A DNA stretch of 64,000 bases from Rhabditophanes sp. KR3021 (Eukaryota; Nematoda; Chromadorea; Rhabditida; Alloionematidae), in NCBI GenBank assembly GCA_963281155.1, contig CAUJLY010000004.1:6076001-6140000 (forward strand), read 5' to 3'. Position numbers and translations under genes: made by a program. Shown here one piece after another: positions 1 through 64,000 of this stretch (its first letter is position 1; each line of letters opens with the position of its first letter). The notes under the pieces are model-generated. The model saw only the letters and a list, made by a program, of their open reading frames with translations, did not search any database and was not told the DNA's origin.

Positions 1-1
1 G

Positions 2-889
2 TTATTCCGACATTGCAACATCGAATTTGATTGTGTGATAGGCACAAGCAACATGTTTGTCCTTTGGAGAACACAATTGAGTCAACTTTTTGAATAGTTT
101 AGTACTATAGCTTTCATTGACCATATTATCTTCATTGTTGGTATTACACATCTTTTGACATTGTCTCATCTTATTAGCAGCCATTTCATTTCTATCAATT
201 ACGTGAACCACGGCAGTCAAAACACCTTGTTTCAAATAACTCCAGTATTCAGACAACTTAGATTCAGAATCACCTTCACGTAATTCCTTTTGAGTTGGAG
301 TGCACATTTTAAAGCTTAATTTTTGGAAATTCTTCCCAGTTTCACACTCACCGTCATTACTGTTAATATATTTACTAATCTTTTCCTCCTCTGATTCCAA
401 ACTGCCGCATAAATTGCAGAATTTGCAGGTGTTCTTTCCTTGGAGCATTCCTCTTAATTCACTATCCTGACTTTCCGGACACCAATTGGTTTGAGTAATG
501 TTTGTGCAAATATTGGACACTTCGTTAAAAGCGTGGCTATTGTATTGTCTGCATGGGAGATTGGTCCCCATTGTAAAGAAAGCCTCGATGTAGGGGTTTA
601 CGATAGGTTTCTTTACTTTGAAGGAGAGATCGACTTTGTAGCATCCAGGGAAACGTAACTTAGATTGTTTTCCATCTTCAGCAATAAAAGTAACGGAATC
701 TTTGTTTTCATTGGATCCATCAGGAATCGGGTTGAATTTAAATTTGATTGAATCGGCGTCAACGACTTCACTATTCATATTGGGACAGGAAGTGGTTATA
801 TTTTCTCTCATCATAATAGTGATGTCTTTGGCAACAATAACTATAGCATAACATGCTACACCAACTACAGACTTAACGAAAGAAACCAT
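2..889 (-). CDS. Cys-rich protein with N-terminal hydrophobic segment, unknown function
   Basis: A single open frame of 295 residues runs from an ATG at 889 to a TAA at 2-4, so the gene is complete although it lies at the window edge. Residues about 7-20 are hydrophobic and look like a signal peptide or anchor. The rest is hydrophilic and rich in cysteine, with a tight CKFCNLC cluster near the middle and further paired cysteines near the C-terminus, which suggests a disulfide-stabilised extracellular domain. I do not recognise a named family; the uninterrupted frame, regular composition and start context support a real gene. It heads a group of small secreted-protein genes reaching to about 6 kb. 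A short upstream exon cannot be excluded. Confidence 0.75.
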   Translation of the reverse strand: MVSFVKSVVGVACYAIVIVAKDITIMMRENITTSCPNMNSEVVDADSIKFKFNPIPDGSNENKDSVTFIAEDGKQSKLRFPGCYKVDLSFKVKKPIVNPYIEAFFTMGTNLPCRQYNSHAFNEVSNICTNITQTNWCPESQDSELRGMLQGKNTCKFCNLCGSLESEEEKISKYINSNDGECETGKNFQKLSFKMCTPTQKELREGDSESKLSEYWSYLKQGVLTAVVHVIDRNEMAANKMRQCQKMCNTNNEDNMVNESYSTKLFKKLTQLCSPKDKHVACAYHTIKFDVAMSE

Positions 890-1219
890 TTTAAATATAT
901 GTTATTGGGAGTATTTAATTTGTATTTAATTCGTATTTTAAATTCATTTATATACTCATCCCACGACACTATTAATAACTATTATTAACACGAATTTGAT
1001 CAACAAGCCGTTTCAAACATAATCCTATTTTTTATTCATTTTTTACAAACACACTTTTCGTGATCTCTTTATTTATACTGTTTCGCCATGTCATATCTTT
1101 TTTAAAGTCTATTATATTCTTATTACATCTTTATCAGGTCCTTATCAATATACTGATAATACACCCTTTTAATTCATACCTGTTACCTTCTTTTAATGCT
1201 ATACTAGTCCATAACCATC
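890..1219. other. Intergenic, divergent promoter region
   Basis: AT-rich spacer between two divergently transcribed secreted-protein genes. I see no coding exon or RNA gene. It presumably carries the promoters of both neighbours. Confidence 0.5.
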
Positions 1220-2690
1220 ATGATCTATTTGTATATATTCCTCTTTTATATTCAATTAACAAATGCTTTTGATGTATCTATTTGTAAAGAGGAGGTTATT
1301 GATGCGCAGCACACATTTTCTAAGATGATTGAACAAAGATCAGCATCTGAAATCGTCAAAAGAAAAGAACGAATTGATAATTTACTGCAAAACCCAACTC
1401 CGTTGATGCAAATTGTGACTGAGGGAGAAGATGCTGCTCAACCTGATCCTGATTGCCCTGCCCCAAGTCCAACTATTTTTCCAGATTCTAAGCCTACTTC
1501 ATTAGGTGGTAACTTTGCGGAGTTTATCATTCCCGAACACTTTAAATTACCATACTTTGAATTATTAAAAGAAGCAATCCAAAATGAAGAAAAAATTTGC
1601 AATGGCCCTAAATTTACTGGATTTGATTCTGTAACAGACGAACAATTAAGAGGCTTACTAGCTTTGTTTGCTGTCAATCATGCTGATCATCTCTGTCCGA
1701 TTTGCAGCAGTGTCGTTAGCCATCTACACAAAAATTTATTAGATCCTAATATTCTTAATTTTGACTCTGAACATGAATATAAAATTGCAAAAATGATTTA
1801 CCAATACATTCCTGATGTTGAGTCTATTTGCTCAGTTCTACTTCCCGGATGTCACGAAGACTATGAAATGAAAGTTAAAAATGGAACGAGAGCGTCGAAA
1901 TGCTTGGAATGCACAGTTTGCATGACAGGATCCACAGTTTTGGAGGTAATAAACTATTTTTCTACGCACCATTAACTTTTCTTTAGCATACCATATTTTT
2001 AAATCAACCATTAATTGATAATGTTCACCATTTCCTAAATCTAACTATATTTAAAGAATTGTGTGCAGAAATGTGTCATCTACCCCCAAATTCAATATTC
2101 CCGAATGGAATTCCTTATCAAAAGTGCAGGGGAGCGCTTTCTAACTTTTACACTTTTGTAATGAGTGCTGCTAGAAACATTTTAATACCTAATAACATTT
2201 GTGCATTAGAGCTGGGAATGTGTGAAGTAAGTTTGAAATTGATAAGTATAAACTACATCTTGAACAAAATGAAATACGCACATATTTATGCGTGTTATTA
2301 ATGACAGTAATTAAAACCTTTGATCTTTGAATAACTAATTATTTGCGTAAAGATGACGAAGATTAACTAAAGTTAATTAGTCATAAAATAATTGATGAAG
2401 TAGATTAACTAATGTTAATTAATTATAAACTAATCATAAATCAACTAGAATTTAAATATATGTCAACACTTCATTTGATACTTAATCTTTTCAATTATTT
2501 TTAGGTCGGAGCAACACCTAACGTTTTATCCTGTCTGACAGATATTTGTCTTGATAAAGTTCCTCATGCTTTAGAGTTTATTTGTAGTATCATTCCTGCC
2601 GATCCAACGGAAGCAGCCTATTTTATTGGACTGAAAAGAAGGCCAGATCATGAAGCTACAAGTCAGCAAAATAGCCATACAGAATTATAA
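1220..2690 (+). CDS. Secreted cysteine-rich protein with saposin-like spacing
   Basis: Three exons: 1220-1945, 1987-2226 and 2505-2690. Both introns (41 and 278 bp) are GT-AG and phase 0, and the frame stays open across both junctions to a TAA at 2688-2690. The product is about 383 residues and starts with a clear signal peptide (MIYLYIFLFYIQLTNA). The C-terminal two thirds carry cysteine pairs such as CPICSSVV, CLECTVC and a C-x(n)-ICALELGMC block, followed by CLTDIC. Their spacing recalls saposin-B lipid-binding folds, as in nematode saposin-like proteins, but I could not match all six cysteines of one canonical domain. The family call is therefore an inference; secretion is well supported. 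It converges on the minus-strand gene ending at 2756. Confidence 0.7.
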
Positions 2691-2755
2691 GAGCGTTATT
2701 TTGATTTATAATAAACACATCGATCAAAATAATAAAGTTTTAATTAAACGATGTA

Positions 2756-3061
2756 TTAATAATAATGTCGGGAATAAGCAGAGAAATCATCCATATTTGT
2801 GTTTCCATTTGCGTTCAAATTGTAATTGTTATTGTTCACATTTCCATTGTAATTATTTGATTGACGATTATAATCGTGAGTCTTAGGAGGGCTACTAAAA
2901 GACATGAAGAATGGTCGACTTGCTACATGTGAATTCTTAGAATAGGCATATCTGAAACTATTAGATTCAGGTGGACTATTATAGTTAGAATTGTCATATG
3001 CGCTGAATGTGCCAACCAATTTAGTTGTCCAAAGCAATAGGATTTGAATTTGGATTAGCAT
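2756..3061 (-). CDS. Small secreted Asn-rich protein
   Basis: One 101-residue frame begins with ATG at 3059-3061. Residues 1-20 form a hydrophobic signal-peptide-like segment (MLIQIQILLLWTTKLVGTFS). The mature part is dominated by Asn, Tyr and Ser, with an N-rich tract in the second half, and lacks cysteines. No family is recognised. Similar low-complexity secreted peptides are common in nematodes, but a short AT-rich frame of this kind could also be spurious. The 3' end lies about 65 bp from the convergent saposin-like gene. Confidence 0.45.
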   Translation of the reverse strand: MLIQIQILLLWTTKLVGTFSAYDNSNYNSPPESNSFRYAYSKNSHVASRPFFMSFSSPPKTHDYNRQSNNYNGNVNNNNYNLNANGNTNMDDFSAYSRHYY

Positions 3062-3292
3062 TTGTCAGATGGTTAAATAAAAGCATTTACCATTTTCATT
3101 TATTCATAACAATATACGCCTAAATTATTTATTTCCCAAAACATGTTATTAACATGAACTGGGTGTCATTTAGCTTCAATAAGATAATTTTAAGGCGATA
3201 TCAGATCCCAATATTTAATTGGTACTAAATATAAACATTAAATACATATAATTGCAGAATTTTATTATGAAATTATCAAAAAAATAATATAT

Positions 3293-3658
3293 TTAGTCAG
3301 ATGACTCTTCGGTTAATACTAACATTGTTGGTGCAACTTCGATTTCAGCGTCATCGTCACTTGTATCATCGAAACTATATGCTCCAAAATCAGACTTGCT
3401 AACTTTTGGAATAGTTAAAAGACCTGAAGATGACAAATGAGCCTTATCTTTTCCAAGTAAACCACTTTTATTAGAGTAAATGTATTCTTTGTCTTCAGAC
3501 CCTTCCTTGATTTTGTAGACCGATTTGACGTTATTGCTAAAATCAAATTCAAAACGATCCCCTATCTTTGCCGTAGCTCTAACAACAGCTCCATCAGTCC
3601 CATAAAGTGTAACTAGTTGCAATAGGAAGACAGCAAATACTAATAGCTTAGCATTCAT
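3293..3658 (-). CDS. Small secreted protein with single Ig-like domain
   Basis: A 121-residue single-exon frame starts at the ATG complementary to 3656-3658. Residues 1-23 form a signal peptide (MNAKLLVFAVFLLQLVTLYG). The remainder fits one immunoglobulin-like beta sandwich without the disulfide: a GDRFEFDF strand near residue 33, then SSGLLTIPKVSKSDFGAYSF, which resembles the L-x-I-x-x-V-x-x-x-D-x-G-x-Y signature of Ig F strands, and an acidic C-terminal tail. Short secreted proteins with this signature occur in nematodes. No function is assigned. The Ig call rests on one motif and should be tested by structure prediction. Confidence 0.7.
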   Translation of the reverse strand: MNAKLLVFAVFLLQLVTLYGTDGAVVRATAKIGDRFEFDFSNNVKSVYKIKEGSEDKEYIYSNKSGLLGKDKAHLSSSGLLTIPKVSKSDFGAYSFDDTSDDDAEIEVAPTMLVLTEESSD

Positions 3659-4094
3659 GTTTTTATCAAAATATTTTAAAATGATTTCCCAACTACTTTT
3701 ATTTTCTTAAATATGCAATAAGATGTAACATATTAATATAATCCATTAGACAGATGGTGTTTTTTTACTATTTCTTTTTATTAAAATAAAATACTCAGAC
3801 ATCAGATTGATGTTACGTAAAACAGAACGACGAGGCTGTACTTTTTATCAATTACTTATAAATAGTTCTTAGTTTGATCTCAACAATATTATTGCATAAC
3901 AATTGCTGGCAATTGGAAACATTAGGAAGATGTTTATATTTATTCATTTTGAATATACCAAACTATACTATGCACCACATAGGTTCACTCTTGATTAGGT
4001 TATTCGTTCAAAACAAATTGGAAGAATGATTTGGTAATGACTTCATAATACCTTCAAATACCACATAACCATCAAAATATAATTGCAATAAAAA
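3659..4094. other. Intergenic spacer
   Basis: AT-rich DNA between divergent genes; no coding potential, repeat or RNA gene seen. Confidence 0.5.
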
Positions 4095-4939
4095 ATGGGC
4101 GAAAACATATTTAGTATTTTGCAGCCCAGTCCCCTAATTAATGATCACTCAAAGACATTGGTTTGTGATCATTGCCAAAGGGACTTATCGCAATATAGCT
4201 TCACTAGGAAGGAAACTCATCTGATATATTGCCAGCAAAAAGCAAACAAGAAAGAAGTGATCTACCATAAATCAGTTGAATTCAAAGTACCGGCTGTTAA
4301 AAAAAAATTGTATGTTTATCAATTGACATACTTTATTTCGTTTTGTTGAACTTTATTTAATTTAATTTTAGTGTTTATGAAAGAGATGAAGCTTTGATTG
4401 TGGCGCCGGAAGGAAGGATAATATCAAGATGTGAGTGTCCGTACACAAAAGTGCACCTTCAACAAAAAGTTCAAAAACTATTTGACGCAAGTTTGTCAGA
4501 TGATAAAATAAATTACATCCATGTTGAAAATGATCCCTTTGTTTCGTTTAAAAGAATGGGTCATTTGGATCAATTAAGGAGAGATATGTTAAGATTGACG
4601 TTAAAAGTACCTGGCGATATTACAGTCATAGCATCGAATGGAGAATTAAAGTGGCATTCAATTATATTGCAGGTACGGACTGTTAACCTACTACCAAAAT
4701 GTGGTACGGAAATTAATTTATCACAATATAAGCTTAAAGTGTTACAAGTGTATGAAGCATACATGTATGGCGGAGATATCAGTCATTGTAATGCATACCA
4801 GAAAGATTTGCTTAGCTTATCAAAGGCATATGGACCAAATGAGCTTAAAATTTATCTGGAAGAAGAATATGTGATGGAACAAACCTCAGATAGTATCTAC
4901 TCAAGAACTGATTATAATTGTATGGAAGAAGAGCAATAA
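4095..4939 (+). CDS. BTB protein with N-terminal UBZ4-like zinc finger (SLX4-like)
   Basis: Exons 4095-4309 and 4372-4939 join through a 62-bp phase-2 intron to give about 260 residues. Residues 24-46 form a C-x2-C-x13-H-x4-C element (CDHCQRDL...THLIYC), the layout of UBZ4 ubiquitin-binding fingers. Residues about 165-240 read as a BTB/POZ fold: GDITVIASNGELKWHSIILQ, then an INLSQYKLKVLQVYEAYMYG stretch (BTB v-x-x-x-l-x-Y-x-Y-x-g) and DLLSLSKAYG. UBZ plus BTB is the central architecture of the structure-specific nuclease scaffold SLX4, but the protein is far shorter than SLX4 and shows no SLX1-binding helix-turn-helix C-terminus. It may be a trimmed SLX4 homologue or an unrelated fusion. The domain calls are firmer than the orthology. 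Confidence 0.65.
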
Positions 4940-5555
4940 ACAACAACCATGAGTATGATATCCTTTATTCCTGAAGAAGGGGCGAAACATATGAATTAAT
5001 CGAGACTATATTTTATTATTTTTGTATGATTATAATTAATAATTTTGTTTAAATAAAACTTTTAAATATCCTGTCGTTATTCTCCATATTTCGTGTCAAT
5101 GGTATGATTTCAATGAATGATGTTTAATACCTTTCCAATTATGTGATAAATTGTATCAATTTATTTAGTCAAGTGCAATTAATATTTGTTTTTTGAATGA
5201 TTTGTTAGATACTACGCTTCTGCTTATTAATCTTCCACAAGTTCTAAAAAAGTCTATTGAAATATGATTAGGCTGGGTAAATTTTGAAAGGCAAATAATA
5301 GTGATTAATTCACCATCACTAGTACATATAACACAAGGATTACTTTTTATTTAAAAAATATGATCAGGGAATATTTATCTACCCTAGCGTAAATCCACGT
5401 TTAAACAGCTGAAACAACATAGGCTTTCAAGGAAGTGTAAACGTGATAAAACGTAACACTGGACAAAGTAATCTGCACTTTTTGCAAACAAAAATATCTA
5501 TCTATATAAGATTGATAAAATTCAAATATGTATCAGTCCACAATCCAAAGCAATC
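4940..5555. other. Intergenic, likely promoter of ShKT gene
   Basis: AT-rich spacer with an AATAAA-type polyadenylation signal near 5053 for the upstream gene and a TATATAAG element near 5503, about 50 bp before the next ATG. No other feature is seen. Confidence 0.4.
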
Positions 5556-5962
5556 ATGCAATTCTTAAACGTAGCTGTTATATTCATCAGTTTCTTCGTA
5601 TTCACTGTACTAGCTGCAGATCCGCCAGTAGTAGTCCCTACTACAACCACAATGGGCTCAACTACAGCTGATCCAAACTCGTGTACAGATCTCGCAGCAA
5701 ATTGTGCCGCAATTGCTTCATTCTGTATGAATTCAAATTATGCTTCTACCATGTTAGCCAACTGTAGAAAGGTATGAATTATGTGTAATGATTGTATTAT
5801 TTTTACGTTATATTTTAGACATGCTTCCAATGTAATGTCCCAGCAAAACCAAATTCAGCTTGTACAGATCTTGTTACAAACTGCAATGTAGCTCTTTGCA
5901 ATAATCCAGTATGGGCACCACTTTATACATCCAAATGCAAGTCCACATGCAACAAATGTTAA
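5556..5962 (+). CDS. Secreted protein with two ShKT (SXC) domains
   Basis: Exons 5556-5771 and 5819-5962 join through a 47-bp phase-0 intron; the product is 119 residues. Residues 1-20 are a signal peptide. A short Thr-rich linker (PTTTTMGSTT) leads to two six-cysteine modules at about residues 43-77 and 87-119, each with the C-x-D-x4-C start and the closing C-x2-C or C-x3-C pairs of the ShKT family. The intron falls inside the first module. These domains are very common in nematode secreted and cuticle-associated proteins. Here they form a stand-alone protein without an enzyme domain, so the role (structural, defensive or immunomodulatory) cannot be read from sequence. A polyadenylation AATAAA follows at about 5981. 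Confidence 0.85.
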
Positions 5963-6377
5963 CACCTAATATCCTTTTTAAATAAACCTATAATTGTTTT
6001 TTGGGTTTTAACTTCGAAATAAATTTACATAACATAGTTCATTCAATTCTAATTTGGATCGATGTCTTCATTTATTATATATTTTGATTATAGTAAACTG
6101 TTTCATTAATGGAGATATAACGTAAAACATGAACAAATACAAAGTATAACTGGAATAAAGCAGAATGCCGAAAATTTGAAAACGATCATTTTGTTGCACT
6201 AAATCAGAACAAGGAGCATACGACTACAAACTTTGGTGCCAAGATCAGTCTAAATGTTTTTTGTCTTTATCGGATTATAGACTTTTCTTACCATAGTCAA
6301 TTTGTTGAATGATTTAAGACTTTTAATTAGTGAAAGATTTGTGATGTCAATAATGGCAAATATTATAGATGTAGTTA

Positions 6378-6797
6378 GGAATATCACCAACTGATATGGT
6401 TTATGCATTGAAAGTTGACGTAATTTATCATGTCAATTGTCATCGCTGTTTTCAGTGTTGTAAACAGCTGTCGTTGCGCAGTGAAGATAAACGGCTTTTG
6501 AAACGCCGTGCACCAAGGACAACAATAAAACAAAATCAATTAGATGTTTTGAATGACTCGTTTCAGAAGAATCCCAAACCTTCTAAACATGATCGAGCCA
6601 AACTATCCTTAGAAGCTGGTCTCAGCATGAGAGTAATTCAGGTAAATTTGATATAATATAAAAGTTAGATATGGCATCAAAACAAACGCAGCAAAGAACG
6701 GTGCTTAAAACATTTGTGTAACTTCTTGCGGCATTGTAACCAAACTGGAATTGCACCATCTCAATTCTCTTTCAATCATAACGGTACACTTAAATAA
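6378..6797 (+). pseudogene. mec-3: mec-3-like LIM-homeobox remnant
   Basis: From an acceptor-like gttag at 6374-6378 the frame reads GISPTDMVY, a LIM2 half (YHVNCHRCFQC), then jumps directly to RLLKRRAPRTTIKQNQLDVL and the rest of a homeodomain ending MRVIQ at 6641. The next residues, IWHQNKRSKERCLKHLCNFL, start at 6669. Their fit to the MEC-3 homeodomain and its C-terminal extension is close, so the 27 bp between, GT at 6642 to AG at 6668 with a stop inside, would have to be an intron. The second half of LIM2, the linker and the whole of LIM1 are missing, and the recognition helix has F49H and R52K. No start codon or upstream LIM1 exon was found. I call it a decayed copy; expression is possible but doubtful. 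Confidence 0.65.
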
Positions 6798-6997
6798 TAA
6801 TCCTTATTTTAATACGGTTCATTTCAGATGCTTATTGAGACATGATGAAGGATTTTCAAATAATAACTTAAATGCGATGAAGTATGAGAATTACCTTTTA
6901 TCGACAATGAGCAACGATACATGCTTTGCTTTAACTAAAAATTCGAACTTATTCTATACATTTAGCTTATATTATTGCGTTGTAATAAAATTTATTT

Positions 6998-7511
6998 ATG
7001 AATATTGAAGGAATCAAAAAATTGGCTATTCAATCTAAAACCAAAAGTGAAACTGTTGGTATTAACAAATGCCAGCCTATTAGTCGTTCTGTATCATTAG
7101 ACAAGAGAATTAATAAGGTTGGAACTTCTATAAATACCTTGAATTCGTTGATACAAGTCGTTGAGAGAACCCGATTAGGAGGTACTAGTCTATCGAGTAA
7201 AAATTTAAGTTCAGATGGTGATAGTGATGAAGAAGCAGAATATAAAATTACAATCGAAACATTACAAAAACTGAGACGATTTGACCCAATTTGGTTTGCT
7301 GTAAGTAGTAGTAATATGTCCTAAAAATTATTAAAATGATATTTAGAAAGTCTGTCAAACATCACCTGAAACATTAATTGATACTAAGCAGTATGAGCAA
7401 TATCAAAGAACCGACTATGCGGAGTCAGTCCAAAAAACAATTACGTGCAAATTCAGAAACAAAAATAAAGAAATAAAGAATATGCAAACCTCACACAAAG
7501 CATTTAATTAG
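6998..7511 (+). CDS. Hypothetical protein
   Basis: Exons 6998-7300 and 7347-7511, separated by a 46-bp phase-0 GT-AG intron, encode about 155 residues; stop codons lie immediately upstream of the ATG. The protein is basic and serine-rich in the first half, with an acidic patch (DGDSDEEAEY) near residue 75 and a Lys-rich C-terminus. No domain is recognised. The clean intron and composition support a real gene, but its position beside decayed sequences means it may be lineage-specific or degrading. It could also be a downstream part of the neighbouring broken locus, although MEC-3-like residues end before it. Confidence 0.45.
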
Positions 7512-8213
7512 AAATTGATATTTAAAAAAAATTCGGATATTTTGTAAATTATTACTATATCTTTTCTTTGATATTCCGTATTGTATTTTCTTTAAAACAA
7601 ATTTTTCGAAAATACACACTTTTAAAACGAAAAAATTTATCACGTTTGTCCATATATTAAAAATACTGTCTCGGACGACATTTAAATTGTTGTGCGCAGT
7701 GTTAAATATTTGAAAGCAACCTGTACTTCTGAAATGTCAAAAAGCTACACTTCTTTATTCACATTAACAGTTGTTGACCGTTTAATTTCAAAGAAGAATG
7801 TCCGATTGGCAAAAAATAATATGTATTAATTTGCAATGGGAGCATATCTTTTGATTCAAGGTACGGTTCTGCAAAAATCTAATGTGTCTAATTTTTTCTA
7901 GAATATTAAGACCATATTTGTTAAAAGCTTTTTGATCTGGTGGCAAATGCATTCTTTTGAATGTGATATGATACTGTACCTGCCTGGCTGTTTGTTTGCC
8001 TCTTCTCTTTGTTGATGGATATGACGAACATATCGATAGGATTCCGACGTACCAAAAGTTTCCATGTTATTAAGAAGGTTTGTGGTATCTTCTCTTTGAA
8101 GGAATACCATGCAGTAAGGAGCCTTTATCAACTCTCGCAAATACTTTTCATCACTTGAACAACCAACCATCTTGACAACTTGAAAGTGAGAAACAAGAAA
8201 TGGAAATGATTGC
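7512..8213. other. Poorly coding spacer
   Basis: AT-rich spacer. A minus-strand frame at 7898-8230 (about 110 codons) is open and begins with ATG, but it has no recognisable motif, overlaps the next plus-strand frame and has no spliced partners; I treat it as unproven. Confidence 0.35.
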
Positions 8214-8760
8214 ATGATAACTGCTATCAAAGAGGAACAGAATAATATTTCAATTTTGTATCACACTTCAAAAGCTTTCAGGCAGGTATCTAACTGGTCA
8301 TTCAAAACAGCCAAGATGGACAGACCAAAAATAAAGCCGTCTGTCAAGGATCGATGTGGCAAAAAGATTCCCAACAAAAGAATGTCGAGAAGAGAAAAGG
8401 AGAGTAAAAAGGAGAAAACAAAGAAAAAAACTAATGCCAGAAGGAAGGCTAATGTTATGTCCTAGTCAAATCAGATAAGATAGCTGATGGTAAAGAAAAC
8501 GGTCCTCAACAAATTATAAAATATGAAGCAGCTACTGATGCTGCTGTCGTCATCGGCGACATTGAATCATCCACTAAAGTTCCAGTCCCATCAAGACCCC
8601 TGCAACCTCCAATAAAACCCCGGCATTCAATTAAGCTCCAGCATGCCATCGTGTCTTATCATCCACCAAATTTCCACCACCCAATAATATCCCAGCACCT
8701 ATTAACGCACCAACCTCAGCTTATGTATCCCTAAACGTCAGACAAGTTAAAAAATGACTA
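8214..8760 (+). pseudogene. Decayed Lys-rich then Pro-rich coding sequence
   Basis: An 83-codon frame from 8214 ends in a very lysine-rich stretch (ESKKEKTKKKTNARRK) and stops at 8465. Immediately downstream a second frame stays open to about 8734, and a third reads Pro/Thr-rich text (KTPATSNKTPAF, then FPPPNNIPAPINAPTSAY) interrupted by a stop. The switching of plausible low-complexity protein between frames suggests a gene that has accumulated indels. The original product is unknown. An unspotted short intron could rescue part of the frame. Confidence 0.3.
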
Positions 8761-9015
8761 CGAAAAGTTGTTTGTACTTGATGATTTGAATCACCTTACT
8801 CAAAACGTACCAGAAAACAACGAGCTTCCATAATACTTATATCTACATACATTTAATAACGTCTCTGTTTAAAAATATGATCTACACTTTGTATTAATAA
8901 AAAAAGTTTATCCTAATAAATATGTACAATATTAAGAAAATAAAAGCAAATAATTAATTAATTAAAAAACTTTATGTACACGTTAGTTATTGAGATTTAC
9001 ATGAAAATGTATGAG

Positions 9016-9921
9016 TTAAAAATTACAATGGTTATGAACAGAAATTGAATCATCTGGAAATCTTTTCAATGATGGCTTACCGACAATTCCACCAAATAGG
9101 GACGTTGCATTAGAATCATCAAAGTTGCACGCGTAATTGAAGTTTGATGGATTGGTTTTAGGTAGCGTCATTGAAATTGAAAACATCTTATTATTAATAA
9201 AAATTGGATCAATTGGAAAACCATTAATTCCTAATTTGGCCTCTTTATGTGTCTGTGACTTAGATTGTTTGTCTGTTAAAAAATTATGATAGTCATGCTT
9301 GAAAGTTGGACAGATATTTTTGACCTTTCCTTCTACTTCATCAACTTTGCTTAGCGGCTTGTAAAGTTTGTAATATATGATGACAAGAATAACCATTAAG
9401 AAGATAACCAAGGAAGTCAGAATTAAATCAAGATTGGAATGTAGCTTTTCACGGAGAGACGGTTCGACTTCTTTAAAATATCTAGATTTTTGAATGAGGA
9501 CCTTTGCGGTATAGCATTTTCCATACAGTTCGGTGATAAATTCATCTTCATTATAATGTACAAAAAGCATCTCAATTCGCGATTCGTCATATTGGGTTGC
9601 CGACTGATTTTCTTCATCATAACTTAACACGCCAGAAGAGATCATAATTTTGCTTTCTTCATAGCTAGCAAATTCTTCGATGATCTGTATATTTCCGTAT
9701 TTGGTTAACTTTGATGTTGTTGACTTGTAGGATAGGTATTTATGTCCATTATTAATTAGGTCAAAGTTTAGTCTGAATAAAGCATTGTATGCACCCAATT
9801 TTTGCAAGCATTTATTGCTGTAATCTATCGAAGTTACTGTTCCTTTGACTTGTAAAATTAGTTTATTAGGAAGTGCAGTTGCTGTTAATAATATAGTAGA
9901 TAAGATTAATATTTTAGACAT
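9016..9921 (-). CDS. Single-pass type I membrane protein, unknown
   Basis: A 301-residue single-exon frame starts at the ATG at 9919-9921. It has a signal peptide (residues 1-16, MSKILILSTILLTATA), an ectodomain of about 145 residues with three cysteines, one strongly hydrophobic helix at about 165-187 (LILTSLVIFLMVILVIIYYK) and a cytoplasmic tail of about 115 residues. This is receptor-like topology. I recognise no extracellular domain family; the ectodomain is rich in beta-type alternation. The tail lacks obvious kinase or adaptor motifs. Confidence 0.7.
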   Translation of the reverse strand: MSKILILSTILLTATALPNKLILQVKGTVTSIDYSNKCLQKLGAYNALFRLNFDLINNGHKYLSYKSTTSKLTKYGNIQIIEEFASYEESKIMISSGVLSYDEENQSATQYDESRIEMLFVHYNEDEFITELYGKCYTAKVLIQKSRYFKEVEPSLREKLHSNLDLILTSLVIFLMVILVIIYYKLYKPLSKVDEVEGKVKNICPTFKHDYHNFLTDKQSKSQTHKEAKLGINGFPIDPIFINNKMFSISMTLPKTNPSNFNYACNFDDSNATSLFGGIVGKPSLKRFPDDSISVHNHCNF

Positions 9922-10522
9922 ATTCTGGAATCAAACAATTAATGACACTATAAATTTGGCATGAGTAAGAGCAATGGATGGTAATAAATATCAATAAGGG
10001 CGAATGAGTAAAGTAGACATGTACGTTTGACTATACAATTTAATAAAAAAAGACTGTCTTAGCTTTGACATAATATGATGAAAATTTTGTAGATTAGATG
10101 TTTTCAATGATGTGCCGAGCAAAGTCATCAATATCTTCCAATAAATATTTTAGATCATAGATTAATATTATACCAACTTTGTTAAAGTTTAATAATTTGG
10201 AGAGACTCCTTCTTAGTATGAAGTTTGACATAAATACTTGTATATATCCTTCTGGACAAATGCTGGTATATTTGCATTGTGAAATAATCATCTTCCTCAA
10301 ATAAAAAAGTATTGACACTGTTCTAAAAACAATACAAAAAGCTATAAATTAGTTTTATTTACTGATTATAAACATGAATGGCATGTTTACTAATTTTTGA
10401 TCATTATGCACACAAAAAATAGAGTTGTAATTATTAACGACCATTTTAATTATCTATATCAATCAAAAATAATTAATTCTCCACATATAAATTAATAGTA
10501 ATTGGGTGTTTCTTTAAATTTA
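9922..10522. other. Intergenic, divergent promoter region
   Basis: AT-rich spacer between the membrane protein and the modular secreted gene. A minus-strand 74-codon frame at 10094-10318 has no recognisable features and is probably chance. No repeats or RNA genes are seen. Confidence 0.4.
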
Positions 10523-13500
10523 ATGATTCAAATTTATTTCCTACTCGTTTTTTATATTCCTTTGGTAAGAGGAGCTCAAAAGGATATAGTTCAACGTAAT
10601 TTTGGTTATGGAGGTCAAATGTCTGTTAAAGCAAATCAGCCATCTGTAAATGATGCCATTGACTTTAAGCCTCCAAATGGCTTTAGGGAAGTGCCGAATT
10701 TCGGAATTCCAACAAACTCTGAGTTCAAATGGAGGAAAATGTTTGTAAATGATATAGGCCAGCCATTCACTTTTGACAACTCAAAGTTGATATATCCTGT
10801 TATGGTTGATAAACAAAATTTACCCGTAGTGTTAAGTCCAAAGGGGGAAGTTTTAGCAGGATTTTGTCAAACTTTACGACGTCCGAAGAAATTTGCATCT
10901 TTAAATGGCCCTTTTTACAAAGGATCATTTGATTTGGCATCTATTCGAAACAAATCATTTACCCATATTCCGAAATTTCACCGCGATGACGCCATCTCTC
11001 TAACCAAGCTGAAGGATTTTCATTCAAAAGTGGTTGGCAAAAGACTAAATGGGGTTAATTTAGGGAAAATTAACAAAAGCAACAAATTTAAAGTTGGGGC
11101 AATTAATTCCAAATTAAATGAAGTGGTTCCTCCAAAATATGTGATGCTTTCTTATGATAGGGGTGTAAAGATTGCAAAAAATAATGTGTATTGGCCAATC
11201 TACATCAATCCCTACTTTGCAACAGTTGCTTTGAATGAAAGAAACCAAGAAATACCTGTAGCATTTGATAATTTAGGTGTGGCTTACACCATAAATCCAG
11301 GTGGGTCAAAAAACCCCGGATTTAAGACAGTTAAAGGCCAGCGGATAAATGGGAATGTTACACGCAAAATGATTAACAAGTTTTTGGATATCCATGGTAT
11401 TGTAAATGACATCAATCGAATGAGTTCAGCATTTCCATCATATCACACAATTTCACGACCAAAGCAACCGAAACAGCCACCCCAAAAGCCTGCTACTGTA
11501 AAGTCAGCACAACCAACCGGCAAAGTTGTAGTTAAGGGTGTTACTACTAAAAAACCAAAAGTAAAAAGTGTACCACATAATTTTGGTCTGAACAGTTTGT
11601 TTAATATTCAAAGGCTAAATTTGAAAGTAATGACAGGAATGAACAAAAATACCGGAGGTAGTTATTAAAATTAAACGTAGGGGTGAAAATAATATTAAAA
11701 TTACTCATGCTGGTCATCTCATCATAGAACATCCTTTTAACTAAGATGTCAGCGACTGCACATGCGTTGATAGAATTGAGCAAGTAGGCATCAGGCATAG
11801 AGCATTTGCAATGATCCAGTTGGTGATCTGATGCTTGAGCCTTCCAGAAAGATAAACTCGACATTCTCAGCTGATTCTTTAGCAGGCGCGGGAAGCTTGA
11901 TATAGAGAACTTAGGGCGGATACACCAAACGTGTTATTTCATCTAATTCCTTTTTACAATAAACTTAGTTGTAACAAATGTATCCAGCCAACTCTTTGTT
12001 AATTCTAGACTTTTTTGATTGACAAATGTCTCAAACCAAAAATCACAGCTATTTCCTTCTTATTTTTTTTACGGTTTTTCTTTAAGTCACTTTTACCTCG
12101 CTTCCCTCCATAGTTTAACTGCAGTTGAGTGAATAGGTAACTGAAATAAGGAGGCAACATTTGTAAATGTTGGAAGTTAAATAACAATATAAATACATTA
12201 ATAACGACATCAGATTTGAAAGTTAATAATGTGCAAAATTCAAGAAATATTCTTTAAAAGGAAACCCTTCGTATATAGTTTTTTTAAAATGTGCACTTTA
12301 ATATGGAATAATAATATTTATTTAAAATACTGAAGGTCATAAAGTTAATATTGCAAGCAATCATGTCATGATACCTCAAATGGGAGCCAAGTTGAATGTA
12401 AATGTTGCGCGTTATTTTCCAATTTACATTAATGTAAGGCAGGAAGTTTATTCATTTGATGAGTAAGTTCTGAGCATCACAATAAATTGTGCTAAAAGTG
12501 TAACGTTATTCAATATTACTTAACTGTATTTGTCATTATTTGACATTGTTTTTAGTCACGGCAAACCCTACCAGATTATGTTTGATGCTAAAGGAGCACC
12601 ATGTGTAGTACAAAAAAATAAAGTGATTTTGCCTGGATACAAAATGGTTAAAGGACAATATATATTCTGTAATCCCAAAGATGTAATTAAGGTAAAAAAG
12701 ATACCGCTAACTCCGAGCCTTAGAAATCAAATTAAAAACATGTCTCCGAGTTTCCCGGGCTGGCACATGCTTTTTACGACACCAAAACCTAATCCAGTAA
12801 AACAAATTCCTGTAAAAGCACCGCCTACTAAAGCACCAATTAAAAAAGGGCCACCAACGAAAGCTCCTATCGCTAAAGGTTCTGGTAACATTGTTAATTC
12901 CATGAATCCTTTTGACGAACCAACTCCACCAAAGAAATTACCGAAAATTGTAATTACTGGTGTCAAAGCAAAGTCTAAAATACCACATAAGAAAAAAATT
13001 TTCAAGGTTCAAGATGGAACAAATGTTCCAATTAAAAAAGTAGTGTCTAAAAAAGTTAATAATACGACTAAGTTTAATATTAGACCTGTAAAAATAATTA
13101 CTCCGGAAGCTGAGCAAAAGCCCAAGGCAAAAGCACCAATCGATGAAGAGATTATAACGACTTCATCTACTAAACAACCTAGAAAAAAGACTACAACTTT
13201 AACTACAACTCCTGGATCCGATGTAAATGCAAAATCAACAATTCCTGGAACTACCGAACCCGAGAATGAGGAAGAAGAGGAAACAACAACGGAAATGCCT
13301 CTTACGACTGCGGTATCAGATTCAATCTCAACTACCTCATCTGTATCAACTGTAAAACGTACAAGAAGAACACGGAAACCTACTACACCAAGTACAACTA
13401 TTGAGCCAGATTATGAGGAAGAAACAGAACCATCTCCTCCTACTTCGACGATTGAACCGACTGTTGTTACACGAGGAACTATAAAAACATCTTTAACAAC

Positions 13501-15534
13501 TCCAGGTACGACGAGTGAACCAGCAGAAATTGAAGAGGGGAAAGAACCGTTCATACAAGAACAACTACTACAAAAAAAACCAGAAAGCAATCTACTACTG
13601 CTTCTCTCACAACAACCACTGAGCCGGAAAAAATTGAAGAAGAAGGCACAACAGCTTTGACCAGAAGAACAAGAAAGCCTACTACTGTACCTACTTCAAC
13701 CAAAGCTAACGAAAGCCCAACATCTACAACCACAGAGCCAGATTATTATAGCGAGGAAATCGAAGAAACTGCTTCCACTAAAAGATTTCGTAAAACTACG
13801 ATTTCTGACCATATTGATACCGGAGAAAGTACAACAGCTGAAGTACCAGTTAGTGAAGAAGAGCAGTCTTCAACTACCAGGAGAAGTAGAACTAAATTGG
13901 CAACAACAGCTAAACCACCATCCATTAAGCCAAATAAAGATGGGTTAGGAATAGATTGGAATGAAATAGATATCAACGCTGCTTCTGGTTTAGGTTTGAT
14001 TAGTAAAGGATTAAAGAATAAAATTCCACCTGGAAATGTTCTGGTACCAAAAAAAGGAACACAAATTGGTGAGGAGGATGGTTATTACCCTATTTATTAT
14101 TCAACGAAAGACAAGCACCTTTATACGTATGATGAGTAAGTTATTTAGATTTTAATTGATTTAACTATTTTTCAGTAACAACAAAAGATACAAAGTACAT
14201 TTAGACGAAGATGAGATACCTTTCACATTAAAAGACGGAATTGTTTCTCCTGGATACACACTAACTAATGGAATTCCAAAGTTCGGTAAGAAGACAAATA
14301 AGGAAAATGTCAATGTGAATGTCAATATTACTATCATTATTGACGAAATATCTAAATTATCTCCAAAAGATCCTTCCTTTATTTCTATCTATGACAAGAA
14401 AGAGACTGAAGAGTTGGTTGATTATAGTTTTGGACGTGGTGTCAACTTGGCTAGTTTAGATATGCATAAAGCAACTGGGATGGATAATATTAATGCTGGG
14501 AAAGGTATTAATGTGAAGCCTGGGTACATAATGATACCTCATTATGGGATCAATTATGAAGGCAAAATACATCCTGGCTACATCGATAAGAAAGGAAATC
14601 CTGTCATGTTTAATGAGTAAGTCAAAGAATATTTAGAAACTCTTTTTAGCAAATATTTAGTAACGGAAGGGAAATCGAAATTTTCCTAACATCAGACGGA
14701 AAGCCTGTGACAGTAAATGAAAAAGGAGAAACATTTTATGGGTTCATTGAAAATGAGGATGGAACTCCAGAATGGGGAAAGATAGGAGCCTCGTTTGCTA
14801 AAGAATGCATTGACGTTGAAGCAATGTTGAAAGAAATTGAAGCGTTGGGTCCATCATCTCCAGCGTATTACTTTATTTATGACAGCGATGGTCCTGATTC
14901 TATTAAGAAGCCGAAATCAGCAAATGTTCAAAAAGTGATTACTTTAAAAAATAATACAAACGTAATTTTGGGATCTGGTTTAAATTGGGATAATATTGAT
15001 AAAAGAAGGGCTAAAGGATTAGAAGATATAAATGCTGGTTTTGCTGTAGATATCCCAGAAGGCATGGTTGTCGTACCAGAAATTGCCGTTCAGTTAGATA
15101 ACGAAAATAAGCGTTACCATGTTGTCTTAATTGATTCTGTTGGAAATATGGGAGCTATAAATGAGTAAGTTCAATTAGACAACATAATTATCTTACTATT
15201 TTTTAGTAATGGCGAATTTGAGCCAGTTTATGTCAATGAATTAGGTATTCCTGCCACCAAAAATGGGGAAGGTCGCTTCGTGCCAGGTTTGAAACGAATG
15301 GGTCATAATGTTGTTCGTGGTAGTAGCGACGAGGATTTCAAAACCGTTAAAAAAGATCCATTTACTGTGGCTCAAGCAAATTTTGATCTGGGAGAAGACA
15401 ATATAGGATATTACACAATCACAAAACCAGTTCCAAATAAAGGACTAGCAATATCTTCTATTGATATTGAATTCGGTCTAGGGATAAAGTGGAAACAATT
15501 TGATTTGGAAAATAGCATTGGCTTAGGAAAGTGA
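10523..15534 (+). CDS. Large modular secreted repeat protein, 5' part
   Basis: Exons: 10523-11657, 12345-12462, 12556-14135, 14176-14616, 14661-15164 and 15207-15534. The ATG at 10523 opens a signal peptide (MIQIYFLLVFYIPLVRG). The protein is a chain of related modules of about 120-160 residues, each with an (I/V)PPGYVMIP..G start, an aromatic Y.PIY block, a FDDNG turn, a D..G.P and PGY segment and an ending like PSYYTI. Modules are joined by motifs such as GLNWDNID..RA.GLEDINAG. Exon 3 also carries a Thr/Glu-rich mucin-like spacer (about 13130-13910). Introns after 12462, 14135, 14616 and 15164 all split the same GA^T Asp codon of the FDDNG turn. The frame breaks near 13540, and the part ends at TGA 15532-15534 although the same module pattern resumes at 17039. 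I do not recognise the family; it may be an extracellular matrix or cuticle component. Confidence 0.75.
11665..12310 (-). mobile_element. Degenerate transposon copy filling an intron
   Basis: The 687-bp intron 11658-12344 is almost entirely made of a sequence related to 55055-56735. The 22 bases at 12181-12202 are identical to 56605-56626, and similarity extends over about 200 bp around them. The other end shares TTATTAAAATTAAAC (near 11662 and 55057) and a minus-strand coding block with the motif CSMPDAYLLNSINACAVADI. A basic N-terminal-like segment (NYGGKRGKSDLKK) is also on the minus strand. It is an internally deleted copy, antisense to the host gene, with ends close to both splice sites. 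Terminal inverted repeats and target duplications are not clear to me. Confidence 0.65.
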
Positions 15535-17038
15535 AGTTTATTGAAAATATAAGTTCAAATATTTAAAAAAAGTTAGAATATGAAATACCATTAGCATAGA
15601 AAATTTCATCAAGAATAAGATCTGCAACTTGACTGTTCATTTCGGGAAAAAGTATCCTACTTCATCTAAAACGGCTTTCCAGAGTCCTTGTTGCTGATTT
15701 GCGATCTATAGCGTTCATTCGAACACACTTAATGCTTTTTTCCACCTCCTTTGACTTTTACCATTTTCTCAAAACAATAATTTCCCTATTTTTCAATGTC
15801 TCATCCAAAAGCACTTTATTGAAAACGGCTTTTTTAGCGTAAAACACTAGTTCCAATTTAAGCGCAGCATTGAACAATTGTGTGTAAGTATTTATTCTGT
15901 TATCAAAATCTGTGGTTTCGTCAACGCAAAATTAAATACTCTTATCAATTCATTCTTCAAAAAATTCACTAATACTTTACTCTTTTCCTTTGCTGTAGCT
16001 TCATCTTCAAGTTGTTTTATTCTTAGCCTTGTAGCAAGCATATTTGATTTTAACTGCGAGCAAATAAAGAGGCTAAAATTATGTGCCCCAACAAACACTT
16101 CTTTGCAATGAAGGCATATTAACTCGCCCTTTTGTAATTCCCTACTGGTTTGTCAGAATGGGAAGCAGCAATTAAATTTGAAAATTCACTTTTGTCCAGA
16201 GACATAACAATTCTTTCAGCAATTGAAATGTAATCAACTTTCCTATTTGCTCCTCTACTAACAAAACGTGTGATATTGCCAATCTAACATTATCACAATC
16301 TTTCTCAACACGCTCAAACATTGTTCCACTATTTGTTTCAAGAACGTCTTTCATTAACTGTTTCCGAAACAACAAGCACATCAAATCTTTCATATAAGAG
16401 TCTTCTTATAGTTTCTCTAGCAATCTGTCTTAAACCTTTGTGTACCAAAATACTGAGTCTCAGCCAAGTTTATAGTTTTAACCAATTCTTTCCACTAGCC
16501 ACTTCTAATTGGTCTAAAACAAAATATGAATTACAATAATAGTTGCTTCAAACTTGCCAACTGATTTGTGTCCCTATTGTGTTGAACATTACAGTCTCCA
16601 GCAGCCATATGTCGCTTCCTCCATCAGCTATTTGAACTTGATCTAAAAAAAATGATTGCCACAAGATAATTAGCTTCAAACTTATCAACTTCGACATTCT
16701 TTCTTCTCATTGTTTGAGTGAGACTCCCATTGTCAGTGCGAGCTACCTTCTCCCTCATGTTCATGTTTGTACTCTTAACAGATGATGTTAAATCATGGTC
16801 TCGTTTCAGTGAGACTTTAATTTTTATCCACCATATTAGATTAAAAACCCCTAATCAGAGACGGTGCTAAACACTAAAATAATATTAGAAAATAAGAATT
16901 TGATCATAATATCGCCATGACGCGTACATAGTTTTAGCTAATATCTTAAGATACAAAATCTAAAGCAGAGCCTCACTATTTAAGTAATAAAAAGATGTGA
17001 TCTCTTTTATGAAAATATTTAATCTATAATTGGTTTAG
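15535..17038 (-). mobile_element. Transposon-derived remnant between the two halves of the modular gene
   Basis: About 1.5 kb between host coding segments carries broken minus-strand coding sequence: a zinc-finger-like stretch near 16048-16118 (ELICLHCKEVF) followed by a coiled-coil-like ATRLRIKQLEDEATAKEK, and a second frame at 16172-16393. The CxxC-x12 layout resembles the finger-like motifs in the inserts at 49.4-50.9 kb and 55.0-56.7 kb, suggesting related elements, perhaps hAT-like transposons with a CGBP1-type finger. The frames are interrupted, so the element is dead. Its edges cannot be fixed from this copy alone. Confidence 0.5.
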
Positions 17039-18517
17039 GACAAGTTGATTCCGTATTTCAAGAAGACATTCCTGATATTGAAACTGGGTAAATTTAAAAG
17101 ATTACTGTATATAATAGGAGTTTTAGATGGGTTCTTGTTCCGAATATGGGTGTCAAAACTAGACCTGATGATGAATATTACTGGCCTGTATTTATGGACA
17201 TAAAGTAATAATTATCTATTGTATTTAAATTAAAACAATTTCAGTGGACATGTCTCTGCGTTCGATGGCGATAATGAAATGCTGGATGTTTTATTTGACT
17301 CCAATGACTGCCCAATTGCAGTTTCTTCAACCACTGAAAAATATTTCATGGGTTACAAGCAAGTCAATGAATCTTACTATTACGCAAACTCGACAGATAA
17401 TTTTGTGCTAAAAAAGTTAAATATCGTCAATGTTATTGCAGATATCGAAAATTTAGGAATTTATTTTATTGGATATTATACAATTCACAACCCAGAGCCA
17501 GGTGTTGCCATCTCCAAAACACTTGTCTCAACAAAACCAAAAGAAAAGGAAGAAGAAGTTATCATGGGAACTGGCTTCGATTTGAGCAAGTACAACTTTG
17601 AGGATGCCGAATTCTTGGGAAACATCACAGAAGGTTTGGATGTAACTATCCCCCCTGGTTATGTTATTAAGACAAATATGGGCATCAAGATTACTGAGGA
17701 TGGAGGGTATAGGTTTGTTTATGTGAATACAAACAATAATACCCTGCATACATTTGACGATGATGGGGGTATTTTTAACGTAGCTTTGGATAAAAATGGA
17801 GCGCCAATTGTCAAGGATGCCGATGGAAATCTACATGATGGATATAAAGATGTTAATGGAACTATAGTTTATTCGAAAGTTAGTAAAATGAATTATGATT
17901 TCACAGTTACTATTAATATTACTATTGTAATCGAAGAAATTAAGGCATTGTCAAGAATGCATCCGTCATATTATACTATCTTCAGAACAGATGAAGTTCC
18001 ATTCCCAAAAAGAGAAGACAATGACGATGATTTTATTGAATCGGATTCAACTGGCACAATACTAGTTGATTCGGAATATGCCATTATTCCCTCATGCTTT
18101 TGCAAAATGGAACCCGATGAAGAAATGTACTTCCCGTGTGTTGTAACAAAAGAAAACAATGCAAAGTGTTATACGTCTGCGGGGGATAAGCCTGATTTAG
18201 TATTTGACTCTCAAGAGGCCCCATTAACTGTTGTTGGGGATGCAAAGTTGCCCGGCTTTATTATTATTAATGAGGTAGAAATCTATGGAAACCTAACATC
18301 TATTCATAAGAGCAAGATATTTGACTATAAACAATACAATGATATACCGATCATTGAACCGGAGGAAATCAAAAGTGAGTCTCCAAACGCAACCGATGAA
18401 GAATCAACTAATATGGAAGAGCCTGCTGAAGAAGATGGAATACCTGACGAATATGAGGATGATGATACACCACCACCTACTGAAGACCAATTTTTCGATA
18501 ATTTACTCGTTGATTAA
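17039..18517 (+). CDS. Large modular secreted repeat protein, 3' part
   Basis: Exons 17039-17087, 17127-17204 and 17245-18517 (introns 39 and 40 bp) continue the module series: IETGWVLVPNMGVK, YYWPVFMDINGHVSAFD, a second module starting IPPGYVIKTNMGIKITEDGG, and a divergent last one (IIPSCFCKMEPDEEMYF), ending in a very acidic tail (EPAEEDGIPDEYEDDD). The intron after 17204 splits the codon equivalent to the conserved FDDNG intron site, whereas the following module has lost that intron. There is no start codon or signal peptide here, and the first acceptor (17037-17038) leaves phase 1, which the canonical ends of the preceding exon cannot supply. It is most likely the rest of the gene starting at 10523, interrupted by the insert, but it could be a severed or separately spliced part. 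Confidence 0.7.
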
Positions 18518-18614
18518 ATTTATACATTTATTAAAACATTTTGTAATCAAAGGAATAGTTAAAATATGTCTGTTATTTTCTAAAAAAATAACTCTTTAAT
18601 ATTAAAAAGACTTA

Positions 18615-21546
18615 TTACTTGCTAATCCAATTAATAATCCTTCTTGACCTTGATATTGTGTTTTCATTGCCTCTCTGGAAATTTGATTCCAGAGTAAGAC
18701 TGTTGTTCTCAGATGGTTCTTCTAACCTTCCTAGTATGTCCATAATGATAGTTGTGGTGGAGTCCTTTTCATTCATCAACGTTTTAAGTTCTTTGATTAA
18801 TTTAGCCTCTTCGTTTGATTTTTCATCGCACTTGTATTCAGCAATACTGGCTCCTACCAATTCAATGGACTTCTGAATCTTTATTATACTTTCGTTTGTT
18901 TCTCTTAAGTTGGCTAGTGAATTGTAGTAGTCAAGTTTCAACATTAAAGTCTCAATTTCCTCAGCATAAGCCAGCTTTTGTTGAATAAATTGGCTTTCCT
19001 CTGTGCTGCTTTTTTGAAGTGTTGGTAATTTGGAATTTAATTGGTCTTTCAATTTTTGGATGTCATTGACTCTTTCCTGGATAATATGTTGTTCGGTAGA
19101 TGCTTTATTTGGATTTGCTAAATCTATTTCCCACTTGTTTTTCAGCTTACGTGTCGGAGTTTCGTGAGGACTTAATCTTCTTATCTCACTACCCGGTGTG
19201 CCTTGTGAAAATAGATGTGATGGTGCTATCTAAAAATAAATGTTAATTAACACCAATATTAATGAATATATAGATCTATATAAACGTGGGGAACAAACAC
19301 AATACCGTTGGGAAGTTTGTAAGGTTGGTGATCGAATTTTTGCTCAAGAAAGAAGAGAAACTTCCTGCGAGTTCTTGGCCCCTCATACTGCCATATCGTT
19401 TCATTCTCTCAATATTATCAAAAATACCATTTGACTCGACGTCATTGTTAATAGAAGACTGGGATGAATAACGTGATTGTGACTGACTTCGAGGGTAAGG
19501 TTTATATACATTCTTAGAAATATTCTAAATAGAGTTACAAAAGCACACGACAGTATATACAACACTTACCTCTATACTGCCGTTAACTGAACTTTTTCTT
19601 GAAGGTCTAGCACATGCCGGAATTATTGGTGTGTCGGCTAAAATTAAATAAAATAATATTGACCTCAATTAAACTTACAAATAGCTTTTCTAGTCACATT
19701 TGGAGAAGGTATGACCTTGTTAAACTTTCTAAATGTCATATCCGTTTGATTTAAAGCTACAAACACAGAACAACATTAATTTAAGACACGTATCAACTTA
19801 CATAATTTTCTCAAGTCAGTTTGTGATCCCCCAAAAGAACCCGTAGTTGATCGAATGCTTCCAGTTCTGTTTAATTTGTTAGACGGGAGAGTGGCGGCTG
19901 AAGGCGATGAATCACTTGCTTGAGACAATAGGTTCCTAACTTCTTGTTGGTATTTGGCCCTCTTGTCGTCATCATCAAGTTCTGTAGCTAGCAAAGCAGC
20001 TTGCTCGAGCATTTTCTTAGCTTTTTCCTTTTGGTCTTGACCATTCGAAGAGATTTTGTACAAATTTATATCACCAGCTAGATTCTTCTTCTTTTTAGAA
20101 CCATTACTATCACTTCTTGTAAACTTGAAATCATCACTATTCTTAATCTCACTAATCTTTTGACTTTCTTTATTTTTCCTCTGAGCTTCATTAAAGTTAT
20201 CAATTAACTGAAGTTCACTATCTGAATGCTTAAAGATATCGGAAAAACGGTGGTCACTTTTCCTTTTCTTTAAAGTTGAAATTGCGTCAATCGAATCATC
20301 ACTTATTTGGTTAGCATCTTTTTGCAAGGCATACTTCAAATTTGCCAAATATTCCTTCATTTTGCCCTGTTCAACTCCAGACACCCACACAACTTCAGTA
20401 ATTAGACGCTTAACATTTAGTACTTCTCCTGCACTATATCCCTTTAAAACATTGGCTTTTTGGCCGTCACTTCGATTGTAAAAATGGATGTCATCGAAGT
20501 TGCCTATTAAGTCTGGCCTGTATGCGTGAATTATGGCACACAACACAACCCCACTCTTTAAATCTTTCGGCAGTTTACTACCGTCCTTACTTCTATACGA
20601 TTCAATTACTCTTCTTGTCCATGCATTTAGCTCTTCGTTTTCGACATATTTCACCTCACATTTGACGTCCTCTTCAACAGGTGCAATTACATTCACTTTT
20701 TCATTTCTCAATATGACGGTATCTTGAATTGGAGGTTGGATAGGATTGTTTATTACCTCAATAGGTTCTAAGGTTGGTTGAGGTGGTGATGGCTTCATTA
20801 TTGTTATGGAAGGAGCGCTTTTTACCTCAATTGGTTTTTGGCTATATTCTTTGATAACTTCATTGCTTCCTATCTTTATTTCTTCCTTTTGGCTTATTTT
20901 GGCAGAACTTTCTATAGCTATAGGAATTCTTTCTAATTCTTCGGCTACACTATTTTGCCTACTAGACCCAAAAGACAATACGCTATTCCTATCTCCTTCT
21001 GTAGAAGTTGAGCCATCCAATATCTTTGGTTCAATTTGTAACTTTAAATATCCAGTTTCAAGAAATGAATCTAACGGCTTTAGTTTTAAATTAATCTCAT
21101 ATCGCTGGTCGAGAAAATGACGCATGTTCAAAGGACACGCAGCCAGTGCTTTCTTTTTGTTTCTGTTCAATATTTCGTAAACAACTATTACCCATTTCTA
21201 AAATGAATTGTTTTATTAATAGTATATTTAAGACGACCAAACATACTTTATCACAAAATTCATTTGTTTTCCTATCCCTGTAAAAAGTAGTTTCAAATCT
21301 AACAGGATCTACCAAAGAATCTGGCCAAGCTATTAGTCCTCGAGATAAGTCCACTTGTCCAGGATCGATGGTCCTATTGCTACATTGATACATTCTGTTG
21401 CCATGTTCTATTGCCACACAAACAACTGCCTTTGGTTCGGCAGGCCACTTGGTGGCATGTTGCAAGAATAACTCTGTGCATTTAAACGTAAAACGGCACT
21501 TGGTAGCTGTAGATTTGTCCCTCCGAATTTTTTTAACTACATTCAT
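18615..21546 (-). CDS. ehbp-1: EH domain-binding protein 1 homologue (NT-C2, CH, bMERB)
   Basis: Six exons: 21247-21546, 19802-21197, 19679-19756, 19570-19637, 19306-19524 and 18615-19229, with introns of 41-76 bp and consistent phases; product about 891 residues. The N-terminus (residues 1 to about 165) matches the NT-C2 domain of EHBP1. A calponin-homology domain sits at about 288-395 (ELNAWTRRVIESYRS, then SGVVLCAIIHAYRPDLI). The C-terminal ~180 residues are a coiled-coil bMERB Rab-binding domain (WEIDLANPN, HIIQERVNDIQKLKDQ, ELKTLMNEKD). EHBP1 proteins link RAB-10 and EHD/RME-1 to actin during endocytic recycling. I chose the internal ATG at 21544-21546 because the frame upstream has only a non-ATG start. 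It converges with the modular gene, 97 bp away. Confidence 0.9.
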
Positions 21547-24500
21547 TTTAATGTTTGGCACTCGAATGCATCAACTACAACAAAAAACCTATAACATAAA
21601 AGTTTAATCTAATTAATGGGGTTAAATTTGCGTAAAAGGAGAAATATGCAAAAATGTATAATTTAATATCTTTAAAAAAGAGCACGTTACTTATGCTAAG
21701 CTTTATAGTAATAGGATAGCAAGAAACTTGCATTACAAAATCAATGAATTGCAAATATTTTTAAGCAAATACTTGACAAAAATTACAACCTAACAAAAGA
21801 TAAATATAGATAAAGATATGACACTTTTGCATATACTTTTTGTTTTTTTGGTATCAATAAAGCGGATAAAATCAATCTTGAACATGGTTGAAGACAGCGA
21901 TAAATAATACTTTAAATAATATGTTTAAATAAAGATTTTTAAATAGAGACCAACTATACCGCAAATAAATATTCTTTTAAACGATATAATTTGTATACTT
22001 TGTTGTTTTTAAAGTTGGTAGATCTCGTAAACGACTGTTTTTTAATACACAAATATGCACACATACGTTTTAATTGATAATAACTTTAAACAGAGCACTT
22101 TACCAAAGTTTGCGCATAAAATGGCAACTTTGCTGTATATTTTAGCCATTTTGATGTAGAGCTATCATGGTACATAGAAAAACTAGCTGTGAAATGTATT
22201 CCATATAATCTGAATATATTTAAGGCAATAAGCTTTAGTCCTTAATTGTATCATTCGGACGCTTCTTTATTTTGGTCGTTGGGTTAGTCGCTAAACGGCC
22301 ATCGAAACGTCCTACATTCAAAGTACACAAAAAGTTAACGATCAATATAAAAAGTTATCATCATCGGCGGGGTTACGTTAATAATAGCTTTAAAACGATT
22401 TTTCATTGAAAGTTAATATCATTTTATTTTTAAAATTGCCTTTTTGAGTCTATCCAACTTTTTCCTGTGGCTGTCTCTTTTTTCGAAGATAATGGTGACA
22501 TAACCATGTAATACTAATTATTTGGTATTTGAATCCTAAATTCTCATTAATAATAGGATGTTTAAAACCAACCAAATAGTCTTATGACACTGTTATTACA
22601 TTAAATCCCATACATTTAGTATTGTTTGTTTGAAGCGGAGAGATTGTTAACATAAATACATTTATACCGTTAATTCTAGTAATACCAAAAATATGTAAAA
22701 AACATTTATATAATTTAAAAAGCATTTAAAAAACATTTTTATTTATCATCAGAAATTTTTTAATCAAATCGTTTTCCTCTTCTTTATTTATTCACATTCT
22801 TACTTTATTGCTGAGGAGAGTATAGTAGTATAGTTATTTGAATTGTGTATAAAATATTCGTTTTTTGAGATGACGATGACAACTTTTAAAATCAATTTAC
22901 GATCGCGTTTTCAATAGGTCAGCTATATTTCATTTAATGATGAATCATTTTGTTATCGAATTCTCCCTATAATCAATGGTTTTAATGGTAATTCATGGTG
23001 TTGTTAAGTATATTGCATGTCAATCACAAAATAGTGAGATACATTTGTTTTGCGATATAATTGTTGGTATGTCTCTGAAAGTGGTTGATATGCCATTTTT
23101 GTTATTATATTAATCATTTTCTTGCCAACAATTCTAATACCTGTTGCCATATATCTTTCCATCAAAATATTGTTTTTTGTCTTTTAAAATATATTGCTTA
23201 TTCTAGTGTCTTTTTGCATCGACCATTATACAAATGCCTCTTTTATGGATATAATATCTTTTCATATTATGGCAGAGGCACTGTACATGCAATTGTTTTT
23301 TGATAAAGCTTTACTTTATTTAACATAAGTTCACTAAGGTCTTGTGCCATTAAATTGTTATTGGATTGTTGTCAGATTATTATTAAGTTATTTTAAAATT
23401 ATTCCAACTTTATAATATTATTAGTAATAATGAATATGAGGTTTTAAGATGAATATTGTAATGCCAAAAAATGTACGTTCAGTTTTTACTCGACATTATA
23501 AAGTCCTCATTTTGTTTTGATTACAACAAATATAGTCTATATGTACAATATAATATACAAATATGTACATTATTTAGTAGTAAATAAATATGACCAACTC
23601 TTTAATGAACCATCTCAAAACTAGAATATTATACTTTATTGTTGGATGATAAATAACTTTGACTGTTATTGTTTTTAAAATATATTTTTTAATGAGATGT
23701 TATGATGCACAGTTAAAAAATTATTTAAGTAATTTGACATTTAAGAAATGAAATTCGTTTTTTATTTTCTTATTTTATTTGGTTTGATACCTCTTCTTTT
23801 AAGGCAAAATATTTACTTCAATTGTTCCAATGATTTCGCTTTTTTGCTAAGAATAACAAATTGGCTGAAGGCACACTTTTAAACTTAGTGTAGGGCATGT
23901 ATGTAAAATGTTTGTTGGGACCAACAATTCTAATAATAGTTACAAGATGTAGTAAAGACATCTCTTTTAATGTCGTGCTATTATTTTGAAAATATAGGAA
24001 ATCAATTATATAAGGGCACAATCATAGATGTTGGTGTCTTTTCGTATGGCATGTGCCATTCCCGGATCCTCTTGCTGTCAGAACTGCCAGCCAGAGCTTA
24101 TATATTATTTGTGGTTTTGCTATTGCCACATGCGTGCACTCCCTTTCATCCTATTTATTAGTCTTGCCTTTATCGTTATCTCTTTTCACAAATGTTTGTA
24201 AAAAATAAAATTCCCCTTTTTTGTTCAAATTTAATAAAGTAAAAGTAGCGTGCACTCTATATTAATAAAATACCATTTAGTCTGCTAAACTTTTTTTGAT
24301 ACACCCATTCCGAGTTCGGAAGTAATAAGGAGATGGATTAACTTATGATGTAGCTTACGAGACAGGATATTAAAAAGTGATACGTGTTATTTATATGTTT
24401 ATGAATCAAACGTAAATGCACACTAACAAACAAAGCTGTATTGTTGATATTAATACTTTTATTCATCCTATTTTCGAGACGGGACTTACCAAATATATAA

Positions 24501-24550
24501 GTACACATTATTAATACTTTTTCCAGAACTTTCAGAAAACCTTTTCTATC
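21547..24550. other. Long divergent intergenic region
   Basis: About 3 kb between ehbp-1 (minus) and snb-1 (plus). Only short AT-rich chance frames are present. A ttcag at 24531-24535, 15 bp before the snb-1 ATG, is a good spliced-leader or 5'UTR acceptor. The rest likely contains promoter and neuronal enhancer DNA, but I can identify no specific sites. Confidence 0.4.
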
Positions 24551-24928
24551 ATGGATCCAAATGTTGAAGCAGGTAATGGAGCCGCTCCTCAATCCAGACC
24601 AACTAACAAACGTCTTCAACAAACTCAAGCACAAGTCGATGAGGTCGTCGGAATCATGAAGGTAAGAATACATAATCTTATTTAATAATAATAACATTAA
24701 ATAATTAAGGTCAATGTTGAAAAAGTTTTGGAAAGAGATCAAAAATTATCCCAACTTGATGATAGAGCCGATGCCCTTCAAGAGGGAGCTTCACAATTCG
24801 AGAAGAGTGCCGCAACACTCAAGAGAAAGTTTTGGTTTAAGAACATCAAGATGATTATCATCATGTGTGCTATCATTATCATCCTGATCATTGTAATTGT
24901 GCTCTGGGCTGGAGGAAACAATAAGTAA
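24551..24928 (+). CDS. snb-1: Synaptobrevin / VAMP (v-SNARE)
   Basis: Exons 24551-24661 and 24710-24928 join through a 48-bp phase-0 intron to give 109 residues. After a variable acidic N-terminus comes the R-SNARE motif (residues about 20-80: [19 protein letters not shown], then [19 protein letters not shown]), with the zero-layer Arg in LDDRADAL. A juxtamembrane [11 protein letters not shown] and one C-terminal helix ([20 protein letters not shown]) complete the tail anchor. The sequence is nearly identical to nematode SNB-1 through the SNARE core. It is the vesicle SNARE that pairs with syntaxin and SNAP-25 in neurotransmitter release. Intron position after the IMK codon is typical of VAMP genes. 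Confidence 0.97.
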
Positions 24929-25869
24929 AAGATGGATTCAAATGACTTTGAAGATTTTGGAAAATTTTACTTATACACATTTATATTTTTGACTACTACT
25001 ACACCAACCTATTGTATTCCTTGAAATTGTGAGCTGTATCTCCTTGAAATTCATTTTATTTAAAATATTTAAGTAAAATCTTTTTCTGCCGATTAAAAAA
25101 CATACAAAATTCCATTCCTTTATATAAATTTCATCTATTATTATTTTGCCCATACGCACACATTATATTTGTTCATTTATTGTGTGGAAAATCTGCTTTT
25201 GAAATTTGTACATTTATACAACCGATTGTTCTTTTTATAATGAATTCCATTATTACAGCTAAAAACATCATATTCTTATAATCTGTTGTCACTTTATTTT
25301 CACAATACACTCAATTAATACATTAAGTTAACACATACTACTATATAAATTCAAGTTAATATAATAAATTGGAGTTAATATCATCAATTAAACTTAATAT
25401 CATACATTCACTTGATATCATGCATTCAGATAACACCATAGTCCAAGATAAAAAGGTTATTAACAAAAACACAACCACCATTTGTACATTTGTAATATTT
25501 CTATCACCAAATTAAGTTGTAAAATATTTATATAAATTTAGTTGGAGTGTCTTCAATACATATGATTTAATATGATATCAATTTATGATGGTATGACTAA
25601 ACACACATAGTGTCCACTATCAAATCCTTGAGTGAGGATGTTGTAAAACATGAAACAAATTTATTAGCTCCATTACTTTTGGCAATGGAACAACTGATGC
25701 AAAAGTATATTTACTTCCTGCTTTGAGTATCGCGATTAAATTTGTTTTAATATACTTTGTTCCAATCATAAGTGTGTTGATTTCAATTATAGTTGTGGAG
25801 CTTAAAAAACACGTCACTATTTGGGTTTTATAGTCTTTATTTATTGTATATTTGTGGTTTAAGCTTAAT
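24929..25869. other. Intergenic, AT-rich
   Basis: AT-rich spacer with imperfect ttaatatcat-type repeats around 25300-25440. A minus-strand frame at 25620-26039 overlaps the syntaxin gene and is a shadow. No genes are seen. Confidence 0.4.
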
Positions 25870-26970
25870 ATGGGATTCTCTGCGGTTGTAGCTCCTTTCA
25901 CTGACAACACGGCCCTTTTTAATGCCAAAATGAAGATGATTTGTGCTAAAAGAAAGAAACAATTTAAGGAAAATGGTGTGGCGGAAGAAGGATCGGAGAA
26001 ACGAGACAGAGCATTAGAAGAGGCATCTATGACGGACAAGTTTAAGAAAACAAACTGGAGTTTGTATTTGGTTGATGGAAAGCAAATTTTAGAAAATATT
26101 AGTTTGCTAAAGAAATTGGCCTTGGATAATCGGACTAATTATTTGGCCTCATCTGGATTTTACTTTCCTCTATCTAAAGCTGATGAAGCAAGGGATGTAT
26201 ACAGTTGTTTGGATAGGAAGAAGCTAGATGCGGAAACTGATATTGGCCTAAAAAAATGTCAGCAATTGATTGAAAGTTTAAGAAAAAGAGTCGGAGATGA
26301 CAAATTGTTGCGAATTGAAGATGAAAGGGAAGTTATAAAAGGTGTATTGGTTATTTTGGATATCTATTTGAATAGAGTACGTGGAGACATCATCAACATG
26401 AGAGAGTCTTTCAACTCGAAGTTTAAAAAAGCGAAGCAGTATGGTTCTTATTCTGGGGTGATAAAAATGAATAAATCCGCTTTTGAGAATGTTTTTGAAC
26501 AGTTTAAAAAAGAAGAGCTCTCTCAAATATTGCCTAAAAATCAATACAAGCCCTCTTTTAATAACTATAATGAACTTCGTGAAAGAAAAAGCGGAACTAA
26601 GCCTATCATCAGCGTTACTTATAATCCTGAGGATGAAAAAGTGATGTGTGGCAGTTCGGAAGAATTAAGGATGGAAAACCAAATGTTCTACAAAAAACTG
26701 ACACACAAAAATGAGGAAATTGAAATGATCACTTCGCAATTTGCGGAAATTGACAAATTGCACCAAACTTTCAAAGATAAAGTCTTAAATCAGGATGAAC
26801 AAATAGAAGTGGTTCAACAAAATACTGAATTCACTGAGATCAACATGATAGAGGCAAACGATTTGATAAGAAAGGCCCTACAAAACAATGCCTCTAGACG
26901 TGTAATTTTTATGTTTTGTATTCTGGTCTTAACCTTAACCATAGGCTTTTTAAATTGGTTTAACCCATAG
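25870..26970 (+). CDS. syx-18: Syntaxin 18 homologue (ER Qa-SNARE)
   Basis: A single exon of 366 residues from the ATG at 25870, preceded in frame only by a non-ATG start. The N-terminus (TALFNAKMKMICAKRKK) resembles the syntaxin-18 N-domain. The C-terminal SNARE segment (about 275-335: IEMITSQFAEIDKLHQTF, then DEQIEVVQQNTEFTEIN) matches syntaxin 18, followed by ALQNNASRRVIFMFC and a tail anchor ending in LNWFNP, like the human LDWYDS end. Syntaxin 18 works in Golgi-to-ER retrograde fusion with the NRZ tether, SEC20 and USE1. The lack of introns is notable given the short introns of its neighbours. It converges on the kinase gene, whose 3' end is 145 bp away. Confidence 0.85.
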   Translation: MGFSAVVAPFTDNTALFNAKMKMICAKRKKQFKENGVAEEGSEKRDRALEEASMTDKFKKTNWSLYLVDGKQILENISLLKKLALDNRTNYLASSGFYFPLSKADEARDVYSCLDRKKLDAETDIGLKKCQQLIESLRKRVGDDKLLRIEDEREVIKGVLVILDIYLNRVRGDIINMRESFNSKFKKAKQYGSYSGVIKMNKSAFENVFEQFKKEELSQILPKNQYKPSFNNYNELRERKSGTKPIISVTYNPEDEKVMCGSSEELRMENQMFYKKLTHKNEEIEMITSQFAEIDKLHQTFKDKVLNQDEQIEVVQQNTEFTEINMIEANDLIRKALQNNASRRVIFMFCILVLTLTIGFLNWFNP

Positions 26971-27115
26971 AATTAATTATTGTAAACAAAGAGAAAAATA
27001 AAAAGGTTATATGAATTGTATTTATATGTATACTTTTTATTAACAAAATATAGTTAATTTCAATCAACGTAATATGAATTGAGACAACATCAGTTCTATT
27101 TGTTTGAGAGTTAAT

Positions 27116-28483
27116 TCATACCTTCTCCAAGCCAAGTATGTTGTACATACTATGAGCAGAGTCGTAAGTCTGTTTAGTGACTGAGTCCTTGGTGTATTCG
27201 ATCGGGAAACCCATCTGCTTCATATACTTCAGTCTCTTGACATCCAATTCAGTTGGCTTAGAGTGAAAGATCGGTTCAGGAATAATGAATGGGTGCTTTA
27301 TGAGATCGGTAATATTCCATCTTCTGGCAGGGTTGATGTCTAGGCATCCTTTGATAACACAGTTTATTTGGTGATGTCTTGTAAGAGGATGTGGATGTTT
27401 GTGGTTTGACCAGTTTTTTTCTATACTTTCAATCATCAACTCCTTAGTCTTGCCAACAAATAATAGCTTACCAGTGACCATCGAAAACAATATTAAAGCC
27501 AATGCCCACATGTCAGCAGCTTTAGGAAAGTAATACTTGCCGAGGAGAATTTCATACGAAAAGTACTCAATTGTCCCACATGTTCTATGGAATAACTCAT
27601 CATCCTTTACTACACAAGCTAATCCAAAATCAACAATTTTAACTGCACCCGAATGTGAAATTATTACATTCTCAGGCTTGAGATCTAAATGTACTATCGA
27701 AATATCACAGTGCAGATATTTGATTCCATATGTGATTTGTGAAAAAATATTTTTAGTGTCAGTTATAGAAAAGATCCCATTGAATTTAATCTCGTTGAAA
27801 ATATCATTTCCTTCGACATGTTCCATTATAAATAGTATTGTGTCTTCGCTTTCGACTATTTGAAGCAATTTAACTAAAGAATCGATTAACCTTCAACAAT
27901 TGTTTGACTTACTAATATTACGATGGTCTAATAGCTTCATGTTTTGCTTTTCATTTTCCAGATAGATCTTTTGTTTGGGGTGACGGTAATGTTTCGACTT
28001 GCTGATTTTCTTGATTGCAACAATAGTGCTTGTTAGTCGATGTTCAGCACGGTACACAGTCGAAAATCCGCCATCAGCAATTTGATCAAGAATTCTGTAG
28101 GGAGAGGCACCAACAATGTTTGAGTCATCGTTCTGATTGTAAGGAGTTTCTATCACTTTCCTAAGTTGAGAGACGTTAGTGATACTTCTGTCGGGGAACA
28201 TTGATGACACAAATGCTTTCCTTACAGATGGGGACTTGGAATATCCTCCATCTTTAGCCTTTAGTTTGCTGTTAAACCAATTGACAGGGTTTAATCGTTT
28301 CAATAAGCCTTTCTTACTATTATTTCGATCAACCAAAACGTATTCCTTTCTTTCTTTTTGAGGCAATGACCACTCATATCCGGAACGATTTTTGGGAGAT
28401 CGAGAGGGGGTTGAGTAAGATTTAAGAGACTTTTCCGTTTTGATGGGAGTTCCGCATATCATGTTTAACAGATGATTAACCAT
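27116..28483 (-). CDS. MARK/AMPK-related-like Ser/Thr kinase, non-RD, with UBA
   Basis: Exons 27913-28483 and 27116-27873 join through a 39-bp phase-1 intron; 442 residues. After a basic Ser-rich leader of about 130 residues comes a kinase domain: glycine loop ADGGFSTVYRA, VAIKKI lysine, HRNIIKL, catalytic loop VHLDLKPENV, DFGLA and an aberrant activation-segment end (GTIEYFSYEIL in place of APE). The catalytic Arg of HRD is Leu, so it is a non-RD kinase, but the Asp, Lys and Asn needed for catalysis remain. The C-terminal YMKQMGFPIEYTKDSV...MYNILG matches the UBA of MARK-type kinases. Activation by activation-loop phosphorylation is probably altered. I cannot name an orthologue. Confidence 0.85.
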
Positions 28484-30421
28484 TCCAACGATGTCAAGTC
28501 TTTTATATGTTTACTCAACATGCATATTTCTAAGAAATGTTTATATGCGAAATTTTAAGAAATGTTTATATGCGAAATTACAATCAAGAAATCAACGTAT
28601 ACATAAATAAAATATCTAACTATTTAAAATTTATAAATTCATTTTATGAATTGTGAAGGTAAATGACTTGTGAAAAAGGTTTATGCTTTGGTATTAAACA
28701 ATTTTGATGGGAAAGAATTATGCATGGCCTTTCTTTGAAAGATTCGCTTTGTGAGCGAATTTGAATAGGTAAGATCAATTAACAATTTTATTATACAATA
28801 ATCACTTTACTGACAATCCATTGATATGACGCTTCATGTTAGTCTTCTTGTTACTCAATTTTTACTCGACGTATTTTAGTTGTTACTCACACTTGTGTCA
28901 AAAAATGGAAACATTCTTTTATTACCAGTTTATTACCTGTTGTTAGAGAATTGATTGAAACAAGTTGAAGAATTCATTCTCTAATCTATTTAATTGCCAA
29001 GCTTTAACTTTCTTTGTTCAAATATTTATGAATAAAGGAGTACGATGTGTTCGACTTTTAAGCTTTATTTAAGATTAAAACAATTTTGTTGACACTTCGT
29101 CGTAAATAATTATTTCAATATGTTTATGTAATCGCCTTAACTGTATATTTGTGCTTAGCGAAAATCTGCCGACTATATTTTTAATTTGCTACAATTTAAG
29201 ATGAATAGGAATGTGTTTTTTAAGTTATTACAATTAGAGATATAATCGCAAATATAACACAATACAATATAATTTTGTACTAATACATGAAAATATTCAT
29301 TTATTTACAAAAATAGATCTTTGCTGTACATCCATTCATCATTGTACATGGCGAGTCTCTTTTTTAAGTTATTACCATTTTAATCTCCAAAGACAAAGCA
29401 ATTTATTTTGATTGTTGTGAAGTGATTTTTGGGTGCGATTACATGGGATAGTGTGTGAAAAGATTGTTTTGGTGTTGACAAGTTTGGATTACACATAAAC
29501 ATATATAATAAATATACATACAAGTTATTATTTAAAAGTTTGGGTTAGTAATATAATTGCATTCAATGCAAACAGTACCATAAATAGCTTTGTTGATGTC
29601 GAAGAGGAGAATGCAACAAAGCTGGTTACCTGTTCCCTAGACGGCCTTCACACCATTTTACTTTACTCTTAAAAAGAGGGTTGAAGAGAAGAATCAGTCA
29701 ACTTTTGAAACCAAATTTGCAGATAATTTTTTAATCGTACAATAATAAAAGCATGACAAGTGATTGAGGTCGGCACAAGATCTGTTAACGATTCACAAAG
29801 ATCCCTTACTCGTAACAATTCATAAATTTTCCTAACAATTATCGCTAAAAAAGAAGACTAATTTACCATGTTCAAGGTGATTAAACTGTTTTGAATAGGT
29901 ATAAAGTGTCCGTTATGCCTGACCAATGTTGACTCAAAAATATTTAACCATTCAAATGATATATTAAATTTTTTCAGAACAAACTAGTATGCAGTGAGTC
30001 AGTTTTGCGTTACCACATTTAAAGTCGAATCTAATTGAATCTTTTCTTTAAATGTTTGTCTTTCTTCGCACTATAACACTCGCCTACCTCCTTCTTGCAA
30101 CAAAAGTTTAAGGCACACCATCACGTTGAATATTTAAGCTTCAATGTAAACAAGATTACTTTAAAAATAATTTTGAGGTTGCCTGCTTTTGAAACAATTT
30201 TACTTATTCAGTAACATTAAAACATTCAAAAGACTGTGGTTTCTTCAGTTTTTACAGTAGTGCAATATTATGTATTACCGTTAATTAATATAAAGTCATA
30301 GTACATGTCTTTGGTATATTAATTTAGCATATCTTTGATTTCATTACACCAATTGTGCATATCGTTATTTTGTACATGCCTTAATTATTGTATTTTAAAT
30401 TTTTAGATTTTTAGAAGAATT
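28484..30421. other. Intergenic, promoter of intermediate filament gene
   Basis: About 1.9 kb of AT-rich DNA between divergent genes. A 25-bp direct duplication lies at 28531-28580. A ttag acceptor at 30411-30414, 7 bp before the ATG at 30422, suggests trans-splicing or a 5'UTR intron. No coding exon is seen. Confidence 0.4.
28531..28580. repeat. 25-bp tandem duplication
   Basis: Two head-to-tail copies of a 25-bp unit beginning taagaaatgtttatatgcga, nearly perfect, just upstream of the kinase start codon. Confidence 0.85.
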
Positions 30422-33109
30422 ATGCCGGTTGGAACTTTGCCATCAGCCAGACAACCATTGGGGGGACGTTCAGTTGGATCACGGGAAACGAGTAAGTTAA
30501 GCCATCAAAAAGTCTTTATCTGTGTTAAATTGGAGTTTTATTAAATCGTAGCATTGTTTAGTATTGTTGTGGTAAATGATGAGCTCTATTTTTGTCTAGT
30601 ATATCCTGTTTCTGCATGAGAAGGTTTAAGACTCATATAAACCGCCACTCAAATTATTAAAAATTGAGATTTCTCTTCACTTCCATATTTTGTTATCACC
30701 ACGACATCACGCTACCTTTTTAATAACACACTTTTTACTATCTCGCTAGTAAAGTTAAAATATTAAAAAATGCAGTCACGAACTTATGAATTTTGGGGTA
30801 ATAAACGTAAATAATTGCTTTTCTCTATTGATTCGTCCTATTTATTGTTTAAATTTCAGCTTCTGGAGCTCGAATGCTAAAAATCGTTACTGAATCAAGC
30901 TCAAGGGTCGGGTCAGGTCTTTCGCCATTCGGACAAAATGCTGCCTCTACTATCAGAGATTCTCGTGAAAGAGAAAAGAAAGACATGGCTGATTTGAATG
31001 ACAAACTAGCTAATTATATCGAAAAGGTACGTTTCTTAGAAGCTCAAAACAGAAAGCTTGCCGCGGACCTAGAACTACTTAGAGGAAAGTGGGGTAAAGA
31101 TACACACAACATCCGTAAGATGTACGAAGGAGAATTGGTTGATGCTAAAAAGTTAATTGCTGAAACGAATAGTCTACGTGAAGGAATTGAAAAACAAATC
31201 AAGGAAATGATCTTAGAGTTAAACGACATCAAGAAAAAGTACGCTGACGCCTTGAAAGGCCGTGAGGCTGACAAAGCTACCATTGAATTGCTATTAAAAA
31301 AACTTGCTGATGCCGAGGCCGAAGTTAACTATTTAAAGAGAAAAATCTCTGATCTTGAAGAAGAAGTTATGTGGATCAAGAAGGAAAACCAAAAACTAAT
31401 TGGTGAACTTCAAAGAACAAGAACTGATTTGGATCAAGAAACTTTGAATAGAATTGACTACCAAAATCAAGTCCAAACTCTTATCGAAGAAATTGAATTC
31501 CTCCGTAGAGTACATGAGCAAGAAATAAGAGAACTTCAAAGTCTTGCTGCTCGTGATACTACTCCTGAAAATAGAGAATTCTTCAAAAACGAGCTAAGCG
31601 CTGCTATCCGTGATATCAGAGTTGAGTATGATCAAATCTACAACCACAATAGAAATGACATGGAATCATGGTAAGTATACTCATAACATAGCAAATAAGA
31701 GGAGTATCAAAAAACTCATTAGTCAATTACTAATTTAAGAATTATTAATATCCATCGTTACAGGTACCGACTTAAGGTTCAAGAAATCCAGACTCAATCC
31801 AATAGACAAAACATGGAGCAAGGTACCGTATTTTAAACGATAGTTTGATCTTATTCTTATTTTTAGGATATGCTAAGGAAGAAGTTAAGAGACTCAGAAC
31901 TCAACTCACCGATCTTAGGTAGGTGAAATTACTAAAATACGCCAAAGGCAAAACTGCTAAAAATGGCCATCATTACTAATAGTCATAAGATTAGAGCGAA
32001 ATGTATAAAAGTCATTAAATTAGAGGGTAATAGACTTAGACGCTGGCGTAATTTTGAAGTGCTAGTTTACTGATGTGGGTTATTACACATGGGTGCTTCA
32101 TATTGGAAATGTTGTAATCTTTTCTATATTGTTTAAAGCTTATCATTACGTTCTCTCTAACGACATTGATTCTGAGTATTCGGACTAAAGTATCCAAACT
32201 CTGCAATGCTGTTTGAAAAATGATCAGCATTTGATTCTTTATTGGAAAACTTAATTGTTTTATGTGCCAAAGTGGTCAATAATATAGGATATTCTTTAAC
32301 TAAAAGATTGCATTTCCTTACAGTTGTAAGAGCCAACGGGTCACTTAAGAATATCTAAATTTCTAATTTGAACATCAAATACTTATTTATATCTTTTTAG
32401 AGGAAAATTGGCTGATCTTGAAGCTAGAAATAGTTTGTTAGAAAAACAAATCCAAGAACTCAACTTCCAATTGGAAGATGACCAAAGAAGTTATGAAGCC
32501 GCTCTTAATGAAAGAGACGCCCAAATTAGAAAGATGCGTGAAGAATGTCAAGCACTTATGGTTGAATTGCAAATGCTCCTTGACACCAAACAAACTCTCG
32601 ACGCGGAAATTGCCATTTATAGAAAGATGTTGGAGGGTGAAGAAAATAGAGCTGGATTAAGACAACTTGTTGAACAAGTTGTTAAGACTCACGGAATCAC
32701 TCAACAAGAAGACACCGAAACTCTGAGAGTCATCAAAGGAGAGACAGCTAGTAGAAGTTCATTCCAAAGATCCGCTAAAGGAAATGTATCTATTCAAGAA
32801 TGTGCTCCAGACGGCAAATTTATTGTCCTCCAAAATACACACAGAGCCAAGGAAGAAGTAATTGGTGAATGGAAACTCAAGAGAAAGATTGATGGCAAAC
32901 AAGAAATCGTATACACATTCCCCAAGGACTTCATTCTAAAACCAGGCAAAACTGTCAAGATCTTGGCTAAAAACCAAGGAATTGCCTCACCCCCTGGTCA
33001 ACTTGTTTTCGAAGGAGAAGAATCATTCGGATCAGGCAACAACATCCAAACAATTTTGTATAACAAAGATGGAGAAGAACGTGCAACTCACATTCAAAGA
33101 AGTAGTTAA
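30422..33109 (+). CDS. Cytoplasmic intermediate filament protein with lamin-type tail
   Basis: Exons 30422-30491, 30860-31670, 31764-31822, 31867-31918 and 32401-33109; 566 residues. A short head is followed by a rod from about residue 62 (coil 1[20 protein letters not shown]) to the conserved rod end [16 protein letters not shown] at about 398-413. The tail carries an Ig-fold lamin tail domain at about 450-560 ([33 protein letters not shown]). A lamin-like tail with no nuclear-localisation signal or CaaX box is typical of protostome cytoplasmic filaments; the sequence is close to nematode IFA/IFB proteins, nearer IFA in coil 2 (NRNDMESW). Such filaments support epidermis and other tissues mechanically. 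The introns of 368 and 482 bp hold no other gene. Confidence 0.93.
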
Positions 33110-34723
33110 GCTATTTATCCATAACAAAATGACTAGAGGAGAAATAAATTCATCCATTTTACGTTTATTTTTATTTAAAATCATTCATCTATATATGGCG
33201 CCTCTAACATGAGTTCCCACTTCTCAATGACAAAAAAGATACAATTATCTATAATTTTATCCACCATCTTTAGCCAATTATGTATATTAAAAAGCGAAAT
33301 TTGTACTCAATTATGAAATTATATAAAATCTTCCTATATTTCCTTATCAAACTTTTGCGTGCTCGTTACCCTGATAAACTGTCTTGTTTATTGAGTAACA
33401 AAAACTGCATTATTTAGCATAAATAAGAATAATAAAAAGTTTGCGAAATCATTTTACATACATTTTCATAACAATTGTATCATATTCCTGTTCTGTTAAT
33501 GACTGTTGTATCAATTACACATTATTTGGATAGGCTTTGATTTGCTAAGCATATCCAATTAATTAATATATTCCCAAATACTTCAAAATAAAAGCATTTA
33601 TTTGAGGTGATGTAATTACTATCCAGTTGAATTTTATACTACTTCTTTAATACCATCTATAGTCTCCATAGTATCTTGTTTTTGTAAGTAAATTTAAAAC
33701 AAATTTTGAAAAACTGTATTTTTAAAGCGTGTTTGTTTGGTCGAAGTCATTCGAGGTAACAAAACAAGTATTATTTGATAGAGCGGCATTGACTATATCA
33801 TCCTGCATATTTAAGGATCAGATAACATTTTTTAACTAAAATTTTTAGATACCTTTATCATCGTAGATCCAAATCTGTTCAGCCAAAATTAAATGCCGCA
33901 ATACTTATTTAGTATGAGTTAGTATGTATTTTGTGGAACTTCCTCCTGTTCTGACGATTTAAAAGTAAGATAAACAATTTGTTTAACAATTAATATCTAC
34001 CAGCAAAAAATCTTGACGAGTGTCGTCTTTTTATTTTCTATATTTTGTTTATACTTGTTTACAAAAATCATCGTCGTTTGCTTTTGAATGCCAATATTAA
34101 TATCACTTTTCCGGTTCATTTATTTGTTGAAATCTGCAAACAGTTTGATATATCTTGTCAAAATTAGAATCATTATTCAAAAATAAGATTAATTTTCGTT
34201 TTCCTTTGTCTATAAGGAGTAGTGACAACAGTGTGTTGATGCTATACACATACGTTATTTATTTATTTTTTCAATCACTGCGATTAATGAACATTTTTGC
34301 ACTTCTTCAAAGAATTTTACTTTGTTATCAGGCATATCCTGCGAATGAATGCTGCCAGTACTAAACAATAACCTGTTTCACACATTTTATATACATAACT
34401 AACTTCTTTCACTACTACATACTATTGTTAAGGCAGGCTTTGAATGTTTCTTGAATCATTTGCTTAAAAACTTCTTTCAGCTTATCACATAAATTTAAAT
34501 TGTTCCTGATTGTGTTCAATTAAACGACTCATAAATGACTATATCTTCACATCCTAATTTAAAATATTCATACGTAATTTTAAAATAACAGCTTTTTTAT
34601 AACAAGTGACCATTTTACAATTTTATTAATTTTCCTTACGTCTTTAAATACCTTTTATTTATTTGTTCGATTAAAGCAACTTTATAGGATTTGGGTTGCA
34701 CTATTATTATATAATTTGCTAAG
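33110..34723. other. Intergenic, AT-rich
   Basis: About 1.6 kb without recognisable exons; frames such as 34155-34364 lack supporting splice sites or motifs. It contains the promoter of the next gene. Confidence 0.4.
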
Positions 34724-37639
34724 ATGATTGTTTCTAATAAGCTCATTTTTATCTTTCTCAATTTATTATATCTAAGTAAATCACAAAGAATAACTTCTAC
34801 TGAGATTAAAGAATCATCTTACCCGCAGAAAACTCTCTATGGTCTTCCTCCTTTGCCCGATGACACGGACGAGTATCGTGAAACAATAGTTCCTCAAAGA
34901 ACTACGACACAAAAACCTTTCCGTTTCATGCTTCCCCAAGTTAACCCCATAGCTCCTCATGGAGTATTACCTCACGCTGGGCTATTTAATTTACATGGTG
35001 CCACCAAATCAGAACTACCCGTTCAACATGAATCAAAGTACAAAGGACATTTTGATGAAGATGGGATGTTTGTACCTGAGGAAAATAAAGCTAAAAAAAA
35101 TCTCCAGGTAATAACAATCAGACCCTTAATTAGATAACTAATTTACTATTAATTAAATAACTAATTGACTATTAATTAAATAACTATTAGACTATTAATG
35201 ACAGACATAATTTGTAAACAATTAATAAACAATTGATTATTCCAGATGAATGCGGCTCCAACATTCATTCATTCAACTGAAAATGATGAAAAAGAAGGTG
35301 AAGATCTTCCCGAAAAGTCATATGACGAAAATATATCAATAGATGATCAAACATTTGACGAAGATGTGATCTCCTTGAAAGAAGGTACTCTTAATAAAGT
35401 CAACTTATCCACTATCTATAAACATAACATTGACAATTCGAATGAACATTTCGTAAAAGATATTACTGAAACAACCTTGTTAACAACAGCCAAAGAGCTG
35501 CCCAGTAAAGTATTTTTAACAACAGAAGTTCATACTTTTTACACGACCACGGAAAAACCAATTCCACCTCAAATTGACATTACTCAACCATCACCGATAA
35601 TAACTCAACCACGGGTTGTGCAACCATTAATTACTCAGCGACCAATTATTCCAATTCAACAAACTCGACATAGTCATAAGTCAACTGAACAATTAAAAAT
35701 TGTTAATAATTTTGAAACCAATCAAAACATAAGAAACAATTTCGAATCAAATCAGAATTCCGGAAATGCATTTGAATCAAATCAACGTACACACATTGAA
35801 TCAAATCAAAACAATTTTTTTGCAAATGTCAGGAACAGATTTGAGGACGAACAATTCGGAAAAATTAATAATTTTGGAACTGATAAACCAGCTCAACAAA
35901 TTCGTCACATCAACAATTTTGAGTCCGTAAAAGAAAGGGAAAAAAGTAGATTTGAAGGTAAAAAACATAATCGTAGTGGCAGCAGTTCGGAAAGTAGAAA
36001 AAGAGGAGAAAATTTCCAAACTACTCAGACTAAAATGGCATTAACCGGATTTGAAGAAACTGTCATCCAAAGAACAACTACTGGTCCCAAAATTACCAGT
36101 GGTCTTTTCACTAACTTGAGGATGCCTATTCCTCCTGTAAGAGGTGTAAAAAAAGAAAGAGTTCTCACCACTAAGAAGCCAATTCCTCAAATTCAATTCG
36201 ATATTGCTGCTGGTGGAAATGGCTTCAACGCAAATGAAAAAACCTTATCTAAATCTAACAACCAATTCGTAGACTTTGAAATCGTTCCAAATCAAGTATT
36301 CAAAAATATACCTCCCTCTGCTAAGGTTGATAACATTCCCAGATTACCTTTACCGACACATGTACCAAAGCCGTTCAAAAATGTATTCAAAAATCATGTA
36401 AATCCACCCCATAAAGTAGTTCATCCGCCAAACAAACAACCGCCACCCTTTATCACGACAACTCCCTTTCCAAAAAGACAAATAATAATTGATGAAACAC
36501 CAACCAAAAATGTGCATTTCATTGATAACAACCGCGCACCCCAACAACCTAGATTAAATCAAAACTTTATAATACCACAAAAACAAGCTTTTCTTAAACC
36601 AACAAATCACATTCCCACAAACTCACACCACCCAAACAAGAATGTTGTTAATCATAACAATTTCGCAACTCCTAAAGTTTTCAACAAAAACATTCCAAAC
36701 AAAGCGATTATTAGAAAGGTATTTAATCCTGTTGGAAGTCCCAGTCCCAGATTACCGCTAATCAAATCCAGAAAACCTCCCCTACCCCCTCCAATGGTTC
36801 ATAGACCAGTTCAAAAACCTGTTATTCATCAAAAACCAAGTGGCCCGGAAGCTGAAGTCATCTTCCCTAGAATTCCTATCGACGTTATAAATCCAAGCGA
36901 CAATATGTTTACCGATGATGTAGAACAAGTAGATTGGCATTCGTATCATCATGCCATTCGAAGTGGCGCACAACAAGTAACTCCCCCAAGAAGCAATATG
37001 CCAAACAACATTCCTCCAGTCCAAATAAATAATCAACCGCGCAACTTCCAAGGAACTCACATTGTGCCTAATCAAAGAGGAGCATTTGGAAATCCCTTAT
37101 CTCAACTTTTCTGGCCTTTATTCGGAGGAGGAGCGAGAGCTAGAGGAGATACTACAGCCGTCTTATCTGATTCTGCTCCAAATAGTGCCCTGCCAACAAC
37201 GTACCGAAATGATCAATGGTACAAAAATCCTCCCCAATTAAATCTAAATCTTCCGGGAATGGAAAATCAACAACCTCTGCAATCAGTTCCTGGAACTCCT
37301 GCACAAACTGCTGTTCCCGTAAGTAGATCTAATGGGGAAAGTAACCAAGGTGAAACTTTGGTACCCTTCCATAATGAAGACACAGGCCGAGTCGAACCAT
37401 ACAAACTAACCACCATCCAACCACCTTACAATTACGAAGAAAGAGAAAGAAGGTTGTATACGGCAAGTGGCAATAACGGGCAAACGAACAACAATTATTT
37501 CAATAATAACAATATGAATAACAACAACGGCTACAATAATCTCTTCAACAACAATCCATTCCAAGGCTTATTCAACATCTTCAACAATCAAAGACCATTC
37601 GGATTTATGGGGGCACAAACATTTGTTCCCTCGCAATAA
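34724..37639 (+). CDS. Long secreted low-complexity N/Q/P-rich protein
   Basis: Exons 34724-35107 and 35246-37639 join through a 138-bp phase-0 intron; 925 residues. Residues 1-20 are a signal peptide (MIVSNKLIFIFLNLLYLSKS). There are no cysteines to speak of. Sections in order: a Thr/Pro segment with LYGLPPLPDDTDEY, an acidic region, a run of NNFETNQ/NNFESNQ-type short repeats (about 290-330), Pro-rich stretches such as PHKVVHPPNKQPPPF, a small Gly/Arg block (LFGGGARARGD) and a final Asn-rich tract ending GAQTFVPSQ. The composition suggests a disordered extracellular matrix or cuticle/pharynx protein with prion-like character. No homologue is recognised by eye. Confidence 0.85.
35130..35205. 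repeat. 23-bp tandem repeat in intron
   Basis: Three imperfect head-to-tail copies of a 23-bp unit like taactaattgactattaatt, spaced exactly 23 bp, inside the intron of the N/Q-rich gene. Confidence 0.75.
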
Positions 37640-37878
37640 ATAATGCAATATTAAGAAGAAATATATTTGGGTGTATATGATTATTTGTTTTTTGATATCT
37701 ATTATTAATTAAAAATTAACTTATAAATAAAAAATAACATAAGATAGAAACATAATATAAGACCAAATGTATGTCCGAGATTAGGTCAATCTTGATTAAT
37801 AAGTATAATAAGAAAGACAAGGTCAAGGTTGGAGAACATTTTCAATTGAATTAGATTTTGTTCTCATTTCGTCAAAAT

Positions 37879-39026
37879 ATGTCTATTCCAGCAGTTGATA
37901 AGCGATTTACCGCTACTATAGAATCCTTCGATACTATTCCTGACTTGAAGTTAATCAGACCAAAATGCTTCCCAGATGAGAGAGGCTTCTTTGCTGAAAC
38001 TTATAATAAAGTTGAATTTGCTGAGAAACTTGATTTTCATGAGGATTTTAAACAGGTAATTATTTGTGTGATATCATCTTAATTACTATCTTTTATCTAT
38101 AGGATAACCATTCTTTTTCAACATACGGAGTAGTTAGGTAAATATTTGTGTTTTTGAAGTTTAAGTTATTTATGTGAATAATACAAAATTAAAAAATCGT
38201 TTATGCCACGAGCTTCTTACATAAACCTCTTTAAAATGTCATCGTTAAAACATCACTTATAATTTACCCCTTGAGTAGGAGGTTCGAATTGGGCGATGTA
38301 TATTGTTTTCACAATATTATGATTTTGCCCTCCAGTTATCCTACTTTTGCTGTCTTTTAAGTTGGTCTACTTCATTTGTCCAATTAGTTCGGGTTACTTT
38401 TACACACCACTACAGATATCTAGTTCCATGGTGAAGTCTGAGATGAATCCTGGCCACAAATTACTTTTATATTTATGTTAACGTAAAAAAGCAGACTGTG
38501 TCGTAGATCGAAGTTTAAGGGAATTAAACAATGCATATAGATCTAAACAAGAAGAATCTTGCAATAAAAATCAAGGCTTGTATTTTGAACTGCTTGAAAG
38601 TCCTAACTTCAGAATCGCTTCAAAAATGAAAACTTTTATTTACACATCATTAATTTTAGAGGTCTTCACACTCAACCTGGGATGGGGAAATTAGTTAGTG
38701 TAGTAAGTGGAACCATTTACGACGTTGCTGTTGACGTACGGCCAGGTTCGGCTACTTTTGGGCAATGGAAAAGCACCATCTTGGATTCCAAATCAAAGAC
38801 CCAATTTTGGATTCCATCTGGATTTTTGCATGGATTCCAATGCATCAGCGAAGAAGGTGCTCACGTCACCTACAAATGCTCGGGAGTCTACGACCCAAAA
38901 ACCGAATTCGGCATCAACCCCTTTGACGAAGAGTTAGCTGTCCAATGGCCAATTACTGATACTGACAAAATCATTTACTCTGAAAGAGACAAGCAACACC
39001 CAGCTTTCTCTTCACTCAAACAATAA
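37879..39026 (+). CDS. dTDP-4-dehydrorhamnose 3,5-epimerase-like (RmlC)
   Basis: Exons 37879-38055, 38103-38137 and 38660-39026 (introns 47 and 522 bp; phases 0 and 2) give 192 residues, the usual RmlC length. Conserved stretches: RPKCFPDERGFFAETYN, DNHSFSTYGVVRGLHTQPG with the catalytic His in RGLH, the cupin core WIPSGFLHGFQ, and YKCSGVYDPKTEFGI carrying the active-site Tyr. In nematodes this enzyme is part of a dTDP-rhamnose route reported to act around moulting and cuticle formation; that is family knowledge, not visible here. The start is the ATG at 37879. The long second intron holds no other gene. Confidence 0.92.
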
Positions 39027-39031
39027 ACTAC

Positions 39032-39128
39032 AAAAATATAATCATGATTTAATTTATAAACCAAAAAATATAATCATGATTTAATTTATAAACCAAGAAA
39101 TATAATCATATTTTAATTTATAAAACGA
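39032..39128. repeat. 32-bp tandem repeat, three copies
   Basis: Three copies of a 32-bp unit containing tataatcatgatttaattt, spaced exactly 32 bp, directly after the epimerase stop codon in its probable 3'UTR. Confidence 0.9.
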
Positions 39129-39158
39129 AATTTCCAAATAATCTACATATGCCCTCTA

Positions 39159-39737
39159 TTATTGTGGTTTATAAGTTAAAACAAACTGTTCGTTCAATTC
39201 GGTAAAAAAGGTTCTACATTTAGTTTGGTAGTGATCGTTGTATTTTGATCTGATACAATAGCCTGTGAATACTCGTCGAACTGTATCATGACATTGTGGG
39301 CAATCGACGTTGTCAAGGCAATAGTTGGCGCATCTTGTGGAAAATATGCATTTGAAGGGATCTTTGAAGGAATCTATGAGACATGAGCTGGCGCATTTTT
39401 CCAGTTTTGGACAGAGGCCTTCTAATTCTCCTTCGTTGCTTACTATCCTCTTGATCTGAGTTTGAGCATAGGAGCAACTTTTGCATTCACTACAAAGTTG
39501 GTAGCATGCCGGCCCAAATACACAGGCAAAGTTTGTTTTAGATAGCAAAGTTTGAATCAGTTTGTCTTTGGAAGGAAAGCCTGTGGAAGCTGGAATGCAG
39601 TTTTCTAGGGCACAAACTGCCAGTTTCTGACACGAATCAGAGGCATATAAGAACTAGAAGACATTAAAGTCGATGGATCTTTAACTTACCTTTACAAAAA
39701 TAATAACTACTAAAGTTTGTCCAAAGTATGTAACCAT
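39159..39737 (-). CDS. Small secreted Cys-rich protein
   Basis: Exons 39690-39737 and 39159-39653 join through a 36-bp phase-0 intron; 180 residues. Exon 1 supplies most of a signal peptide (MVTYFGQTLVVIIFV), and the second exon completes it and the mature chain. The mature part has many cysteines, with repeated short patterns such as CYQLCSECKSC, KCASSC and NYCLDNVDCPQC, consistent with several disulfides. It resembles the cysteine-rich proteins at 2-889 and 1220-2690 in style, but I see no clear homology. The tiny intron is supported by the signal peptide it creates. Confidence 0.75.
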
Positions 39738-42700
39738 ATTATATCAGAAATGTCGACACAGAAGGAATTGTAGATGATAGTGTCAAAATTGGTGATATTT
39801 AATTGTATCAAAGTGTTTATTAGCCTTAACAGAAGTTTTTTCGGTGTCTCCTAATTATAAAATATGTATGTACGTATATGTTTATTCTTAAAAGATCTAT
39901 CACCTACGCTTCAAAAATATTAGTCTAAAAAATATTATAAAAGGAAAGCAGGTTTTTTTTGTCAGATGAAGGCCATTCGAGTAAAGATATTGTTGACTAC
40001 ACCAAATTATCATTAAACCATTAAAAATATGTTTTATTGTTTCTTCAAAATTAGATATATCTTCCACAACATCCATTAAAATTGGAGGCAACGTCGGGGA
40101 TATTTTGTTGGTTAAACTGGATTTTTTTAGTCTTTCCAGGTTGATTTTTGAATGTAATGAGATGTTCGTGAAATGAGATGTGTCACTTAACATCAAAGGT
40201 TAAATAATGTATTGGTTATGCATTGGTTTCGACAACAAATTAGGCTCTTCTCAAATTATGTACTACTACAAAACCATCACACTACCATTCCACCAAATGT
40301 TGGAAATCTTTATGAAACACTTTCCCTGCACAAAGAATGTTTGAAGAAAGTTTGAAGAAAGTTTGATTTAATTTAAATTGCAATTAATTTACCATCCAAT
40401 GTACAATCACAATCTCACTAAGTGAATAGCCGTATAGAGATGACGAAGAAGAATTTAATGATATTTAAAAAATACATCATTTCATTTAGATGATTTGAAT
40501 GGTATATTAAAAAATGGCAAATAATGATTTTAATGATATTAAAGTGAATGGAGTGTGTCAAAAGTTGGAACCAAGCCGTCACCAAAATAACTATTAATTT
40601 AAAGTCTCCTGTGAATTGGACAATTTAAAGTTTTGGATAGCATTCAAATTGTCTTAATATATCCACTTATTTTGAGACCATATAAAATATACATTTCTTC
40701 ACAAGAGACCTCCTTACTTATTCATTCATTTTAAAAGCTGACAAAAAAGTTTCATGTCAAATTTCTTTTTATCTCCACTATTATTACTCTCCCACATTCT
40801 GGGTTAACAAAGGACTAGTAAGTTTAAAACAATTTGAGTTTATTAATATTATATGATATTAAACATTTATACAAATACGGCCATGCATATATTTTTACCA
40901 ACTAATAATATATGGCCTTTTCTTACCCTCACCTTATCAAAAATTCAACAGCAATTAGCGTTATGTATATGCAAACTTATAACATGGTTATTAATGTAAG
41001 CAGCAACTCTAATATAAATATATACGTAGGCATAAAGTATTTACGTTCTGATATCGCAGATACACGTTAAGCCTTAAGTGGTAGAGGCGACTTAATCCGA
41101 TACATGCATAAAGATATACATATTTTTAAACTTTCACATTTATACATATCCCAATATCCCAATTTATTGAGGTGTGTTGCTCTTTTCAACAATTGCTAAA
41201 ATAATTGTGAAAAGGAAATCTTTCTGAGTTTGTTTACATTTTATTTATAAACACATACATCTACTTTGGGGTGATGAAATTGACACCTAATGAAGATTCA
41301 TATCTTATGGACTTGAAAATAAATTAAAGTAACTAAGGCGACTAATATAATTATGAGGATATTATTGATATAATTTGTTTACGAAAGTACACCAAAAATA
41401 TATATTCTTCCTTTTCAAATTTCCTTATTTAGTTAAATGGCATAAAAATATTTTGTTGGCGTTGCGTGAGAGAAATTGAATTGGTAAATATGTGTATATT
41501 TGTTTGAATCGTGATTTTATTATTAATACTTCAAATTCTTTTTCGCCATCAACACCAGGCATGTGGCTTGTTTTTGTCCAAGGTGTATAATGTCTTGAAA
41601 ATGTGTGTAAATTATGGGTCTGGATATGTTTTTCAATCTCTAATAAGTGCGTAAAATATGTGTCAAAGTACGGTTGTTGTGTATGTGTTAGCAAGATGTG
41701 TGCCCGTATGCTTATGATATCTTATTATTCTTTTATAGAGAATATTAGAATATTATATGCTTATGATAATGAATTAGCTTGTTCAATAATTCAATTATTA
41801 CCTAATGAATTGGGTTCGAAATCAGATGTTATTAATAAACATATATCGTAAAAAACAACTACATATTTGAAAGTCAAACTTCACAGAAGTTACTACTTTT
41901 TGGTGGTAGTTGTGGTGCCCATCATTTTAATTAAATATTGAGGTTGTTTTTAGGATAAGTGTCTGAAAACGTAAATATTTTTTAGCATTTCTGGCAAAGC
42001 GTCCCTATTTTAAAATTTAATATTACAGGTTACCAAATAATAAGTACTCTTTGAACTACAACCACAAATAGCATTAGGAAACGATAAACAAACGCTAAAT
42101 AATTTTTAAGCAGGATCTGAGGATAAAAATATCCGTCTTGGTTGTTGAATATTTTGCATATAAAATGGTGTGTTAGATGGTTCATATTTTAAAGACTGAT
42201 AGGCGGCATATATCTGGAGAATGGGTTGTTGTAATTTTTATTGCAATGTCTTTTTTAGAAATACAATATATTTACAGTACATATGTTTTTTTAATACCAT
42301 TCTGACAATGATGGTCTAAAGTTAGCCTTTAGATTAAGTATATCATTAGGTTAAATGTTTTCTAATGCCAGCACTTCCTTTCTTAAAACGTATCTATTAA
42401 CACTTGATGAATTGTAATATTAATTACCATCTGTAAGATATATTAAGATATATTAAAATATATTTGTTATCTTATTGAAAGCTTATGCTTTTTTATTAAC
42501 TTGCCTTATCTTTTATTCTACTTTGAATAATACATTAGGCACAACTAAAAATAAAATGATAACATACACTCTAGTAGTAAAAGTATATTACATTGTGTCT
42601 TCTCAAAAAATGAATGACTTTAAAATTAATTTTTTGTTAGTTAATAAAGAAGATATGTTGTCAGATATTAGAAATTAAACTTTTAACATTATTAGATACT

Positions 42701-44298
42701 TTAAATTGTTGCCAATTTGTTGAGTTATAATTAGATGAATTGAATATTTTTTGACGCACACATACCTTTGTCATCATTTAAATGCACAATCAATGCTAAT
42801 GTCTTTAAAACTTAAATGTATCTATGAGTGAGGCCAATCAAAAATATGTAAGATTTGATAAATGCAATAAAAAGGAGACTTTGATGTGCATTATTTGAAT
42901 AATTTTTGTTCATGCCATTGTTTGTTCTAATATTTTCAATCCGGCAATTTAGGAGCCCCCCCACTAACCATTATATCCACTCTTCTATTTCATCCTTATA
43001 ACATTGTAATAATTTATAAAATATTAAAAAAGAGTCTTTCTCTTTTCGAATTACCACCTACATTTTTTTGGTCTCAAGAGATCTTATTTTTTGTCTTTTA
43101 TAGTACATAGCTGTTCTTAGTGCCCCTCAATATACATTTATTCTCAATATAGATATCTACATATTTGTTTCATTTTGGATATGCATATATTTTTGCGCTC
43201 ATTATACATCTCAACATATCTATCCTTTAAGGGTATTCGTGATTTTTTAAACTAGTGATGACATAAAAGTTTACCGATAAGATTCATTGCAAAGTTTGCA
43301 AATTGTAAACTACTAGCTATCTACCAATAACGAGCATATCTTCCACTTTCAACTAGCATACTCTTGGGATCTACAAATTGTTTCTCATTCATTGTACTTT
43401 AACGTATTAAAAAATTGATACGGGTTATAAAGTGTTGTTATTTGTGCTCAAAGTTGATATACATAGATAATAATTTTTTGATATTAACAAATAATGGCAC
43501 CATCATCACTTCCTGCCAATTAGCTTTATTATTATTGTTTTTGTCAATAATCATATTTTGATAACAAATTAATTTTTAGAGAAAGTTGTTACGTCCATAT
43601 AGTCTATCTTTTTTGCTGAATGAATAGGTTAGAATCTAAGGGTACTTTATAAAAATATGATCCCATGCTCTTATCAGTTATTTTTTAATATCAACATTCA
43701 CGACAATCATTCATCAATGATTGTTTTACCAAGAACACACTTTAGAACAAAGAAAGATAATCATTTACATAAGTATGGTTCTTTTATTCTAAGGTAGATA
43801 TAAACATTTATTTTTGTAAGTGTTAACAAAAGCTCATTAGAAATAAGACATTACAAAAGTATGTTTTTGCCTTGGAACAATAAAATAGCTAATAATATAG
43901 CAGAGTTAATATTTTATTTTATTATTGATATTAAAGTTATATACTCAAGGTATATTAGTCAATTCTTTATCACCCACATACATAAAAACGATAATATTCA
44001 AATATTTAAAGTATATCGTTTTCCCATTATGTTTAGTTCGTCATAATAAATAAATAAAGGTACAGGATAATGTGTTTTCAATTGTTACCTCAATTGTTTC
44101 ATGTGTTTATTTGACTTATTGTGAGGAAACATTTATATCTAATGTGTTTAACTAAGATTTAACTGCATTTCCGGATATTTGCTCTTTTAAATATTTTCAA
44201 TACCAATTCGTCATGACTTTAAATATTCGTTTCATATCCAATATTTATAGTTAGTTAAAATCGCATCCAGACGTTACACTTAAATATTTGTGCTAATT
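39738..44298. other. 4.5-kb non-coding region upstream of ncs-1
   Basis: Long AT-rich stretch with no convincing exon. Minus-strand frames 39900-40196 and 41425-41694 and plus-strand frames 41603-41851, 42475-42678 and 43861-44046 are short, low-complexity and unsupported. No tRNA or rRNA was noticed. It probably contains the ncs-1 control region. Confidence 0.4.
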
Positions 44299-45419
44299 AT
44301 GGGGAAGCGTAATTCTAAATTAAAATCTGAAGAGGTGAAGCTTTTGGCAAGACAGACATATTGTAATTGCATCTCTTAACTTCGTACTTTAATGAGAATA
44401 CTATTTTTAGTTACGGAGAAAGAAATAAAGCAATGGTACAAAGGATTTGTTAGGTAAATAAAAAATACGAATGCAATTTTTTATATTCTTTCCAGAGATT
44501 GTCCAAATCATATGCTGTCTGAAGCGGGCTTTCAAAAGATATATAAGCAATTCTTCCCTCAAGGTATGTCCGGTGTCATTTATTGTAAAAATGCAGTTAA
44601 TATGCATTCAAGTTGCAGCTATAAGTTGAAAATAGTTAATGATGTCTATATATTAGCGTTTTTTACGTTTCACTTTTGACCAGTTGTCAAATAACATTAT
44701 AATTATAAACATTAATTTTAAATTTACACGACATCATTAGTTATTTTTGAGAGAATCGGTATTTTGTTTTGCATAATTCTCGGACTTCGGTGCTTAATCT
44801 CCAATTCTTTAAAGTAAAATCCGATGTTTTTGTCTAAGACGTATGAGAATAACAGCATATTATTCATAGTTATATTTAATTACATACAATTTGAAAAAAG
44901 ACTTATTTATTAAAATTAATTGTTGTTTTCAGGGGATCCAAGCAGTTTTGCTTCTTTTGTTTTTAAGGTAAGAACGGCATGTCATATTTTATTTATCATT
45001 AAAGGTCTTTGACGAAAATAAGGATGGAGCTATAGAATTTCATGAGTTCATTCGTGCTCTCTCAATCACTTCAAGAGGAAATTTAGACGAAAAACTGCAT
45101 TGGGCTTTCCGGCTGTATGATTTAGACAATGATGGATTTATAACGCGTCATGAGATGCTTTCCATCGTGAGTTCAATTTACAAGATGGTAGGAGATACTG
45201 TTGAATTGCCTGAAGAGGAGAATACGCCAGGTAAATTAAAGAGGGAATCAAATACTTAATAACCTCGCCAATATTCCAGAAAAAAGGGTCGACAGAATAT
45301 TCAAGATGATGGATAAGAATGGCGACGCACAATTAACGTTGGAAGAATTCAAGGAAGGAGCTAAAGCAGATCCCTCTATTGTCCACGCTTTGTCGCTTTA
45401 TGAAGGCCTTGCCACGTAA
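44299..45419 (+). CDS. ncs-1: Neuronal calcium sensor 1 (frequenin)
   Basis: Six exons: 44299-44362, 44411-44453, 44496-44563, 44933-44967, 45005-45230 and 45280-45419, with in-phase GT-AG introns; 191 residues, the expected length. The start MGKRNSKLK carries the N-myristoylation glycine. EF-hand 1 ([11 protein letters not shown]) is inactive as in all NCS proteins; EF-hands 2-4 have calcium loops [24 protein letters not shown] and [12 protein letters not shown]. The C-terminus HALSLYEGL is the family hallmark. NCS-1 is a membrane-bound calcium sensor in neurons; in nematodes it acts in thermotaxis behaviour. The 369-bp intron 3 has no other gene. Confidence 0.97.
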
Positions 45420-45636
45420 ACTGTGCAAATTATTTTTGAGTCAATGAGTATCTCATTCACATTTTTTCTGTCTTTGATGAATCAATTTTTTGCTTTTAAT
45501 TAAATATTAAGTATTATATTAACAATTGATCTGGACTATACAATAAACTTTTAAGCTTAATCAATCTTTATTTGATCGTACATAAATAAGAATACATCCA
45601 TGACATAGATTTTTCTTAAAACATTTAGTAATTAAT

Positions 45637-46360
45637 TTACATAAAGTCGTCAGAATCATTCCCATCTTGATTTGATGACATCTTGGATTGAACGAACACC
45701 TTGTCGTAACTCTTCATTTCCTTTTCACGTAATCTTTTCTTTTTTGTTTCGTCTTCATTTGCCTTGATCACCTGTTGTACTTTTCGTATTTCTCTTCTTT
45801 CAATAGCATCTCTTTCTTCACGCAGAGCTCTGAAATCAACAACTTCTTGGACAACCTCAGTCTTATTTAATCTGTTGACTATATCATTTCTCTTCTCGGC
45901 CTTGCATCTTTTCACTCTTTTGTCGTAGTGAAAACCTAAAATCATTAATTGATGCAAATAAAAATTATTAATAACCTTACCTACTTGTCCTGAAGCCATT
46001 CCATTGTCTTTTTTCAGGTTAGACCAAGGGGTAAAAACAACATCGACGACAGGTAACTTGCAACCTGAAATACTGTTCGCTTTTACGAGACAGGCACAAT
46101 CATCTATCAATTCTTGGCTCATATCATCGATTCCTTGTCCCTTTGGCATTCTGACGTAAACGTGAGCAGAAGACAATTTGTCAACGTGGAACCATACATC
46201 TTCAGGCCACCCAAATCTAAAAATAATTTAATATATAATACTACATCCAATGTTGAATGGTCTAAACTTACTTGATCAAATCTTCATTTTCTTCTTTATC
46301 TCTACCAACATAAAGAGTTGCTGGTGGATCGGTGACGGTAGAAGTAAAATAACGGACCAT
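45637..46360 (-). CDS. ccdc25: CCDC25 homologue (NFACT-R domain protein)
   Basis: Exons 46272-46360, 45981-46216 and 45637-45935 (introns 55 and 45 bp; phases 2 and 1) give 207 residues, as in animal CCDC25. The NFACT-R domain fills residues 1-120: [33 protein letters not shown] and [16 protein letters not shown] charged coiled coil ([20 protein letters not shown]) and the invariant C-terminal [14 protein letters not shown] follow. Human CCDC25 has been described as a membrane sensor of extracellular DNA; the role in worms is not established. It is divergently arranged with chmp-7, about 200 bp apart, and they may share a promoter. Confidence 0.95.
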
Positions 46361-46563
46361 TTGGACTTTTTGAATATCTCTAATAGATATATATTATGCA
46401 ATTTATTAACTGGCCGCAACTCTGTTTAACAAAATTTCCAGAGCGACAATTCAAATATATTTTACTTTACTAGCTTACGCAAAGACACTTTTTACCAACC
46501 ATCTAAATGCAACTAACGCTAATCCTGTTTTTTGAATAAATAAATATCTAAAACAAAGGCATT

Positions 46564-47919
46564 ATGTACAATATTGAAAAGAAACCATATCATCCGGATG
46601 ATTGGACTGATGATGGTTTAATGTCTCAGATGATGAGTTCCATTCCAGTAAGTTTAACGGTTTTCTTCTTTTAAGAATCTTTTTTCCAGAACAGAACATT
46701 GAATCCAAAAGGATATAACAAGGTAATCAACTTCTGGACGAATGCTATTGAAGATTATTGTGTTAAGCTCGGGCAACCTTTTATTAGCATTAATGACTTA
46801 AAGAGAGGCTTTAAAAGAGGATCCACGGTGCCTATTGCTATTGGGGAAGTTTTCAAGGTATTAACAGGCAATAATGTCTTACAAGATCAAGGAGAATTAG
46901 ACCTACCCGATAACTATAGCCTAACACGTTTAGCTAACTCCGCCAAAAGCTCACTCTACAGTTGGTGGACTCAAAAAGATCCTGATTGTACTAAATTTGC
47001 TCATATTCCCGCAGTAAAGAAGATGGGGAAACAATTACTTGAAAAAATCAAAGAACGAAGCCATGATGATCTTCTTCATGGACCAGCAGAGGTAATGAGT
47101 AAGGATGACTTGATTTCCTTTGGCATCAAGTCAACTTGCTTCAATGAAGAAATCATAGAAGCTATCATCAAATTGTGGGTCAAGGAAAGGTTTGTTGTGA
47201 TTGGAGAAAATGAAAAGAAAGTCCAAATTGTAAAGTTTGCTGAAGATTTCAGAAATGGAACCACACCGCCAACTTATTCTCAAGCAGACACAGCTACATT
47301 TAACTTGGTTTCGGTTATCAAGCTTCGTGAAAAGCAAATCAATGACATTTCGAAGAATAACAAAGAATTACGTGCCGAGGCCGCGCAATGTTTGAGAAAC
47401 AAAGACAAAGATGGAGCATTGAGACGCCTAAGAAAGTACAAGTCCACGGAAAAAGTCATTGAAAAGATGGAGACTGTTAAGGCTAATTTGGAAGGCTTCT
47501 TGCATCAAATCAGCTTAAGCAAAGACAACGCTACTATTCTTGAAATTTACAAAGACAGCAATCAAGCTTTGAAAAACACAAACAAAGCAAATGGCATTTC
47601 TGTTGATTCAGTCGACGATACAATGATGGATGTTGAGGAGACGTTGGCCGATCAAAATTACATTGAAACAGCCATTTCCAAATTCGCTCCAACAGTTGAC
47701 TTTAATGATGCTGATTTGGAGGCTGAATTTAATACTATGATCAAAGATACAGAGGGTGATTTGGAATCAAGATTTTTGGCTCTCAAAACTAGTGGCAAAA
47801 GAAGTCACTCAAGTACTGACGTTGAAGAATCTCCACCAAAAAGAAGAATTAATTTCCCCGCTGTTCCAACATATGCCTTACCAACAAGATCTGTCATCAA
47901 CAGGCACCATAAACTGTAA
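46564..47919 (+). CDS. chmp-7: CHMP7 (ESCRT-III, nuclear envelope)
   Basis: Exons 46564-46647 and 46690-47919 join through a 42-bp phase-0 intron; 437 residues. The N-terminal half is the CHMP7 winged-helix region (HPDDWTDDGLMSQMMSS, RTLNPKGYNKVINFW, LYSWWTQKDPD), and from about residue 225 a Snf7-type coiled coil follows (LREKQINDISKNNKELRAEA, CLRNKDKDGALRRLRKYK, ISKFAPTVDFNDADLEAEF). The C-terminus is basic with a possible nuclear signal (PPKRRINFP). CHMP7 is recruited by LEM2 to seal the re-forming nuclear envelope. The length and domain order agree with the family. Confidence 0.9.
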
Positions 47920-48142
47920 TTTAAATAAAACTTGTATTTTTTAATTTCTTATTTTGTTTATCGAATCCTCATCTGTCATAATATAAAAAATCATGATAAG
48001 TAAGTTAGGTATCAAAAACCGTTGTCAGTATTTACTTATTATTCATTATTGCGCTGAAAGTAGTTCATCATGAGACGTTTTGTTTACCAGGAAATGTCCT
48101 ACACCGACGACCTTCATTTTAGCGATAGCATTATCATCGAAA

Positions 48143-51100
48143 ATGCATATAGAACGTAAATTTGATATGTCACTGCTTTACAACAGCTATAAAAGAGCAC
48201 CAGAGACGATACGACGTTTCCTGACTACTTCTTCTCCAAACATGACATCAAGAAAGCCGTCAGTTAAATATGTTGATACCAAAGAGTCAATTTGGGTTGA
48301 ATTTACCCAATTAGCTGCTGCGAACAAGCAATGTGTTAACATCGGACAAGTAAATTTGCAATGATATTTTTTAACTGTTTTTATCCTTTTAGGGTTTCCC
48401 AGATTTCGAGTCTCCCAAATTTGTTGCTGATTTCTTGAAAAATATCGCTGACCACAATGAGCGTCCAGATTATATGCAGTATACGCGTTCATTCGGTGAT
48501 CCCCGCTTAGTATCATCTTTGGCTAGGCTTTATCAGCATACTCTCGGAGTTGATGTTAGCCCAAATGATGATGTGCTTGTAACTACAGGAGCATATATGG
48601 CTTTATATTATACCTTTACTGCATGGTTAAATCCTGGAGACGAGGTGTTAGTCTTGGAACCGGCCTACGACTGTTACCTTCCTCAAATCAACGTATGTAT
48701 AAGACCGTGTTAAAAATGTTTAGCAGGTTTCATTTAAATATCCTTGTCTAATGTATTATAATTTAGGCTGCAGGCGCAAAAGCCGTTCCAGTTTGTCTTG
48801 AGTTCGATCCTACATCCAACACATCTGCTGGCTTCAAATTGGATATTAAAATGATGGAATCGAAGATCAATGACAAGACCAAGATGATTGTGAACAACAA
48901 TCCCAACAATCCAACTGGAAAATTGTTTACAAGAAAGGAACTAGAAGATATTGCTGGTCTAGCCAAAAAATACGACTTAATCGTTGTTTCTGATGAGGTT
49001 TATTCCCATCACATCATGCCAGGAAACAAGATGATTCCCTTTGCTTCCTTGCCTGGCATGTATGATAGGACCATCACTATCGGTAGTGCCGGAAAACTGT
49101 TCAGTATCACTGGATGGAAAATAGGTTTTGCCATAGGACCAAATCAATTGATGAAGCCCCTTAGACAAATCCACCAAAATTGCAGCTTTAATACTGCTAC
49201 ACCACTGCAAGTAGCTGTTGGTCAAGGTATTGATAGAGAAATGGATTTGATTGAAAAGAACAATATCAAGGATAGTTATTTGTATACTACGCTTCCGGAA
49301 ACGCTAGCTAAAGATAGAGATTTGATGGCTGCAATGTTTACCAAAGCAGGCATGAAGCCTATTATTCCTGAAGCCGGTTACTTTATGCTGGCGGACGTTA
49401 CCAATGTCAAAGGTATAAAACGAAAGCAAAAAGGAAAATTTTATTTAATACTTTAAAACATATTTAAAAGAGTAGAGTTAGCAAAACCAATTAGAATTAG
49501 TTGAGCAACTTTTCTATTTGCCTCAGGATTCATAAGACTGACAAAGTGTAGGGTTGGTTTTGCTGAATTAGTGATATGGCCATGGTGAGCATCAATTAAG
49601 ATGGTTTCTACATTTTCAGCGATCATTTTTGAAGGATAGGTCTTCTTATGATGGATAACTTTTCTCCTGCATTTGCCAACTGATGGAAGAATTTTTTCTT
49701 TGTGCTAAAAACGTAACCCCATTTATTTGCAGAATTGTAGTCATATCGATGTGTATTCATTCTACTATTAAAGTTGGCAGTTCACCACATATGCAACAGC
49801 ATCCCTTTAGATCCAACAACAAATGGATCAATGATCAGTTAGACATCACATTCCTTTTTCCTCCATCTCCAGTCAATTTATCTAGTTGGTTCTTAATATC
49901 GGCAGCACTATTTTGATATTAAATTTGATTGAATGACCTACTAACTTCTCTCAATATTTTCTTTTATATGTTTATTGAATTGTTCAACAGAATCTGAATA
50001 ATTTCCACATGCTGGACATTTTAAGTTAGGATCAGTTTGATAAGTTTTAGATGGGCGAAATTCAGGCTTATCCTGTTACTCAATCTTTGATGTTAAACCG
50101 TTAGACAACATTTCTTCGGTCATTCCAATTTCCAAGAGTTTGATCCAGTCACGATGAAAAAGATTTAGTGTGGAATTTGAAGCAACTCCAAGAGAAAGGT
50201 TGGTGTTTGCCATTGGCTTCAATCATGCACTTCTCCATAGTTAAAAACTATTCATCAGAGAGTCCTTCAATGGATAGAACATTTACCACCTTTGTATCTG
50301 ACTCAAGCACATTCTCCATTTTATGACTTTTGGTGGTAAGTGGCAGTTTCCGCGTTTGTGGATGGCTGCTTCAGGTCCATGTTCAAACAATCTCTCGTCA
50401 ATCTTTTAATAGACTTCATCAACCAAATCCCAAAAAACTTCACTATTTTCAGCTATAAGAACCATCATCCTGACTAGAGTTATTCCAGTAAAGGCTATTG
50501 GACGATGTTCTCTTCTTAATTCCATTAAACTGTTAGCACAAGTATTTTCATGTCCATCTTTCAAAAAGGCATCTTTAAGATCTATATGATCAGGCTTTCC
50601 ATCTAGAATGTTGGTTAGATCTATTAATTCAAGACCTGTTGGAATACGTCGTAGATTGCACGTAATTGACATCAATAAGGTGATAAAGAATCATTTAAGT
50701 TCTACATCACAAGAATAAGCCAAGTTATTGATCAAATTGTAGTTTCGTTTGTCTGTGGTGTAATAATTATACCTATGTCGGTGCTTGTAAATTATATCAT
50801 TACATCCAAAAAGGAAATGTCCAAATTTATAAAGCTACAAAGTCGTATAGAACTGTTCTTACGCAGTCCTTAAAATTTGATTTTATAAAACATTACAATT
50901 GCTTGGGAGCAGCATAAAAATTTATTTATTAATATTATTTTTGCAATGTTAAAGGAGATTACAAAAACAAAAAATACGGAACAACAGATCCCCTCGATTT
51001 TAACTTCTGTAGATGGCTCATCAAAGAAAAGAATCTTGCAGTTATCCCACCGTCTGCTTTTTATTCTGAAGAATTCAAAGCAAAGAACTCAAACATGATT

Positions 51101-51166
51101 AGAGCCTGTTTTTTCAAGAAAGAAACAACACTAGCTGCCGCTGAAAAGATTTTATTGAACCTTTAG
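48143..51166 (+). CDS. Kynurenine/glutamine aminotransferase (fold-type I PLP enzyme)
   Basis: Exons 48143-48349, 48393-48692, 48767-49412 and 50955-51166; 454 residues. The N-terminus (about 35 residues, basic and Ser/Thr-rich) looks like a mitochondrial presequence before ESIWVEFTQLAAANK. Family motifs: GQGFPDFESPKF, TTGAYMALYYTF, NNPNNPTGKLFTRKEL, the PLP-nitrogen-binding Asp in SDEVYSHHIM and the Schiff-base lysine in SAGKLFSITGWKIGF. The last exon supplies DFNFCRWLIKEKNLAVIPPS and the conserved C-terminus, and is separated by a 1542-bp phase-1 intron; the VKG-D codon is completed across it. That intron is largely mobile-element DNA. The enzyme makes kynurenic acid from kynurenine. The precise start is uncertain: the open frame continues upstream without an ATG. 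Confidence 0.9.
49480..50700 (-). mobile_element. Degenerate transposon-like sequence in aminotransferase intron
   Basis: The intron 49413-50954 holds minus-strand coding remnants: an intact 89-codon frame at 50406-50675 (ELRREHRPIAFTGITLVRMM), a continuation reading ERLFEHGPEAAIHKRG, a zinc-finger-like block near 49950-50022 (CPACGNYSDSVEQFNKHIKE) and a frame reading MIAENVETILIDAHHGHI near 49500-49700. Frames shift and contain stops, so it is inactive. The finger resembles those in the inserts at 15.5-17.0 kb and 55.0-56.7 kb. It is antisense to the host gene, as in the others. The family is not identified. Confidence 0.5.
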
Positions 51167-51232
51167 AAATCGGAGAACGCCAAAAGCATTATATAAGTGA
51201 CAATAATTTTAAATGTGATAAATAAAATAAGC

Positions 51233-51526
51233 TTAATTGTTTACATGTTCGTGTTTTCCTGTCCTGTCAACAAGGCCGGACTTTAGCAATTCGATTTCAT
51301 CCTTCCATTTAGCGTCATCTTTTGGACCTTCGACCTAAATCAAATGTTATTGTTAATATAGAGCTGTCACTGTTACCTGTTTTGTTGCACTTTCTGTTTC
51401 ACAAGCTTCCAATCTTTCTACAAAAATTAGTTGATCAACATTGTTGAACTTTACGTTGTGTGGTTCGGTGTTGTGGTGGCGGCCATTAGAAAGAATTCCT
51501 CTAGGACTATCAGTACACGAAGACAT
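51233..51526 (-). CDS. Small 83-residue protein with PP1-docking-like motif
   Basis: Exons 51377-51526 and 51233-51334 join through a 42-bp phase-0 GT-AG intron. The product is hydrophilic with no signal peptide. A segment PRGILSNGRHH followed by HNVKFNNVDQLIFVERLE is well ordered and looks conserved; NVKFN fits the RVxF-type docking motif of protein phosphatase 1 (K/R-x0-1-V/I-x-F) in relaxed form, with a KGIL-like element before it, as in several PP1 regulators. The second exon (KWKDEIELLKSG) is probably helical. An acceptor-like ttttcag (complement of about 51554-51560) precedes the ATG. Tail-to-tail with the aminotransferase, 66 bp apart. The PP1 idea is inference only. Confidence 0.65.
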
Positions 51527-52164
51527 GCTAGCGAAATATATATGCTTTCCTGAAAAGTTTATTTAAATATATTGTATTATGTATATAATAGCATAGGATA
51601 CATACCCAATGATATATATGTATAGCACTAGGAAAAAGTAATATTAGAGACGAAATGTATATGCAAGTGTGTAGGTAAGTTGGTTTCATCGAAAGATAGC
51701 GTGAAACCTTTATTTATATAAAAGATGAAATTTAAACCAGACTGACTAAAATTAACTTTCCTAGCTTTTAAATTGAATGTAGTGAGATGAAAATTTAATA
51801 CTCTTGATGCAATTTAACTATTCATTGTATGATTTTTTTAATTATTTACATTATTGTAAAAAGGACGTTTAATTAATTTTTAAAGTGCAAATTACCACTA
51901 CATAAATACCATCAACAACAACTTAAAGGTATTAGATTGGACGAGCCTGGGGGAGTGAAATACAATAATGCACAACACAACAAACCGCATAAAGCAAGAG
52001 ATGTTGTTGTACAAGTTGTTCATTTATAGATAATTCATAAAATTTACAAAATAAACAAAATAACATTCGGTTGTCTGCAATGTATCTTTCTTTTAATTAG
52101 GGTAGTGTGATACAGTCATGTGGTGTTAATTAAACAAAAAGTTGTTATATAGCCATCAAAATAT

Positions 52165-52290
52165 ATTTGAATATGTCTAAATATTTTTTGAAATGTCTGA
52201 ATATCTTTGAAAGGTCTGAATATTTTTAAAATGTCTAAACATGTATGTTTAGAATGTCTAAAATATTTAAATATTGTGAAATATTGTAAA
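52165..52290. repeat. Imperfect short tandem repeat
   Basis: About six imperfect copies of a unit like aatgtctgaatattttt, with variable length between copies. Confidence 0.6.
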
Positions 52291-52990
52291 ATGTGTGGTT
52301 AATTTTCTGTAGTAAAAAATCGCATAATAGTCTACATCATAAATATGAGGATATCGGTGGAGCGGAAACATTTAGAATTTCACATTTAGTCGGGCATAAT
52401 TTGCGATAATGCATTCAAAATTTGATATGACCATTTAAAAGGCATATCTTTTTCTAAATATCTGTAGTATAATGGAAATGATATATTATGCATATGGTAA
52501 AAGAGAGAGATTTTCCAATTTATAGTCACTATCCATTTTTATCAATTTGAACTTTATAACCTTAAACAAAACATACATATCTTAATAAAAGGTTAAATCA
52601 CATATTGTAAAGGTCCAATTATTGTAAACTAACAGTCTTTATACATAAACTTCAAAAATGTTAAATGTAATAAATAATATGTTACAGCCTTCAATTTGAA
52701 TTTATTTTGTGAGAAATATGGTATGAAACAAATACTTTTGCAATGAATAAACCGTGCAAAATAAATGTTGGTTTGCAAATATTTAAATAGGTTATTTTGA
52801 TACCAACATTGCGTATTTATTTTATGTGGTAATGTAAAACAACAAATGATCTCATAATAAATAGATAGCTCTTTAATTAAAATTTAGCTGCTGATGGGAA
52901 CCCATAAATGAACTCGTACATATTTTATGTATATGTTATAAAATGGCAAATTGGTTTTAGAAGGACTATTAACTATTTCCATCGCAAAAT

Positions 52991-53150
52991 AACATAAAAT
53001 TATATGAAACAACATAACATTATATAAAACAACATAAAATTATATGAAACAACATAACATTGTATGAAACAACATAACATTATATGAAACAACATAACAT
53101 TATATAAAACAACATAAAGTTACATAAAACAAGATAAAATGATATGCAAT
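52991..53150. repeat. 20-bp tandem repeat, eight copies
   Basis: Eight consecutive 20-bp units of the form aacataacattatatgaaac in perfect register (52991, 53011, 53031 and so on), with the last two copies diverged. Confidence 0.95.
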
Positions 53151-53655
53151 AACGTAAAAAATATTTAACAACATTAAATAACACTAATTAATGTCAAAGA
53201 ATCTAAAAATAATATGTATTAACTAGGTTCCCGTGATTCTAGACCGCCTTCCTTAATTTGAAGTTATTCTTTTCAAGACTTTATTGCATTTCCCCAACAA
53301 CCTTTTGAATTAGATATTTGGCTGATATTGCATACGCTAATGTTTCAGTTGATTCAAAGTACACACAATTGTCAACTTATAAGAAACGATATCACACCGT
53401 GATCAACAATGCTTTACTTTCTCTGCCAACTATAACTTATATTAAACTAAATGTATAATAAATGTTTAATACATTCGATTAGTTGTCTCTCATTTTACGT
53501 GCATATTAGATCATTTTTAGACATTTTCTTTAATGATTTTTAATTAGTTGTTTGTTCAAATTGATTACCTTTTTATATGGCTGGTGCCTTAATTTCTAAC
53601 TAATTTACCTTAAGTTGGCGTTATTTCTTATTAATACGAGTTCTTTTCAGACGAT

Positions 53656-56600
53656 ATGTATATTCAATCTTTGCAATCTTCTGTTAGATTCGGACAAAAT
53701 TTGGCTCATTTAAGAGCTCTTTCATTTTCCGCCTCAAGAAGGCAATATGCTGGTTATGACTACAATACTTACGTCGTTGACCCAATCAACAAGTCTGAAC
53801 CAAAATTTGACAAGATTTTAATTGCCAACAGGGGAGAAATTGCGTGCCGTGTTATTAAGACTGCGAAGGCTATGGGGATCAAGACAGTTGCTGTTCATTC
53901 AGACGTTGACTCAAATGCCCTTCACGTCAAGTTAGCCGATGAAGCTGTTTGTGTGGGAACTGCCCAAAGTACCGACTCTTACCTTAGAGTAGACAGAATC
54001 TTAGATGCTGTCAAACAAACTGGAGCTAAGGCAGTCCATCCTGGATACGGGTTCTTAAGTGAAAATACCAATTTTGCTGCCCAATTAAACGACCACGGGG
54101 TTGTCTTTATCGGACCAAACTCAAAGGCTATCTTAGATATGGGGGACAAAATTAATTCCAAAAGAATAGGAGCTGCCGCCAAAGTCAACATGATACCTGG
54201 GTTTTGTTTTTTGTTTAATGACCTTAACTAATTTTATTTTATTTTCAGGTAATTTTCTAGCCAAAAAAGATAATGAACATCAAACGTTTATTTAAAAAAG
54301 GGGAAAACTACTGAATTAGAGTATTATTCAATAATAGCAGTCAAAATTTTATGCATGTTACTGACTGCAAAGTTAATTCTGCTTGTCCACTAGTTGAGAC
54401 TCTAGATAGTGTTTGAGTAATCTCTTCCACGTCTACAATAATTGATGATTGTCAACTTACCACCAGCAACATCTACTTATTGTGGCACTTTTCCTAATGC
54501 AACACTTTTCTCTGTCTTAAACTTTTTCTTTTGGCATCTTCTCTTTGACGTATCACCTTTTAATTACCAATTTGAGAATGATTTATAGATTTACAACTGC
54601 ATAAGCTAATTTTAACATGAAGCAAAAACGTCCTATTAGTTAGAATCTTCTTGAAATATTTCATTCAAATTTATTTTGTAATGACATGAAATTGTCCGTA
54701 AATACACACAAAAAATAATGTGTCGATTCGACCAATTTTGCATAAAAACACAAAACGGCATTTTATTTTGTATGCTGTAATTTTAAATTTTGTGTGTATA
54801 CATATTTAAAATCAAATAATGACTTAATTTAATTCAATTCCAGTTTCGACGGTGAGATCATGAGTGAAGAACAATGTCTCAAAGTTGCCAATGAAATCGG
54901 ATATCCAGTCATGTTAAAGGCTTCCTCCGGTGGTGGTGGAAAGGCCATGAGATGTGTTTGGAACGACAAAGAATGTATTTCCGGCTTCAGACTATCAAAA
55001 GACGAAGCAAAGTCTTCCTTTGGTGACGGTAATAAAATAGAAAATCAAAAAATTTATTAAAATTAAACTTAGCAGCAGAATATTTATTAAATTAATCGTC
55101 AAAAGTATCTCATGCTCGAACATAATTTTAGCCAAGATGTCAGTAACAACGCATGTATTGACACGATTGAGAATGCAGACTTCAGGCATACTACATTCAC
55201 CGTGCTCGCAATTTGTGATCCCCTATTTGAATGTTCCCATTAAGATAAATTCCAAGTTTTTAGGCAATTATTTGGTGGGAACTTAAAGCTTGAGATGGAG
55301 AGTTTCGGCTGGATGAGATCTAATCTGGTCCTTAGGTTCGCATTAGTAGTAGTTCTCAACCTGCCCAAATTCTGTTAAACAATCTTCGGCATTGAACTTG
55401 GTATTGTGATTTATTTCAGCTGCACATAACTCTTAACAAGCACGTAATTGAATATGCTCAGTTACTTGACTCTTACGAATCAATACGAACTTGCAATGAG
55501 TACAATGGATTTCTTCTGGGCATTTTTATTTCTCTACATTAGTTTTTCAATTAATAACTCTATCAATTTATCAGCACTAGATTCCTTTGTCGCTCCTCTA
55601 GCTTTATCTCTTTGAAGTTTCGAGACTGTGCAGGTAGCATCGATTAAGTGTTTTAGGGAAAAAATAGTTCTTGCATTAGATAATCGGTAGGAATGACCTT
55701 GCTTACCCAGAAACTTATCAATGCTTGATGATGAGTCTGTTATGCTCTATCAAAAGAGTTTCAATTATCCAGTTTCCAATTTTCTTCTCTTTACACATTT
55801 TTCAAAGTCAGGCTTTATTCTACTAATTACATCTCCACTCGACAACTTATTTGTCTTGTTAAGTTCTAATTTAGGTTCACATTTGGCTAATAAATGATCA
55901 TCTCCTTCGATTTTGTCCGATACTTCGAATCTGTCAATGGTAATTCTAATCAGTATCCAGATTTACACACTTTTTTGTAACTCAGAAGAATTTGTTGCCA
56001 AAAACATCCGCAGAATAAAGAAATCACGTTATCTTTGTTCCAACGTCGTTAATTATCATAAGCATATCATTAAAATATCCTAAACTTGTAGCTTCGTCTG
56101 AATTTTCTTCAGATAAAATTTGCTTAGCACGGATGTACTGAAAAAATTGTTGTCTCAACTCGAGAACTTCCTCTTGCTTGGTAAATCCCTTGCCATAATC
56201 ACAGTCAAAGTGAACTCCAGTTCAATTATATCTATATACTCATCAACAGTTGCCCGACTTCTTTGCAGGATCTTCCCTTTTCAGTCAAACCAGAGTCATC
56301 GTTTCTTTGAAACAACCAAAAGAATAACTTGGTTGCGGTGGCTGGTCTGGGACTAGTACAATTACTCAATATTTAAAAGCTTAACTCACCATTAGCTTGC
56401 GGATCTTTTTTCCTACAGATAACATCTCTCCTCGACAATCGACGCTTCCTTTGCATTGGATTCGTAAGGCAGTCATTTCATATTAGATGTTACACCATTG
56501 CCTCTTTGTTCCTTTTGAGACTTTTCTTGAATTTGTTCTTTACATCACTTTTTCCATAGTTTAACTCCAGATTAAACGAATGGACAACTAAAAGTAAAGA

Positions 56601-59094
56601 GACAATAACAATATAAATACATTAATGATGGCAACACATTTGAAAGTAACTGATATTCAACATTCAAAAAACGCTGTTTGAAAAGAAACCTTTGAGATAT
56701 AGTTTCCTTAAAATTCACACTTAAATATACAATATTAATTGAAAATTTTGTAGACAGAATGTTAATTGAAAAATACATTGACAACCCAAGACACATTGAG
56801 ATTCAAATTCTTTGTGATAAACATGGAAACGGAATCCATTTGAATGAAAGAGAATGCTCAATCCAAAGAAGAAACCAAAAGGTAATTGAAGAAGCTCCTT
56901 CTTCTTTTGTCGATCCAGAAATGAGAATAAGAATGGGAAAACAAGCTCTTCAATTGGCTAAAGCTGTTGGTTATGACTCTGCTGGAACAGTCGAATTTTT
57001 GGTTGATTCACAAAAGAACTTTTACTTCCTTGAAGTCAACACTAGATTACAAGTGAGTTTGATTTAAAGTTATTAAAAGGGACAATTTATGAAGAAATGT
57101 AATTAAAATGAATTAGATTATGTATTTTGTTGAGAGCAATAGTAGAAGTTCTCTTAATAATATTTGGATGCTTCATTGCTAGTTAAGCAAACTTAAGGTT
57201 CAATTTGACTCCAGGTATCGTTTCTTCATAAGAGAGGTGAGGTGTATGCGTTAAGCACTGTTTCTTAAATTCAGTCAAAACATTACTTTTCCAAATAACA
57301 ATTCAGATAGTTTTATCATTGGGACTTTTATTTTTTCAACAAAGCGTCGATTGTTTGAAAATCTTCCTTTAAGTTAATACTTTTGGGATTGGCAATATCT
57401 TTAATCAAATACAAGTTGAACCAATCTTGGCAATACTGACTCCATACTCTTTAGTCTCTTTGAACAAACTTTTGATATTTTCAGCCATTAGCTTGTATCA
57501 AATATATTTCTTTTTATTATTTGATAATTGATATTTACCATCTGCAACCCTACCTTGCCTTGCTGTAGGATCTCTTCTTAAAACACATCCAGCATCTTCC
57601 TTATCTTTTTTCCCCTTCATAGCTTCCTGTAGCATTGCGTTTTAGTTTGATGACGGTAACTTTATCAGCAAAACATAATGCTTACTTATAAAATTTAAGA
57701 TTAACAAAAAACACTTTCTAATTGCCAACTTCCTAAAAACCAAATTTAATAAATCATTTTAGGTGGAGCATTGTATTTCAGGTATGTTAAAACTAAAATC
57801 TATTTGTAGGAATTAAAAATAAGTATTATGGCAAAATATTTTTAGTCAAAGCTTCGTAATGTAAAGCTCCACTTTAGCTAATTTTATAGACTAAAATTCG
57901 TATGACTTCCGCCATCAACTGCGTTATTCAGCTTAAATACTTAGTCATTATTTCTTAATAATATTTTTAGAACAAATCACTGGAGTTGATATCGTCCAAC
58001 AGATGATGCGCATTGCCTACGGGCACAAGTTGAACATCAAACAAAGCGATATTGGAATCAATGGATGGGCCTTTGAATCTCGTGTTTATGCAGAAGATCC
58101 ATACAAAGGATTTGGACTTCCATCAGTAGGAAGACTCACCAATTACGAGGAGCCTACGTCTCGTATCCAGGGAATTCGATGTGATTCCGGAATCCGGGAA
58201 GGATCTGAAATCTCAATCTATTACGATCCTCTCATCTCCAAGTTAGTTTCTTATGGAAAAGACAGAAACGAAGCTTTAGATAGAATGCGCGATGCTTTGG
58301 ACAATTATGTCATTCGCGGAGTTACCCACAACATTTCCCTTCACCGTGACATCATTGATGAGAAAAAATTCCGGGCCGGAGACATCACAACAAAATACCT
58401 CGATGAAACGTATCCCGAAGGATTTAAGGGAGCTCAGTTAAATCCCAAAGAACAAACCCATCTTGCTGCTCTATCTGGTGCACTTTATGCCAAAAAAGAT
58501 GCACGTGCTCAAATGTTTGAAAATTACGGAGTCGCTGTCAATCCATTATCTATGACCTACAGCTACCTTATCCAGCATGGCAAAAAGGGAACAGACCAAT
58601 TTGTAGAACATAACGTAGTCGTCAACTTTGTCAAAGAAGACGCAAATAAAATCGATGTAACCGTTGATGGCAAACTAATCAAATTGAACGGAAATACTGA
58701 TTTGTCTCAGTCTGTTTTGAAAATTGAAGCTGATGGTGAGTTGATGACCACTCAAATTTATTCCAAAAAAGCCGGTGAAATGTCTTTGATTTACAAGGGA
58801 TCTCCCTTCAAAATGAGCATCTATCCGCGTACCGCTGCTGCATACTTGAAGCATATCAAGGAAAGACCAAAAGTCGACTTATCATCCGTCGTTTTGTCTC
58901 CAATGCCAGGAGCTATCAAGGACGTCAAGGTTGTCGTTGGTCAAATGGTTGCAGAGGGCCAAGAACTTGTCGTAATTGAAGCTATGAAGATGCAAAACAG
59001 TTTAATTGCAGGAAAGACGGGTAAGATAAAGAGTGTCAATTGCAAAATTGGTGCAACCGTTGATGAAGGAGAGGTTTTGATTGAATTAGAGTAA
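53656..59094 (+). CDS. pcca-1: Propionyl-CoA carboxylase alpha subunit, mitochondrial
   Basis: Exons 53656-54200, 54844-55028, 56754-57052, 57763-57781 (19 nt) and 57971-59094; 723 residues, close to human PCCA. A mitochondrial presequence (about 45 residues) precedes the biotin carboxylase domain: [26 protein letters not shown], the ATP-grasp loop [10 protein letters not shown] (usually GGGGKGMR), [20 protein letters not shown] and [17 protein letters not shown]. The C-terminal biotin carboxyl carrier domain has the biotinyl lysine in [11 protein letters not shown]. The micro-exon encodes VEHCIS where almost all family members have VEHPVT; the surrounding length fits exactly. The enzyme carboxylates propionyl-CoA to methylmalonyl-CoA with the beta subunit. 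Introns 1-3 (643, 1725 and 710 bp) carry antisense mobile-element remnants. Confidence 0.95.
54290..54640 (-). mobile_element. Transposon-like remnant in PCCA intron 1
   Basis: A GC-richer patch within intron 54201-54843 reads, on the minus strand, basic fragments such as [20 protein letters not shown] interrupted by stops. It resembles in style the basic N-terminal parts of the elements in introns 2 and 3. Boundaries are unclear. Confidence 0.35.
55055..56735 (-). mobile_element. Degenerate transposon copy filling PCCA intron 2
   Basis: The fullest copy of the element also found at 11665-12310: shared 22-bp identity at 56605-56626 and about 200 bp of similarity at this side, shared TTATTAAAATTAAAC at the other end, and a minus-strand C-terminal block [20 protein letters not shown] about half identical to the other copy. 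Between them on the minus strand lie [20 protein letters not shown], a [17 protein letters not shown] fragment and a zinc-finger-like [18 protein letters not shown] near 55440-55512. Stops and shifts make it inactive. It could be a hAT-type element with a CGBP1-like finger, but no transposase catalytic motif was recognised. Confidence 0.6.
57150..57660 (-). mobile_element. Transposon-like remnant in PCCA intron 3
   Basis: Minus-strand fragments include [20 protein letters not shown] at about 57570-57635, resembling [14 protein letters not shown] of the intron-2 element, and [20 protein letters not shown] near 57410-57500, resembling MIAENVETIL in the aminotransferase intron. Frames are broken. 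Confidence 0.4.
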
Positions 59095-61317
59095 GCATCA
59101 TTCAAAAGTATATTATTATGCAATTAATTAATATGTGCTAAATAAAATATTATTATATTGTCCCTTCCATTTAAATTACCTAAGATAAGATTGTACTTGG
59201 ATATTTATGATTTGAGTCATTTGTACGAAATAGCTTCTATTTTGTTTTAGCTTATTTGGTTGAATTTAAACTATTTAGTTATTTTGCCGAATTTAAGTTA
59301 TTTGTGTTAAATTGCATTTAGCCTTTCCATGTTCTAGCTAATTTTACCTTAATTAGTTAAGCATAAGGATAGTGACAGAAAAACACTTATTTAAGGTCCA
59401 CACTTGGTTCTTGATATCATAATGGGGTATTGTGTCTCCATTAAAAGTCACCATCAAAATAGCATATTATCTTTTCGTCACAGCTGACAGCAGTCTATGC
59501 CAATAAAAATTATATGAGTTAGTTATGACATGTAAGACCTCTTATATCCACTTTAGCTCATAAAATGTTGTAATGCTCGTTAAATAAGACCGAAATACTG
59601 TATGATCTTGGTGTAAAGTTGGGTCGTAAAGTGAATTTGGATACTCAAAAATGGAGCTATAAAAAACGCTAAAACCATGTCAACTCCCAGAGGTAACTCC
59701 ATGTTAACCTAATGTGTATTAATGTATTTTATGTTTTGCTAATGAACGCATTATTGCCTTGTTATTTGATGGGACAAAATATTAGTTGATGCTCCAATTT
59801 ACAATTACTTCGGCAATACATCAAATGTGCGCTTTGACTCGATTTAACACGATTTGTGAATACTTGATTCATTAAGTTAATGAAGGAACAATAGCTTGGT
59901 GACAGATTAATCTTTTCCCTTACAAGACAAGATCACATGAATTATTTAGTGAATTTACTGGGCTTACATCAAAACATCAACTACCATAACACATATAGAT
60001 GATGTACTCTCTTATTTATTATGATATGAACTTTGTATTATTTTTTAAAAGCTTTTACGCTAATCCGCAAAGTATTGGATTTAAGGCACCAGTTTATATA
60101 TCAACAGATGTTTTGATACGGACTGACCAATTGCAAGACCTACTATCATAAATAGTATTGAAAGTCTTCTAATGGAAGGGTATAATTTGGACCAGACGTG
60201 AAGACATAATTGAACATATAATTACCTGTCATCTTTTAAAAGATTATATAGTGGCAAGAATATCTCGTCCCTCACCCATACACTCAATTGTCCTTAAAAT
60301 AATGTTAAGTTGAAACAATATCACAACACCCATAATACGTATGTATTTCTCCTCCTTTTTCAATTAAACAAATTTGGCAACCACCAAAATGAGCAATGCA
60401 ATTTATATACATTATTCAGTTTATTCAATTTATTTTAACTGGTATGACACGCCTATTTTAATTGAATTGGTTATCAAAAGAACCAATGGGATGGTAAATT
60501 TTGTTGAAACGGAAATCTTAAAATGGTCGGTGTAGCTTGACAACAACATAAATATATTTGTATGGACGTAGGTTTTGTTACTTTTTTGAGAGGTGCATCA
60601 TTCTTTAATTTTTTCGTTTCTCTTTAATTTTTTTCGTTTTCTTCTGATAAAAGAATGTATCAATTTGCGATACCAAAAAATATGTTAATGAATACTAATT
60701 TGTTGTTTTGAGAGGTTTTAGCTAATCGTTTAAAAGCAGAATCCTTATATATTATGCATGAGAGTCTTAAAGTCTTTTTTGGGATTTGTACAAATCTATA
60801 TAAAGGTTTCCTTACATTAGTTAAGAAGATTTAAGGTATCGTCAAAATGAAGATCTTTCTTGGCCATGATTTGTGAGGATAATCTGGGCAAGGTAATATG
60901 GTTGATAATTAATACACGACTCATGTTTATTTAGATATGTATTATAGTATACTCTGATATACGTTAAACTAGATTTTTGATAGATTTTAAAATATTATGG
61001 AGCAGATAATATGCTTTTAGCACTTTCCTAACACTTAAATATTCCGTATTAGAATTTCCATAATAATATGTAGTCAGATTAACAATCGTATTGTGTAATT
61101 TTTTATCAACTATTTAAATAATTTCTGGCAAATTGTGGCGCTAATATCTTAATAAATGCTCCTAGTATAATGAATATACTTTAACAGAATGTCCCTTTTT
61201 CTTAAAATATTTATGCATGTATTTTTTAGGATTTAGATTGTTCCACAAATACTAAATATTTCAACAGGCAACGCAAAATTGATAAAGCATATAAAAGTCA
61301 TAAAATACAAAAAACAC
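59095..61317. other. Intergenic, ceh-14 upstream region
   Basis: About 2.2 kb of AT-rich DNA without exons. It probably holds control elements of the LIM-homeobox gene; I can identify none with confidence. Confidence 0.4.
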
Positions 61318-63679
61318 ATGGATCTTGGCGGTTCGATTCTAACAAATAATACTAATAATAATATTTCTAATATTACTAGTTTAGACAGTCCAGGAGACGG
61401 CGGAATGCTATATTACAACAATCATTTAAACAATATCGGTATGTTTGTTTTTTTTGCACTTTCCAATTATAATAAATTTTGACAAATATTCTTTGAGTTT
61501 ACCGTAAACGTTTAATATCAATGTCATAGACATGATTTTGATTGATGGTAGTTTCTTTTTTGTTTTACCTAAATAGGTGGAATCGTTTAAGGTGTAATGT
61601 TATTAGATTAAAAAATGAATTGGCAAAAAAGATGATTGAATTTAGAGTGCCCCTCTTTGCACTGCTGGGTATTTTTTGGTTGTTTGTGTAAGGCAATGCG
61701 TCAGGGTCGACTTTTGACATTGCCTTTGCGGTGTCATTGTAACTGTACATTAGTAAATGAGTAATTTGGATTATTAGTTTTGCCGTTACAAATAAATATA
61801 AACACAATTTCAATTACAATTATTTTCACAGATATGAAGACTTTTGACTCAGATATGGTTGGGTTAAATAAAGTGAGATCACTTCAAGTCCAGTTATATG
61901 AAATTTAACTAAGTAAAGTTTAGTTATTTGACATTCACCTAAAAAAGGTTCAATTATGTAACGTTTAAGTTAGAATATACTTATTAATATTCAATTAAAT
62001 GAAATCTTGATGACACCAATAGAATAGTAAATTGATAAGTTAAAAATGTACGGCTCTTTTGAAGATCATCTCTGCGTGAAATGTGACGCGTTTAAGCATG
62101 CAACATACTTAGGACTAAAGAATGGCACCTGCTCATAAGTTATGAGCTTGAATTTGAGCTTGTGTGGTTTTAAATTAAATAAAATGTTTCAATGAATGCA
62201 AAATAACTAGATACAGTTGTCTATTTGCAATTATTTATGAAAATAAAAATAAAGCAATACATTAAAGTGAAATAAAATAAATACACAAATAAAAATTACT
62301 ATATATTAATGTGGCATATATACAAACTATTATAACATGACTTTACTTCCAGATTCTTGTGACGTTCCATCTTGTTTTGTGTGCCAGAAAGCAATAACTG
62401 AAAGATACTTTATGCGGATCCAGGACAATGACTATCATTCGCAGTGCGTTAAATGTTCAGAATGTGAAAGTCTGCTAACATCAAGTTGTTACATTAGGGA
62501 TTATAAATTCTTCTGTCCGAATGATTTTTATAAGTAAGTTCAGCAATTTAGATAAACCAGATTCGAAATACACCTTGTCGAGACTTCTTTTTTATCATTG
62601 TCTTGCAGGTGGCCTAACCAAATGAGATTTTAACTTTCTACATAAGAGCGTTGATTAATGTAAACCTATTTTGGCACTTATAAACATAGTACAAAAGAAA
62701 TATTTTTTACCATTTGTGGTCTTCCCTTATTAATAATCTTACCAGGCGAACCACTTGATTTTATAAATATGCCACTAGACTCAGTTTTTCTAGGGCTTAA
62801 AACTGGGCAACAGTTCTTTTATAACATCAGTTTAAAGCACATTCCTGGAGCAATATATATTTTATAAAAATTCTGTTAATGCAGCTTTAAAGACATAGTA
62901 GTTGTGTATTTAAATCATCAAACAGATCTTTGATATCTCTTTTGCGACGGTCGTAGGAGGCGTTTAATTTTTCACAAAAATAATATTACAGACAAATTTA
63001 CGGAATTCGTGTTTTAATTATAAGGAAATAATTTGTATTTTTTGCAGAAAATTTGGGGTCAAATGCTCAACTTGTAGGGAAGGAATTTTGCCGGGAATTG
63101 AGGTGCAAAAAACACACGAATTCACGTATCATGTCAAATGCTTTCACTGTGCCATATGCAAACGTGAGTTGGATGTAGGAGATGAATATTTTTTAATCAA
63201 AAATGATGGGAAGATTGTTTGCAAGAGCGACTATGAAACAGCTAATATAAAGCCTGACAGTGATGGAGACAGTGGGAGTAAAAGGCCGCGAACCACGATA
63301 TCAGCTCGGAATTCGGAGATTCTAAAAGCGGCTTTTCAGATTAACAGTAAACCTGCGCGTCATATACGAGAGCAACTTGCTCGCGATACAGGTTTGCACA
63401 TGAGGGTTGTGCAAGTCTACCTCCAGAACCGCCGAGCTAAAGAGTTAGTTTCCAAATCGATAGCTTAAATTTACCATTTCATTTAGAAAAAGAATGCAAA
63501 AAGATATAGGAAGAAGATGGGAGTCAACGCCAAGTAAGAACAATGATTCTAGATTTTATGAAAATATAAGCAATAGAAGTTTTGGCTCAGTCAATTTCAA
63601 TGACTCTGACTCCGAGGGAAGTATGATGAGTTGGCCAAAATCCATGAGATCTCAAAATCAGATGCTTAATTCAATATGA
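61318..63679 (+). CDS. ceh-14: LIM-homeodomain transcription factor, LHX3/4 class
   Basis: Exons 61318-61438, 62353-62533, 63048-63443 and 63487-63679 join in phase (1, 2, 2) to 296 residues. A short Asn-rich N-terminus leads to LIM1 (CFVCQKAITERYFMRIQ to CPNDFYK) and LIM2 (KCSTCREGILPGIEVQ to CKSDYE), then a homeodomain beginning KRPRTTISARNSEILKAAFQ and continuing SKPARHIREQLARDTGLHMR. The RAKEKRMQKDIGRRW end is the LHX3/4 signature, so this is the ceh-14 orthologue, which specifies certain sensory and motor neurons. The recognition helix reads VVQVYLQNRRAKE: Trp48 and Phe49 of the near-universal WFQN are Tyr and Leu. The 914- and 514-bp introns show nothing else. Confidence 0.93.
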
Positions 63680-63882
63680 AAAGTGTTCCATTAGAAATTA
63701 ATTAATAATTCTATTTCTCAATTAATTAATGACTTTTACTCTCTATTAATAATTTTTATTTCGATTAATAACTTTTACTCTCAACAGGAAGCAAATATTT
63801 ATTTAAATAAATGAAACTTCAGCAATTGCTTTTTAAATTAAAACTTTTATTATTAAATCTGTACATTTAAAAAGTATATATT

Positions 63883-63981
63883 TTACGATCTATTTGAACA
63901 ACTGCTACCGGTTTCATCTGATGTTGAATCTATGTGGCGAAGGTCGTCATGCAGCAAACTAACTGGTTCCGATGTGTGCTC
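63883..63981 (-). CDS. Last exon of a minus-strand gene (partial)
   Basis: On the minus strand a ttttcag acceptor (complement of 63982-63988) is followed by an open 32-codon frame ending in TAA at 63883-63885. It encodes an acidic, Ser-rich tail (LLHDDLRHIDSTSDETGSS). The remainder lies beyond the window, so the phase and identity are uncertain. It converges with ceh-14. Confidence 0.45.
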   Translation of the reverse strand, partial: EHTSEPVSLLHDDLRHIDSTSDETGSSCSNRS

Positions 63982-64000
63982 CTGAAAATTACAAAATAAA

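What the first reader, a model, noticed from the sequence alone, without database searches (positions are those of the whole stretch)
10523..18517. Undescribed modular secreted protein with a conserved intron in each module
About eight related modules of 120-160 residues share a (I/V)PPGYVMIP start, a Y.PIY block, a FDDNG turn and a PSYYTI end. Introns after 12462, 14135, 14616 and 15164 split the same GA^T Asp codon of the turn, and the intron after 17204 sits at the equivalent place (AA^T). That pattern says the gene grew by duplication of an exon-intron unit. The last module has lost the intron. A mucin-like Thr/Glu spacer sits between modules. I know no named domain with this pattern.
Basis: partly seen in the sequence, partly recalled or inferred. 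Interest (0 to 1): 0.75.

Follow-up and report, generated by a model that had tools for sequence, protein, structure and literature searches.

The report
Undescribed repeat domain of secreted worm proteins
A free-living worm related to the threadworms carries a family of long, apparently secreted proteins built from about a hundred copies of a protein module that has no accepted match in the family libraries searched; the gene in this window is one member, interrupted by a mobile-element remnant, and an intron at one fixed place in the module looks like an old relic that most copies have lost.

Summary
The modules are real: nine (not eight), scoring 33-108 bits in leave-one-out tests against at most 10.4 for shuffles. 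Four of five claimed introns (after 12462, 14135, 14616, 15164) split the same codon (module position 46, phase 2); the one after 17204 lies 8 positions upstream. The genome fits Rhabditophanes diutinus KR3021. The family has at least 105 modules in ten clusters on two contigs, no credible Pfam or NCBIfam match and no homolog found outside Rhabditophanes (limited power). AlphaFold2 gives a confident seven-strand-plus-helix module (pLDDT 91.2, pTM 0.86). The position-46 intron is in 12 of 105 modules, 6 of 10 clusters; none of 45 intronless modules has an AG|R insertion site there: best read as an ancestral intron mostly lost. Growth by exon-intron duplication is possible for this gene but not the family's general mode. 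Here the gene is interrupted by a dispersed repeat in module 7 and one frame change. A secreted matrix or glycocalyx role is inferred only.

The parts
10523..10573 (+). signal-peptide-like N-terminus (MIQIYFLLVFYIPLVRG)
   Evidence: by eye; no signal-peptide program run
10523..11657 (+). exon 1
   Evidence: open frame; 3' end inferred from GT donor and module continuation
10643..10978 (+). module 1 (intronless, divergent)
   Evidence: 79 bits
11102..11452 (+). module 2 (intronless)
   Evidence: 104 bits
11658..12335 (+). inferred intron, 678 nt, phase 1, between the linker and the body of module 3
   Evidence: GT/AG and frame; module likeness across the junction; no transcript evidence
12336..12775 (+). 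module 3, split by intron at module position 46
   Evidence: 115 bits, (match there began at 12329, by read-through)
12463..12555 (+). intron, position 46 phase 2 (GA^T)
12776..13930 (+). mucin-like Thr/Glu/Pro/Lys spacer, no Cys or Trp; the open frame changes between about 13534 and 13560
13999..14392 (+). module 4 with intron 14136-14175 (position 46, phase 2)
   Evidence: 102 bits
14486..14880 (+). module 5 with intron 14617-14660 (position 46, phase 2)
   Evidence: 109 bits
15025..15420 (+). module 6 with intron 15165-15206 (position 46, phase 2)
   Evidence: 87 bits
15421..15534 (+). linker and first residues of module 7, ending in a stop codon
15545..17030 (+). dispersed degenerate repeat inside module 7; near-repeat ATTGG(C/T)TTAGGA at its two edges (15517 and 17029)
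   Evidence: 20 other partial matches in the genome, 66-82% identical; flanks
17041..17488 (+). rest of module 7, with introns 17088-17126 (by eye) and 17205-17244 (position 38, phase 2)
   Evidence: for the part from the second half on; P0001 supports the second intron
17621..17983 (+). module 8 (intronless); the module whose structure was predicted (query 17522-18001)
   Evidence: 116 bits
18065..18337 (+). module 9 (divergent, groups with last or next-to-last modules of other clusters)
   Evidence: 76 bits over positions 10-100; 65 bits, whose end used an artefact intron; grouping
18338..18517 (+). acidic C-terminal tail and stop

Best explanation
The window holds one member of a multigene family of Rhabditophanes diutinus that encodes long, secreted, multi-domain proteins. 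Each module of about 140 residues (118 modelled positions) folds alone into a seven-stranded beta sheet with a C-terminal helix (predicted). Modules stand in tandem, joined by short helical linkers (predicted for one pair) and in places by Thr-rich, mucin-like spacers. The most likely use, inferred and not shown, is as an extended extracellular matrix or glycocalyx protein (cuticle surface, egg or gut/pharynx lumen): the modules give a long rod or binding surface and the spacers carry O-glycans. The family grew by whole-gene duplication (clusters 5 and 7 are colinear) and by tandem copying of modules. An ancestral module carried a phase-2 intron in the loop between strands 3 and 4 (position 46), and probably one near position 19; later losses left them in 12 of 105 modules each. 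The window copy is probably decaying or split in two: a mobile-element remnant sits in module 7 and the spacer changes frame. Confidence by step: modules and family 0.95; secreted 0.85; ancestral intron with losses 0.7; matrix role 0.4.
For: Modules. Agreement of the splicing calls with another gene finder: 15 of 16 cluster-1 modules found by my splice-aware profile, including all 4 with introns, match UniRef protein P0002 (2539 aa) over their full length; module 16 matches over 48 of 87 residues. P0002 is itself a gene prediction, not transcript evidence. Secretion: signal-peptide-like starts before the first module in 9 of 10 clusters, by eye; cluster 2 not readable. Fold: pLDDT 91.2, pTM 0.86, and the same order of elements in each half of a two-module model, one strand being split in the first half, pLDDT 87.5, pTM 0.70. 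Constant core: Pro61 97%, Gly73 100%, Asp56 85% of 104 modules. Intron: 11 of 69 short introns (60 nt or less) at 46/2 and 12 at 19/1, against a mean of 0.06 and 0.39 if introns chose AG|R sites; 0 of 45 intronless modules has AG|R at 46/2; 8 of 12 have exon end xATGA|. The related Strongyloididae are the most intron-poor nematodes and in nematodes losses far exceed gains (PMC9169325, abstract and sections 6 and 8 read).
Against: No expression, localisation or glycosylation data. The matrix role rests on architecture alone. On the module tree the position-46 label needs 12 changes for 12 modules, i.e. no clustering; repeated gain at one spot is therefore not excluded, although 63 of 100 branches are unresolved. 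In 16 colinear cluster 5/7 module pairs only 2 introns are at exactly the same site (20 against 19 introns of 130 nt or less; 2 more differ by one base), so introns turn over fast here and gain may also happen. The structure model was built from paralogs of one genome only.
Confidence: 0.5

Rival explanations
1. The window gene grew by local duplication of an exon-intron unit: exons of about 450-500 nt, each holding the second half of one module and the first half of the next, were copied with their intron, giving modules 3-6.
For: Four successive modules carry the intron at the same codon; two inner exons are symmetrical, phase 2 to 2; one clade of the four is not rejected, AU p 0.41.
Against: The same intron sits in five other clusters; module 4 groups with intronless module 8, starred; modules 3, 5 and 6 do not group with each other on the tree (mostly unresolved).
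Confidence: 0.25
2. Repeated independent intron gain at one favoured spot in the DE-turn codons of the module.
For: No clustering of the intron on the module tree (12 changes for 12 modules); all 12 as one clade rejected, p 0.012; many other single-use sites; little sharing between colinear genes.
Against: The site is not an AG|R proto-splice site in any of 45 intronless modules and the weighted expectation is 0.06; nematode losses far exceed gains (PMC9169325 abstract).
Confidence: 0.2
3. The modules are sugar-binding or pathogen-binding domains (lectin-like or immune), diversified by selection, rather than structural matrix.
For: Large, fast-diverging family (25-61% identity between colinear modules), apparently secreted, mostly beta fold.
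Against: No lectin or immune family was accepted. No selection test was run; I judged synonymous sites saturated from protein identity and did not compute this.
Confidence: 0.25
4. The window copy is not one gene but two separate genes, 10523-15534 and about 17040-18517, or a pseudogene.
For: The UniRef model P0001 starts at the Met of NMGVKT, inside module 7; stop codon and dispersed repeat between the halves; frame change near 13.5 kb; by eye I found no GT/AG pair that keeps the frame across the repeat (not searched exhaustively).
Against: Module likeness and the splice sites outside the break are kept; an assembly error at the frame change cannot be excluded.
Confidence: 0.5

Closest known systems
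UniRef P0002 (2539 aa, 'BPI2 domain-containing protein') and P0001 (443 aa, 'IgGFc_binding domain-containing protein'), Rhabditophanes sp. KR3021
   Same: They are this family: P0002 is cluster 1, P0001 the 3' end of the window gene.
   Different: The names are not supported: no BPI or IgGFc_binding match listed at E up to 10, and PF17517 hits only three other places in the genome.
Mucins and mucin-like nematode surface proteins
   Same: Thr-rich spacer without Cys in an apparently secreted protein; a Ser/Thr-rich mucin-like nematode gene, Mi-muc-1, affects endospore attachment to juveniles (PMC6638177, title and start of abstract in the listing only).
   Different: Here most of the protein is folded modules; O-glycosylation untested.
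YD-repeat proteins (teneurin, Rhs)
   Same: Strand-turn-strand runs with Y/F...D..G motifs (resemblance recalled); weak sequence-profile hit to teneurin-like protein, E 0.13.
   Different: Not significant; Rhs-related chains appear in the two-module fold list only at E 0.2-0.4.
Nematode sperm protein MFP2 (PF12150)
   Different: Profile comparison gives 0.2% probability; the genome's own MFP2 matches lie elsewhere.

Membership tests
IgGFc_binding (PF17517) | match to the Pfam profile | tested here: not met
   no match at E up to 10 for P0001; in the genome search 3 matches, none in any of the ten clusters
BPI2 / lipid-binding BPI family | match to a Pfam BPI profile | tested here: not met
   P0002: only a chance hit at E 1.7 to an unrelated family
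MFP2 (PF12150) | profile similarity to the MFP2 domain | tested here: not met
   hhalign probability 0.2%; the MFP2 side was a profile of only two pieces from this genome
MFP2 (PF12150) | shared fold | tested here: inconclusive
YD-repeat / teneurin | sequence profile match | tested here: inconclusive
   E 0.13
Mucin | Ser/Thr/Pro-rich stretch | tested here: met
   T+S+P 41% over 387 residues; 28% Thr in the last 257
Mucin | dense O-glycosylation | not testable with these tools
   -
Any Pfam family | match above its curated cut-off | tested here: inconclusive
   8 window pieces of the gene, P0001, P0002 and 8 paralog frames were scanned: 17 of these 18 have no match over its cut-off. The one frame L017:2771-4141 gave 25.5 bits to PCC_BT (cut-off 23.5) with 0 stretches passing on their own, inside near-identical tandem copies; taken as a summed-repeat artefact, not followed up

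The most novel reading that the evidence does not exclude
The module is a new protein fold that arose in, or survives only in, the Rhabditophanes lineage, and has been amplified to about a hundred copies in at least ten gene clusters on two chromosomes; its fixed intron in the beta 3 - beta 4 loop is a molecular fossil that allows intron loss to be counted across about a hundred paralogous copies within one genome.
Probability: 0.3. Interest if true: 0.65.

Novelty: new variant of a known kind. Interest (0 to 1): 0.5.

Why it matters
It adds an unnamed domain family with a confidently predicted structure, in a free-living relative of the parasitic Strongyloides used as their comparison species. 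About a hundred copies in one genome, with introns at fixed and changing places, give a natural experiment on intron loss and gain next to a nematode family known for extreme intron loss. It also shows two public protein names to be unsupported.

Tried and rejected
Homologs elsewhere: three protein searches found only two Rhabditophanes proteins. They need shared 5-residue words, set length limits, and scored only the 7992 candidates sharing most words; other Rhabditophanes paralogs known to exist were not returned. So absence in Strongyloides or other worms is not shown. tblastn against plasmids gave no match; a scan of prokaryote genomes matched patterns in 21 stretches, none confirmed; so no sign of bacterial origin. 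Rfam and tRNA scans of the window were empty.

Artefacts in my splice model: the first parameter set broke genes into fragments and was replaced. In one search the 86-nt and 888-nt introns of window module 7 and the 388-nt intron of module 9 are artefacts (they run through the repeat or past the stop), so the first positions of the module 7 row and the last of the module 9 row in the tree are wrong; several long introns of cluster 5 module 1 are doubtful. The 86-nt one is still among the 77 introns of 130 nt or less; the 69 introns of 60 nt or less leave it out. Modules under 40 bits were dropped before counting, and one of 105 was left out of the tree for too few columns. A test of all nine window modules as one clade did not finish.

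Papers: no paper on this family was seen in the listings of searches (40 of 58 Rhabditophanes papers listed), 105, 106. For PMC7738172 I read the abstract and section 9; for PMC10676810 the abstract and section 15; for PMC9169325 the abstract and sections 6 and 8. Supplementary expression tables could not be read.
Full report
What the window is. The best protein match to the 3' open frame is a Rhabditophanes sp. KR3021 protein, 99% identical (lineage). The own genome held here has 44.8 Mb in six contigs, with contig 1 of 9.3 Mb and contig 4 of 6.57 Mb, which fits the published R. diutinus KR3021 assembly of 44.8 Mb in six scaffolds (PMC10676810 section 15). R. diutinus is a free-living, parthenogenetic relative of Strongyloides (PMC7738172 abstract). 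The window is contig 4, 6076001-6140000.

The observation. Nine related modules lie between 10643 and 18337. Leave-one-out profiles score the nine at 33.3 to 107.7 bits, against a best of 10.4 bits among 999 shuffles per module. The splice-aware profile finds nothing of 40 bits or more in 44 kb of the rest of the window on both strands (best 10.3), nor in 64 kb of reversed sequence from 8 loci, one strand (best 13.7). The four introns after 12462, 14135, 14616 and 15164 split the same Asp codon in phase 2. The fifth, after 17204, is also phase 2 but lies 8 module positions earlier, so the claim of an equivalent place fails. Modules 1, 2, 8 and 9 have no short intron. Between modules 3 and 4 lies a spacer of 387 residues in two frame pieces, 21.7% Thr, without Cys or Trp.

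State of the gene. A 678-nt intron (11658-12335) is needed to link the first open frame to module 3 and is inferred from GT/AG, frame and module likeness. The spacer changes frame near 13.53-13.56 kb. Module 7 is cut at 15535: a stretch of about 1.5 kb has 20 other partial matches scattered over contigs 1-4 at 66-82% identity and is edged by a near-repeat of 12 bases with one mismatch. It is therefore probably an old mobile-element insertion. No Pfam domain was found in five open pieces of it. The existing annotation treats the 3' part as its own 443-aa protein, which starts inside module 7 and supports the intron 17205-17244. Whether this copy is one gene, two genes or decaying is open.

The family. 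Three protein searches of the own genome, followed by a splice-aware profile on the fetched stretches, give 105 non-redundant modules of at least 40 bits in ten clusters, all on contigs 1 and 4. These counts are lower bounds. As a check on the splice model, 15 of 16 modules of cluster 1, including all four with introns, match the annotated 2539-aa protein P0002 over their full length, and the sixteenth matches in part; P0002 is a gene prediction, not a transcript. In nine of ten clusters the first module is preceded by a signal-peptide-like start (by eye; cluster 2 could not be read). None of the window pieces of the gene, P0001 or P0002 has a Pfam match over its cut-off, and P0001, P0002 and the first window frame have no NCBIfam match. 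Of eight paralog frames, one low-complexity tandem frame passes the PCC_BT cut-off with no stretch passing on its own, which I count as an artefact. The names 'IgGFc_binding' and 'BPI2' in UniRef are not supported.

How the family grew. Clusters 5 and 7 are colinear: modules r2-r17 of one pair in order with r3-r18 of the other, 25-61% identical, and 12 of these 16 pairs are sister rows on the tree (the other four pairs rest on order alone). So whole genes were duplicated. In cluster 6, neighbouring 312-nt units in one exon are 309/312, 294/312 and 213/312 identical, so modules are also copied inside an exon. One group of the tree (SH-aLRT 86) holds the first modules of clusters 3, 4, 8 and 10 plus one inner module of cluster 10; another (81) holds six modules of which five are last or next to last, window module 9 among them. 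This hints at genes with fixed ends and a variable middle, but the first modules of the other clusters, the window's included, do not join the first group. On 104 module rows only 5 of 100 inner branches are starred and 63 are open, so fine history is not resolved.

The intron. Position 46 phase 2 is used in 12 of 105 modules in clusters 1, 2, 5, 6, 9 (window) and 10; position 19 phase 1 in 12 modules of clusters 2, 3, 5, 7 and 10; every other site at most three times among introns of 130 nt or less. All 77 of these introns are needed to keep the frame or avoid a stop, one of them being an artefact in window module 7. If introns chose AG|R sites as they occur in the 45 intronless modules, 0.06 introns would be expected at 46/2 and 0.39 at 19/1; at most 2 and 4 were drawn in 5000 trials, against 11 and 12 seen among 69 introns of 60 nt or less. 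No intronless module has AG|R at 46/2; 3 of 45 have it at 19/1. I read this as common descent of the site with many losses, which suits a nematode group beside the intron-poor Strongyloididae (PMC9169325). Against a simple history: the 12 modules need 12 label changes on the tree, one clade of all 12 is rejected (p 0.012) while one clade of the four window modules is not (p 0.41), and colinear genes share only 2 exact sites. The site lies in the turn between strands 3 and 4 of the model.

Structure. With an alignment of 34 intronless modules, AlphaFold2 gives the module 17522-18001 at pLDDT 91.2 and pTM 0.86: seven strands and a helix. A two-module stretch of cluster 1 shows the same order of elements in each half, pLDDT 87.5 and pTM 0.70. 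Pro61 (97%), Gly73 (100%) and Asp56 (85%) are the most constant residues. The outcome of the fold searches is told under Tried and rejected; predicted structures of cellular proteins were not available, so a new fold is possible but not shown. The weak MFP2 lead failed a profile comparison.

How it most likely works. Secretion signal, tandem modules and a Thr-rich spacer suggest a long extracellular protein of matrix or glycocalyx type. This is inference from architecture. A binding or immune role is the main rival, and no data here separate the two.

Verdict. The modules and their shared intron are real; the count, the fifth intron and the 'each module' wording needed correction. The growth story is right at the level that modules share what looks like an ancestral intron, but not as a special feature of this gene. 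The family is undescribed in the libraries searched and found only in Rhabditophanes so far, with limited search power. As a domain it is new to those libraries; as a kind (secreted modular protein with mucin-like spacers) it is a variant of something known.

Noticed in passing
window 2-901 (-) and L009:462-1379 (-): The first gene of the window has one other match in the genome, 86% identical, at C1:1644461-1645345, under 1 kb from the start of the module gene of cluster 1; so a block with both genes was probably duplicated between contigs 1 and 4.
   Followed up: partly
window 15545-17030: Degenerate dispersed repeat with 20 further partial copies on contigs 1-4; no Pfam domain in five of its open pieces.
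   Followed up: partly
L017:2927-4174: Four tandem 312-nt module units in one exon, the first two 309/312 identical: a very recent expansion, or an assembly effect.
   Followed up: partly
P0001 and P0002 (UniRef): Names 'IgGFc_binding' and 'BPI2 domain-containing' are not supported by current Pfam.
   Followed up: yes
window 9016-9930 (-): Neighbouring divergent gene with a nematode-specific C2 domain (C2_nem, E 4e-8), apparent signal peptide and membrane segment by eye.
   Followed up: no
window 18615-21197 (-): EHBP1-like gene: calponin homology domain and a weak, sub-threshold bMERB match.
   Followed up: no
window 35237-37639 (+): 800-residue open frame rich in Asn, Pro and Gln with FESNQ-like repeats, by eye; not tested.
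   Followed up: no
cluster 5 and cluster 7 (L014/L020 and L015/L022): Colinear duplicated genes with 16 module pairs share only 2 exact intron sites, and two more differ by one base: possible intron sliding.
   Followed up: partly
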